Positions 1-46,351 of a stretch of 46,351 nt of DNA are shown in pieces; position 1 is the first letter of the stretch, and each line of letters opens with the position of its first letter. Below the pieces are notes generated by a model. That model was not told the origin of the DNA and did not search any database. It was given only the letters and a program-made list of their open reading frames with translations. Source of the DNA: Candidatus Didemnitutus sp. (lineage in GTDB: Bacteria > Verrucomicrobiota > Verrucomicrobiia > Opitutales > Opitutaceae); the NCBI GenBank assembly GCA_030681265.1, contig JAUXXD010000074.1, forward strand, positions 1-46,351. The letters are read 5' to 3'. Made by a program: the position numbers and the translations under genes.

Positions 1-1
1 T

Positions 2-1261
2 CCGTTGTTCTACCTCGGCATCATTTTGGTCGCCGTCGGCACGCTCATCGGCGTGTTCAACTACTTCGCGACGCTCTACGTCGCCAAGCGCGACGGTGCC
101 TACACCGGTTCGTTGCCGCTCGTCACCTACGGAGCCACCGCCGCTGCGATCATCGCGGTCGTCACGTTGCTCCACGGCGCGATCGTCATGCTCCCGACGT
201 TTACCTACTCGATGGGTTGGACGCCGGAGCCGGATGCCGCGTGGTATCGCCTCATCTGGTGGGGCCTCGGTCACCAATCGCAACAGGTCAACGTCTGCGC
301 GATGGTCGCCATCTGGTATATGATCGGCAATCTCACGACCGGCGCTCGCCCGATCAACGAAGCGGTTTGCCGCACGGCCTTCGTGCTCTACGTGGTGTTC
401 ATCAACATCGCGTCCGCCCACCATTTGCTCGTCGACCCAGGCGTCGGCGCAACGTGGAAAATCTGGAACACGTCCTACGCGATGTATCTCGCGGTGCTCG
501 CGTCGATGGTGCACGGCTTCACCGTGCCGGCCGGCGTCGAAGTCGCCATGCGCGAAAAGGGTTACACGCGCGGCCTGTTCGGATGGGTCACCGCGTTGCC
601 ATGGAAGAATCCTGCATTCTCCGGCGCAGCGTTGTCCGTCGTCATCTTCGGTTTCATCGGTGGCATCACCGGTGTCACGCTCGGCACGCAGCAGATCAAT
701 ATCATCGCGCACAATACCATGCGCATCCCGGGTCACTTCCACGCCACCGTGGTCGGCGGCACGACACTCGCGTTCATGGCGCTCACTTACTACGTGATTC
801 CGCTGTTCTTCCAACGCGACTTCATCGGCCGTGGCTGGGCGCGCGTGCAACCGTGGCTCTTCGCTGCGGGCATCACGATGCTCTCGTTCGGCATGTCGTT
901 CGCCGGCTCGATGGGCGTCGCTCGCCGCACTTGGGACATTGACGCGCAAGGCATCTACAGTGCCGCCGCGCATCTCTGGCTCGGTCTCGTCGGCATCGGC
1001 GGCATCCTCGCCTTCACCAGCCTGCTCATCTTCGTGCTGCTCTGCGTCGGCACGCTGTTGTTCGGCAAGAAGACGGAAGGCCGCGCGATCTTCGACTGGG
1101 GCACCCCGCCACCGCTCGCCGGCGCGAAGGAAGGCTCCCTCGCCAATGATCACTACGCGACCAAGGGCACGATCATCCTCGCGATGGTTTTCCTCGCCTG
1201 CTTCGCCGTCTACTACTTCGCGAATTGGAAAGCATTGGCCGACGTCTGGCCGGTGCGCTGA
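2..1261 (+). CDS. B-family (ba3-like) heme-copper oxidase subunit I, possibly an NO reductase; 5' end outside window
   Basis: This is the C-terminal ~419 residues of a polytopic membrane protein whose reading frame is open to the left edge of the window. It follows Thermus ba3 subunit I closely: the helix with WWGLGH carries the first copper-ligand His (residue 90 counted from position 5), AHHLLVDPG carries the paired His ligands (139/140), and HNTMRIPGHFH carries the high-spin heme His (244) and low-spin heme His (246). GLFGWVTALPW is also a ba3 signature. In true oxidases the first His is followed four residues later by the Tyr cross-linked to it (GHPxVY). Here the sequence is GHQSQQ, so Gln replaces that Tyr. 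NO reductases lack the His-Tyr cofactor, so I infer O2 reduction is unlikely and NO reduction plausible. Subunit II would lie upstream of the window. The following SCO and cytochrome b genes appear to be in the same operon. Membership in the superfamily is firm; the substrate is inferred. Confidence 0.88.
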   Translation, partial: PLFYLGIILVAVGTLIGVFNYFATLYVAKRDGAYTGSLPLVTYGATAAAIIAVVTLLHGAIVMLPTFTYSMGWTPEPDAAWYRLIWWGLGHQSQQVNVCAMVAIWYMIGNLTTGARPINEAVCRTAFVLYVVFINIASAHHLLVDPGVGATWKIWNTSYAMYLAVLASMVHGFTVPAGVEVAMREKGYTRGLFGWVTALPWKNPAFSGAALSVVIFGFIGGITGVTLGTQQINIIAHNTMRIPGHFHATVVGGTTLAFMALTYYVIPLFFQRDFIGRGWARVQPWLFAAGITMLSFGMSFAGSMGVARRTWDIDAQGIYSAAAHLWLGLVGIGGILAFTSLLIFVLLCVGTLLFGKKTEGRAIFDWGTPPPLAGAKEGSLANDHYATKGTIILAMVFLACFAVYYFANWKALADVWPVR

Positions 1262-1340
1262 GTCGCCACTCTAACACCGCTCACGCGGGGCGGTGGCCAA
1301 CCCACCGCTCCGCTTTTTTCACCTTCCTCCCCACGCCACC

Positions 1341-2342
1341 ATGCTCGTCCCTGCCCACGCTCCCGCCACGCCGCCCGACGCCGCTGAGTCCACTTCGACT
1401 CGCGCCGGCCGCTTCTTCGCCGGTCCCGGACTGCTGGTGTTTCTCGCCACGGCCATCGGGGCCTACGAGTTGTTCATTCTCTTCACCATTTTCTGGCCGC
1501 TCGACGCCGGCTGGCTCGGCGGCTTCGTCCGCGATTTTCAAGTCTGGTGCTACGGCTACGATCCGCGCACCGGCGGCATGTCGTGGAATTCCGTCATCAT
1601 GATGCTGCTCGAGCCGCTCTTCGTCGTCGGTGTCGCCAGCATCCTCTGGCGCGACTCGCTGCGCGATCTGCTGCGTCGCCAAACCTGGTCCGACTACCGC
1701 AAGACTGCGCTCGCCGGACTCGTCGTCATCGGCGGGGCCATCGCTGGACTCGTCAGCTTTGCGATGAACGAAAGCGCCGCCGCGCTAGTCCTGCCACCGT
1801 TCCCCGGCGAATCGATTCGCGTGCGCCTTCCCTTGCCTGACGTCGCGATGGTTGACCAAAAAAACACGTCGTTCCGCTTCGCCGATTTACAAGGTCAGGT
1901 CGTGCTCTTCACCGGCGTCTATTCCGCCTGCACCACCGCGTGCCCCGAGATTTTCAAAGAAATTCGCGCGGTCATGGCCGAGCTCACACCCGCGGAACGC
2001 GCCGGCGTGCGCGTCGTCGCCCTCTCGCTCAACCCCGAGTATGAAACTGCCGAGTTGATGGACCTGATGGCCGACGCGCAGGGCCTCACTTATCCGGAGT
2101 TTCGCTACGTCAACGGCGAGAAACCCGCCGAGATGCTCGACCTGTTGTCGCGCCTCCAGTTTGCCCGCAGCCGCAATCCCGAGACCGGGGTCATCGACCA
2201 TATGAATCTGATCCAGCTCGTCGACCGCGAGGGTTACATTTCCTATCGATTCACGCTGGAACCGCGCCATCGTGCGTGGCTCCGTGAGGGCCTGCGCTCC
2301 CTCCTCCGCGACAAACATGTCCCATCATCACCCGCATCCTGA
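1341..2342 (+). CDS. SCO-domain protein fused to an N-terminal multi-span membrane domain
   Basis: About 333 residues from the ATG at 1341. A GTG at 1293 in the same frame is possible but lies in low-complexity sequence. The N-terminal half has about three hydrophobic spans (roughly residues 30-55, 90-105 and 120-140). The C-terminal half is a thioredoxin-fold SCO domain with the copper-binding CxxxC (CTTAC, C197 and C201) and the conserved His in IDHMN (H287). SCO proteins deliver copper to oxidase centres or act as thiol-disulfide reductants. Ordinary SCO proteins have a single anchor, so the three-span extension is unusual. The gene begins 79 bp after the oxidase-like subunit and its last 26 bp overlap the next gene, which indicates one transcript. 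It is probably an assembly factor for the neighbouring heme-copper enzyme. Confidence 0.85.
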   Translation: MLVPAHAPATPPDAAESTSTRAGRFFAGPGLLVFLATAIGAYELFILFTIFWPLDAGWLGGFVRDFQVWCYGYDPRTGGMSWNSVIMMLLEPLFVVGVASILWRDSLRDLLRRQTWSDYRKTALAGLVVIGGAIAGLVSFAMNESAAALVLPPFPGESIRVRLPLPDVAMVDQKNTSFRFADLQGQVVLFTGVYSACTTACPEIFKEIRAVMAELTPAERAGVRVVALSLNPEYETAELMDLMADAQGLTYPEFRYVNGEKPAEMLDLLSRLQFARSRNPETGVIDHMNLIQLVDREGYISYRFTLEPRHRAWLREGLRSLLRDKHVPSSPAS

Positions 2343-4449
2343 TCCGGATTGCGAGGTGCTGGCCGATGTCCTCGGGAACGCTCCGGGGAACGGCCCCACC
2401 ATGCCTCCTCCGCTTCCGCCGACCCGACTCGGCGGCTTCCTCGCCGCTGGCGAAGGACTTTTTACGCGCGCCGATGCGTGGATCGAGCGGGCGTTGCCGC
2501 GCGACTACAATCCGCTCGCGCAACTCGGCGTCCTCGCCAACGCCGCGCTCTTGCTGGCGACGGTCTCGGGCATTCCGTTGCTCTTTTGGTATTCCGCGAG
2601 CTCTCATTCTGCGTGGAGTTCGCTGGCGGAACTCGGCCCCTACTCGCTCGGTGGCATCATCCGCAGCGTGCACCGCTATTCGTCGGACTTGGCGATGCTC
2701 CTTATTCTCGCGCACGCGGTGCGCACGTTTTTCGGGCGCAAATTCGACGGCGCCCGCTGGCTGGCGTGGGCCAGCGGCATCGCGTTGATCGCGCTCGTGT
2801 GGTTCATCGGTTGGACCGGTTACTGGCTCGTGTGGGATGTGCGCGCGCAATGGGTCGCGCTCGACTCGATGAAGGCCGTCGATGTGCTGCCGATTTTTGG
2901 CGAACCGATGCTGCGCCTCTTCGCGGCGGATCACTCCGTGCCGTCGTTGCTGTTTTTCGTCGTCTTCTTTTTGCACATGCTGCTGCCGCTCGCGATCGCC
3001 GGCGGACTCATGTTGCACCTCGCGCGACTGAGTCGGACCAAGCTGCTGCCCGACTGGCGATTCAGCACTTGGATCACTGTGGCAACTATCGTCGCCGCGC
3101 TCGTCTTGCCGGCAACCAACGCCGCGCCGGCGCAAATGGCGATCAAGCCCGAGGCGTTCACCATGGATTGGTGGTATCTGTGGCCGTTGCAAATTTCCGC
3201 CCGCTTGAGCGGCGGCGGCGTGTGGCTCGCGGCGTTGCTCACGCTCGGTGGATTGATGTCGTTGCCGTGGTGGCTCGGACGTCGACGCGAACGCGCCTCG
3301 TATCAGGCGACGGTCAACATTTCGCGCTGCTTCGCTTGCACGCAGTGTTCGCAGGATTGTCCGTTCGGCGCGATCACGATGGTCACACGCACCGACGGCA
3401 AACCGTTCCCGTCGCAGGCGCAGGTTGACCCAGACCTTTGCATCGGTTGCGGCATCTGCGTCGGCTCATGCGATACGCAAGGCATCGGTCTCGCGTGGTT
3501 CGACGCGCGCCAAGTTACCAAGGAACTACAAGACTACGTCGTCGGCGAAGTCGCCAAGGGACAACCACCCGCGCTCGCGCTCGTCTGCACGCAAATGGAT
3601 GGTGGCTGGGATTTCTTCAAGCTCGCCGTTTGGCGCGCGCGCCTGCCCGGCTACGAAGTGCGGCCCGTGCCAACCTCCGGCTGGGTGGAACCGAAGGTGA
3701 TCGAAACGCTCATCGCCAAAGGCGCACGTGCCGTGCTCATCGTCAGCTCCGTGTCCGCCGATCCCTACGTGCGCGAAGGCGATCGCTGGTTGCCGATGCG
3801 GCTCGCGGGCACCCGCGAACCGGAATTTCGCCCGAACCGCGCCGACCCGCGCAAAGTCGCGCACGTGCGCTACGACCCGACGCGCCCCGCGCAACTCACC
3901 GACGCGGCGGCGTTGTTGCTCAAACAAGAGCGCGCACCGACCGCCGACCGTCCGTCGCGCCTCACCGGCTGGATTGTCGGCAGCGCGCTCACCGCTGCGT
4001 GTTTCGCGCTGTTACTTTGGGTGAGCAATGCGCCGTTCCAACACCCGACCGCGGCGCAACCGGAACTCGTGCTCACGTTCCGCGCCTATGGCGATTGGCT
4101 CGACCAAACCAAAGTCACCGCCGCGGCGCAGGAAAATCGCCCCGCCCACATGCGCGCCGCCTCGATTCAGGTTAACCGCACGCGCGCACCGATCGTGATC
4201 CGCATCGAGTCCGACGGCGTCACTCACGAACACGTGATACAGCCGAAAGGATTCAAATCCGACGGAGCGTCCATCGGCGAGATTCGCGTGCCACTGACGC
4301 CGGGTGCGCACCACGTCTCGCTCAGTGTCGCCACGAATCCCGACCCCGATGCCCCGCGCCAAACGTGGCAGGGCGAAGTCATCGCCGAGCGCGGTCGCCT
4401 CCTCGTTTTCGCCTTCGACGGCGGCAACGGCTTCGTGCGCGAACCCTAA
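2317..4449 (+). CDS. Cytochrome b / double [4Fe-4S] ferredoxin / MvhD-like fusion membrane protein
   Basis: About 710 residues from the ATG at 2317, which overlaps the SCO gene by 26 bp. Residues ~65-260 resemble the N-terminal half of cytochrome b of bc1/b6f complexes, with bis-His pairs H119/H133 and H206/H220, each spaced H-x13-H as required for two b hemes. A further span lies near 300-320. Residues 338-385 contain two classical [4Fe-4S] sets: C338/341/344/348 and C375/378/381/385. Residues ~415-480 resemble the hydrogenase delta-subunit domain of MvhD, but only one Cys (C424) remains, so the domain's usual [2Fe-2S] cluster is probably lost. A last span (~551-570) leads to a ~140-residue C-terminal domain I do not recognise. 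The architecture suggests electron transfer between quinol and soluble carriers feeding the upstream heme-copper enzyme. That role is inferred; the domains are clear. Confidence 0.85.
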   Translation: MSHHHPHPDPDCEVLADVLGNAPGNGPTMPPPLPPTRLGGFLAAGEGLFTRADAWIERALPRDYNPLAQLGVLANAALLLATVSGIPLLFWYSASSHSAWSSLAELGPYSLGGIIRSVHRYSSDLAMLLILAHAVRTFFGRKFDGARWLAWASGIALIALVWFIGWTGYWLVWDVRAQWVALDSMKAVDVLPIFGEPMLRLFAADHSVPSLLFFVVFFLHMLLPLAIAGGLMLHLARLSRTKLLPDWRFSTWITVATIVAALVLPATNAAPAQMAIKPEAFTMDWWYLWPLQISARLSGGGVWLAALLTLGGLMSLPWWLGRRRERASYQATVNISRCFACTQCSQDCPFGAITMVTRTDGKPFPSQAQVDPDLCIGCGICVGSCDTQGIGLAWFDARQVTKELQDYVVGEVAKGQPPALALVCTQMDGGWDFFKLAVWRARLPGYEVRPVPTSGWVEPKVIETLIAKGARAVLIVSSVSADPYVREGDRWLPMRLAGTREPEFRPNRADPRKVAHVRYDPTRPAQLTDAAALLLKQERAPTADRPSRLTGWIVGSALTAACFALLLWVSNAPFQHPTAAQPELVLTFRAYGDWLDQTKVTAAAQENRPAHMRAASIQVNRTRAPIVIRIESDGVTHEHVIQPKGFKSDGASIGEIRVPLTPGAHHVSLSVATNPDPDAPRQTWQGEVIAERGRLLVFAFDGGNGFVREP

Positions 4450-4474
4450 CCATTTTTGCGCGCCGCGAAATAGC

Positions 4475-4488
4475 ATGACATGCATCAA
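4475..4488 (+). promoter_or_regulatory. FNR/DNR-type binding site
   Basis: The 14-mer ATGACATGCATCAA matches the FNR-family consensus TTGAT-N4-ATCAA, with a perfect right half and TGA conserved in the left half. C at the fifth position is also seen in DNR/NNR sites. Its centre (4481.5) lies exactly 41.5 bp upstream of the start point predicted from the -10 element at 4511-4516, the class II activator geometry. The Crp/Fnr regulator at 5790-6509 carries the E-SR recognition residues expected to read this sequence. Confidence 0.6.
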
Positions 4489-4510
4489 GGCGCTCGCTCC
4501 CCATTCCGCT

Positions 4511-4516
4511 TATTCT
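4511..4516 (+). promoter_or_regulatory. -10 element of FNR-dependent promoter
   Basis: TATTCT matches TATAAT at four of six positions, including both essential outer bases. With the start point set at about 4523, the FNR-like box is centred at -41.5. No good -35 hexamer is visible, as expected for class II activation. The first codon of the DUF2249 gene follows about 17 bp after the predicted start point. Confidence 0.45.
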
Positions 4517-4539
4517 CATCCTACTTTGGCAACCCCTGC

Positions 4540-4776
4540 ATGAAACCGAAAAAATTCCAGACGCTCGACGTGCGGCCACTCCTCGCCGCCGGCACCGAAC
4601 CACTCGTCGCCATCCGCCAACGCGTCGATGCGCTCACCGCCGGCCAAGGCCTCACCGTCCTCGCCCCGTTCCTCCCGTCCCCGCTGATCGAATTGCTCCG
4701 CAGCGAAGGTTTCGAATCCGACATGGAACACCGGCAGGACGGCGCATGGTCCGTTAGTTTCTGGAAAAGCCCATAA
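4540..4776 (+). CDS. DUF2249 domain protein
   Basis: 78 residues from the ATG at 4540. The sequence has the DUF2249 outline: a short strand with LDVRPLLAAGTEPL near the start, an amphipathic helix (AIRQRVDALTAGQGL), a second strand (LTVLAPFLPSPLIELL) and a C-terminal strand-rich tail ending in WSVSFWKSP. DUF2249 proteins are small TusA-like folds often found next to nitrite, NO and heme-copper reductase genes; their biochemical role is not settled. The gene sits directly downstream of the FNR/DNR-type promoter and 40 bp ahead of the cupin gene, so it is probably the first gene of an anaerobiosis- or NO-induced pair. Confidence 0.8.
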   Translation: MKPKKFQTLDVRPLLAAGTEPLVAIRQRVDALTAGQGLTVLAPFLPSPLIELLRSEGFESDMEHRQDGAWSVSFWKSP

Positions 4777-4816
4777 CCGATCCGCACGTCACGGCCGCAC
4801 CTGCTCCCCTCTACTG

Positions 4817-5164
4817 ATGAAATCCTCCGCTCTTCTCGCCACCGACGCCTCCGCTGTCTGCTCGTTGCAGATTCCCGTCGAAAAAGTTGCTCACGGCATC
4901 GTGAGCCAAGCGTTGCTCACCGCGCCGGGACTGCGCGCCACGCTTTTCAAGTTCGCCGCCGGCCAGGAACTTTCCGAACACACCAGCAGTGCGCGCGTGC
5001 TCGTGCAGGTGATAGCCGGCCGCTGTGAATTCAGCGTGGACGGAAAACCGAATGTCCTCGTGCCCGGACAACTTTTTCACCTGCCGCCCAAGGCTCCGCA
5101 CGCGGTGAAGGCCCTCGATGAGATGACGCTGCTCGTTATCCAAGCGATGCCGCCGAAGGACTGA
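4817..5164 (+). CDS. Small single-domain cupin
   Basis: 115 residues from the ATG at 4817. The central part is a typical cupin: motif 1 region with LSEHTSSARVLVQVIAG and motif 2 PGQLFHLPPKAPHAV. Scattered His residues (in SEHTS, LFHLPP and APHAV) could bind a metal, though the motif 1 His pair is incomplete. No signal peptide is present, so it is cytoplasmic. It follows the DUF2249 gene by 40 bp and is convergent with the small helical protein downstream. Similar cupins accompany denitrification and oxidase clusters, but the substrate cannot be told from sequence. It may be a sensor or binding protein rather than an enzyme. Confidence 0.8.
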   Translation: MKSSALLATDASAVCSLQIPVEKVAHGIVSQALLTAPGLRATLFKFAAGQELSEHTSSARVLVQVIAGRCEFSVDGKPNVLVPGQLFHLPPKAPHAVKALDEMTLLVIQAMPPKD

Positions 5165-5182
5165 GCCGCGCGCCGCGCCGCC

Positions 5183-5602
5183 TCACTTCGCGGCTTCATC
5201 CCGCTGTTGGCAGACCGCGGAGAGCGCGCCGATCTCCCGCCGCGCGACGGCGCTGACCACGTGTTTCAACTTCGCGAATGCCTGGTCGCGCGCCACGGGA
5301 TTGAGCTTCGGCATTTCCGCTTGCACCAAAATGAGCGCTTCCAACATCGCCTGTTCCCCCGCGCGATAGTAAGCCAACAATGGATTGCGGCCGCAGACAC
5401 ATTCCACTTCCGGTTCGAGTTTTTCCGGAAGCGGTTGACGCAGTAACGTGAAGAATTCGCTCAACGACTCATTGATACCGAAAACCAACGTGTCCGGATT
5501 CGCCAGCGGGGTAGCGACGGCTTCGACGCGCAGAAACGCCTCCCAACGGGCGCGAATCTGGGCACGGCGGTCGCGCAACGCACGGATTACTTCCTCTTGC
5601 AT
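5183..5602 (-). CDS. Small all-helical protein with CxC motif, unknown function
   Basis: 139 residues, no signal peptide, mostly amphipathic helix. The N-terminal ~55 residues (RRAQIRARWEAFL, then TPLANPDTLV) faintly recall the N-terminal four-helix sensor domain of RsbR-like proteins. The middle has a CxC (ECVCGRNPLLAYYRAGEQ), and a final Cys lies near the C terminus (AVCQQ). Three Cys in a short cytoplasmic protein beside a putative NO-reductase cluster suggest metal, heme or redox sensing, but this is speculation. It is convergent with the cupin gene (18 bp apart) and divergent from the Crp/Fnr regulator, sharing a 187-bp intergenic region. I do not recognise a named family. Confidence 0.7.
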   Translation of the reverse strand: MQEEVIRALRDRRAQIRARWEAFLRVEAVATPLANPDTLVFGINESLSEFFTLLRQPLPEKLEPEVECVCGRNPLLAYYRAGEQAMLEALILVQAEMPKLNPVARDQAFAKLKHVVSAVARREIGALSAVCQQRDEAAK

Positions 5603-5789
5603 CGTGGCAACATTCTGCCCCCTCGCGTCAAGATCGTCTGTGCATCGGCTAACCGGTGCTGCGCATGCATTGCCAAAGCATTCCGGCGCTCGTGTGCACC
5701 AACAGACGCAACCCTCTCAACCGTTCTGGGCGGCCGGTTCCACCGAAAACAGTGGATGCGCGCCGTGGCCCCGTGCTAGCTTGCGGCCG

Positions 5790-6509
5790 ATGTCCTCCAC
5801 CCCCCGCACCAACGACCTCAAGATCATCGGCTTGATCGGAACGTTGCGCAGCAATCAGCAGTTCAGCGGCTTGCCGCTCGAGGACCTCACCACGATTGCC
5901 AATTTCTCGACGCTCGTCTCGCTGGCGAAAGACGACTACCTGTTCCACGAGGGCGAAGCGTCACGCGGCTGCTACCTCGTGCAAAGCGGCGCGATCAACG
6001 TCCATCGCGTCAACGCCGCGGGCAAGGAACAGGTCATCCACGTTTTCCGCGCACCGGAGTCGCTCGCCGAAGCTTCGCTTGCGTCGCCCACCGGCTATCC
6101 CGCCAACGCCCGCGCGGTCGAACCCAGCACCGTGTTGCTTATTCCCAAAGTGCCGTTGCTCGAACTCATCGGTCGCCGGCCCGACCTCGCGTTGCGCATG
6201 CTCGGTGCGATGAGCGCCCACTTGCGCGTGCTCGTCGGCATGCTCGACGACCTGACACTGAAAGACGTCGAGACGCGCATGCTCAACTGGTTGGTCAAAA
6301 ATGGCCGCAGTGCCAACGATGGCGTCATCCAGCTCCCCGGCACCAAACGCGTGCTTGCGGCCGAACTCGGCACCAGCAGTGAAACCCTTTCCCGCACCCT
6401 CGCCCGCTTCCGCGACCTCAAACTCATCGCCGTGAAGGGTAAAATCATCACCGTGCGCGACAGCGCCAAACTGGCCGCGATGCTCCGCCGCAACTTGGGC
6501 GAAGACTGA
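5790..6509 (+). CDS. Crp/Fnr-family transcriptional regulator (DNR/NnrR-like)
   Basis: 239 residues from the ATG at 5790; the reading frame is open further upstream but that part looks non-coding. Residues ~25-130 form the cyclic-nucleotide-binding-like beta roll, ~135-165 the dimer helix, and ~170-225 the winged helix-turn-helix. The recognition helix SSETLSRTLARF contains E198, S201 and R202, the E-SR triad by which FNR-family proteins read TTGAT half sites. There is only one Cys (C61), so the FNR iron-sulfur cluster is absent. That fits the DNR/NnrR type, which senses NO through heme. A matching site lies upstream of the DUF2249-cupin pair at 4475. It is probably the local regulator of the NO/respiratory module. 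The ligand is inferred. Confidence 0.88.
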   Translation: MSSTPRTNDLKIIGLIGTLRSNQQFSGLPLEDLTTIANFSTLVSLAKDDYLFHEGEASRGCYLVQSGAINVHRVNAAGKEQVIHVFRAPESLAEASLASPTGYPANARAVEPSTVLLIPKVPLLELIGRRPDLALRMLGAMSAHLRVLVGMLDDLTLKDVETRMLNWLVKNGRSANDGVIQLPGTKRVLAAELGTSSETLSRTLARFRDLKLIAVKGKIITVRDSAKLAAMLRRNLGED

Positions 6510-6556
6510 GCGCCGGCGAGGATTTCGCGACCCCTCGCCATTTGCAGCCCAAAGAA

Positions 6557-6589
6557 AACGCCGGCCCACCTTGCGGAGGAGCCGACGTT
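6557..6589 (-). terminator. Rho-independent terminator of the beta-barrel remnant
   Basis: Read on the minus strand, AACGTCGGC pairs with GCCGGCGTT (nine pairs including one G-U) and is followed by TTCTTT. It lies 38 bp after the stop of the beta-barrel remnant. On the plus strand there is no T-run, so it serves the minus-strand gene. Confidence 0.6.
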
Positions 6590-6626
6590 CAAGCCGGGAG
6601 CAAACCGGACTATCTCAGCTTTTGGC

Positions 6627-7265
6627 TTAGAATTTCTTCGTTACGAGAACGCTGAATGTGTGGAAGCCGCCGTCGAGGGCGCTGTTCACCTCGTCGTCGT
6701 AGCGGGCGTAGCCGTAGCGCCCCGTGACCGTGATATTGCGGTCCAGCGCGACCGACAGGCTGCCCGTGAAGTTGTGCGCGATGTTGTCGATCGTGCTTTC
6801 GTCACCGAGCACCTCGCGGATGCCGGTGCTGCCGAGTTGTCCGTCGATGGCCGTGACGGAGTAGTCGAGCGTGCCGAGGGTCTTGGGCGTAAACTGATAT
6901 GAGCCGCCCGTGTAGAACGTGTGCGCATCGCTCAGGTAGCGGTCGCGCGTGCTGGACACGAACACCCAATTGTTCTCGTAGCGTCGCGCGCTCGTGTAGA
7001 GGAGGTTGGCCTCGAGCGAGTCGCGATTCCAGATATAGCCCGCAAAGAGCGAAGATTCCTTGGAGGGCATGGCGTTGAAGTTCACACCCGCCGACTGGAA
7101 GAGCTGCTCCTGATCCTGCTTGGAGGTGGAGAGCAGAGTCGTGAAGTCATTCGAGCGGGAACTGATCTGGAAGGCGTTGTTGGAGCCGTAGCGAACCTGA
7201 TGGAACACCTCGACACTGGCGCCTTCCCACACTTTCGCGCTATGATAGCCGGGCACATCCAACAG
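6627..7265 (-). pseudogene. 3' remnant of an outer-membrane beta-barrel gene
   Basis: About 212 codons remain. The product is an alternating amphipathic strand pattern rich in Tyr, Thr and Asn with repeated hairpins (for example FTGSLSVALDRNITVTGRY), ending in FHTFSVLVTKKF, the terminal-Phe signature of outer-membrane barrels recognised by BamA. The frame opens immediately after a TAG at 7266-7268 with CTG TTG and has no plausible start codon, ribosome-binding site or signal peptide. The N-terminal half of the barrel is missing, while the C terminus and a terminator are intact. This looks like a deletion or recombination remnant whose breakpoint lies between 7265 and the end of the HD-domain gene at 7359. 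The original family cannot be fixed; a large porin of the MtrB/PioB type is one possibility. Confidence 0.65.
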
Positions 7266-7358
7266 CTACCTGCCGCCGGCGTGCGGTCGATCCATGCTGC
7301 GCTTGCGCAGCACAACCAGCCGGACGCCCTCGGCGTTCAGCTCCCGTCCCGGTCGTCC

Positions 7359-8000
7359 TCAACCGAATTCAATTTCGCTCCGCAACTGGGCCAGATAACC
7401 GCGCATATAAATCGTGCGGCGTTCCGCTTCTGCACGCCCTGCCGCCGTTTGCATCGTCGCGGCGAGCGTGAGCAGCTTCGTATAGAAATGATCCACGCAC
7501 GCCGCGTGATCGTCGGGCGGACGTCGCTCGGCAAACGGATCGTCCGGCAGGTAGAGTGGTCGCCCAAGCTCGCCCCCGAGCATCAGACAGCGCGCCAGTC
7601 CGACCGCGCCGAGCGCGTCGAGTCGGTCCGCATCCTGCACCACGCGGGCTTCCACCGTCCGCGGCGCCATGCCCGCACTGAAACTGTGCGCTTCGATCGC
7701 ATGCGAGATGTCGGCCAACCACTCCTCCGCCCAACCCCATTGGCGCAACCACCCGTTCGCTTGCACGGCGGCCAACTGTGAGGCGCGGGGCCGCTCCGGC
7801 GAGTCCTTGGCGACGGAAACGCAGTCGTGCAGCCACGCCGCGGGCAGGACGATTTCCATGCGCGCGTTTTCCGCCGCGGCCAGCCGCCGCGCATTGTGCA
7901 CCACGCGCCGCACGTGTTCGCGATCGTGCGCGGCATCGCCTCCCGCGTCGCCCACCGCCGCTTGGCACCGGGTTTCGAGTTGGGCGAGCGTCAGCGACAT
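7359..8000 (-). CDS. HD-domain phosphohydrolase (YedJ/YfbR-like)
   Basis: 213 residues from the ATG at 8000; an in-frame TTG at 8036 is less likely. The metal-binding HD set is visible: H in AHDREHVRRVVHNA, the HD pair in LPAAWLHDCV, and the late Asp in VVQDADRLDALGAVGLAR. This order is that of the YedJ-type HD hydrolases, which act on phosphorylated nucleotides or related compounds; the substrate is unknown. It follows nrdJ on the same strand with an 81-bp gap containing a hairpin. A nucleotide-related role next to ribonucleotide reductase is plausible but not shown. Confidence 0.85.
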   Translation of the reverse strand: MSLTLAQLETRCQAAVGDAGGDAAHDREHVRRVVHNARRLAAAENARMEIVLPAAWLHDCVSVAKDSPERPRASQLAAVQANGWLRQWGWAEEWLADISHAIEAHSFSAGMAPRTVEARVVQDADRLDALGAVGLARCLMLGGELGRPLYLPDDPFAERRPPDDHAACVDHFYTKLLTLAATMQTAAGRAEAERRTIYMRGYLAQLRSEIEFG

Positions 8001-8045
8001 GCCGGTGATGCAAGTCAGTGCGCCCGCCGCGGTCAATCATCCGGC

Positions 8046-8068
8046 GGCCGCAAAATGTAGCTGCGGCC
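8046..8068 (-). terminator. Hairpin between nrdJ and the HD gene
   Basis: GGCCGCA and TGCGGCC form a perfect 7-bp stem around a 9-nt loop, 13 bp after the nrdJ stop and 45 bp before the HD-gene start. No T-run follows on the minus strand, so it is a weak terminator or mRNA-processing hairpin at best. Confidence 0.3.
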
Positions 8069-8081
8069 AGCCGCGTCGCCC

Positions 8082-10565
8082 CTACGTCAACTCGCATGCC
8101 CCCCCGGCACAGGCGGCGACTTCCTTGAGCGCGGTCTCGTCCGAGTGCTCCGCGAGTTCCGTGTAGTTTACCGGCTGGTATTTCAGCCGGTTCCACTTCG
8201 CGAAATCATCTTCCGAGCCGACCGATTCGCGCGGTGCCTGCGCGTAACGTTTGTCGCCGGAGTAGCCGAGCAGCGCCACGCCGGTAAAGTGTTCGCGGTG
8301 TTCCCAGATGAACGCCGCTACTTCGTCCCACTCCTCCGGTTTCACGGTGCAGGTGTTGGAGACATTGTGGTGGAGTTGCGGCGAGCGCGATTCCTCGGCC
8401 TCACCGTTCAACACCCAGTGTTGCTGCACCAATTGGACAAAGTGCAGAAATTGCACGGCGTTGATCTCGTCGCGCAAGATGGCGTGCGGTGGTGCTTCCA
8501 CGGCAAACGTGATGACGTCATCCGTCGCCGGGCGATAAACAGACGGCTCCGTCATGTGTGCATTGTGCGCGTAAAAGTGCTGAAAGACCGGGTCGCGGCG
8601 ATTCGCCTGCACGCGCCGGAAGTAGTGTCGCGCGTGGTGCGGGTGAATCCCCGACGCCGCGCCGAGCAGCAATGATGCGGTGCCTTCCGGCTTTACACAG
8701 GTCACCCGCGCCGCCGGCCGCACACCGATGACCCCTGCGACGAGCCGATTCGCCGCACGGCAGAGGCGCGCCCCACGTTCGAGCACGTCGGGATTGAAGA
8801 GAATTTCCGGATTATCCATGAACCCGCACACCGAAACACCGAGCAGCGCATCACGCTCGTTGAGGTAACGCGTCACCGGCCCGAGATAGGGAATATGCGT
8901 ATAAGCGGCCTGCAACGTGCCGATCACCGCCGCTTGGATGCAGGCGACAAAGAAGTCGTCCTCCGTCTGGAGCACCGCGCCGTTGATCGTGCTCAAATTG
9001 CACATCTGCCAACCCGACAAGCGCATATCCGGCGACAATTCACCCTGGTAGCCGAGCGCCCGCAGCTTTGCGATTTCGTCCTCAGGCAACGGTCCCTCAA
9101 TCACCGGATGCAACCCGATCTCGCAGCACGGATTGCAGCCGTAGTCGGGGTGATCCGCGAAATAGAAACCCGGTTCGCCAAACTCTTTTTGCGCCGCGAA
9201 CAATCTCCGGAACACCGCATCATCCGACTCTGCGCGCGGCACGACGGCGGAGTTGTTCGACGCGGACCGCTGCGAATGCTTCTCAAACCAATTGCCCGTT
9301 TTCGCCGACATCATTTCATCATCGTCCGGCGAGAACAAACAGATCGTCGCCGATCGCCGGATACCGCCGCTCAACACCGCGCGCGCCGTGAACATGCAAA
9401 TATCGTAAACCTCGATCGGCCGCAGTTTGCGCCCCGCCGCGCCGGTGAGAATCGTCGCGACGTCGATCAGTGCCTGCTTCAACGGCAAATGTCCGGGGGC
9501 CTTGCCGCCCGCAGTGACGAGCGACGCACCACGCGGGCGAATCGCCGAGTAATTAAACTCCACCTGAAAATGCTCATAGTGGCTGCGCAGCAGCACGTGC
9601 AACGCATCCGCCCAACCTTCAATTGTATCGCTGATCGCGTAGTGCTGCACCGGCAGTTCCATTTCCTCCGCGCGCACCGGCAGCGTCGGCAGGCGATCCA
9701 CATGGTGCCGTTGCACTGAGAAGCCGCAGCCCGTGCCCGCCAAGAGCAGGAAAAAATACTCACGGAAAAACTCCAACCGATCAATGCAACTGAAAGAGCA
9801 GTTAAACAGCCGTGCGTGATTTTTGAGGATCGCATCGCCGCCAAACTGCAGCGAACGCATCGACGGCAACACGCGCTTCATCGCCACCGCCCCGAATGCA
9901 CGGTGAATCGCATCGGCGAGCGTGCCGCCGGAGAGCCACTCGTTGAGAAAGCGCGCGTCATCGGGCCGCACCGGCGAATCCGCCGCGGGTGCCGGAATGC
10001 GTTGCGTCAGCCGCGATTGAAAATGCGCCAGATGCATCGACATCACCCGGCGCGCGGCTTCCGCAAACGATTCGCGCCGCCCCAAATCACGGCGGAAACG
10101 CGCATACTTCGCCGTTGCGATGTAATCGCTCAGGCCGTTTTCCTCGTAGTGATTGAGCCGGTGCGCCGCCTTGCGCGCGCGGTAAATGATGTAACTGCGC
10201 GCGACGTCCCATTCGCCCTCCGCCGCGATCGCCTTTTCCACCGTGTCTTGAATCTCCTCAATCGTCGGGTGCTTGCCGGCCCGGTAAGTCAGCTCGAGCA
10301 TCCGCGTGACGCGCGCCGCAATCGCCTGCACGCGCGTAAAAGTTTCCGCGTCCAACCCAAACCGCGCCGCCGGATCACTGCGGTGCGGATTGGTGGTGGT
10401 GCCGCGTTTGACCTCGAAGAACGCGAGCGCGATCGCGCGCACGACTTTGGCGAGATCCCACGGCGCGGTCGTGCCGTCGCGCTTGGCGACACGGCGCTCC
10501 GCCACGGCGATGGGAGTGACGGATTGGCGGGGATTAAAGCGGGCGAGCAAAGTGGCAGCAGTCAT
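8082..10565 (-). CDS. nrdJ: Adenosylcobalamin-dependent (class II) ribonucleotide reductase
   Basis: 827 residues, a normal length for a single-chain class II enzyme. It reduces ribonucleotides to deoxyribonucleotides using a radical generated from coenzyme B12, so it works with or without oxygen. The N terminus has an ATP-cone-like segment (AVAERRVAKRDGTTAPWDLA). NCSFSCIDRLEFF carries one of the substrate-reducing Cys, NPCCE (N478-E482) is the thiyl-radical loop with C480, and KPEGTASLLLGAASG matches the phosphate-binding loop. The C terminus ends in a flexible CAGGAC Cys pair that would be re-reduced by thioredoxin. I see no intein and no second RNR subunit nearby. A 16-bp inverted repeat lies just upstream of the start. 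Confidence 0.95.
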   Translation of the reverse strand: MTAATLLARFNPRQSVTPIAVAERRVAKRDGTTAPWDLAKVVRAIALAFFEVKRGTTTNPHRSDPAARFGLDAETFTRVQAIAARVTRMLELTYRAGKHPTIEEIQDTVEKAIAAEGEWDVARSYIIYRARKAAHRLNHYEENGLSDYIATAKYARFRRDLGRRESFAEAARRVMSMHLAHFQSRLTQRIPAPAADSPVRPDDARFLNEWLSGGTLADAIHRAFGAVAMKRVLPSMRSLQFGGDAILKNHARLFNCSFSCIDRLEFFREYFFLLLAGTGCGFSVQRHHVDRLPTLPVRAEEMELPVQHYAISDTIEGWADALHVLLRSHYEHFQVEFNYSAIRPRGASLVTAGGKAPGHLPLKQALIDVATILTGAAGRKLRPIEVYDICMFTARAVLSGGIRRSATICLFSPDDDEMMSAKTGNWFEKHSQRSASNNSAVVPRAESDDAVFRRLFAAQKEFGEPGFYFADHPDYGCNPCCEIGLHPVIEGPLPEDEIAKLRALGYQGELSPDMRLSGWQMCNLSTINGAVLQTEDDFFVACIQAAVIGTLQAAYTHIPYLGPVTRYLNERDALLGVSVCGFMDNPEILFNPDVLERGARLCRAANRLVAGVIGVRPAARVTCVKPEGTASLLLGAASGIHPHHARHYFRRVQANRRDPVFQHFYAHNAHMTEPSVYRPATDDVITFAVEAPPHAILRDEINAVQFLHFVQLVQQHWVLNGEAEESRSPQLHHNVSNTCTVKPEEWDEVAAFIWEHREHFTGVALLGYSGDKRYAQAPRESVGSEDDFAKWNRLKYQPVNYTELAEHSDETALKEVAACAGGACELT

Positions 10566-10571
10566 CGGGAA

Positions 10572-10587
10572 ATAGTGGCCGCACTAT
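10572..10587 (-). promoter_or_regulatory. Inverted repeat upstream of nrdJ
   Basis: ATAGTGGCCGCACTAT has two perfect 6-bp arms around GCCG, 7-22 bp upstream of the nrdJ ATG, where a ribosome-binding site would normally be. The 16-bp size is that of an NrdR box, but the arms are in the opposite order (CACTAT should come first), so I do not call it NrdR. It may be an operator or a translation-controlling hairpin. Confidence 0.3.
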
Positions 10588-10686
10588 ACGCAACCGCCGC
10601 CCGCCCCGCTAACCATCGCTTGGTTAAAGTCGTTTATCTTTGCGCATAAATTGCGCGAAATTTCGGCGAAATACCGCCTCCGCCTT

Positions 10687-10983
10687 TTACGACCCCGCAA
10701 CGACCGCCTGCGCGAATACGGCAAACACGTTCGTGTAAGTCCACACGGTCACAAAAGAGGCCGCGTCCCACCCGCCAAACCACTCGCGCAGCCGCGCCAG
10801 TCGCAGCACGCCATACCAACCGGCCCACAAGCCCGCACCGCCGGCCAGTCCGATCAGCCGAAACCCGTCCGGCAACGCCGCCGCGAGCCCAACCAACAGC
10901 GCGGCCGCACTGAAAATATGCACGACCGCTTCGATCAGCCCGACGCGGCGCAGCGTATTCCCGTGGAGATTTGAATCCGCCAT
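10687..10983 (-). CDS. Small three-span membrane protein, unknown
   Basis: 98 residues from the ATG at 10983. Hydrophobic segments are at about residues 17-37, 42-60 and 78-95. The N terminus (ADSNLHGNTLRRVGLIEA) is polar and likely cytoplasmic. There are no recognisable motifs. It lies between thrA and nrdJ on the same strand, with 82 bp upstream and 121 bp downstream, so it may be transcribed alone. Codon use looks like that of the neighbours, and a real gene is likely because the hydrophobic pattern is regular. Function unknown. Confidence 0.6.
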   Translation of the reverse strand: MADSNLHGNTLRRVGLIEAVVHIFSAAALLVGLAAALPDGFRLIGLAGGAGLWAGWYGVLRLARLREWFGGWDAASFVTVWTYTNVFAVFAQAVVAGS

Positions 10984-11021
10984 CACCCCACTACCTTACC
11001 CGCCCAACCCCGCCCCGACCA

Positions 11022-11037
11022 TACGCAGAGCTGCGTA
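11022..11037 (-). terminator. Hairpin after the AK-HSD gene
   Basis: TACGCAGAGCTGCGTA forms a perfect 7-bp stem with a 2-nt loop, 28 bp beyond the thrA stop and 38 bp before the small membrane-protein start. It has no T-run, so it may equally be an operator for the small gene. Confidence 0.25.
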
Positions 11038-11065
11038 AATTGCGCCGGCAATCTCCGCGCGCAAC

Positions 11066-13549
11066 TCAGGCTTGGCGCCCGCTGCGCAGATTTTGCGCCA
11101 AGCGCAGAATATCCGCGAGCACACCCGCCGCCGTCACATCGCCGCCCGCGCCCGCCCCGCGCACCACCATCGGGTATTCGCGATAACGCTCGGTGTGAAA
11201 CGCGACAAACGCCTCCGCCCCGCGCAACGGTCCCGCCGGATGCGCCGCATCGACGCCCACGGGCGCCACCGACACTTTCGCCGCGCCGCCGTTGATTTCG
11301 ATCCGTGCCAAATAGCGCAACAACTGCCCCGACGCGCGCATCTCCGCCACGCGCGCCGCCAACGTCGCATCCGCCGTGCTGAGCTTTTGCAAAAACGCCT
11401 CCGGATCATCTTCCTGCAAAAATCCCGCCGGCACGAACGGTTCCAACGCCACGTCGCCGAGATCGAGCGCGAGCCCGAGCTCGCGCGCGAGGATGAGGGC
11501 CTTGCGCGCCACATCGAGACCCGACAAATCGTCGCGCGGATGCGGCTCGGTGTAGCCGAGTTCCTTGGCGCGACGCACCGCGACCGACAGCGGCACCTCG
11601 GCCGTAAGTTGCTCGCACAAATAGCCGAGCGTGCCCGAAAACGCGCCTTCGATCCGCACCACTTGGTCGCCGGTGCGCACAAGATTCTTCAGTGTCTCGA
11701 TCACCGGCAGCGCTGCGCCGACGGTGGTTTCATAAAGATAGACGCGATAGGTGCGCCGCGCCGACGCGTGCAACTCCTCGCGCTGCGCCCACGGCAACGC
11801 CAACGGCTGCTTGTTGGCCGACACGACATTGATCCCGAGCGCGAACGCCGCGATGTAAACCTGCTCCATCCCCGCCGACGCCGTGCAATCAACCAGCACC
11901 GGATTGGGCAACCGCGCCAACTCGGCCAGCAAATCATGCACGCCGCGCGGTTCCTGCGTCGCGCCGAGCAGTTCCACCGCTTTCTCCGGCGTGAAACCGC
12001 GCGCCTCAAACACCCCGCCGCGACTGCCGGCCAAGCCGACGAGCCGCACGTTGACATCGTGATGCGCCCGCAAATCCGTGCCGTGCGCCGCCAGTTGTTT
12101 CAACAGACTGCCACCGACGATACCTTTGCCGAGCAACAACACGTTCAATTCCGCATGCGCCAAATTAAACGCCGCGTGCACTGTCCGCACCGCCAACGCC
12201 GTGTCCGCCGCATCGACGACCACGGAGATGCTGCGCGCTGCCGCACCTTGCGCCAAGGCGCGCACCACCACACCGACCGATCCGATCGCGTGCAACATGC
12301 GGCCGGAAACGTTCGGCTTTCGCCCCATCGTCTCGGCGACGAGCGTCACCAGCGACACCGGCGACAACACCGGCCCGAGCGTCAGGTCGCCGCGCAACAA
12401 TTCCGATTCAAGCGTGCGCGCGAGAATTTCCTTCGCCCGCGATTCATCGGAGAGCGGAACGACGACGGAGAAAGTCTGGCCGAGCGTTGACTCGGTCACG
12501 AGCCACACCCGCACTCCTTCGGCGTCGAGCGCTGCGACAATGCGGCTGCCGACAGGGCGCCCGATGCCCGTCCGGCGTGATTGCACGCCGATGAGCGAGA
12601 GTTGCTCCAAACTCGTGACGCAGGTTGGACGCGCTGGATCGGAATTGCCCGTCGCGTCAATCCGCGTGCCGGGTGCATCGGGACGCGTCGTGCTGCGAAT
12701 GATAAGCGCCGCCCCGCAATCGCGCAGCGGAATGATCGTGCGCGAGTGAAACATCCGCGTGCCAAAATAGGCGAGTTCGAGCGCTTCGTCGTAGGAGAGC
12801 CGGTCCACCGGACTCGCCTCGCGCACGAGACCCGGGTCCGCCGTCATCACGCCGAGCACATCCGTCCACACGGTGACTGATTCCGCTTTGAACAAAGACG
12901 CGACCAGCGTCGCGGTGTAATCCGAACCATTGCGGCCAAGTGTGGTCGTGTGGCCGTCGCGCGTGCGACCGATAAAACCGGAGACGATCGGCACCACATT
13001 TTCGAGACTGGGGCGAATCCCGCGAAACTTCAGCGCGGTGGCGGTCACATCGATTTCCGCCGCACCAAACGTCGCGTCTGTCACCACGAATTCGCGCGCA
13101 TCCACCGGTTGCGCCGGAGTGCCGAGTTCGGTCAGTGCGCGCGAAACCAGTGCGATCGAAATGCGTTCGCCCGCGCTGATCACGGCGTCGAGCGAACGCG
13201 GCGAACACTCGCGCGTCAGTTCGATGCCCGAGAGAATTCGTTCCGCCGGCGTCAACACTTCGTCGAGATCGGCTTTGAACGCCCGCAAGCCATGCGGCGT
13301 GAGCACGGGACGCGCGGTGGTCATCGCCAGTTCGCGCACGCGCGCTAGTTCACCACGGGCCGCCGTGATTTCGCCGTCCGCCGCTGCCCGCGCCGCCGCG
13401 AGCAGCCAATCCGTCGTATCCCCGAGCGCAGATACCACCACCCCCAACGGCCGTGGGCCGGTGGCGATGAGTTCGATCACGCGCGGCAATCGGCCGGGTG
13501 TGCCGAGCGATGAGCCGCCGAATTTATAGATCTGCCAGGGAACGTTCAT
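11066..13549 (-). CDS. thrA: Bifunctional aspartokinase / homoserine dehydrogenase
   Basis: 827 residues. The N-terminal kinase starts with YKFGGSSLG, the aspartokinase nucleotide signature, and includes GFIGRTRDGHTTTLGRNGSD. Two ACT regulatory repeats lie around 320-460. The C-terminal dehydrogenase begins with a Rossmann motif (VLLLGKGIVGGSLLKQLA) near residue 465 and includes VSANKQPLALPW and GAFSGTLGYL. The enzyme catalyses the first and third steps from aspartate to threonine and methionine in the cytoplasm. Its length matches E. coli ThrA/MetL. Its start codon overlaps the metX stop as ATGA, implying translational coupling, so the pair channels aspartate semialdehyde to O-acetylhomoserine. 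Feedback control through ACT domains is expected from the family. Confidence 0.95.
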   Translation of the reverse strand: MNVPWQIYKFGGSSLGTPGRLPRVIELIATGPRPLGVVVSALGDTTDWLLAAARAAADGEITAARGELARVRELAMTTARPVLTPHGLRAFKADLDEVLTPAERILSGIELTRECSPRSLDAVISAGERISIALVSRALTELGTPAQPVDAREFVVTDATFGAAEIDVTATALKFRGIRPSLENVVPIVSGFIGRTRDGHTTTLGRNGSDYTATLVASLFKAESVTVWTDVLGVMTADPGLVREASPVDRLSYDEALELAYFGTRMFHSRTIIPLRDCGAALIIRSTTRPDAPGTRIDATGNSDPARPTCVTSLEQLSLIGVQSRRTGIGRPVGSRIVAALDAEGVRVWLVTESTLGQTFSVVVPLSDESRAKEILARTLESELLRGDLTLGPVLSPVSLVTLVAETMGRKPNVSGRMLHAIGSVGVVVRALAQGAAARSISVVVDAADTALAVRTVHAAFNLAHAELNVLLLGKGIVGGSLLKQLAAHGTDLRAHHDVNVRLVGLAGSRGGVFEARGFTPEKAVELLGATQEPRGVHDLLAELARLPNPVLVDCTASAGMEQVYIAAFALGINVVSANKQPLALPWAQREELHASARRTYRVYLYETTVGAALPVIETLKNLVRTGDQVVRIEGAFSGTLGYLCEQLTAEVPLSVAVRRAKELGYTEPHPRDDLSGLDVARKALILARELGLALDLGDVALEPFVPAGFLQEDDPEAFLQKLSTADATLAARVAEMRASGQLLRYLARIEINGGAAKVSVAPVGVDAAHPAGPLRGAEAFVAFHTERYREYPMVVRGAGAGGDVTAAGVLADILRLAQNLRSGRQA

Positions 13550-14622
13550 GATACGGAAAGTTTGAGTGCGCGCTTAATCAACGGCTCCAGTTGTCGCCAT
13601 TCAATCAAGAAGGCGTCGTGTCCATGCGGACTACGCAACGTCGCCCGACTCACGAACACGTCAGCGGCACGGAGAGCGGCGACGAGTTGATCGGACTGCG
13701 CGGGTGGAAAAAGTTGATCGGTGTCGACGTCCACCACGAGGGCCGCCGCGCGGATACACGCGAGCGCCGGACGGCGTCCGCCGGGCAACGGTAGCGTGAG
13801 GTCGTGGTGGTCCATCGCGTCGAGTTGAGCTTCGTAACACGCGGCCGTGAAGCGACTGTTTAGTTTGCGCCCGTGATGTTCGAGATAGCCGCCGATCGTC
13901 TGCGCCGTCTGCTTTTGCGCGAGTCCGGGTTCGGCGCGATAGGTCATCATCGCGATCTGACGCGCCACTTCGAGTCCGCGCGCCGCGTGATGCGGATAAC
14001 CGGGATCGACCTGCAACACGCCCCGCGCCACGTGATTCCATCCCGCCACCCACGCACTCGTCTTGGCCGTCGTCGCAATGGGTAGAATCCGCGCAAATCG
14101 TTTCGGGGCCAACGCCGCGAGTGCGAGCACGACCATGCCGCCCAACGAGCCGCCCGCGGCCAAATGAACGCGCTTGATGCCGAGCGCATCGAGTCCCTGC
14201 AAAATCGCGCCCGCCACATCGAGACTCGTCAGCGTCGCTTTCTTGCCGCGCGGAAATCCGGCGCTGCCCGGCGCACTGCTGCCGTAGAACGAGCCGAGAT
14301 TATTGAAACAGAGGATGCGGAATTTTTGCGGATCGAGTGCGCGACCCGGACCAATCAACGGCTCCCACCAACCGTCTTCGCCGCCCGCCCGCGCGCCACC
14401 GGTCAACGCGTGCACCAGCAACACCGTTGGCACATCAGTCCTCGGATTCTCTGGGGTGTCATCGGCGCGACTCCACCACCAGGCCGCCGCGCGATGTTGC
14501 CGCACACGACCACCCCGCACCAAAGCGAGTGGAGGCAGGGACAAAATAAACGAATGCGGGGCGGCCGACACCGCTCCATCGGACTGCGTTTGCCCGGCAC
14601 TCACAATACGCCAGCAAGTCAT
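13546..14622 (-). CDS. metX: Homoserine O-acetyltransferase
   Basis: 358 residues, alpha/beta hydrolase fold. It acetylates homoserine with acetyl-CoA for methionine synthesis. The catalytic triad is visible: the nucleophile in AAGGSLGGMV, Asp in VDVDTDQLFPP and His in RSPHGHDAFL. LVHALTGGARAG forms the oxyanion side, and FRILCFNNLGSFYGSS matches the MetX active-site entry. Succinyl versus acetyl specificity cannot be assigned safely without alignment, so the usual name for this family is used. The gene is upstream of and overlaps thrA by 4 bp. It is divergent from the cystathionine gamma-synthase gene, with 98 bp between them that may hold both promoters. The start at 14622 is likely but not certain. 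Confidence 0.92.
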   Translation of the reverse strand: MTCWRIVSAGQTQSDGAVSAAPHSFILSLPPLALVRGGRVRQHRAAAWWWSRADDTPENPRTDVPTVLLVHALTGGARAGGEDGWWEPLIGPGRALDPQKFRILCFNNLGSFYGSSAPGSAGFPRGKKATLTSLDVAGAILQGLDALGIKRVHLAAGGSLGGMVVLALAALAPKRFARILPIATTAKTSAWVAGWNHVARGVLQVDPGYPHHAARGLEVARQIAMMTYRAEPGLAQKQTAQTIGGYLEHHGRKLNSRFTAACYEAQLDAMDHHDLTLPLPGGRRPALACIRAAALVVDVDTDQLFPPAQSDQLVAALRAADVFVSRATLRSPHGHDAFLIEWRQLEPLIKRALKLSVS

Positions 14623-14720
14623 ACCGCCGCCGTCTTATCACTCGCGATATGACATGGAAACAACTACAGGTGACGCGTCGTGACGTTGCGCTGCTGGCGG
14701 GACGCGCGGCCAACTGAATT

Positions 14721-16214
14721 ATGTCCGTTCTCTTCTCGCCGCCCCTCGGGCATCCGATCCCCGGCTCGCCGCACTCTGTCTCGTGCAGCTTACCGACGAT
14801 GGCGGACGTCATCGGCTATGAAGAGCGCGCGGCGGCGGTCGTGCACGCGATGACTGCCGGCTACCCACGTTTTGCCGTGCATCCGTTTGTGGCCGAGTTG
14901 ACAACGCACCTCACCACGGCACTCGCGCAATCAAACGAGCACCTCTGGCCAGTGCTCAATGCCCGCGCCGCACGCGAACTGATCCGACACCTCGGCACCG
15001 GACGCAGCCTCACTCACGCAGGAGTGGAGGTGGTGTTGCACGGAGCGGAACCGGCGTTGATCACCGCCGGTAAATTGTGGCTGCAACACCGCGGCGGCCT
15101 GCTGAGTTCGCGCGCCGCGGAAGACGCCTTGGTGCGACTCGGGCGGCGCACGGCAGTGTTGCCGGAAAACGTTTTTGACGGTGACGCGACCGCCGAAGTG
15201 CAGCGCGTGCTATCGCGACACTTTCCCGTAGCGCCGACGGAAATTCATTTGGCATCAAGCGGCATGAGCGCGATGCAGGCGGCCTTCGAGGCGATTCGCG
15301 CCGTGCAAGCGCCGCGCGGGCGCACGGTGTGGATTCAACTCGGCTGGCTCTATCTCGACACGATTGCATTGCTCAAAAAATTTACGCCCGATCCGACGCG
15401 CGACTACCTCGTGCAACACGACGTCACCGATCTGGCGGCGCTGGAACGATTGTTCGCAGCGCATGGTGAACGGCTAGCGGGCGTGATCACGGAAGCGCCG
15501 ACCAATCCGTTACTGCATACCGCCGATCTCGCGGCGATCGCGGATCTCGCGCAGCGGCACGGCGTGCGGGTGATTTGCGATCCGTCAATCGCCTCGCCGC
15601 TCAATGTCGAGGTGCTGCCCCACGCCGACATCGTCGCGTGCAGTTTGACGAAATATGTTTCGCCCGAAGGCGATGTGATGGCCGGCGCAGCGGTGGTGAA
15701 TCCGCGCGGCCCGGATGCGGCGGCGCTGGCGGCGGCCGTGCCGACGTTGCTCGATCCGCCCTACCCGCGTGATTTGGCGCGCTTGGCGGCGGAGATAGGC
15801 AGCGCCGAGGAAGTCGTCGCGCGGATCAACGCCAATACGCCGGCGGTCGTGGCCTTTTTGCAAAAGCACCCGTCCGTGGCGCGCGTGTGGTGGTCGCACC
15901 AAGCGGCGACGGCGGAAAATTTCCGACGGATTGCGCGTTCGCCAGCGTCGGTCGGTGCCGTGGTTTCGTTTACCCTGCATGGAAAACTAGCGGGCTTCTA
16001 CGATCGGGTCGCGGTGGCGAAGGGGCCGAGTTTCGGCATGGCGACGACGCTGCTCTGTCCCTACATCTACCTCGCGCATTACGATCTGCTGCCGCACCGG
16101 AGCACCAGCACGGCGTTGGCCGACGCGGGCATCCCGCCGGAGTTGCTGCGCTTGTCGGTCGGCGCCGAGCCGGTGGAGGATATCATCGCGACGCTGGCGG
16201 CGGCGTTGGCTTGA
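14721..16214 (+). CDS. Cystathionine gamma-synthase-like PLP enzyme (long form)
   Basis: 497 residues, about 110 longer than E. coli MetB. The extra part is an N-terminal domain beginning LGHPIPGSPHSVSCSLPT, a hallmark of the long cystathionine gamma-synthases of fungi and some bacteria. The PLP lysine is K311 in CSLTKYVSPEGD. LASSGMSAMQAAFEA and ITEAPTNPLL are further family motifs. It would join O-acetylhomoserine from the adjacent metX product with cysteine to give cystathionine. The divergent arrangement with metX-thrA supports a role in methionine synthesis. Direct sulfhydrylation to homocysteine is the alternative activity in this family. A strong hairpin follows the stop codon. Confidence 0.88.
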   Translation: MSVLFSPPLGHPIPGSPHSVSCSLPTMADVIGYEERAAAVVHAMTAGYPRFAVHPFVAELTTHLTTALAQSNEHLWPVLNARAARELIRHLGTGRSLTHAGVEVVLHGAEPALITAGKLWLQHRGGLLSSRAAEDALVRLGRRTAVLPENVFDGDATAEVQRVLSRHFPVAPTEIHLASSGMSAMQAAFEAIRAVQAPRGRTVWIQLGWLYLDTIALLKKFTPDPTRDYLVQHDVTDLAALERLFAAHGERLAGVITEAPTNPLLHTADLAAIADLAQRHGVRVICDPSIASPLNVEVLPHADIVACSLTKYVSPEGDVMAGAAVVNPRGPDAAALAAAVPTLLDPPYPRDLARLAAEIGSAEEVVARINANTPAVVAFLQKHPSVARVWWSHQAATAENFRRIARSPASVGAVVSFTLHGKLAGFYDRVAVAKGPSFGMATTLLCPYIYLAHYDLLPHRSTSTALADAGIPPELLRLSVGAEPVEDIIATLAAALA

Positions 16215-16215
16215 G

Positions 16216-16246
16216 GGCGCCCAGCGCGTGTTTTCGCGCTCGCGCC
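16216..16246 (+). terminator. Strong hairpin after cystathionine gamma-synthase
   Basis: GGCGC and AGCGCG pair with CGCGCT and GCGCC around a TGTTTT loop, immediately after the stop codon at 16214. There is no clear T-run after the stem, so termination is likely but not certain. Confidence 0.4.
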
Positions 16247-16276
16247 GGATGGCACGACCGTTTCACCTCGGCGGCC

Positions 16277-16987
16277 ATGTCGCACTTTACTCCCGTCGCT
16301 GAGGATCCCCCGTGGCGTGTCGGCTTGCAGAGCGCGCGCGCGACGTTGGTGCCGGGGATGGTGTTGGTCGCGGCTGCGGCGGCGGTGGTCGTCGCCTATT
16401 ACCAAAACGCCGCAGCCCACGCGGCACTGGAGCGGCTCGCGGAATTTCGCGTGCGGGGTGGCTATTATTATTCGGCGGTGACGACAGCGCTGTTCGCTGG
16501 AGCGATTCCGTTTCTCTACCTGCGCTTTAATCCGGCGACGCGTGCGTTGAGTCCGTGGCCGCACCTGTTGTTTTGCGTCGGTTTCTGGGCCTACAAGGGT
16601 GTGGAGATGGACGCGCTCTACCGGTTGCAGGCGGTAGTTTTCGGCGAGCAGGTTGATGCGGGCACCGTGGTGCGGAAGATGCTGTTCGATCAACTGGTCT
16701 ACAATCCGCTCTTCGCGGCACCTTACGGAATGCTGCTCTACGCGTGGAAGGATGCGGGCTTCCGCTGGGCCACGCCGCTGGCTGATTTTCGCGCGCCGCG
16801 GTGGTATTATCGCCGCGTCTTCCCGGTGATGATCGCGGTGTGGGCCGTGTGGGTGCCGACGGTGTGTTGCATCTACGCACTGCCGCTCGCGCTGCAGTTG
16901 CCGCTCAATTCCATCGTGAACTGCTTTTGGGTGATTCTCTTCTCGCTCATCACGCTGCAACAAAATCGTCCGGCGGCGTCCGCTTAG
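16277..16987 (+). CDS. Membrane protein resembling Mpv17/PMP22 family
   Basis: 236 residues from the ATG at 16277; the frame is open upstream inside the preceding gene but the true start follows its stop. Four to five hydrophobic spans are visible (about 25-45, 58-75, 90-105, 180-205 and 210-228). The second half has the spacing of Mpv17-type proteins: FDQLVYNPL, then a span, then RVFPVMIAVWAVWVPT and LPLNSIVNCFWVILFS. The family is best known from mitochondrial and peroxisomal membranes, where it forms channels. Its function in bacteria is undescribed as far as I know. The family call is a judgement by eye and may be wrong. It sits between methionine and cysteine genes without obvious linkage. 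Confidence 0.55.
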   Translation: MSHFTPVAEDPPWRVGLQSARATLVPGMVLVAAAAAVVVAYYQNAAAHAALERLAEFRVRGGYYYSAVTTALFAGAIPFLYLRFNPATRALSPWPHLLFCVGFWAYKGVEMDALYRLQAVVFGEQVDAGTVVRKMLFDQLVYNPLFAAPYGMLLYAWKDAGFRWATPLADFRAPRWYYRRVFPVMIAVWAVWVPTVCCIYALPLALQLPLNSIVNCFWVILFSLITLQQNRPAASA

Positions 16988-17042
16988 TTCCAACAGCCTA
17001 TAGCGGACGGGCCTCGGTTCTGCTAGGCTCGCAGCTCGCGTG

Positions 17043-17996
17043 ATGAACTCCTCCGCTCTTTCCGCCCCGTCAACCACTCTCCCACCGCTGTTCGCGTTGA
17101 TCGGACGCACCCCGTTGGTCGCACTGCCGTTTCACGCCGAGGGCGTGACGATTTACGCGAAAGCCGAATTTCTCAACCCGAGCGGTTCGATCAAGGATCG
17201 GTTGGCCGCCTCTATCTTGCTCGATGCGCGCGAGCGCGGACTGTTGCGCCCCGACTCGCTCATCGTCGAATGCACCAGTGGCAACACCGGCATCGCGCTC
17301 GCGATGGTCGGCGCCGCCCTCGGACATCGCGTGAAGATTCTGATGTCCGACACGGCGAGCGTGGAACGTCGGCACTTGATGCGCCATTTCGGTGCGGAGT
17401 TGCAGTTGTTCAAGGCTGACCGCGGCTACCTCACCGGCATCGAAATGACCGAAGAAATGGCCGCCGCCGATCCGCGCATTTTCCTGCCCCGGCAGTTTGC
17501 CAATCCGCTCAACGCGCAGGATCACGTCGAGCACACCGGGCGCGAGATTCTCGAACAGCTGCCGGGGCCAATCGCAGCGTTCGTCAGTGGCTACGGCACG
17601 GGCGGCACGCTCAATGGCACGAGTCGCGCCTTGCGGGCGGCGCACTCGGACATCCGCATCATCGCCATGGAACCGGCTGAAGCCGCGATGCTTTCCGGCG
17701 AATCTCCCTGTTGTCACAGTATTGAAGGCGTGGCGGGAGGCTACATGCCGCCATTGATGCGGGACGTGAAAATTGATTGGCCGGAAAAAGTTTCATCGGC
17801 CGACGCACTGGTAATGACGCAGCGGCTCGCGCGCGAATTCGGTTTGCTCGTCGGCACGTCCTCCGGCGCCAACGTCGTCGCCGCGCTCCGCACTGCCGCG
17901 AAACTGCCAGCGGACGCGCGCGTCGTCACCATTCTTTGCGACCGCGCCGAGCGTTATTACTCCACCAAGCTTTTTGCGCACAACAACGCGACCTGA
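17043..17996 (+). CDS. cysK: Cysteine synthase (O-acetylserine sulfhydrylase)
   Basis: 317 residues from the ATG at 17043 (a GTG at 17040 is directly in front). A fold type II PLP enzyme that makes cysteine from O-acetylserine and sulfide. The PLP lysine lies in NPSGSIKDRLA, the substrate loop is CTSGNTGIAL, the phosphate loop is GYGTGGTLNG, and SIEGVAGGYMP is the typical C-terminal element. Length is normal for CysK/CysM, and there is no heme or CBS domain. The C terminus lacks an obvious extended tail. Cysteine from this enzyme would feed the neighbouring cystathionine gamma-synthase. CysK versus CysM is not resolved. Confidence 0.88.
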   Translation: MNSSALSAPSTTLPPLFALIGRTPLVALPFHAEGVTIYAKAEFLNPSGSIKDRLAASILLDARERGLLRPDSLIVECTSGNTGIALAMVGAALGHRVKILMSDTASVERRHLMRHFGAELQLFKADRGYLTGIEMTEEMAAADPRIFLPRQFANPLNAQDHVEHTGREILEQLPGPIAAFVSGYGTGGTLNGTSRALRAAHSDIRIIAMEPAEAAMLSGESPCCHSIEGVAGGYMPPLMRDVKIDWPEKVSSADALVMTQRLAREFGLLVGTSSGANVVAALRTAAKLPADARVVTILCDRAERYYSTKLFAHNNAT

Positions 17997-18050
17997 CCGG
18001 CCGCCGCACCGCGGTTGAAATAATCTGCTCCCTGCCTACTCTCACTACTA

Positions 18051-20207
18051 ATGACTCTTCGCCGTCCGCTCCTCGCCCTGTTGGGCGCCTTGCTTTGTTT
18101 CGTCACGGTTGCCACCGCGCAGCAAAAGCCCGCGTGGGTTTCCGTGGGCGCGGTGCGCGTCGAACTCGTGGCGCACGACCGCTCCATCCAGCCAGGGAAA
18201 CCCTTCTGGGTCGCACTGAAGATCGATCACGAAGCGCATTGGCACACCTATTGGATTAATCCCGGCACCGGTTACCCGACATCGATCTCCTGGACGCTGC
18301 CGGAAGGTTTCACCGCCGGACCGATCCTGTGGCCGGCTCCCTCCGTCGTCAAAGACACCAAGGGCACAGTCACGGGCAACGGTTACGAAAACCAAACCTT
18401 CCTCTTCGTCGAAATCACGCCGCCCGCCACGCTGACCCCCGGCACCGATGTCACGCTCACCGCGCTCGTCGAATGGCTGATGTGCAAAGACGTCTGCATG
18501 CCCGGCGACGCGGCCCTGACGCTCACGCGGCCCGTGCGCACGGAAACGCCCGGTCCGGACATGACAGTTGCCCGGCTCTTCAATAACTCATTCGCCGCGC
18601 TGCCCCAGAAGTCCGCCGCGTGGGCCTTCTCCGCGCAACGCAGCGGCCAGAAAATCACGCTCAACATCACGCCGCGCAACCCGGCCGATTTGGGCAATCC
18701 GACCGAACTCCACTATTTCGACGCGAACGCCGTCGTGGACTACGCCGCGCCACAAGTTGTGAGTCTGGCGAATGGCACTTACACACTGGTGTTGAGCGCC
18801 GAAGCCTCTGCGCCCGACGACGCTGCGGGCTTGCGCGGTGTGCTCACGTCGAAAACGAGCTTCACCGCGACGGAAGGCAAAGCGCTGTTGATCGACGAAC
18901 CGTTTGTCGTGCGCGAGCCGATCAAAGCAACCACCGCGACGAGTAGCGGTGGCGCCGAGCCAGTCGTCGCGACGCTTGCAGGCACCTTGCTCTTGGCGTT
19001 TCTCGGCGGTCTCGTGCTCAACCTGATGCCCTGCGTGTTTCCCGTGCTCGGCATCAAGATCATGGGCTTCGTCAATCAAGCCGGCAGCGACCGCGCCAAA
19101 GTGGTGCAACACGGTCTCGTCTTCACGGCGGGTGTGCTCGCGTCGTTCTGGGCGCTGGCGGGACTGTTGCTCGCGCTGCGCGCCGGCGGCGATCAACTCG
19201 GCTGGGGTTTCCAACTGCAATCACCCGCCTTTGTCTTCGCGATGGCGGCGTTCCTGTTGATCTTCGCGTTCAATCTCAGCGGCCTGTTCGAAGTCGGACT
19301 CTCCGCCACCGGTGCCGGCGCAACTTTGCAATCCAAGGACGGACTCGCGGGCTCGTTCTTCACCGGCATGTTGGCCACGCTCGTCGCCACGCCGTGCAGC
19401 GCACCCTTTCTCGCGCCGGCTCTCGGTGCCGCACTGACGCTGTCGGCGGCGCAATCGCTGCTCGTGTTCACCGCCATCGCCCTCGGTCTCGCCACGCCTT
19501 ACTTGCTGCTCTCGATTTTCCCGCAAGCGATCAAGTTGCTGCCACGCCCCGGCGCGTGGATGGAGACGTTCAAACAGCTGATGTCTTTCCCGCTCTACGC
19601 GACGGTCGGTTGGTTGCTCTGGGTGCTCGCCGCGCAAACCGCGCACGATGACAACGCGCTGCTGCTCATTGTGTTTTCCTTCGTGCTCCTCGGCATGGCG
19701 GCGTGGGCCTACGGTCGATTTGGTCAGACCTACGGCAAACCGCCGCGGCAATTCATCGGTCGCCTCGCCGCGGCATTGTTACTCGTCGGCGGGCTGTGGC
19801 TGGGCTGGCCCAAGAGTGCACCCGCGGCGCCGGTCGCCGGTGCAACGGCCGCCTATCAAATGGTGTGGGAGAAATGGTCGCCGGAAGCGGTCGCCGCCGC
19901 ACAAGCCGCCGGCAAATTTGTTTATGTGGACTTCACCGCACGTTGGTGCGCCACGTGTCAAACGAACAAGGCCACGGTGTTCTCGTCCGACGCCGTGCTC
20001 GCGGAATTCGCCCGGCGGAACGTCGTGCTACTGCGCGGTGATTGGACAAATCGCGATCCCGCGATCACAGCTGAGCTCGCGCGTTGGAACCGCTCCGCCG
20101 TGCCGTTTAATCTGATCTACGCGCCCGGTCGCGCCGAACCCGTGCTGTTGCCGGAATTGCTGACGGGCGGCATCGTGCTGGAGAAACTCGCCGAAGCGGC
20201 GCGCTGA
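18051..20207 (+). CDS. DsbD/ScsB-type protein-disulfide reductase
   Basis: 718 residues with a signal peptide (cleavage after ATAQ). The periplasmic N-terminal domain resembles ScsB/DsbD-alpha and ends in a Cys pair (EWLMCKDVCMPG). The membrane domain of about eight spans carries the two redox Cys in LMPCVFPVLG and VATPCSAPFLAP. The C-terminal periplasmic thioredoxin domain has WCATC. Electrons from cytoplasmic thioredoxin would be passed outward to periplasmic partners, possibly including the SCO-type and heme-copper assembly proteins encoded at the left of the window. The three-domain order matches known DipZ/DsbD proteins. A large perfect palindrome follows the stop codon by 9 bp. Confidence 0.92.
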   Translation: MTLRRPLLALLGALLCFVTVATAQQKPAWVSVGAVRVELVAHDRSIQPGKPFWVALKIDHEAHWHTYWINPGTGYPTSISWTLPEGFTAGPILWPAPSVVKDTKGTVTGNGYENQTFLFVEITPPATLTPGTDVTLTALVEWLMCKDVCMPGDAALTLTRPVRTETPGPDMTVARLFNNSFAALPQKSAAWAFSAQRSGQKITLNITPRNPADLGNPTELHYFDANAVVDYAAPQVVSLANGTYTLVLSAEASAPDDAAGLRGVLTSKTSFTATEGKALLIDEPFVVREPIKATTATSSGGAEPVVATLAGTLLLAFLGGLVLNLMPCVFPVLGIKIMGFVNQAGSDRAKVVQHGLVFTAGVLASFWALAGLLLALRAGGDQLGWGFQLQSPAFVFAMAAFLLIFAFNLSGLFEVGLSATGAGATLQSKDGLAGSFFTGMLATLVATPCSAPFLAPALGAALTLSAAQSLLVFTAIALGLATPYLLLSIFPQAIKLLPRPGAWMETFKQLMSFPLYATVGWLLWVLAAQTAHDDNALLLIVFSFVLLGMAAWAYGRFGQTYGKPPRQFIGRLAAALLLVGGLWLGWPKSAPAAPVAGATAAYQMVWEKWSPEAVAAAQAAGKFVYVDFTARWCATCQTNKATVFSSDAVLAEFARRNVVLLRGDWTNRDPAITAELARWNRSAVPFNLIYAPGRAEPVLLPELLTGGIVLEKLAEAAR

Positions 20208-20216
20208 GCGACCGAG

Positions 20217-20243
20217 GGTTTGTAACGTATTACGTTACAAACC
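20217..20243. terminator. Perfect 11-bp palindrome after the DsbD-like gene
   Basis: GGTTTGTAACG and CGTTACAAACC flank a TATTA loop with no mismatch. It lies between the DsbD-like stop (20207) and the EamA start (20315). There is no T-run on either strand, and the arms are less GC-rich than the surroundings. That is unlike an intrinsic terminator and more like a repressor operator. Confidence 0.45.
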
Positions 20244-20314
20244 GGATCGCCGCGAACGATCTGATTTCCAGATTCGCCTCGCGCGGGGGATTCGCTCATG
20301 GGTCGTGCTTCCTC

Positions 20315-21175
20315 GTGCGCGATCCCGCCCATACCCGCTCTGTCTTTCTGCTGCTTGCCGCCGCGCTCTGCTGGAGCCTCGGGGGCGTGTTGTTGAAATC
20401 CGTCAACTGGCCACCGCTCGCCGTCGGTGGTGGTCGCGGATTGATCGCCGCGATATTCCTGATGCTCGTGCTGGGGCGCTCGTTGAAGTTCCAATGGGGC
20501 CTCCTGCCGATCGCGACGGCGGTGGCCTACGCGGGTTGCACGGTGCTGTTCGCAGCGGCGACAAAACTCACCACGGCGGCCAACGCGATTTTGCTGCAAT
20601 ACACTGCGCCGGTCTATGTGGCGTTGCTCGGCGCGTGGTTGCTCAAAGAAAAACCGCGCCGCGCGGATTGGGTCACGATGGCTTTTGTCTTCACCGGCAT
20701 GGCGATCTTTCTTTTCGACGGCCTGCGGTTCAACAGTCTCCCCGGTATCCTGCTCGCCATCGCCAGCGGCGTGAGTTTTGCCTTCATGATTGTGTTGCTA
20801 CGGATGCAACGCGACGGCTCGCCGCTCAGCTCGATCGTGCTCGGCAATCTCCTCGGGTTTTTTATTGGGCTGCCGTCGATGCTGGGCGCGCCGTTTCCGG
20901 ACGGCGGCAGTCTGGCGGCATTAGTCATACTCGGGGTGGTGCAACTCGGCTTCGCCTACATCCTTTATGCGCGGGCCATCCGTCACGTGACGGCGCTGGA
21001 GGGCGTGCTGATTCCGGTGATCGAACCGATACTCAATCCACTCTGGGTCATGCTCGTGATCGGCGAAGTGCCGTCCTCGCTCGCGCTGGTCGGCGGCGGC
21101 ATCGTGCTCGGCGCCGTAACGTGGCGTGCGGTTGACTCCATTCTGCGTCCACCGCGAGAAGTCCTGAACCCCTGA
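20315..21175 (+). CDS. EamA/DMT-family transporter
   Basis: 286 residues from a GTG. Ten hydrophobic spans are arranged as two EamA repeats. Each begins with the typical short motif: LLAAALCWSLGGVLLKS near the start, and GILLAIASGVSFAFMIVLL at the centre. AILLQYTAPVYVALLGAWLLKEKP is the helix 4 signature, with its counterpart PVIEPILNPLWVMLVIGE in the second repeat. It probably exports metabolites or amino acids; the substrate is unknown. The gene follows the DsbD-like gene by 107 bp, with the palindrome between them as a possible operator. It precedes the hydrolase gene by 7 bp, so the two are probably cotranscribed. Confidence 0.88.
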   Translation: MRDPAHTRSVFLLLAAALCWSLGGVLLKSVNWPPLAVGGGRGLIAAIFLMLVLGRSLKFQWGLLPIATAVAYAGCTVLFAAATKLTTAANAILLQYTAPVYVALLGAWLLKEKPRRADWVTMAFVFTGMAIFLFDGLRFNSLPGILLAIASGVSFAFMIVLLRMQRDGSPLSSIVLGNLLGFFIGLPSMLGAPFPDGGSLAALVILGVVQLGFAYILYARAIRHVTALEGVLIPVIEPILNPLWVMLVIGEVPSSLALVGGGIVLGAVTWRAVDSILRPPREVLNP

Positions 21176-21182
21176 CCCTGTG

Positions 21183-21917
21183 ATGCGCTCACTCCTCATT
21201 GGTTGGCTCGCATTGCTTGCGTTTGGCGCGGTCCCCTTGCGCGGCGACGATCAACGCGAATGTGTTGTGTTGTTGCACGGTGTCGCAGTCGGACCGTGGA
21301 CCATGCAGCGGCTGGCCAGCGCGCTGGAGGCCGCGGGTTACCGCACGGTGAATCTCGGCTATGCCTCACGCCACCGCACGCTGGAACAGATCGCTGGGGA
21401 GGATTTGCCGGCGGCCTTGCGCGCGCACGAGGTCGCAGCGGCGCCGCGCTTGCACTTTGTCACGCACTCGATGGGCAGTCTCGTGGTGCGACTCTATTTG
21501 CGCGACCAGCGGCCTGCTAATCTCGGTCGCGTCGTGATGCTCGGGCCGCCCAACCAAGGCAGTGCCGCGGCGGGCGCGGCGGCGCGTCACTCGGTGTTGC
21601 GCTGGTTGATCGGCGTGAACTTGGAGCGGCTCGGCACGGGGCCGCGTGCCATCACCCGCGAGTTGGGTGCGGCAGATTTTGAGTTGGGGGTGATCGCCGG
21701 ACAGTCGTCGATCAACCCGCTGTTTAATCACGTCTTCACCGGACCCCACGATGGCGCGGTGGCGGTGGAAGCCACCACGCTGGCGGGGATGCGCGATCAC
21801 CTCGTGGTGCCGTATTCGCACACGTTGATGCTGTGGCGGCGCGCGGTGATCGACCTCACGTTGCACTTTCTTCGTCACGGCAAGTTCGTGACCGCCGAAT
21901 CTGCCGATCCCAAATAG
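21183..21917 (+). CDS. Secreted alpha/beta hydrolase (lipase/PGAP1-like)
   Basis: 244 residues from the ATG at 21183, with a signal peptide ending near PLRGDD. The lipase elements are in order: VVLLHGVAVGPW (oxyanion HG), HFVTHSMGSLVVRLY (nucleophile Ser in HSMGS), the acid in GPHDGAVAVEA, and His in VPYSHTLML. The pattern matches small bacterial triacylglycerol lipase or esterase relatives exported to the periplasm or outside. The gene begins 7 bp after the EamA stop and is convergent with a second EamA gene. No Cys and no lid domain are visible. Substrate unknown, but an ester is expected. Confidence 0.85.
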   Translation: MRSLLIGWLALLAFGAVPLRGDDQRECVVLLHGVAVGPWTMQRLASALEAAGYRTVNLGYASRHRTLEQIAGEDLPAALRAHEVAAAPRLHFVTHSMGSLVVRLYLRDQRPANLGRVVMLGPPNQGSAAAGAAARHSVLRWLIGVNLERLGTGPRAITRELGAADFELGVIAGQSSINPLFNHVFTGPHDGAVAVEATTLAGMRDHLVVPYSHTLMLWRRAVIDLTLHFLRHGKFVTAESADPK

Positions 21918-21937
21918 CAACGCGCGGGCGCGGCGAA

Positions 21938-22906
21938 TTACGCCGGTGCAGGGCGCGCGGGACGAAACTGAATCACGAGATTCGCGAGCGTGATCAACGC
22001 ACCGCCGACGACGAGGTGCCATGTCAGCAGTTCGTTGGCGTAAGTTAAGCCCGCCCAGAGGGAAAGGAGGCCGGGCAAAAACAGCGCGAGCGCCGACGTG
22101 AAAATCGGTTCGGTGCAATAGAGCAGCCCCGCCTCCGTCGCGGTGATCGCGGGTTGGTAACGGTTCATCAAGGTGAAGGAGCCGATCGTGCAAAACCCGG
22201 TTAGCAGCACGGTGAACACGAGCCATGGCCCCGAAGTCCACGGCTCGAGCACGGCGGAGAGCGTCGGCGCGGTCAGCAGCGCCATCACGGAAAAGATGAT
22301 CGCTTGCGTCGCGAACATCACCGCCGTCACCGGCAGCACGCGATTGCCCGCGTAGCCTTTGTGCTCGAGCACGAGGATTTGCCACATGAAGAACACCGAG
22401 CTGATCAACGTCTCCAGTTCGCCGCGGCCCAAGTGCAGTTCGCGTAAGTTCAGACCCGAGAGAATCCCCACACCTGCCAGCACGAGCACGCCACTGAGCC
22501 ACACGACCGGACGCGGCCAACGACGTGAGCGCACGGCGACGTAAACCGGAATCATGATGGCGTAAAATTGGGTCAGGAACGCCGACGTGGAGGCATGGGT
22601 GAATTGCAATCCGTCCGTTTGAAACAACATGCCGAGCGACGCCGATAGTCCGAGCAGCAAGCCTTGGCGCACTTCGCCGCGACTGGCGTCCGCGAGTTGG
22701 CTGCGGGCGAGCAAACCAATCACGATACCGCCCAGCAGAAAGCGCGGCGCGATCGTCATCGCCGTGATAAACCAGTTGCCGCTCTCCGGCACCAGTTGTT
22801 GATGCGCCGTGATGATCGCCTTGATGAGCGGAAAACTCAGTCCCCAAAATGCATTCGCCAGCAGCAGCATGAGCAGAGCGGTCGTATGCGGGGAGCGGGC
22901 AGACAT
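21938..22906 (-). CDS. EamA/DMT-family transporter
   Basis: 322 residues, ten spans as two EamA repeats. The first repeat starts LLLANAFWGLSFPLIKAI and contains HASTSAFLTQFYAIMIPVYV. The second has ITATEAGLLYCTEPIFTSAL near the C terminus. A cytoplasmic loop rich in Arg (VRSRRWPRPV) separates helices 4 and 5. It is clearly different from the EamA at 20315 and not a recent duplicate. Its ATG lies only 7 bp beyond a terminator-like hairpin that ends the sensor kinase transcript, leaving almost no room for a ribosome-binding site. Substrate unknown. Confidence 0.87.
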   Translation of the reverse strand: MSARSPHTTALLMLLLANAFWGLSFPLIKAIITAHQQLVPESGNWFITAMTIAPRFLLGGIVIGLLARSQLADASRGEVRQGLLLGLSASLGMLFQTDGLQFTHASTSAFLTQFYAIMIPVYVAVRSRRWPRPVVWLSGVLVLAGVGILSGLNLRELHLGRGELETLISSVFFMWQILVLEHKGYAGNRVLPVTAVMFATQAIIFSVMALLTAPTLSAVLEPWTSGPWLVFTVLLTGFCTIGSFTLMNRYQPAITATEAGLLYCTEPIFTSALALFLPGLLSLWAGLTYANELLTWHLVVGGALITLANLVIQFRPARPAPA

Positions 22907-22913
22907 CGGAAAA

Positions 22914-22932
22914 GCGCGGAGCGTAGCCGCGC
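22914..22932 (-). terminator. Terminator-like hairpin abutting the EamA start
   Basis: On the minus strand GCGCGG and CCGCGC form a 6-bp stem with a 7-nt loop followed directly by TTTT (22910-22913), then three bases and the EamA ATG. It lies 39 bp after the kinase stop. Its position could make it a terminator, an attenuator, or a hairpin that hides the start. Confidence 0.45.
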
Positions 22933-22971
22933 CGCAGTGGCCTCCAAGAACAAAGCTGTCGCGCCGCGCGC

Positions 22972-25122
22972 TTAGTCGCGCAGGAGCTTCTGTAACACCG
23001 CGTGAAACAGCGAATCGCGCAGCGGCTTCTTCAACAGCGCGCGGAAACTCCGGCGTAATTCATCACGTAGCAACGGCGGAATACTGACGGCCGCAAGCCC
23101 CACCGCTGGCACCGCCGCACACCCTGGATGCTCGCGCAGCAGCGACGGCCAGAGCGCTGCGTCGCGCACCAGCACATCGATCAACAACACGTCGTGCTCC
23201 CGTTGCACGGGGAGTTGCGCGAGATTTGCGTAGGGCGTCACCACCAAGCCCCACCCTTCCAACAAACCCGCGTAAAGAGTCCGCGCGCGGCGATTGGACG
23301 AAATCACGGCCACGCGTTTGGCGGGCAATGGCGCCAACGGGCAGTTTGCCTCCAATTGATCGGCAAGAATATGAAAGCGAAACACCGAACCCGTTCCGCT
23401 CGCACTCATCACTTCGATGTCGCCTTCCATCAAGCGCACCAAACTGCGCGTAATGGCGAGTCCGAGTCCGGCGCCGCCGTATTTGCGCGTGGTCGAGGCG
23501 TCGATCTGACTGAACGGCGTAAAGAGCCGATCCTGTTTTTCCAGCGGAATACCAACACCGGTATCGCGCACGGTCACCTCGAGTCGCACGCGCGGATCGC
23601 CGTTGCTCGTCGCACCCTCGCGCGGGGTCGCCGTGACGTCCACTTCGACCTCGCCAGCGGGCGTGAACTTGATCGCGTTGCCCACGAGGTTGACCAACAC
23701 CTGTCGCAACCGCCCCGGATCCGCCAACACATGTTCCGGCACCGCGGATGAAACCGTGACGAGTAGCTCGAGGTTTTTCTCCGCCGCGCGCGCCGAGAGC
23801 AACTCCACGGCCTCCTCAACAATCTGACGCGGTGAACACGCCTGCGGGTCGAGTCGCATCCGGCCGGCATCGATGCGCGAGTAATCAAGCAATTCATTGG
23901 TCAACGCCAGCAGCGCCCCCCCGCTCTTGCGAATCGTCTCGGTGTAATCGGACTGCTCCGACGTGAGTGCCGTGTCTTGCAACAACGCCGCAAAGCCGAT
24001 GATGCCGTTGAGCGGCGTGCGCAATTCGTGACTCATCACCGCGAGAAATTCACCCTTCGCACGATCCGCCGACTCCGCCTGATCCCGCGCGTCCCGGATC
24101 GCATTCTCCGCCGCCTTCTGTTCGCTGATGTTGTCGATCACGCCGACAAAGTTGGCAATGCGTCCCGACCGATTGCGCACCGGTGAAAAAACCGCGCGCG
24201 CTGGAAACATGTCGCCGTTGCGGCAACGAATACTCAACTCACCCTGCCAGCGTTCGCCATTGAGCAGGCGTTCGTGGAGCTCGGCGCGCTGCACTTCATC
24301 GACATCGACGGGCAATAATTGCCGCAGTGGCTGGCCGAGCAGTTCGTTGATGTGATAACCGGTTGCCGCGGTGCAGCCGTCGTTGGCATACTCGACAATG
24401 CGATTCACATCAGTGATCACGACCATCGAGTGACTCTGTTGGATTGCCGCCGACAACCGGCGTATCTCGCGGTTGAAGTCGCGTTCACGGCTCAGAAAAC
24501 TCCAAATCCCAAACGGCACGCCGAGCAACAGGAGGACGAACGCGAAACCCGTCAGCCCCGCCTGCACCATCGCAAGACGCCAGTGCGAAACATCCACCTC
24601 GAGACCGACGAGGTGGCGTGGCGCGCCGGCCACGGTATCGCCCACTGGCGCAAAGGCTGTGATGCGCGACGGAAGTGTTGTAAGCAAAATGTCGCCGATC
24701 TGTGGGCGCTGGTCGCGCAAGATCGCTTGCAGACCCGGCGCGGTCGCGGCACCGGGATATTCATCACCGGGTCGAAATCCCGTGCCCGCATGCGCGGAGT
24801 CAGCGAGATAGATCACCCAACCCGGCTCGAAAGTGGAGCGGAGTAAAAACACCGAGCGCACGGTATCGGTGACAACGTGTAAGCGCTGCAAGCGATCCTT
24901 CACCGAGCGATAGTTCACTGAGTCGAGGTCGCCCGGCGTCCCGCGCAAGGCGCGCACATCCTCAGCGATGAAAGCCACCGCACAATGGGCCGCGCGATCC
25001 AACAACTGTTGCGCCAGCGCGCGTTGCTGTTGCTGCACCTGCCGCCAGCCCGCGACACCAGCGAGCGTCGCAATGAGAAGCCACGCTGCGACCGTGCGGA
25101 AAATGGACCAGAAAGGACGCAC
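22972..25122 (-). CDS. Membrane-bound PAS sensor histidine kinase with degenerate receiver domain
   Basis: 716 residues from a GTG; the start is not certain. Two membrane spans (about 10-28 and 188-208) enclose a ~160-residue periplasmic sensor domain of unknown ligand. A PAS domain follows (~225-340, with [16 protein letters not shown]). The HisKA box is [11 protein letters not shown] with H365. The ATPase boxes are [11 protein letters not shown] (N), RDTGVGIP (G1) and [10 protein letters not shown] (G2). The last ~115 residues look like a receiver: VLLIDVLV holds a candidate phosphoacceptor Asp and RALLKKPL the Lys. However, the acidic pair at its start is replaced by SS (VAVISSNRR), so Mg-dependent phosphorylation is doubtful. 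No response regulator gene is adjacent, so the kinase is an orphan. Confidence 0.9.
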
Positions 25123-25171
25123 AACGAGAGTTGCCGCACTAAACCCCGCCCGCAGCCGACCCGCAAAACAA

Positions 25172-25199
25172 AACCGCCGCGGATTACTCCGCGGCGGTT
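25172..25199 (-). terminator. Rho-independent terminator of the SWIB gene
   Basis: AACCGCCGCGG and CCGCGGCGGTT make a perfect 11-bp stem with a 6-nt loop. On the minus strand the stem is followed by TTTGTTTTG. It lies 23 bp after the SWIB stop and separates it from the kinase gene. Confidence 0.85.
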
Positions 25200-25222
25200 A
25201 AGCTAAAAAAGGGGACGACTCG

Positions 25223-25498
25223 TTAGATCTTCGAGACGTGCTTGCTGACCAACTTGGTCATGTCGAACATGCTGACTTGCGCCTTGCCACCGAAGACGGC
25301 CTTGAGGGCGGCGTCACCGTTGATCATGCGCTTGTTCTTTTTGTCCTGCAGGCCGTTCTTCTTGATGTAGGCCCAGAGTTTCTTGGTCATTTCGGTGCGC
25401 GGAAGCGGCTTGGAGCCAACAACAGCGGCGAGAACGGCGTCCGGTTGAACCGGGGCCATGAATTTTGCGTTAGGTTTGCGAGCGGGTTTCTTTGCCAT
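25223..25498 (-). CDS. Stand-alone SWIB/MDM2-domain protein
   Basis: 91 residues. A basic N-terminal tail (MAKKPARKPNAKFMAPVQPD) precedes a complete SWIB fold: LAAVVGSKPLPRTEMTKKLW, then AYIKKNGLQDKKNKRMING, then LKAVFGGKAQVSMFDMTKLV. SWIB domains are typical of eukaryotic chromatin remodelling complexes. Free-standing copies occur in Chlamydiae and Verrucomicrobiota and may act on chromosome structure. The high Lys content suggests DNA association. The gene has its own strong terminator, and two copies of AGAGGGGAAAT lie upstream. It is probably monocistronic and well expressed. The fold is clear; the function is not known. Confidence 0.9.
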   Translation of the reverse strand: MAKKPARKPNAKFMAPVQPDAVLAAVVGSKPLPRTEMTKKLWAYIKKNGLQDKKNKRMINGDAALKAVFGGKAQVSMFDMTKLVSKHVSKI

Positions 25499-25860
25499 AG
25501 TGCTTCTCGTATTAGAATGAGGCGGGGGCGATGCAATGATTTTCTAGAGGGGAAATCACAATTCTCAGAGGGGAAATGTCGTCGGATTTCGATTGACGAA
25601 TGTTTTTCGCCCCCTCGCACGACCACGTGCGCGCGTCCAGCAACGGATAAATGGCCTGTCCACTCCCGCGCGCCTCCGGCCAATCCACACTTGCTCCACC
25701 CTCTCGCTAACGACACACTTCCCCTCGTCGAGTTGGTTGTTTGCATGACTTTTCTGCCACGCAAAGCTGCCTGCTGGGTGCCGTGTGCGCATCCGTGTCG
25801 ACGACTTGAATCCCGGCCCTCGGGAGCGAACAGAGGCATGTCACGCCACTCGCGCTCTCC
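25499..25860. other. Gene-free divergent promoter region with direct repeats
   Basis: 362 bp between the divergent SWIB and RRM genes with no supported open frame. It holds two copies of AGAGGGGAAAT (25546-25556 and 25567-25577), 21 bp apart, each preceded by TTCT. This places them on the same helix face 48-79 bp upstream of the SWIB start. The rest is presumably 5' leader of the RRM gene, which may be long as in cold-induced RNA-binding protein genes. I see no tRNA or clear riboswitch. Confidence 0.5.
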
Positions 25861-26274
25861 ATGGATAACAACAAGCTCTACGTCGGGAATCTTCCCTTCA
25901 CCAGCTCGGCCCAAGACCTCGAAGCCCTCTTCGCGGACGCCGGCACGGTTGGCGTGGTTGAAGTTGTCTTTGACAAATTCACCGGTCGCTCGCGCGGCTT
26001 CGCCTTCGTCACGATGGCCAATTCCGAAGAGGCGCAACACGCGGTGGACACACTCGACGGCTTCGAAATCGACGGGCGCAAAATCTCCGTGAGCGTCGCG
26101 CGTCCACGGGAAGAGCGTCCACCGCGCGGCGACCGCGGCCATGATCGTGGTGGCGGCGGGCGCGGGGGATTCGGTGGCGGCGGGCGCGGGGGGCCGCGGC
26201 GTTTCGGCGGTGGCAGTGGCGGCTTTCGCGGCGGCGACCGCGGTGGACGGCGCGATTACGACGAACGCGACTGA
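25861..26274 (+). CDS. RRM-type RNA-binding protein with Gly/Arg-rich tail
   Basis: 137 residues. Residues 4-80 form one RNA recognition motif: RNP2 is KLYVGNLPF and RNP1 is SRGFAFVTM. The C-terminal ~50 residues are RGG-type repeats rich in Gly, Arg and Asp, typical of the small glycine-rich RNA-binding proteins of cyanobacteria, Verrucomicrobiota and plants. These proteins usually bind single-stranded RNA and are often cold-induced as RNA chaperones. The long leader upstream would fit post-transcriptional control, which is inference. The gene is convergent with the HTTM gene, 13 bp away. Confidence 0.92.
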   Translation: MDNNKLYVGNLPFTSSAQDLEALFADAGTVGVVEVVFDKFTGRSRGFAFVTMANSEEAQHAVDTLDGFEIDGRKISVSVARPREERPPRGDRGHDRGGGGRGGFGGGGRGGPRRFGGGSGGFRGGDRGGRRDYDERD

Positions 26275-26287
26275 GCAACCCTGCCGT

Positions 26288-27553
26288 TTAGCGAGCGAGA
26301 AACCGTTGCGCCCACTCCGGCTCGGGCAACGGCGTCGGCCGGTAGGTGCCGAATAATTGGTAACGCGAAAGCGCGACCAATTTGTATGCCGCATCGCGCC
26401 ACGACGCGGGAAGCCATCGGCTCCAACCGAGCACGCGCCACAGCCCACCCATTTCGTCCGCGGCACCCAACACGCCCGCCGTGCGCAATCGATAGGCGTG
26501 CGCGGTCGGTTGCTGCCAATCAGGCACGAAAACGAGACTGTCGAAATCAGTCGTCGGCAAACCTTGCGCGCGCAAGTAGGCCTGCGCGGGCGCACCCTGC
26601 AACGGCGCGAAACGTAACCGTTGCGCCGCATCATCACGCACGAGTATGCGCACGATGAAATTGCACAGCCCGCACTCGCCGTCGTAGAGCAGCACCGGAT
26701 GCCGGGCATCGGAGCGCGCCGGCAACCACGCCGGATCGAACAGAAACAAATGCAACATCACCATGCCGAAGGTCAGGTCCGCGAAATCGACCATGAGAAT
26801 AATACCGAGATGCATGCCGAGCATCGCCACCCACGCCCACGCGCGTCCGCGCCAATGCAACGACAGCGGTAGAAATAATATCTCCAACGCGAGCACGGCC
26901 CACGTTTGCATCGCCACCGCCCAATCGGGCAGCGAGAGGAAAATATCGCGAAAAACTCCCGGCCGCGCGAGCGGGTTGTCCACCAAATGCCGCATCGCCG
27001 TGCCATCGACCCAACTCGGACTATCGAGCTTCACCAGCCCGCTGAACGTGTAACCCGCCGCCATTAAAAACCACGCACCCCAATAAACGCCCGCTGGGAA
27101 AAACCACTCCGACGGTCGCCGTCCCCGCGCTCCCGCCATCGAAAACGGTTCGCCCGGTGGCACCAACACACAGAGCAACAAAATCAACCCGACGTAGGGA
27201 ATCGACGGATTGCTGATAAGATTGTTGCGGTTGAACAGACACGCCCAACCAAACCACAACATCAACGCCACCCAGCGTCGCCATGCACCGAGCATGAACA
27301 ACACACTCAACAACGACAGCCCCGCGAGAAACGCGGTGACGAAGAACGGCGTGCCGCCCCACTCCGTCGCGAGCGGATTCGGAAACAGTCCGTGCGTCGG
27401 ATTCAACCGCGGATTGGCGAGCACGCCCGCGTTTGAAAAAATCTCCGCGCCCCACGGCAGCAAATAAAGGAAGTGTTGCAGCAGGTAGCCGCCGAACAGA
27501 ATCCGGAAGAGCGCGAACTGCGCAGGCGAAATGGCTTTGACGGCGTGGAGCAT
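26288..27553 (-). CDS. HTTM (gamma-carboxylase-like) membrane domain fused to DCC/DUF393 thiol domain
   Basis: 421 residues from the ATG at 27553, 8 bp after the upstream stop; a GTG at 27589 is in frame but would overlap that gene. Residues ~1-270 are a multi-span HTTM domain of the vitamin-K-dependent gamma-carboxylase-like superfamily (AISPAQFALFRILFGG, LFNRNNLISNPSIPYVGL and FSGLVKLDSPSWVDGTA). Residues ~280-400 are a DCC domain with the DGECGLC motif of a thioredoxin-like thiol oxidoreductase. The fusion pairs a membrane quinone-type enzyme with a thiol redox module. True carboxylation is not established for the bacterial relatives. The upstream 161-residue protein is probably a partner. 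Confidence 0.85.
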   Translation of the reverse strand: MLHAVKAISPAQFALFRILFGGYLLQHFLYLLPWGAEIFSNAGVLANPRLNPTHGLFPNPLATEWGGTPFFVTAFLAGLSLLSVLFMLGAWRRWVALMLWFGWACLFNRNNLISNPSIPYVGLILLLCVLVPPGEPFSMAGARGRRPSEWFFPAGVYWGAWFLMAAGYTFSGLVKLDSPSWVDGTAMRHLVDNPLARPGVFRDIFLSLPDWAVAMQTWAVLALEILFLPLSLHWRGRAWAWVAMLGMHLGIILMVDFADLTFGMVMLHLFLFDPAWLPARSDARHPVLLYDGECGLCNFIVRILVRDDAAQRLRFAPLQGAPAQAYLRAQGLPTTDFDSLVFVPDWQQPTAHAYRLRTAGVLGAADEMGGLWRVLGWSRWLPASWRDAAYKLVALSRYQLFGTYRPTPLPEPEWAQRFLAR

Positions 27554-27561
27554 GACGTCGG

Positions 27562-28047
27562 TTAAGAACACTCGGGGCGCAGCAGCCACCGGTCGTTGCG
27601 CCCGCGCGTGCGCGTGCGAATCTCGACCGCAAAATCGTGCGCGCTCTCCGGCAGACCGAATTCCACGCGCAACGGACCGGGCTTAGTAAAGGCGTAACAA
27701 AACACGGTGGACCACAGCTTTTCCGGAAACCGCGGCGCATAAGAAAGGGCCGCGCCGTAGACGTTGCGCCGATTGTAAGCACCCGCGAGTTGCGCGTAGA
27801 ATTCAGCCGTGATCGGCGTCGCGTGTGCGGTGCCGGTGGCGTCCCGCCAATGCAGCGTGAATTCCGACGCGAACGTTTCGAGGCCATCGACGTCGGAGAA
27901 AACTTTGGGAAACGGCGCGGCCGCCGTGGCGGCACCGAGGCCGCGGAGTTCGCGTGAGCCGATCAAATAGCCGAACATCGGCAGACAGCCGAGGAGCGTG
28001 AGGGCGAGAGCCAGTGTGTTGGCGAGCCGAGGCGAGGAGCGCGGCAT
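27562..28047 (-). CDS. Membrane-anchored protein of unknown function, partner of HTTM-DCC protein
   Basis: 161 residues. A hydrophobic N-terminal segment (TLALALTLLGCLPMFGYLIG) acts as an uncleaved anchor or signal. The remaining ~130 residues are predicted periplasmic, with a mixed beta pattern (FTLHWRDATGTAHATPITAEFYAQLAG and STVFCYAF). The gene ends 8 bp before the HTTM-DCC start, so the two are one operon. The promoter lies in the 90-bp gap shared with the divergent hydroxylase gene. No family recognised. Confidence 0.7.
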   Translation of the reverse strand: MPRSSPRLANTLALALTLLGCLPMFGYLIGSRELRGLGAATAAAPFPKVFSDVDGLETFASEFTLHWRDATGTAHATPITAEFYAQLAGAYNRRNVYGAALSYAPRFPEKLWSTVFCYAFTKPGPLRVEFGLPESAHDFAVEIRTRTRGRNDRWLLRPECS

Positions 28048-28137
28048 ACGTCGGCCAACTTGAGCAATACCGCGCAGGGCGGCAACACTCGCTTTTGGGC
28101 TTTTCGCTGGCCGTTACTTCGCCAACCTCACGCTCCG

Positions 28138-28977
28138 ATGCTGCCGTTGCTCATCGTTATCGCCCTCGCGCTCTTCGTGGCGGAACGACTCTGGCCGGCG
28201 CGTGAACAGCCGCGGGTGACGAATTGGTGGGCGCGGGTGATTTTCGTGAACACGATCCAACTCGGGATCATCATCCTCGCGGGTTATTCGTGGGACCGCT
28301 GGTTGCAGGAATCGTCGTTGCTTTCTCTGCGCGATCATTTGCCGGTCTTGGCGCAGGGCGTCGTGGCCTACGTGTTTTCGACCTTTGTCTACTATTGGTG
28401 GCATCGCTGGCGGCATGAGTCGGCGTGGTTCTGGCGCATTTGCCACCAACTCCACCATTCGCCGCGTCGCATCGAACTCGTCACGTCGTTCTACAAGCAT
28501 CCCGTCGAAATCACGATCAACTCGATGCTGAGTGCGGGCATCGTGTATCTGCTCCTCGGCTGCAGCGTGGAGGCGGGCGCGATCTACACGTTCCTCACGG
28601 CGGGTGCGGAATATTTCTACCACCTCAACCTGCGCACGCCGCACTGGGTGGGCTATTTCATCCAGCGCCCGGAGTCGCACCGTATTCATCACCAATACCA
28701 GCACCACACGCAGAATTTTGCGGATTTGCCGGTGTGGGACGCACTCTTCGGCACATTCCGCAACCCGCGTCCGCGCACCGAACCGTCGCACTGCGGCTAC
28801 GACGAGTGGCGCGAGGATCGTTTCGACGACATGCTTGCGTTTCGCGACGTAAACGCGACTGACGCGGAGACACGCACGCCGCTGCATCTGTTGCCGACAT
28901 GTATCGGTTGCAGCAAGCGTTGGGTCTGCACACAACACGCTGCACCGCCGCCGGGCGAATCGCCGTCGGCAAAGTAA
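28138..28977 (+). CDS. Fatty-acid hydroxylase / sterol desaturase superfamily protein
   Basis: 279 residues from the ATG at 28138; an upstream TTG at 28060 would lengthen it through sequence that overlaps the divergent promoter. Four or more spans. The diiron His clusters are present in order: WWHRWRHE (HxxxH), CHQLHHSPRR (HxxHH), and SHRIHHQYQHH (HxxHH) near the C terminus, with extra His in FYHLN. Such enzymes hydroxylate or desaturate lipids in the membrane with O2. The C terminus has a Cys cluster (PTCIGCSKRWVC) that could bind a metal, which is unusual for the family. Substrate unknown. Convergent with the mscS gene, 24 bp away. Confidence 0.85.
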   Translation: MLPLLIVIALALFVAERLWPAREQPRVTNWWARVIFVNTIQLGIIILAGYSWDRWLQESSLLSLRDHLPVLAQGVVAYVFSTFVYYWWHRWRHESAWFWRICHQLHHSPRRIELVTSFYKHPVEITINSMLSAGIVYLLLGCSVEAGAIYTFLTAGAEYFYHLNLRTPHWVGYFIQRPESHRIHHQYQHHTQNFADLPVWDALFGTFRNPRPRTEPSHCGYDEWREDRFDDMLAFRDVNATDAETRTPLHLLPTCIGCSKRWVCTQHAAPPPGESPSAK

Positions 28978-29001
28978 CCACCCTGCGCACGAGAGCCGCG
29001 C

Positions 29002-30270
29002 TTACGACTGCGGCTTCGGTGGCAGCGACGCCACGTGCAGCGTTTGCGTCGGGAAAGCAAACGACAGACCGCGTGACTCGACAGCGCGCATAAAGGCGAG
29101 ATTGAGTCGCTGGCGCAGGATCAATTGTTTCGCGAAATCCGGATCCTTCGCGACATAGACAATCCAGATGTCGAGCGAGGAGTTGTTGTAGTCGCGGAAG
29201 TAGCAATGCACCGTAGTCGGATCGACGTCGGCATCCGACTCGATCAGCCGCCGAATCTCGGCGACGAGCTCCTGCATCTGGTCGGCTGTCGTATCGTAGG
29301 TCAGACCGAGCGTCTGCTCGATGCGGCGGCCGTTGAAGCGGGAGAGATTGGTGATCGTTTCGCTGGCGACCGACTTGTTCGGGATAATGACGAGCGAGCG
29401 GTCGAGGGCGCGAATCTTGGTCGAGCGCAGCCCCATGTCCTCGACGGTGCCCACGGTCGAACCGATGCGCACGTTTTCGCCGATTTTGAACGGCTGATCC
29501 ACCGCCACGACGACGGAGCCGAAGATATTGGCAATGGTGTCCTGGGCCGCGAGGGCGAAGGCCAAACCGCCGATACCAAGACCGGCGAGAAACGCTTTCA
29601 CATCGGCGCCGAGACTTTGCGCGATCATCAACACACCGAAAATAAAGACGATCGTGATGAGCGATTTTTTGATCCACGGCATGAACGGCGCGAGGCTCAT
29701 CTGCTTGGCCTTCGCCATTTCCTGCAGGTGATCGAGGACGGTGTTGAACGTGCGCAGGAAGCCCCAGAACACGACGAAGGAAAACGCCATCGTGTAAACG
29801 TAGCCGAGCGTCTCGTCTGCAGAGGCGGAGAGCTTGAGCACTTTGATCGAAGCCACGGTGCCAACGACCACGATCAAGGCCTTCACCGGATTTTCGAGCG
29901 CGGGAAATAGTTTATCGTCGAGCGTTGTTTCGGTGCGCGCCGCGAGCTTGCGAAAGTAGCCGAAGATCAGCGTGGTGACGATGCGGCGCAGCACGTAGGC
30001 GATCAACGTGATCAGCAGCGCGATGATGTAATGCGTCGCGGTGTTGCCACTGGAACGGATGTCGAAGAGTTCAAGAATCAGATCCACCATGTGCTCGAGG
30101 AAATCCGGCGTGCGCGGCTGCGCGTGACCCGAAGCAACCGCTGCGGCCGCGAAGGTCGTATTTTGTTGTCCATCAGCGGTCACGCCGCTGTCGGCGGCCT
30201 CTTGCCCCCAAGCGGTGGCGACGAGCGCAAAAACGAACGAAAGTAAAAAGAGGGCTCGGTGGTAGTTCAT
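29002..30270 (-). CDS. MscS-family mechanosensitive ion channel
   Basis: 422 residues from the ATG at 30270, which begins a signal peptide (cleavage near ATAWGQ); the reading frame extends upstream but looks non-coding. About four spans precede the pore helix, which reads LAGLGIGGLAFALAAQDTIANIFGS and is a textbook MscS TM3. The cytoplasmic beta domain (VEDMGLRSTKIRALDRSLVI and IPNKSVASETITNLSR) follows. The protein opens on membrane tension and releases osmolytes after hypo-osmotic shock. The periplasmic N-terminal domain of ~80 residues is variable in this family. The gene is monocistronic and convergent with the hydroxylase gene. Confidence 0.92.
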   Translation of the reverse strand: MNYHRALFLLSFVFALVATAWGQEAADSGVTADGQQNTTFAAAAVASGHAQPRTPDFLEHMVDLILELFDIRSSGNTATHYIIALLITLIAYVLRRIVTTLIFGYFRKLAARTETTLDDKLFPALENPVKALIVVVGTVASIKVLKLSASADETLGYVYTMAFSFVVFWGFLRTFNTVLDHLQEMAKAKQMSLAPFMPWIKKSLITIVFIFGVLMIAQSLGADVKAFLAGLGIGGLAFALAAQDTIANIFGSVVVAVDQPFKIGENVRIGSTVGTVEDMGLRSTKIRALDRSLVIIPNKSVASETITNLSRFNGRRIEQTLGLTYDTTADQMQELVAEIRRLIESDADVDPTTVHCYFRDYNNSSLDIWIVYVAKDPDFAKQLILRQRLNLAFMRAVESRGLSFAFPTQTLHVASLPPKPQS

Positions 30271-30564
30271 CGCAGTCTCCAACCTACAAAGCCGCTCCCG
30301 CCGTATGTCAAAGATATAGCCGAAGCCGGATAAATCGTCTTTTCCCCGCTTGCTCATGAACGCGATGCCCCGCCACACTTCGCACCCCAATGATTCTCGT
30401 TTTTGCCCTATCCAACTTAGTGCCGCAGCGGGTTTGGAGCCGTGTGACAATTCCACTCCGGCCTGTCGGCGCGGTGTTCGGTATCGTGCCTTCCCCTGCC
30501 ATCATCACGTCGGTGCCCCACGCCGCGCCGCCCCAGCCCGCGTAAATCAGCCGCGCTCCACGTC

Positions 30565-31530
30565 ATGGATACCAGCATACTCCTCGGCAATTTCCTCAGC
30601 CCGCCCATTTTGTTTTTCCTGCTCGGGATCGCGGCCACGTTGCTCCGCAGCGATCTTGAACTGCCGCAACCGTTGCCCAAGGTTTTCTCGCTCTACCTGT
30701 TGTTCGCGATCGGCTTTCGCGGTGGCGTCGAACTTTCACACAGCGGTCTGAGTAACGGCGTCATGCTTACGATGGGCGCCGCGATGCTGATGGCATTCGG
30801 CGTGCCGCTGTTTGCCTTTTTGATTCTGCGGCTGCGGCTCGACACCGCCAATGCCGCCGCCATCGCCGCCACATACGGTTCGATCAGCGCCGTCACGTTC
30901 ATTACCGCCGCCGCATTTCTCGATTCTTCCGGCGTCACTTATTCGGGACACATGATTGCCGCGATGGCCTTGATGGAATCGCCCGCGATCATCGTCGGTG
31001 TGCTGCTCGCCCGCTTGCTCGCGCCGAAGGACGGCGGCACCACCTCGTGGCCGCAAATCACCCGCGACGCCGTGCTCAACGGCTCGGTGTTTCTTCTGAT
31101 CGGCGCACTCGTGATCGGCGCGCTCACCGGCGAAAAAGGCGGCGTGATGCTCAAGCCGTTCACGCACGATCTCTTCGCGGGAGTGCTCGCGCTTTTCCTG
31201 CTCGATATGGGATTGGTCGCCGCGCGCCGCCTCGGCCAATTGCGGACCGTTGGCGTGTTCTGCGTCAGTTTCGCTCTGCTGCTGCCCTTCGTCAATGCGG
31301 CCCTCGGCCTCGCACTGGCGCGGTTCTGTGCGCTCAGCCCCGGTGATGCGTTTCTCTTCGTCATCCTCTCCGCCAGCGCGTCCTACATCGCCGTGCCCGC
31401 CGCGATGCGCCTCGCCGTGCCAGAGGCCAATCCCAGCCTCTACGTCACGATGTCGCTGGCCGTCACTTTTCCCCTTAACCTCATTGTCGGCATTCCGCTC
31501 TATTGGTGGGCGGTCAACGCCGTCGCCTGA
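30565..31530 (+). CDS. sbtA: SbtA-family sodium-dependent bicarbonate transporter
   Basis: 321 residues, about ten spans in two inverted halves. Signatures of the family (formerly DUF897) are SPPILFFLLGIAATLLRSDLELP at the start, LYLLFAIGFRGGVEL, ATYGSISAVTFITA and ASASYIAVPAAMRLAVPEANP near the end. In cyanobacteria SbtA imports bicarbonate with sodium and is gated by the PII-like SbtB. The next gene, 2 bp downstream, is a PII-like protein, so the pair matches that arrangement. No carboxysome or RuBisCO genes are visible here. The role may be anaplerotic bicarbonate supply. Family assignment is strong; substrate is inferred from family. Confidence 0.88.
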   Translation: MDTSILLGNFLSPPILFFLLGIAATLLRSDLELPQPLPKVFSLYLLFAIGFRGGVELSHSGLSNGVMLTMGAAMLMAFGVPLFAFLILRLRLDTANAAAIAATYGSISAVTFITAAAFLDSSGVTYSGHMIAAMALMESPAIIVGVLLARLLAPKDGGTTSWPQITRDAVLNGSVFLLIGALVIGALTGEKGGVMLKPFTHDLFAGVLALFLLDMGLVAARRLGQLRTVGVFCVSFALLLPFVNAALGLALARFCALSPGDAFLFVILSASASYIAVPAAMRLAVPEANPSLYVTMSLAVTFPLNLIVGIPLYWWAVNAVA

Positions 31531-31532
31531 CC

Positions 31533-31823
31533 ATGGAAGCCATCAAACGAGTCGAAATCATCGTCGCGCAGTTTGACCTGCCGCGCCTCAAGCGACAGCT
31601 CGACACACTCAAGCTGAACTACTCCGTCTTCCACCACGTCACCGGTAAAGGCGACCGCGGCCCGCGCGACGACGACGAAGTGAGCGGCGTCTTCGGCAAC
31701 GTCTGTGTGCTCTGCGCCTGTCGACCCGCGCAGGTTACCGCGCTCGTCGAGGTGGTCCGCCCGATTCTCAAACGCAGCGGCGGCCTCTGCATCGTCTCCG
31801 ACGCGCAAGGTGTGATCCACTGA
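31533..31823 (+). CDS. sbtB: PII-like regulator (SbtB-type)
   Basis: 96 residues from the ATG at 31533, 2 bp after the sbtA stop, so translation is coupled. It has the ferredoxin-like PII outline: EAIKRVEIIVAQFDLPRLKRQL for the first strand and helix, a flexible middle loop (HVTGKGDRGPRDDD), then FGNVCVLCACRPAQVTALVE and a C-terminal VSDAQGVIH. The loop is highly charged, as expected for a T-loop that binds the transporter. SbtB proteins bind cAMP, AMP or ATP and close SbtA; which ligand applies here is not determinable. The CxxCxC near residue 58-63 is worth noting as a possible redox element. Confidence 0.82.
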   Translation: MEAIKRVEIIVAQFDLPRLKRQLDTLKLNYSVFHHVTGKGDRGPRDDDEVSGVFGNVCVLCACRPAQVTALVEVVRPILKRSGGLCIVSDAQGVIH

Positions 31824-31835
31824 ATCCGGGGTGCG

Positions 31836-32465
31836 TTACGGTTTGATCGCCGCCGCACAGACTTCGGCGACATCCGCCAGATCGTAGAGCACGGGCACCA
31901 ACGACTCGAGTCGCGCCACGTGGCGTTCACTCGAAAAGCTGCCCCGCTCCGCGTAACTCACCCAGCCATCCTCCAGCTTAAAATCTTCCGTCGCTCCTGC
32001 GGCGCGCGCCGCCATTAACTTCGCGCGAATCGGCGCGACCAACGCCACTCCGAAATAATCCGGCTCGCTCGTGCGCACGAACCAGGCGTCGTCAAACGCG
32101 CGATCGCCCACGGTGATCTCCTTCGCGCCAAACCATTCCGCCACGCGCGTGCCGAAGCCCTGCCGTTGCAGATTGAATTTCATCTCGCCCACATCCTTCG
32201 CGCGCACGCCTACCGCCACCCAATGACGCCGCGATTTGCCCGAGCCGGTGGTGAAGGACCAGAAACGCACGTCCTTGCCGAGTCGCTGGCCACGCACTTC
32301 AAATTGCGTGCCCACCCACGATTTTTCGGTCGCGCCCACTTCCAGTCCAAGCCGCTGGGCGAGGCTGGTGAGATTTGCCCTGCGTTTTTTTCGATCATGC
32401 TGAATCGCCCAAAGCACAAGTGCGATGACGCCCCCGCCGCTCACCAGAAAAATCAGTGGCTCCAT
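31836..32465 (-). CDS. Single-span membrane protein of unknown function
   Basis: 209 residues from the ATG at 32465. One N-terminal span (LIFLVSGGGVIALVLWAI) is followed by a basic stretch (HDRKKRRANLTSLAQRL), giving a cytoplasmic soluble domain of ~180 residues with alternating strands (FEVRGQRLGKDVRFWSFTTG and HWVAVGVRAKD). No known motif is visible. Convergent with the sbtB gene, 12 bp apart, and followed upstream by the Hsp20 pair. The regular hydrophobicity and a well-placed ATG support a real gene. Function unknown. Confidence 0.75.
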   Translation of the reverse strand: MEPLIFLVSGGGVIALVLWAIQHDRKKRRANLTSLAQRLGLEVGATEKSWVGTQFEVRGQRLGKDVRFWSFTTGSGKSRRHWVAVGVRAKDVGEMKFNLQRQGFGTRVAEWFGAKEITVGDRAFDDAWFVRTSEPDYFGVALVAPIRAKLMAARAAGATEDFKLEDGWVSYAERGSFSSERHVARLESLVPVLYDLADVAEVCAAAIKP

Positions 32466-32626
32466 GACCGGTAAGCAAAGCCGGCGCGGGCCGGTGCGCC
32501 AGTGCGATTTTTCCGCGCCAACCAAAACCGCCGGATCCGCTGAGCGGACGCCGACGGTTCCCGCCCACGCAACGCGCGGCGGATTTTACCCCTGAGTTAT
32601 ACCCCTGAAAAGGCGGGGTGGTTTTG

Positions 32627-33034
32627 TTACTCGATGACGATCTTGCGCGGTTTCACGGCTTCGGTTTTCGGCAGCGTAATACGCAACACACCGTCCTTGA
32701 GTTCGGCGCGGATGCGATCCGTATCGACCGAGTTGTCGTGTTCCAGCGTGAGCGCGAACGGCGCATTGACCGACTCGCGATAAAGCTGCGTCCAACCTTC
32801 CGGTTGCATCCACGCACGGTGGCCGCGAATCGAGAGCAGACCCTCTTCGACGCTGAGATCAAGGCCCTCCTTGGTCACGCCCGGCAGGTGCACGGTAAGC
32901 GCCCAGGCCTCGGTGGTTTCGTTGAGATCATACAACGGCTTGACGGTGTATTCCGGTTCGCGCGTGGCGGTGTTGCTCGCGCGCGGTTCGGACGTGCGCA
33001 CGAGACGGGGAACGAGTGAGTTGAAGAGTTTCAT
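32627..33034 (-). CDS. Small heat-shock protein Hsp20
   Basis: 135 residues. The alpha-crystallin domain runs from about residue 35 to 130: VHLPGVTKEGLDLSVEEGLL carries the first conserved block, and LKDGVLRITLPK is the A-x-x-x-G-V-L consensus. The C-terminal anchoring IxI motif is present as IVIE. These ATP-independent chaperones hold unfolding proteins. The gene follows a second hsp20 gene by 28 bp, and both share a CCAACAGGAG leader. The two proteins are only moderately similar, so heteromeric assemblies are possible. Confidence 0.92.
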   Translation of the reverse strand: MKLFNSLVPRLVRTSEPRASNTATREPEYTVKPLYDLNETTEAWALTVHLPGVTKEGLDLSVEEGLLSIRGHRAWMQPEGWTQLYRESVNAPFALTLEHDNSVDTDRIRAELKDGVLRITLPKTEAVKPRKIVIE

Positions 33035-33062
33035 GAGTGGGCTCCTGTTGGTTGACGGTTAA

Positions 33063-33494
33063 TTACGAGACGGAGATCGCGATCTTGCGCGGCTTGGCCT
33101 GTTCCTGTTTCGGCAATGTGACAGTAAGCACGCCGTGCTCGAGCGTCGCGCTGACCCTGTCGGCTTGCACGGCCTCGGGGATGACGATCGAGCGCGTGTA
33201 GTTGAACGACTGCTCGTCGGTTTTCCGCGTGGCGTTGAGGCTGAGGTAGCCGTCAACCATCTCGAGGCTGATCGCGTCGCGGTTCACGCCCGGGAGCTCC
33301 GCGCGGACATAAACGTTGTCCTTGTCCTCGTAGAGATCGACGGGAAAGCGCGGTGCCGACGGCGTCGCGATGTCCGCCAAAGCAGACTCGAAGAGATGAT
33401 TAATTTCCGACTCCAAGCCGGACCATGAGTTTTGGAAAGCGGGCCCCCGAAAGAGGCTCACGCGAGGGTTAGTGTAACGGATGAGACGATTCAT
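33063..33494 (-). CDS. Small heat-shock protein Hsp20
   Basis: 143 residues, first gene of the hsp20 pair. The alpha-crystallin domain spans ~45-140, with VRAELPGVNRDAISLEMVDGYL and LEHGVLTVTLPK, and ends with IAISVS (IxI anchor). The N terminus (IRYTNPRVSLFRG, then ESEINHLFE) is the variable oligomerisation arm. A very good ribosome-binding site, AGGAGG at 33505-33510, lies 10 bases before the ATG, the strongest seen in the window. High heat-induced translation is expected. No CIRCE or clear sigma-32 promoter is visible upstream. Confidence 0.93.
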   Translation of the reverse strand: MNRLIRYTNPRVSLFRGPAFQNSWSGLESEINHLFESALADIATPSAPRFPVDLYEDKDNVYVRAELPGVNRDAISLEMVDGYLSLNATRKTDEQSFNYTRSIVIPEAVQADRVSATLEHGVLTVTLPKQEQAKPRKIAISVS

Positions 33495-33916
33495 GATGTT
33501 GTTTCCTCCTGTTGGGTTGGATGTCTCCCTTCATGCACTCAGCGTGCCGGAACGCCGCGCAACTTAAGTAACTCAAAAACGGAAACTTAAAATTCCCCGT
33601 CGCCGACTCGTGCGAAATTCTGTCCTGCCGGCGTCACACCCACCGGGAAAATACGTCCCGGTCGGGGCACTCAACACAGCGTCAACCTGAGCAGCGGCAA
33701 CCCGCGCGCGTGTTTGCCGAGGAGCAAATAGTGCTCCGTGCCGACGCGCAGCGCACCTTGCTTCAGGCAGAACGCTGGCGCGGCCGCTGAACCGACCCGT
33801 CGCGCTAGTGGTTTCGTCGCTCCGCCCACCGACACAGTAGGCCCCGTCGCCCTGCGCCCGTCAATTTTACCGTGGTCAACGCCGCTCCGCGTCGCCACCA
33901 ATGCTCGCGAATCAAC
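33495..33916. other. Gene-free divergent region between hsp20 and the C-S lyase
   Basis: 422 bp with no supported gene. An AT-rich island at 33561-33593 contains AACTTAA twice (33561-33567 and 33584-33590) and probably includes the hsp20 promoter. ACCGGGA and TCCCGGT form a 7-bp inverted repeat around a 7-nt loop (33642-33662). The remaining 250 bp are GC-rich and look like leader of the C-S lyase gene. A long minus-strand open frame here is only the antisense of that gene. Confidence 0.45.
33505..33510 (-). promoter_or_regulatory. Strong ribosome-binding site of hsp20
   Basis: AGGAGG on the minus strand, 10 bases before the hsp20 ATG at 33494. The sequence CCAACAGGAG (33506-33515) is repeated exactly upstream of the second hsp20 gene at 33042-33051. 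Most other genes in the window have weak or no Shine-Dalgarno sequences, so this pair stands out. Confidence 0.7.
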
Positions 33917-35068
33917 ATGTCCTTCAATTTCGACCAGCCGATCGACCGCCAACACAGCGACAGCCAGAAATGGCAGAAATACGCCGGACGCGACGTGCTG
34001 CCCCTCTGGGTGGCCGACACCGATTTCGCCGCCCCGCCCGCCGTCACCGCCGCCTTGCGCGAACGCGTGGAGCACGAAGTCTTCGGCTACGCCAAACCGC
34101 TTCCGTCGCTCAACGACGCCGTCATCGCACACTGCACGCAGCACTACGGTTGGACGATTGATCCGTCGTGGATCGTCTGGTTGCCCGGCCTCGTTACGGG
34201 CCTGAACGTCGCCGCCGCCATGGCCGGCGAACGCGGCGATGAAATCCTCTGCGCCACGCCCGTCTACCCGCCGTTCATGAGCGCGCCCGCCAATCAAGGC
34301 CGCGTCGCCGTCACCGTGCCGATGGTCTTGCGCAACAATCGTTGGGAACTCGATCTCAACCTGCTCGCGCAAAAAATCACGCCGCGCACTCGCCAACTCT
34401 TTCTCTGCAGTCCGCACAATCCCGTGGGCCGTGCCTTCTCGCGCGCCGAGTTGGAACAGATCGGCGCGTTCTGCCTGCGCCACAATCTCGTGCTCGTCTC
34501 CGACGAAATTCACTGCGACCTCATCCTCGACGACATCGCGCACATCCCCGCCGCCACGCTCTCGCCCGAAATCGCCACGCGGACGATCACGCTCATGGCG
34601 CCGAGCAAGACTTACAACATCGCCGGACTCGGTTGCTCGTTTGCTGTCATCTCAGATGCGAAGCTCCGCGCCAGTTTCAACCGCGCCACGCAAGGCATCG
34701 TGCCCGACATCAACGCGCTCGGCCTCGTCGCCGGTGAAGCCGCGCTGCGTCACGGCGAACCATGGCGTCGCGCCCTGCTCGAATACCTGCGCGGTAACCG
34801 CGACCTGATCGAACACGCCGTCGCGCGCGGCGAATTGCCCGGCATTGCGATGACGCATGTCGAAGCCACCTATCTTGCGTGGCTCAATATCGAGGCGCTG
34901 AAACTCGACAACGCCCACGCCTTCTTCGAGCAACACGGCCTCGGTTTCTCCGACGGCTCCCCGTTTGGCGCCGCGTCGAATTCCTATGTCCGCCTCAACT
35001 TCGGTTGCACCCGCGCCACTTTGGTCGAAGCCCTCGCCCGCCTGCAACGCGCCCTCGCCAGCCGCTAA
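33917..35068 (+). CDS. PatB/MalY-family PLP C-S lyase (cystathionine beta-lyase type)
   Basis: 383 residues from the ATG at 33917. A fold type I aminotransferase-like enzyme. LPLWVADTDFAAPPAVTAAL is the N-terminal signature of the MalY/PatB group. NPVGRAFSRAEL is the PLP ring contact, LVSDEIHCDLI holds the PLP Asp, and LMAPSKTYNIAGLG the PLP-binding Lys. YVRLNFGCTR holds the substrate Arg. It cleaves cystathionine to homocysteine, pyruvate and ammonia, or other cysteine conjugates. Taken with the thrA, metX and gamma-synthase genes at 11-16 kb it could complete methionine synthesis, although it is not linked to them. Confidence 0.9.
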   Translation: MSFNFDQPIDRQHSDSQKWQKYAGRDVLPLWVADTDFAAPPAVTAALRERVEHEVFGYAKPLPSLNDAVIAHCTQHYGWTIDPSWIVWLPGLVTGLNVAAAMAGERGDEILCATPVYPPFMSAPANQGRVAVTVPMVLRNNRWELDLNLLAQKITPRTRQLFLCSPHNPVGRAFSRAELEQIGAFCLRHNLVLVSDEIHCDLILDDIAHIPAATLSPEIATRTITLMAPSKTYNIAGLGCSFAVISDAKLRASFNRATQGIVPDINALGLVAGEAALRHGEPWRRALLEYLRGNRDLIEHAVARGELPGIAMTHVEATYLAWLNIEALKLDNAHAFFEQHGLGFSDGSPFGAASNSYVRLNFGCTRATLVEALARLQRALASR

Positions 35069-35155
35069 GCCAGCGATTCACGAGTCGTAGCAAATCCGCG
35101 ACAGATACAAAAATGCGAGGTTGCCGCGCGGCGGCGTGGTTGCACGTTGGGGTCG

Positions 35156-36268
35156 GTGCGCATCGGTCCCTACGAGTTCGAATCCAATCTCTGTCTCTCG
35201 CCGCTGGCGGGTTACACGAATTTGCCGTTTCGCCTCACTGTGCGCGAGGTCGGCGGTCTTGATTGGGTCACAACCGATTTGATCAACGCGCGCTCACTGA
35301 TCGAGCGCAACGCGAAGGCGCTGCAACTCGCACACACGAGTCCGGCGGAGAAATTTCTCTCGGTGCAACTCTTCGGTTCCGTGCCCGAGGAAATGCGCGA
35401 CGCGGCAGCCATCGTCGAATCGATGGGCATTGCCGCCGTCGATATCAACATGGGTTGCCCTGTGCGCAAAGTCGTCGGCATCGGCGGCGGCTCGGCGATG
35501 ATGACGGAGTTGAAGAAAACTCAGGCACTCGTGCGTGGCATGATCGAGGCGGTGAAAATTCCGGTCACGGCAAAGATGCGTCTTGGTTGGGATGACAACA
35601 ATCTCACCGCGCCGGACCTCGCACGTGCGTTGGAGGATGTCGGCGTGGCCGCGATCTTCGTGCACGGACGCACGCGGGCGCAGGGTTTCAGCGGCACGGT
35701 CAATCTCGCGGGCATCCGCGCTGTCGTGCAGGCGGTGCACACGATTCCCGTCATCGGCAACGGCGACGTCACCACACCGGAGTCGGCGAAGAAGATGTTG
35801 GACGAAACCGGTTGTGCGGGAGTGAGCATCGGTCGCGGCGCATTCTACAATCCGTGGATTTTCCGGCACACGCTCGATTACTTGCGCACCGGGGTATTGC
35901 CAGCGGAGGCGAGTTACACCGAACGCGTGCACGTGATGCGACGTCACCTCGATCTCGCCGTGGAGTTTTTCGGCGAAGATCTCGGTTGCCGTCTCTTCCG
36001 GAAACCGGCGGCGTGGTATGCGAAACGGTTTGGTCCGGCCAAGGAATTCAAGAAGGCCGTCGTGGGATTGAAGACGCGGGCGGAGTTCGATGAACTCATT
36101 ACGCGCTACAATGCGTGGCGGGCGCAGTTTTGCGATGAGCACGGCGAGTTGCTCCCGCGGTTTCAACCGGAAGCGATGGTGGCGTCGTTCATGCGCGATC
36201 CCGATGATCCGGCGACGGGGCAGCGCGAATCCATCCCCGTGCCGAAGGGGCCGGTGGATGTCTGGTGA
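35156..36268 (+). CDS. tRNA-dihydrouridine synthase (DusB-like)
   Basis: About 370 residues from a GTG at 35156; a TTG at 35147 is the alternative start and no ATG is available. A TIM-barrel FMN enzyme: LSPLAGYTNLPFRL at the start, VDINMGCPVRKVVG holding the catalytic Cys, VHGRTRAQGFSG with the FMN-contacting residues, and IPVIGNGDVTTPE. It reduces specific uridines in tRNA to dihydrouridine. The C-terminal helical domain (RLFRKPAAWYAKRFGPAKEF) is the RNA-binding part, with an extra ~40-residue tail. No fis gene is adjacent, unlike in gammaproteobacteria. Confidence 0.9.
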   Translation: MRIGPYEFESNLCLSPLAGYTNLPFRLTVREVGGLDWVTTDLINARSLIERNAKALQLAHTSPAEKFLSVQLFGSVPEEMRDAAAIVESMGIAAVDINMGCPVRKVVGIGGGSAMMTELKKTQALVRGMIEAVKIPVTAKMRLGWDDNNLTAPDLARALEDVGVAAIFVHGRTRAQGFSGTVNLAGIRAVVQAVHTIPVIGNGDVTTPESAKKMLDETGCAGVSIGRGAFYNPWIFRHTLDYLRTGVLPAEASYTERVHVMRRHLDLAVEFFGEDLGCRLFRKPAAWYAKRFGPAKEFKKAVVGLKTRAEFDELITRYNAWRAQFCDEHGELLPRFQPEAMVASFMRDPDDPATGQRESIPVPKGPVDVW

Positions 36269-36312
36269 TGCGGGCTCGCCTTCCCGTTCTCAAGTCGTAG
36301 TCCTCACTCGCC

Positions 36313-36987
36313 ATGTCGAATCTCGTTCATCTCTGGGCTATTTTCCTCGGCACGGTGATCGCGCTGTTGCCGATCATCAACCCGCTGGCGGCGGCGCCGA
36401 CATTTCTCGCCATCACGGAAGGCGATAGCGACGCCCGCCGTCGCGAGCAGGCGCGCAAGGGTTGCTTCTACATGGTGGCCATCCTCGTGAGTTCGCTGAT
36501 CGGCGGCACGTTTATCATGAATTTTTTTGGCATCTCGATTCCCGGTCTGCGCATCGCGGGCGGGATTCTGATGACGGGCATCGGCATGAGTATGCTCGCG
36601 TCGCATCACTCCACCGAAGAGGAACTCGCCGAACGCGAAGCGGCACGCCAGAAGGGCGATATTTCGTTTTCCCCACTGGCGATGCCGATGTTGAGCGGTC
36701 CGGGCTCGATCGCAGTCACGCTGGGTTTCACATCGTTGGCGACCGATTGGGTGGATTACGGTGCGATCATCGCGGGCATCATCGTCGTCGCGATTCTCAC
36801 GTATCTCGTGCTGCGGTTGGCGGGCAAGATCGTGAAATTCATCGGCCCGGTCGGTATGAATGCGATGACGAAGATCATGGGTTTTCTGATCATGTGCATC
36901 GGCGTGCAGTTCGTCGTGAACGGGGTGCTCGGCATCGCGACGGATCCGGAATTATTGCGCGGCATCAAAACGATTCTCGCCCGCTAA
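36313..36987 (+). CDS. MarC-family integral membrane protein
   Basis: 224 residues with six spans. It opens with FLGTVIALLPIINPLAAAPTFLAIT, the MarC/UPF0056 signature. It also has RIAGGILMTGIGMSML and FSPLAMPMLSGPGSIAVTLGF, where the PLAxPxLxGPG motif is diagnostic. A charged loop (TEEELAEREAARQKGD) separates the halves. MarC proteins were once linked to multiple antibiotic resistance but that role was withdrawn; transport of small metabolites is suspected. It has its own start 44 bp after the dus gene and precedes the cysteine dioxygenase gene by 55 bp, so the three may be cotranscribed. Confidence 0.9.
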   Translation: MSNLVHLWAIFLGTVIALLPIINPLAAAPTFLAITEGDSDARRREQARKGCFYMVAILVSSLIGGTFIMNFFGISIPGLRIAGGILMTGIGMSMLASHHSTEEELAEREAARQKGDISFSPLAMPMLSGPGSIAVTLGFTSLATDWVDYGAIIAGIIVVAILTYLVLRLAGKIVKFIGPVGMNAMTKIMGFLIMCIGVQFVVNGVLGIATDPELLRGIKTILAR

Positions 36988-37042
36988 CTGCGCGAAGTCA
37001 GACTTGAGCAAGTTGCTCAACTTGCTAGAACTCAGTCGTAGC

Positions 37043-37594
37043 ATGCACTTCGCCGAACCCACCCCGCCTGCTGTCCTGATTCCGCTGCTTTCCTACTTGC
37101 AAGGTTTGCAAACCGAGCGGGCGGACCTCGGTGAGTTGAGTCGCTTGCTCGCTGAGTCGCCCGTGACGCTCGCGGATTTGCGCGACTATTTGCATTTCGC
37201 CTACGACAGCTATCGCCGCAACCTCGTGGCGGAAGGCCCGTGGTTCAACCTGCTCGTGCTGTGCTGGCGCAGCGGACAACACTCACCAATCCATGATCAC
37301 GCACAGTCCGCTTGCGCTTTCAAAGTGGTCACGGGCGTGTGCAGCGAGACGGTTTACGCCTTCGCCGCCGATGGCGCTGTCGTTCCCGGTATCACGCGTC
37401 ATGTCCCGGCGGGTGAGATCATCGCGTCGCACGACAGCGAAACCCACAAGGTTTCCAATCTGCAGGCGGTCGGCACGGATTTGGTGACGCTGCACATTTA
37501 CTCGCCGCCGCTGAAAACCATGCGGATATTCTCGGCGACCGGTCGGACTGGTGGACAATGGCTCGCGCCCGAACATCGCGCAATCGGCGCATGA
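37043..37594 (+). CDS. Cysteine dioxygenase, Arg-type with eukaryote-like Cys-Tyr residues
   Basis: 183 residues from the ATG at 37043; a TTG at 37004 is less likely. A cupin-fold enzyme oxidising cysteine to cysteine sulfinate with O2. The 3-His iron site is H84 and H86 in SPIHDHAQS and H135 in DSETHKVSN. Substrate carboxylate Arg is R59 in YRRNLVAEG. Two residues that form the thioether cofactor of mammalian enzymes are both present: C91 (five after H86, matching rat Cys93) and Y153 in HIYSPP (matching Tyr157). Most bacterial enzymes have Gly in place of that Cys. FNLLVLCWRSGQHSPIHDH also closely follows the animal sequence. Confidence 0.9.
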   Translation: MHFAEPTPPAVLIPLLSYLQGLQTERADLGELSRLLAESPVTLADLRDYLHFAYDSYRRNLVAEGPWFNLLVLCWRSGQHSPIHDHAQSACAFKVVTGVCSETVYAFAADGAVVPGITRHVPAGEIIASHDSETHKVSNLQAVGTDLVTLHIYSPPLKTMRIFSATGRTGGQWLAPEHRAIGA

Positions 37595-37646
37595 ATCGGA
37601 CAGTTCCAACTCGCGCGCAACGGATGGATTCGCGCGAAAAGCAGAC

Positions 37647-38879
37647 TCAATAGCGCCGTTCCGCGATTGCGCCGGAATCGTCTTTAAACGTCAGCAGGCG
37701 CGTCTCGGAATCGTAGCCAACAAAGGTGATGCCTAATTGCGGATTCACGAGGTCGCCCACGCCGTAAGTCGATCGTTCGATAAAGACGCGCGGCGATACT
37801 CCGCTGCGCACGCCGCTGATCTGTGCATCGCGCACCCACGCGGCAAACGCCACGCTCGGTTGCCGCGGACTGGCTGGCTGGTTCGCGACCGGCTGGGGCA
37901 TCTCCGGCGCCGACACTGTGGTCGTTTCCACGACGCCAGACGCCGGGGCAGGGGCAGCACCGGAAGTTTCAGCCAACACTTCGTTGGCCGACGCGGTGCG
38001 GCCTTCGGCAAGGTTAGCGATCACGGCTTTCGTCGTCGTCACCGGTGCACTGATCGGTTTCGGCAGCACCCGCGCGGTATTTATCTGCGGCGCAGGATGC
38101 TCTTCGCTCTCGAGAAATTGCAACACGCCGAAACCGAGGACACCGAGGACACCCAAAAGCACAATGGAGAACAGGATTCGCTTGTGCGCAGTCGTCAGAA
38201 GTAATTTGAAGCGACGCTTGGGCGCGGCTTCCGCGGCTTCTGCGGCTGGTGCGGGAGTTGGTTCGGCCGTTTTGGCTGCGGCTGAAGGGCGGGGAAACTT
38301 GGCGACAGGTGGAGGTGGAAACGCGGGGGCCTCGGGAGTGGCGGCGGCGGAGTCGGTTGGCGCGGGCTTCACCGGTGTGAATGGCGGCGGAAAGTTGGCC
38401 GGCGCAGGCGCGGGAGGCTCCATTGCTATCGGCGGTGCGGCTGGTTCAGTTGGCTTGGCCGTCAGTGGGGGGCGCAACGAAAACTTCATCGGCGGCGTCG
38501 ACGCGGTTGCGGCCGGGGGAGGCGTTGGCGCAGGCAGCGGATTCAAAATCGGCTGAGTAACCTCAGCCGCAGACTCAGGGATTGGCGTGGTTTTCGATTC
38601 TTCGGGTGGCGGTGTTGGCGGCGTGACAGCAATCGGTGTTGCCGATGCGGGTGCTTCGGAAGCGGGTCCCGTCGGCTCGCTGACCGACGACACACTCAAG
38701 CGTGGTTTGAGACGCAAGGACGATGTCTCGTCGGATGGCGCGGTGGCGGGTGGATTTGAAGGCGCGGGTGACGACGACGCGGCCTCGGGTGGCGTCGGGG
38801 GATTCGACGACATCGGGTTGGCTTCGCTCTCGGTCTGACGAGATTTCAACCGGAGCTTGGGCGCGTGATCTTCGCTCAT
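37647..38879 (-). CDS. Proline-rich single-span membrane protein with LRLK motifs
   Basis: 410 residues from the ATG at 38879. Residues 1-225 are disordered, rich in Pro, Ala, Ser and Thr, and cytoplasmic. A span (ILFSIVLLGVLGVLGFGVLQF, ~235-255) leads to a periplasmic part of ~155 residues. The short motif LRLKSR (9-14) recurs as LRLKPR (55-60) and in weaker form as FSLRPPL (133-139), suggesting a repeated interaction peptide. The C-terminal ~60 residues (VAFAAWVRDAQISGVRSGVSP, then RVFIERSTYGVGDLVNPQLG) form a compact beta-rich domain. No homologous family is known to me. It is convergent with the cysteine dioxygenase gene. Confidence 0.75.
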   Translation of the reverse strand: MSEDHAPKLRLKSRQTESEANPMSSNPPTPPEAASSSPAPSNPPATAPSDETSSLRLKPRLSVSSVSEPTGPASEAPASATPIAVTPPTPPPEESKTTPIPESAAEVTQPILNPLPAPTPPPAATASTPPMKFSLRPPLTAKPTEPAAPPIAMEPPAPAPANFPPPFTPVKPAPTDSAAATPEAPAFPPPPVAKFPRPSAAAKTAEPTPAPAAEAAEAAPKRRFKLLLTTAHKRILFSIVLLGVLGVLGFGVLQFLESEEHPAPQINTARVLPKPISAPVTTTKAVIANLAEGRTASANEVLAETSGAAPAPASGVVETTTVSAPEMPQPVANQPASPRQPSVAFAAWVRDAQISGVRSGVSPRVFIERSTYGVGDLVNPQLGITFVGYDSETRLLTFKDDSGAIAERRY

Positions 38880-38970
38880 ATTCGGCACGCTGACTCATTT
38901 TCGGCGACGGCGAAAACAAAAACATACTGCTGGGCGTGACAATTCCCGCCGCCCCGCGCAGTCTCACGCC

Positions 38971-39408
38971 ATGTTGCCGGATCGCCCGTTCCGCTCACGA
39001 ATCGACCTTTGGCTCGTAATTTTGCTGATGCTGGCCGTGCTTGCCCCGGTGGCCGCCGCGATTGGGCTGCATCTTCAGGGCGAATCGAAAGGGGTGTGGT
39101 TGCTGGCGATTTGGGGAACTTTGGTCGGCACCCTCGTCGCGATTCTGAGCTTTCCGCTGCGCTACACGTTGCGGGCTGACCGGCTCCACCTCCAAAGCGG
39201 CCTATTGCAATGGGACGTCCTCTACCGCGACATGCGGAGTGCCGCCAAATCCATTAATCCGCTCGCCGCACCTGCGTGGTCGCTGCTCCGCGTGAAGATC
39301 GTCACCATTGACGGTTCGTTGGTGCTGATTTCACCGGACGACCGCGACGCATTTCTGGCGGAGTTGCGCCAACGTTGCCCGCATCTGACGGACGCGGCGG
39401 CGGGGTAA
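38971..39408 (+). CDS. Bacterial PH-domain membrane protein
   Basis: 145 residues. Two spans (about 12-33 and 41-60) are followed by a domain with the outline of the small bacterial PH fold (PF06713-like): YTLRADRLHLQSGLLQWD, then VLYRDMRSAAKSIN, then SLLRVKIVTIDGSLVLISPD and a final helix DAFLAELRQRCP. The protein is cytoplasmic-facing and its ligand is unknown. The gene is divergent from the proline-rich protein gene with 91 bp between them. The domain assignment rests on the strand pattern and the SLxRhxI and ISPxD motifs. Confidence 0.7.
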   Translation: MLPDRPFRSRIDLWLVILLMLAVLAPVAAAIGLHLQGESKGVWLLAIWGTLVGTLVAILSFPLRYTLRADRLHLQSGLLQWDVLYRDMRSAAKSINPLAAPAWSLLRVKIVTIDGSLVLISPDDRDAFLAELRQRCPHLTDAAAG

Positions 39409-39463
39409 TTCCATATTACCTATTTTCACTCCGCACCCGGCACCTGTTTTTCCCAAATACACC

Positions 39464-40327
39464 ATGGCTGAACAATCCCTGAGCAACGAGGCCCGCGCCC
39501 CGGCGGAAATCGCCCGGCGGATCGAAGCCGCCGGTTCGCGCAAAACCCAAGGCGACCTCGCGTCAGTCTTCGCGCTGTCGATTCTCGGCGGCGCCTTCAT
39601 CGCGCTCGGCGCGTGTTTTGCGACAATCGTCTGGACGCATTCCGGTCTTGGCTTCGGCATGGCGCGACTAATGGGCGGACTCGTTTTCTCGCTCGGCCTC
39701 ATCCTCGTGGTCGTGGCGGGAGCGGAGCTTTTCACGGGTAATGTGTTGCTTGTCGTCGCGTGGGCTTCGCGCAAGGTCACGTTGTCCGCGCTGCTGCGCA
39801 ATTGGTCGATCGTGTTCCTCGGCAATTTCCTCGGCGCCGTGGCGACAGCCATCGGGATTTATTTAACGCGACAGTGGTCTTTTGTCGGGGGCGGCGTGGG
39901 GGCGGCGGCGATCGATCTTGCCGCTGCCAAAGTTTCACACGGATTCGTGGCGGCATTTTTTCTCGGCGCATTTTGCAACGCGCTGGTTTGCCTCGCGGTC
40001 TGGTTGTGCCTCGGTGCGCGCAGTCTCACCGACCAAATCCTTGCCATCGTGCCGCCGATCACGGCGTTTGTCGCGATGGGCTTCGAGCACTCGATTGCCA
40101 ACATGTATTTTATTCCCATCGGCCTGCTCCTCGCGGGCGACGCCGAAGCACTGGCCCTCGCGGGGCGTTCGGCGGCCGATCTCGGTCATCTGACATGGCT
40201 AAGTTTCGCGTGGAAAAATCTACTGCCCGTCACGCTCGGCAATATCGTGGGCGGCGGCGTGATGGTGGGCGCTTTCTACTGGTTCATTTATTTGCGACCG
40301 CGGCACTCTGACGCGCCCGCCTCGTGA
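39464..40327 (+). CDS. Formate/nitrite transporter (FNT) family channel
   Basis: 287 residues, six spans, the size of FocA/NirC. FNT signatures are GAELFTGNVLLVVAWASRKV (helix 2/3 break), FFLGAFCNALVCLAVWL and MGFEHSIANMYFIPIGLL, which holds the central pore His. FNT proteins pass formate, nitrite or hydrosulfide. Selectivity cannot be settled by eye, though nitrite would suit the NO/denitrification-type module at the left end of the window. The stop codon overlaps the next ATG by one base (TGATG), so a secreted protein is translated from the same message. Confidence 0.9.
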   Translation: MAEQSLSNEARAPAEIARRIEAAGSRKTQGDLASVFALSILGGAFIALGACFATIVWTHSGLGFGMARLMGGLVFSLGLILVVVAGAELFTGNVLLVVAWASRKVTLSALLRNWSIVFLGNFLGAVATAIGIYLTRQWSFVGGGVGAAAIDLAAAKVSHGFVAAFFLGAFCNALVCLAVWLCLGARSLTDQILAIVPPITAFVAMGFEHSIANMYFIPIGLLLAGDAEALALAGRSAADLGHLTWLSFAWKNLLPVTLGNIVGGGVMVGAFYWFIYLRPRHSDAPAS

Positions 40328-41010
40328 TGCGCTTGTCCCGCTTCCCCTTTCTATTCGTCGCGTTCGGCGCGTTGGCCGTCGCCCTGTCCGCGCAGGAAGT
40401 GCAGCGACACGGACTCGTGTTTGAAGAGTGGGTGCGCGACACGTTTTTCGATGGTTACCGACCGCCGAGCTACACGCAAAAGTGGGATATTCCCGCCGAG
40501 GCCAACCGCGCGCACGGCGGTGTGCCGGTAAATCCAAAGGCGATCAAACACGGCACGGCGGTCGATCTCGGTGACGCGCTGCGGCAATTCGCCATTAACG
40601 AACCGTTCATGCTCGTGCTCGGGTTTTGGCGGCAGGACGGCGAAGAGAAACACTTCACCAACATCCTCGCGCCAATCATCACGCCAGAGCAATGGCGCGC
40701 CCTCTGGGGTCCGGTCACACTCGATGACCTCCTGCGCCTCGACCGACTCATCAAAGACACTTCGGTCTCCATCGCGGAGACACGCCGCCTCGCCGCAAAG
40801 ATGAAAAATACGCCGCCGTTCACGCAGGCGGTGATTCAGGTGAATCCGAAGATCGATGCGCGCCAACGGCGGCTGCAGTGCTCGATTCGTTTTGCCGATG
40901 TTTTCAAACACCTCGCGCCCGCCGTCGATCCGACGCCTCAAGCCCAAGCGTCCCTCTGGAACGTGCCTTTCCCTGGGCCGATAAAATCGCCGCCGCGCGT
41001 GCGCAAGTAG
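40327..41010 (+). CDS. Secreted protein with possible PD-(D/E)XK nuclease-like fold
   Basis: 227 residues; the ATG at 40327 overlaps the FNT stop. A signal peptide (LFVAFGALAVALSAQ) precedes the mature part. The mature region has the order Glu (FEEW, E33/E34), Asp (WDIP, D54) and Lys (PVNPK, K71) followed by VDLGDALRQF and FMLVLGFWRQ, a strand-helix pattern seen in restriction-endonuclease-like folds. NPKIDARQRRLQCSIRF near residue 173-189 is very basic. I do not recognise the family and the nuclease suggestion is only by pattern. An exported nuclease paired with an anion channel gene would be odd, so another role is quite possible. Confidence 0.65.
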   Translation: MRLSRFPFLFVAFGALAVALSAQEVQRHGLVFEEWVRDTFFDGYRPPSYTQKWDIPAEANRAHGGVPVNPKAIKHGTAVDLGDALRQFAINEPFMLVLGFWRQDGEEKHFTNILAPIITPEQWRALWGPVTLDDLLRLDRLIKDTSVSIAETRRLAAKMKNTPPFTQAVIQVNPKIDARQRRLQCSIRFADVFKHLAPAVDPTPQAQASLWNVPFPGPIKSPPRVRK

Positions 41011-41025
41011 TCCCACCCGCTTTTT

Positions 41026-42330
41026 ATGCCTACCCCACCCAACCTCGTCCGCGCCCTCGGACGCTGGACGCTCGTCGCCCTCGTGATCAACGGCGTAATC
41101 GGCAGCGGTATCTTCGGTCTGCCCGACGACGTCGCCCGCGAACTCGGCGGCGCCGCACCGTGGGCCTACCTCCTCGCGGCCATCGGTGTCGGCGCATTGA
41201 TGGGCGTCTACGCAGAACTCGGCTCGCAATATCCCGCGGCGGGCGGCTCCTACCTCTGGGCGCGCGATGCCTTCGGGCGCCACGCCGGCATTCAAATGGG
41301 CTGGTTTGTCTGGCTCACTCGCCTCGCCTCCGCTGCGGCCAACGCCAATCTGTTTGTCGTCTACCTTGGTGAATTCATTCCCGCCGCTACCGAGCCGTGG
41401 CCGCGGGCGCTCCTCTTGGTCGCGTTGCTCGGCGGCCTCACCCTCGTCAACTACCGCGGTGTGAAAACTGGTGCGCGACTCTCGAATATTTTCACCATCG
41501 CGAAACTCGTGCCGCTCACCCTGCTGATTGTCGCGGGTTTGTTTCTTGCGCAAAAATTTACGCCCGCGACCCCGGCGATCGCACCGAGTTCGTCCAACTG
41601 GCTCAACGCCCTGGTCGTGCTCATGTTTGCCTTCGGTGGTTTCGAGACGGCGCTGATTCCACTTGCTGAAGCCAAGAATGCGCGGCGCGACGTGCCGTTC
41701 GCGTTGCTCATCGGTCTGGTGGTGATCGCGAGCTTCTACCTGTTGCTGCACTTCGTCGCGATGTGGGCGGTGCCGGATCTTGCCAACAGCCAACGGCCGC
41801 TCGCTGACGCCGCCCGCGCCATCTTCGGCGACGGCGCGGCGAAGCTCATCGCGGTGGGCGCACTCGTTTCGACATTTGGTTTTCTCTGCGCGCAACTCGT
41901 CGCGGTGCCGCGCCTCACTTACGCCTTTGCCGTCGGCGGTGATTTTCCGGCCGCGTTCGGCACGGTGCATCCCCGCTTTCGCACACCGAGTGTTTCCATT
42001 TTGTGGTGGGGCGCGCTCGTGCTGGTGCTTGCAATCTACGGCAGCTTTATCTGGAACGCCGTGCTGTCCGTGGCCTCGCGCATCATCAGTTACACGCTGG
42101 TCTGCGCCGCATTCGTGAAACTCCGCCGCGCGCGACCAAACGTCGATTCATTCCGTCTGCCCGCCGGGCACTTCTTCGCCGCACTCGGTTTTGGTTTTTG
42201 CGTGCTGCTCTTTACCCGGCTCAACGCCGAACACGCCAAAATCATCGCGGTCGTCGGTATCATTGCATTGGTCAACTGGTTGCTCGTGCGCCGTCGCCCC
42301 GCCCCGCCGCCCACCGCGACCGGCTTGTGA
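41026..42330 (+). CDS. APC-family amino acid permease
   Basis: 434 residues, twelve spans. The substrate loop is in VALVINGVIGSGIFGLPDDV, the APC G[SA]G motif in helix 1. YAELGSQYPAAGGSYLWAR is the helix 2-3 signature, and the helix 6 motif is FAFGGFETALIPLAEAKNARRDVP. Such transporters import or exchange amino acids or amines by proton or antiport coupling. The substrate is unknown. The gene starts 15 bp after the secreted protein stop, so it may belong to the FNT operon, but a join by function is not obvious. Confidence 0.88.
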   Translation: MPTPPNLVRALGRWTLVALVINGVIGSGIFGLPDDVARELGGAAPWAYLLAAIGVGALMGVYAELGSQYPAAGGSYLWARDAFGRHAGIQMGWFVWLTRLASAAANANLFVVYLGEFIPAATEPWPRALLLVALLGGLTLVNYRGVKTGARLSNIFTIAKLVPLTLLIVAGLFLAQKFTPATPAIAPSSSNWLNALVVLMFAFGGFETALIPLAEAKNARRDVPFALLIGLVVIASFYLLLHFVAMWAVPDLANSQRPLADAARAIFGDGAAKLIAVGALVSTFGFLCAQLVAVPRLTYAFAVGGDFPAAFGTVHPRFRTPSVSILWWGALVLVLAIYGSFIWNAVLSVASRIISYTLVCAAFVKLRRARPNVDSFRLPAGHFFAALGFGFCVLLFTRLNAEHAKIIAVVGIIALVNWLLVRRRPAPPPTATGL

Positions 42331-42425
42331 CGCGCAGCGCGCAATAAATGCGCACGCTTTGCCAAGCGACACCGCACGACAGCAGGGTGAATCGAGTTTA
42401 ATAGCGAGCGACCAACGTCCCCGCC

Positions 42426-43754
42426 GTGTTCGACCTGCCCATCATCGATTCGCTACTGCTGAAACTCTTCCGTTTTCGCACGCGCGCGTTCCTGCGCATG
42501 GTCGATGCGCCGCCTACGGTGCCGCCGCCACCGGCGGGGGGCTCGGGTTATCTCTACGTGCACATTCCGTTTTGCGAAGTGCTCTGTCCGTTCTGCTCGT
42601 TTCATCGCGTGCAACACCGACACGCCCAAGCCGTGCGCTACTTCACGGCGTTGCGGACCGAGATTCGGCTCTACCACGCCGCCGGACACCGCTTCACCGG
42701 CGTCTACTTTGGCGGCGGCACCCCAACCACGGAACCCGCGGAACTCGTCACGACCATCGAGTTGGTGAAAGCGCTTTTTGGCGTGACCGAGATTTCGGTC
42801 GAAACCAATCCGAAGGATTTGCGCCCCGAAATCGTGCAACCGCTCCGCGCCGCCGGAGTAACGCGGCTCTCGGTCGGCGTGCAAAGTTTCGACGACAACT
42901 TATTGCGCGAGATGGAGCGCTACGAAAAATACGGCAGCGGCGCCGAGACGAGGGAACGCATCCGCGCCGTCGCGGGAATTTTTCCGACCCTGAACGTCGA
43001 TTTCATCTTCAACCAGCCGCACCAAACCCGCGCCTCGCTCGAGCGCGACCTCGCGCTCTTCCGCACCCTCGGGGCCAATCAGGTATCGTTCTACCCGTTG
43101 ATGACTTCGCCGACCGTCGACCGGCGCATGACCAAACAAATGGGCCAAACCGATCCGCGGCGACTCCGGCAGTTTTATCACACCATCGTTCAGCGGCTCG
43201 CCCCCGACTTCGCGCCGTCCTCGGCGTGGTGTTTTACGCGGCGCGGCCACGGCACCGACGAATACATCGTCGCGGCCGACAATTACGTGGGCGTCGGCAG
43301 CGGTGCGTTCAGTTACCTCGACGGCACGCTTTACTGCACCACGTTTTCGCTCTCCGCCTACGAGCGCCACATCGCACAAGGCCACACCGGCATCACGACC
43401 TGTCACCGCCTGCGCGAAACCGATCGCCTGCGCTACACGCTGCTCGTGCGCTTGTTCGGCCTGCATCTCGACCACGCTTCCGTGCTCACGCAACACGGGC
43501 CGCAATTCTTCCGCAAACTTTGGGGCGAGCTACTCACGTTGCGCCTCCTCGGCGCGGCGCGAGCGGATGCCCGCGGATGGCGCTTGAACGAGCGTGGCAT
43601 GTTCTGGCTCACGCTAATGATGTCGGCGTTTTTTGAATCCGTGAACAACTATCGCGACGCCATGCGCGCCCATGTCAAAGAGGAGCTCCACGAGTCGGTG
43701 GAAATGTGCGCACCGGCGGCCAACTCGCTCGCGCCGGCCGCCAGTCGCGAGTAG
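42426..43754 (+). CDS. HemN/HemW-like radical SAM protein
   Basis: 442 residues from a GTG. The radical SAM motif is C50-x3-C54-x2-C57 in HIPFCEVLCPFC, preceded by LYVHIPFC as in HemW/HemN. The SAM glycine motif is VYFGGGTPTTEP, and EISVETNPKDL and RLSVGVQSFDDNLL are characteristic of the coproporphyrinogen-oxidase-like family. A ~40-residue N-terminal extension precedes the barrel, and the C-terminal ~110 residues form a winged-helix-like domain. Anaerobic coproporphyrinogen oxidase, heme chaperone (HemW) and heme-degrading (ChuW/HutW) roles cannot be separated by eye. The extension and late-stage PLMTSPTVDRR favour a HutW/HemW-like protein. Confidence 0.85.
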   Translation: MFDLPIIDSLLLKLFRFRTRAFLRMVDAPPTVPPPPAGGSGYLYVHIPFCEVLCPFCSFHRVQHRHAQAVRYFTALRTEIRLYHAAGHRFTGVYFGGGTPTTEPAELVTTIELVKALFGVTEISVETNPKDLRPEIVQPLRAAGVTRLSVGVQSFDDNLLREMERYEKYGSGAETRERIRAVAGIFPTLNVDFIFNQPHQTRASLERDLALFRTLGANQVSFYPLMTSPTVDRRMTKQMGQTDPRRLRQFYHTIVQRLAPDFAPSSAWCFTRRGHGTDEYIVAADNYVGVGSGAFSYLDGTLYCTTFSLSAYERHIAQGHTGITTCHRLRETDRLRYTLLVRLFGLHLDHASVLTQHGPQFFRKLWGELLTLRLLGAARADARGWRLNERGMFWLTLMMSAFFESVNNYRDAMRAHVKEELHESVEMCAPAANSLAPAASRE

Positions 43755-43760
43755 CGTCTT

Positions 43761-44993
43761 TTAGGCCGTGGCCGCGACGGGTTCTTTCTTCCCGAATCCG
43801 AGCGCTGCCCGCAGCCAACTCCACGCCTTGCGCAGACCGATTTCGCAGGTGCCGTTCATCGCATACAAACGCGAGAATTCTTCCTCATGTCCGAGATAGC
43901 GCGGCGGCAACAGCAACAGTGAATCCGGTTTCCCCGTCGCCGGATCGAGTCCGAGCACTTCCGAGTAAAACACGCCGCGCCCAACCACGATTTCTTCACG
44001 CGGCACGACCACCGATTTTTGCGGCAGCACGAGCCACGGCTTGAAGCAGAATGTCAGTTGACCGTCGTCGGCCTTGTTCAATTTGCCATAAGTGCGCACC
44101 GGCGCGCCATCGAGTTTGCGGCCAAGAAACACGCGGTTGTTGTTCGCGAGCAGTTCAAACCGCTTGCGGCGGCGCGTGAAAAAATCCCAGCAGAAAATCG
44201 AGCCGAACGTCGTCAAACGAAACGCCCAACCTGCGATCAGCGCGGAGAAAATGAGGATGATAACCGACAGCGTCACGCCGACGACCGGATCGATAAACGC
44301 CAAGCCTGTCACCGAGCCGAGCAACGCCGTGCGCGCGCTCTTGAGCACGGCATCAACGGCGCCCCACGGGCTGAGGAGGATGAGGACGTTGATCGCGTGC
44401 GACGCGAGCCACACCGTCGCGTGCACCGCCACCGCGAGCGGCACCATCGCCGCCGTCAACAACCACGAAAGATCCATCGCGCCGAAGTGGATCATGGCGA
44501 GTCCGCCGAGCGACAAATCGAGTGCCGCCGTGCCGCCGGGCGCGGTCATGAATTTCGCTGCGGCGGCCACCAACACGGGCACCACTGCGCCCGTGGCCAC
44601 GAGTCCGCTAAATTTGTTTTCCACCGTATCGAGCACATCGAGCGGTTTTTTCCAGCCCGGAGGCATCGCCGCGCCGAAGGCATCCTTGGCCGCCGCCGCC
44701 CCGACCAGTAAAAAGCCGCACAGCCACACCAGCGGATTGGCAAACCACGGGAGCCGCGCCTTCTGTTCCGGCGTGCTCGCCTGCATCCATTGGTAGGCAC
44801 CGACAGCGCTGACGCCGAGCAACGGCGAGATGGCGATCCCCGTGATCTGCGCGGCGGTTTTGGCCAGTTCGAGGCCGGCACTCGGCACTTCACCGTCTTT
44901 GCCCTTGGCCGGTGTCGTGGCCGCCGCCCACAACGGCGACGCGCAAAGGCTGATCACGCAAGCGAGCGCAATAATCGGAAGAAATCGCTTCAT
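43761..44993 (-). CDS. Polytopic membrane protein, DUF4126-like N-terminal part
   Basis: 410 residues with a signal peptide (LACVISLCASPLWA). About eight spans lie between 50 and 285. The block AQITGIAISPLLGVSAVGAY and, later, WKKPLDVLDTVENKFSGLVA resembles DUF4126. The C-terminal ~140 residues (from RRRKRFELLANNN) are soluble with a beta pattern (LDGAPVRTYGKLNKADDG). Function unknown. It is convergent with the radical SAM gene, 6 bp away, and divergent from the RNA methyltransferase gene. Confidence 0.75.
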   Translation of the reverse strand: MKRFLPIIALACVISLCASPLWAAATTPAKGKDGEVPSAGLELAKTAAQITGIAISPLLGVSAVGAYQWMQASTPEQKARLPWFANPLVWLCGFLLVGAAAAKDAFGAAMPPGWKKPLDVLDTVENKFSGLVATGAVVPVLVAAAAKFMTAPGGTAALDLSLGGLAMIHFGAMDLSWLLTAAMVPLAVAVHATVWLASHAINVLILLSPWGAVDAVLKSARTALLGSVTGLAFIDPVVGVTLSVIILIFSALIAGWAFRLTTFGSIFCWDFFTRRRKRFELLANNNRVFLGRKLDGAPVRTYGKLNKADDGQLTFCFKPWLVLPQKSVVVPREEIVVGRGVFYSEVLGLDPATGKPDSLLLLPPRYLGHEEEFSRLYAMNGTCEIGLRKAWSWLRAALGFGKKEPVAATA

Positions 44994-45099
44994 CCGCCGA
45001 GCCTAGCGGGCTCGTGCGCCTTGGGAAGCCCGCAAATCAGCACCTGTGATGGCCCAACGCAGCCGTGACAAACCGCCGGGGCTGCGCTTGGCTCCCGCC

Positions 45100-45879
45100 A
45101 TGTCGCTGACCAAAGCCGCAATCGCCCGTCTGCGCTCCTTGCAGGAGAAAAAGCACCGCGAGGCGGCGGGCTTGTTCATCGTCGAAGGCGAAAAAGTCAT
45201 CGGCGAACTCCTTGCCGCACAGCACCCCTTCGTCGAACTCTATGCGACCGACGCTTGGCATCCGCCACTATGCGCGCATGGCGGCGGCCCGGTCGTGCAG
45301 GAAATCGACGCAGCCACGATGGCACGCATCAGCCATTACCCGACGCCGGCGAACGTGCTCGCCGTCGGTCTCATCGTGCGCCGCCCGCTGGAGCCCGGCA
45401 CCCTCAATCGCGGGCTCACCCTGGCGCTGGATGGCATCCAAGATCCCGGCAATGTCGGCACGCTGCTGCGCATCGCCGATTGGTTCGCGCTCGACCGCGT
45501 GGTGCTCTCGCCGGATTGCGCGGATCTGTTTTCGCAAAAAGTGATCAACGCCAGCATGGGCTCCTTCGCGCGCGTGGCGACATTCACCGCGACCCTCGCC
45601 GACGCCCTCGCGGAGCTCACCTCGCCCGTGCTCGGTTGCGATTTGCACGGGGACGATGTGCACGATCTGCGAGCCTTGCGCGATGCCGTCATCGTCGTCG
45701 GCCGCGAAGGGCGCGGGCTCTCCCCCGCCGTTGCCGCGCGCGTGACGCAACGGGTCACGATTCCGCGTTTCGGTGGCGCTGAGTCGCTCAACGCCGCCGT
45801 CGCCGCCGCGATTGTCTGCGACAATTTGCGGCGCGCCGCCGCCGGCACTCCCGCGCCAACCCGCGTCGCCTTGGACTGA
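45100..45879 (+). CDS. SpoU/TrmH-family RNA 2'-O-methyltransferase
   Basis: 259 residues from the ATG at 45100; a GTG at 45046 is also in frame. The N-terminal substrate-binding domain contains RSLQEKKHREAAGLFIVEGEKV, typical of the RlmB/TrmH-like subgroup that modifies rRNA. The SPOUT knot motifs are present: motif 1 LDGIQDPGNVGTLLRIADWF, motif 2 VIVVGREGRGLSP, and motif 3 IPRFGGAESLNAAVAAAI. The enzyme methylates a ribose 2'-OH using SAM. The exact target (16S/23S rRNA or tRNA) is not determined. Confidence 0.9.
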   Translation: MSLTKAAIARLRSLQEKKHREAAGLFIVEGEKVIGELLAAQHPFVELYATDAWHPPLCAHGGGPVVQEIDAATMARISHYPTPANVLAVGLIVRRPLEPGTLNRGLTLALDGIQDPGNVGTLLRIADWFALDRVVLSPDCADLFSQKVINASMGSFARVATFTATLADALAELTSPVLGCDLHGDDVHDLRALRDAVIVVGREGRGLSPAVAARVTQRVTIPRFGGAESLNAAVAAAIVCDNLRRAAAGTPAPTRVALD

Positions 45880-45888
45880 CGCCGCAGT

Positions 45889-46351
45889 TCAGTAGCGCTG
45901 TCGGGCAATCCACGCGCGGACATTCTCGTCGAGAATGTTCATCGGCACCGCGCCGTCTTTTAGCACGAGGTCGTGATAAGCGCGGAGATCGAAGCGTTCG
46001 CCGAGTTGGGCTTTGGCGAGTTCGCGCAGTTCGAGAATTTTCAACATGCCGATTTTGTAGGAACACGCCTGTCCGGGAATGACGATGTAGCGGTTGGTCT
46101 CGGTGAAAATGTCGCGTTCGGGAAACGGCGAGTTGGTGCGCATCCAGTTCATCGTTTCTTCGCGCGTCCATTTCTGCGCGTGAAGTCCCGTGTCCACCAC
46201 GAGCCGGGCCGCGCGGAGCAGTTCGCTGGAGAGGCGGCCAAAATCCATGTAGGGATCGGTGAAGAAACCGAATTCCTTCGGCATGAATTCCGTGTAAAGT
46301 GCCCAGCCTTCCGCATACGCTGTGTTGCCGCCGAATTTGCGGAAACGCGGG
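45889..46351 (-). CDS. DUF885 family protein, C-terminal part; 5' end outside window
   Basis: The frame is open to the right edge and covers 154 codons. It includes the family motif AYAEGWALYTE near the edge. YIVIPGQACSYKIGMLKILEL and RAYHDLVLKDGAVPMNIL are typical C-terminal elements. DUF885 proteins are zinc-dependent peptidase-like enzymes, often secreted and bearing HExxH upstream of this part. The N terminus, including any signal peptide and metal motif, is not in the window. Convergent with the RNA methyltransferase gene. Confidence 0.85.
   Translation of the reverse strand, partial: PRFRKFGGNTAYAEGWALYTEFMPKEFGFFTDPYMDFGRLSSELLRAARLVVDTGLHAQKWTREETMNWMRTNSPFPERDIFTETNRYIVIPGQACSYKIGMLKILELRELAKAQLGERFDLRAYHDLVLKDGAVPMNILDENVRAWIARQRY

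Follow-up and report, generated by a model that had tools for sequence, protein, structure and literature searches.

A predicted eNOR-type nitric oxide reductase operon of Opitutaceae that begins with a CuB-less heme-copper oxidase paralogue

Introduction

The nitric oxide reductase eNOR was reportedly characterized from Rhodothermus marinus by Murali and colleagues in 2024. It is described as a biochemically characterized enzyme related to the B family of heme-copper oxidases (PMC11388526), and it is diagnosed by a Gln at the position of the cross-linked Tyr of oxygen reductases and by a cupredoxin subunit II encoded immediately upstream (PMC8756737). The same position holds Asn in sNOR and CuANOR and Asp in gNOR; the published eNOR alignment includes sequences from Thermus and Rhodothermus profundi, and many eNOR-like genes are said to be mislabelled as oxidases (PMC8756737). 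eNOR has been reported in one operon with the nitrite reductase NirK (PMC4653789), and a Verrucomicrobiota isolate with NirK and an eNOR homologue has been described (PMC13274419).

We analyzed a stretch of 46,351 nucleotides (the window), which is contig C84 of the 3.56-Mb, 220-contig genome of Candidatus Didemnitutus sp. (Opitutaceae). An initial annotation had proposed that the first gene of the window encodes a possible NO reductase, a suggestion that is now supported by the active-site Gln, the clade to which the protein belongs, the CuA-bearing subunit II and a context of nitrite reduction. This evidence allows the more precise name eNOR for the predicted enzyme. We also find that the operon opens with a second heme-copper oxidase homologue, here called pHCO, which lacks most of the CuB site.

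Results

The catalytic gene is split between two contigs

Positions 2–1261 (plus strand) of the window encode the C-terminal 419 codons of a B-family-like, eNOR-type subunit I, as judged by Pfam COX1 and alignment with ba3 oxidase. The N-terminal 162 codons lie on the minus strand of contig C208 (locus L007, 486–1), whose end shares 16 identical bases with the start of the window, in frame, so that five codons are common to both pieces and the joined protein has 576 residues. The gene is thus cut by the contig end and does not start at position 200 as first annotated. An uninterrupted copy (97% identity) is present in a relative, L011. The best named match of the L011 copy comes from a MAG labelled Candidatus Didemnitutus, and most of the following matches carry the labels Opitutaceae, Opitutia or Verrucomicrobia, in keeping with the phylum Verrucomicrobiota. 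The resemblance to the B family and to Thermus ba3 was borne out, as the best PDB match of the joined protein is Thermus ba3 (E 4e-44), with 26–27% identity to ba3 entries over about 460–485 residues of structural alignment. The predicted structure is of middling confidence (pLDDT 76, pTM 0.79).

A Gln replaces the cross-linked Tyr

The first CuB-ligand His is residue 248 of the joined protein (272–274, plus strand, as are all codons given here; ba3 alignment). Row alignment places the second and third CuB ligands at His297 and His298 (419–424), the high-spin heme ligand at His402 (734–736) and a low-spin heme ligand at His404 (740–742). The sixth ligand, the low-spin-heme His of helix II, is residue 86 and is encoded on C208. 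All six His ligands, as first claimed, are therefore present in the whole gene, but the window holds five of them because the contig end cuts the gene.

Subunit I reads GHQSQQVN where ba3 has GHPIVYFW, such that Gln251-Gln252 (281–286) follow the first CuB His and Gln252 occupies the position of Tyr237. Four residues after this His, where ba3 has its Tyr, subunit I has Gln, in agreement with the initial reading. Gln is found here in all 32 tabulated eNOR rows, the window among them. All 24 oxidase rows, 17 from the B family and 7 from the A family, have Tyr, as do four further plasmid genes outside the table and tree (L148–L151). These counts exclude L147, whose ligands are degenerate, and four A-family candidates read in the wrong frame (L029_ref+2956, L029_ref-1646, L036_ref-1442 and L037_ref-2221). 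All 84 subunit I genes from loci L056–L139 contain the motif GHxxQQxN. Gln251, Gln252 and Asn254 each occur in 32 of 32 eNOR rows, in place of the Val, Tyr and Trp of the 17 ba3 rows; Glu99, Tyr287, Asn313, Tyr316 and His328 are likewise invariant in the eNOR rows and seldom or never found among the ba3 rows.

Could a Tyr from another helix take the place of the missing one, a possibility raised at the outset as grounds for rejecting the NO reductase reading? In C-family oxidases the cross-linked Tyr lies in helix VII, six residues ahead of the CuB His-His pair. At this position the eNOR rows have Ile (31 rows) or Leu (1 row), so the C-family arrangement is not seen. An invariant Tyr nevertheless remains a candidate: Tyr287 (389–391), four residues further down helix VII, is present in 32 of 32 eNOR rows and is Phe or Leu in the 17 ba3 rows. 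It could in principle substitute for the lost residue.

Two divergent ligand sets were encountered on plasmids. In L136 and L137, from Thermus thermophilus plasmids, the second low-spin-heme His of the Gln-type subunit I is Lys (GHFK for GHFH, the sequence seen for L136). The dropped L147, on an Azospirillum brasilense plasmid (2501–3841), is a distant heme-copper oxidase homologue in which, by alignment, Tyr replaces both the second CuB His and the high-spin-heme His.

Subunit I belongs to a Gln-type clade separate from ba3 oxidases

A tree of 61 rows and 538 columns was built with IQ-TREE from 23 of the 32 tabulated eNOR rows, 16 of the 22 pHCO rows, 15 ba3 oxidase rows and 7 A-family rows; L049 and L050 were kept out as near-copies. 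The window gene falls within a Gln-type clade of 23 rows (bootstrap/SH-aLRT 99/94), and the 15 ba3 oxidases form a clade of their own (99/97), in a tree whose reference rows are ba3 and A-family oxidases. The A-family (7 rows) and pHCO (16 rows) clades each have support of 100/100. Grouping with canonical ba3 oxidases, which the initial annotation had named as evidence against an NO reductase, was thus not seen. Members of the Gln-type clade are labelled as Verrucomicrobiota, Myxococcota, Spirochaetota, Calditrichota, Balneolota, Rhodothermota and Bacteroidota, and the clade takes in plasmid genes of Thermus, Thermomicrobium and Defluviimonas as well as a homologue from a Rhodothermales MAG (L118) that is 64% identical to L011.

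Subunit I combines the Gln at the Tyr position, a cupredoxin subunit II encoded immediately upstream and membership of a B-family clade apart from the oxygen reductases. On the missing Tyr and the separate clade we reject a canonical ba3 oxidase. The Gln also differs from the published Asn of sNOR and CuANOR (bNOR) and the published Asp of gNOR, on which ground we reject these groups.

The operon encodes a CuA subunit and probable accessory proteins

The operon runs from the minus strand of C208 into the window in the order pHCO, a 49-residue protein, subunit II, subunit I, an SCO fusion and a cytochrome b fusion. pHCO (C208 2657–1227, minus) comes first and is followed by the 49-residue one-helix protein (about 1214–1065, minus), which was read by eye; small proteins of this one-helix type precede subunit II in 8 inspected loci, including those of Thermus, Thermomicrobium and Defluviimonas. 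Subunit II (L007 498–1049, minus) is a cupredoxin with the CuA motif CNEFCGIGHHAM. Inspection of this subunit for a CuA site, which the initial annotation had recommended, thus gave an intact motif, and the same is true of 83 of 83 subunit II genes.

Downstream of subunit I, a membrane protein fused to an SCO1/SenC domain (1341–2342, plus; PF02630, E 5.8e-10) is likely to function in copper insertion, and a fusion of cytochrome b with two 4Fe-4S clusters (2317–4449, plus; PF00033, E 4.9e-22, and Fer4 families) is likely to supply electrons. We compared gene content across 80 loci, the best 80 of 489 relatives, a set that favors close relatives because it was found with two peptides. Among these, homologues of the SCO fusion are present in 70 of the 70 loci with at least 1.5 kb of downstream sequence and homologues of the cytochrome b fusion in 60 of the 60 with at least 4 kb. 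The next three genes, all on the plus strand, are less constant in the same best 80: a DUF2249 protein (4540–4776, open frame from 4480; PF10006, E 2.5e-14) has homologues in 19 of 80 loci, a small cupin protein (4817–5164; PF07883) in 12 and a Crp/FNR-family regulator (about 5790–6509; PF00027 and PF13545) in 20. The DUF2249 gene and the regulator had been noted before; both stand, but the label "DNR-like" was a guess, as no NCBIfam regulator model reached its cut-off with the latter.

Two other genes of the window lie on the minus strand. The product of one (5183–5602) has 139 residues and no Pfam match at E 0.01; this gene is divergent from the Crp/FNR gene, and a homologue of it lies near eNOR in 9 of the best 80 loci. 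The other (8082–10565) encodes an 827-residue protein that, by eye, resembles class II ribonucleotide reductase.

pHCO is a conserved paralogue without the CuB His pair

pHCO is a heme-copper oxidase homologue that keeps the three heme-ligand His and one CuB His. Four residues are invariant in 31 of 31 aligned pHCO proteins: His80 and His226, which align with the low-spin His of helix II and the first CuB His, and His358 and His360, which align with the high-spin-heme His and the second low-spin His. None of the 22 tabulated rows or the 31 aligned proteins retains the CuB His-His pair; in 14 of the 31 a single, unconserved His comes after an invariant Pro at this site. pHCO thus has the fold and heme ligands of the heme-copper oxidase superfamily without its full set of three CuB His.

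Structure prediction gives pHCO a heme-copper oxidase fold (pLDDT 89, pTM 0.90), and the 50 structural matches listed for the model have Z 27.7–30.2 and rmsd 3.0–4.8 over 397–429 residues. In Foldseek, cbb3 chains match best (E 9e-8), closely followed by ba3 chains, so the fold by itself does not assign pHCO to the B family. A single pHCO sequence run with phmmer against PDB gave nothing at 0.001, and a profile of the 31 proteins matched 18 PDB sequences, Thermus ba3 entries, with E 1.8e-5 at best. A tblastn search of 72,556 plasmids with pHCO returned nothing at E 0.001. In a quick tree pHCO lies next to the Gln-type clade (SH-aLRT 98), a position that is unsure in its exact placement because the branch is long.

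Of the loci from the best 80 of 489 relatives, 71 extend 1.9 kb or more upstream of subunit II, and 66 of these have pHCO. The pHCO profile likewise had no match at the other five (L100, L102, L103, L111 and L115) or at the plasmid loci L136–L139. In a search of 387 genomes of the phylum, genes like pHCO (E no higher than 1e-30; 539–624 bits) were found in 8, all of them among the 9 with a Gln-type subunit I; the ninth, G127, has a subunit I that is 55% identical and no pHCO, and one extra match, of 130 bits, falls inside the subunit I gene of G128. On the four invariant His and the conserved position we reject a decaying pseudogene. Given this conservation, the predicted fold and the confinement of pHCO to genomes with a Gln-type subunit I (8 of 387), pHCO is a maintained partner of subunit I and not a relic.

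Our genome encodes a second degenerate heme-copper oxidase homologue, which is C-family (CcoN)-like (L010 on contig C143, 2354–3811, minus). It adjoins a CcoO-like cytochrome c gene and, by eye, has neither the CuB His-His pair nor the CuB His of helix VI.

The operon is linked to copper nitrite reductase

Genomic context links the eNOR operon to nitrite reduction. A gene for a NirK-cytochrome c fusion, a copper nitrite reductase (L007 8525–10057, minus), lies upstream on the strand of C208 that carries pHCO, at a distance of about 8 kb from subunit I and 5.9 kb from pHCO, with a separate cytochrome c gene before it. The upstream genes of C208 comprise YwiC, cytochrome c, the NirK-cytochrome c fusion, SCO and a porin-like gene. 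Among 57 related genomes, our own included, NirK exceeded the cut-off in 9 of the 11 that bear eNOR (all but G025 and G039) and in 6 of the 46 that do not (Fisher p 2.4e-5, with the caveat that genomes so related are not independent events). NosZ exceeded the cut-off in 0 of 11 eNOR-bearing genomes and 6 of 46 others, a difference that is not significant (p 0.58); G019, which bears eNOR, has two pieces of nosZ that score below the cut-off. NrfA-like matches are so widespread (40 of 57 genomes at E 0.001) that they are uninformative.

One Thermus thermophilus plasmid homologue (43% identity) lies beside genes annotated as nirS and Rrf2, and a second (L137) is beside multicopper oxidase, Rrf2 and DUF542 genes. 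No nitrite reductase gene is listed within 10 kb of the Thermomicrobium or 14 kb of the Defluviimonas plasmid homologue, in gene tables that are incomplete.

Other genes surround nirK. A biopterin-dependent aromatic amino acid hydroxylase gene (L007 11553–12362, minus) adjoins the cluster, and hydroxylase homologues lie near nirK in L159 and L167 as well. Between the cluster and pHCO, L007 2801–5343 (minus) encodes two proteins whose C-terminal ends resemble a PEP-CTERM sorting signal.

FNR/DNR-type palindromes precede pHCO and nirK

A palindrome, TTGACCCGCGTCAA, lies about 35 bases before pHCO (C208 2692–2705), and a second, TTGATGCGCGTCAA, about 50 bases before the cytochrome c-nirK genes (C208 10632–10645). 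We take their consensus to be that of FNR/DNR-type regulators. Allowing up to 2 mismatches, C208 has 12 such sites against 2.9 expected. In the window, a palindrome about 50 bases before the DUF2249 gene, ATGACATGCATCAA (4475–4488, plus), is weak as a single match because the window holds 18 matches with up to 2 mismatches where 9 are expected. Near the DUF2249 gene of a relative, L158, the full TTGACCTGCATCAA is found.

The region that reaches from 200 bases ahead of the pHCO open frame to 60 bases past its first Met holds the box TTGA-N6-TCAA in 42 of 65 loci; among background windows of the same width taken elsewhere in the same loci, 37 of 2442 have it. All 42 loci carry labels of Verrucomicrobiota groups. 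The 23 without the box are the Opitutae-type L061, L062 and L065 and all 20 loci that carry no Verrucomicrobiota label, two of which say "bacterium" alone. The stricter TTGAY-N4-RTCAA has 28 sites in 242 kb made up of C208, the window and 12 stretches picked around nirK or eNOR. Of the loci with a close NirK (72% identity or more, our own included), 11 of 11 have, by eye, a box at the 5′ end of nirK or of its cytochrome c gene; among the other stretches, L165 is without nirK and L169 has only a 31% multicopper protein. Because the same box precedes both, the eNOR operon and nirK are probably under a common regulator, and the Crp/FNR gene at 5790–6509 is a candidate for the protein that reads the palindromes.

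Discussion

Our analysis indicates that the product of the gene at the start of the window is very probably the catalytic subunit of a nitric oxide reductase of the eNOR type. In the mechanism that we envision, electrons would enter at CuA of the cupredoxin subunit II and pass via the low-spin heme to the heme/CuB center, where two NO would be reduced to N2O. Replacement of the cross-linked Tyr by Gln would remove the group that supplies an electron for O-O cleavage. The NirK-cytochrome c fusion, encoded nearby behind a similar regulatory box, may be the source of NO, and since no NosZ exceeded the cut-off in the eNOR-bearing genomes, N2O is the expected end product.

Might the enzyme instead reduce oxygen? 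A high-affinity B-family oxygen reductase that dispenses with the Tyr of helix VI and relies on Tyr287 or some other donor would account for the full heme and CuB ligand set, the CuA subunit II, the 26–27% identity to ba3 entries and the invariance of Tyr287. We consider it very unlikely, as the Gln-type sequences form a clade separate from the Tyr-bearing ba3 oxidases, the C-family Tyr position of helix VII is Ile or Leu in every eNOR row, the operon is linked to NirK and shares its boxes, and the genome also has an apparent cbb3-type oxidase, seen by eye in two contig pieces. Membership of another group of B-family NO reductases (sNOR, gNOR, nNOR or bNOR) is more improbable still. All of these are B-family related (PMC11388526), and sNOR, gNOR and CuANOR also have a residue other than Tyr, but in the excerpts cited that residue is Asn (sNOR, CuANOR) or Asp (gNOR; PMC8756737), compared with Gln in 32 of 32 rows here. 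A separate question is what the predicted eNOR is for. The DUF2249, cupin and Crp/FNR genes downstream, together with a hemerythrin gene downstream in the Defluviimonas homologue, would fit an enzyme that serves mainly in detoxification, which we regard as unlikely but worth considering; the linkage to NirK, with its fused cytochrome c, and the dedicated cytochrome b/Fe-S protein would point to respiratory electron flow.

The role of pHCO is harder to assign. Most likely, it is a CuB-less paralogue in the same complex as subunit I, serving as a di-heme electron-transfer subunit or a stabilizing one. It is also quite possible that pHCO is a separate heme protein that shares the operon, such as an NO sensor or a heme or copper chaperone. 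Its long branch would be consistent with such a role. So would its absence from the four plasmid homologues and, among the best 80 of 489 relatives, from 5 of the 71 loci with room for it, which implies that the enzyme can work without it. Against a separate role, pHCO is never found without eNOR in the 387 genomes, it is the first gene of the operon, and its fold is that of subunit I (pTM 0.90 and Z 27.7–30.2 among the 50 matches listed). If pHCO is indeed a subunit, one tentative model, which we consider somewhat less likely than not, is that eNOR here consists of two heme-copper oxidase folds, in which the catalytic subunit I is paired with a CuB-less paralogue acting in electron transfer or as a gate. 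The freed first CuB His might then bind a second heme to form a di-heme wire or gate. We found no description in print of a CuB-less partner of an NO reductase, in a search that mostly did not extend to subscription literature, including Murali 2024.

If true, such a two-fold eNOR would be a heme-copper respiratory enzyme with one active copy and one electron-transfer copy. More generally, the paralogue offers a test case for a heme-copper oxidase fold that is retained for a non-catalytic role. The four plasmid homologues are annotated as cbb3- or ba3-type cytochrome c oxidases, and such annotation can hide NO reduction and N2O release in Opitutaceae and other groups.

How does this locus compare with known systems? 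The predicted reaction, NO to N2O, is that of cNOR and qNOR, but these are C-family related, have an active-site Glu and use heme c or a fused subunit rather than a cupredoxin, according to the excerpts cited (PMC11388526, PMC8756737). The Thermus thermophilus ba3 oxidase is alike in fold, metal ligands and CuA subunit. It also has a small one-helix subunit, like the 49-residue protein here. Unlike subunit I, it has the cross-linked Tyr237, and ba3-type oxidases form a separate clade. Verruconatronum alginivorum eNorAB shares the Verrucomicrobiota host and the pairing of NirK with an eNOR homologue; in its description just eNorAB are listed and eNorB is termed quinol-dependent, whereas a CuA subunit is encoded here (PMC13274419). 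With the eNOR family as a whole, the locus shares the B-family relation, the Gln at the Tyr position, the cupredoxin subunit II immediately upstream and, in one published operon, the company of NirK (PMC4653789). It differs in that the operon opens with a CuB-less paralogue, which goes unmentioned in the excerpts of the eNOR literature surveyed. The catalytic gene would thus be a further member of a known family, and what stands out is its maintained CuB-less twin.
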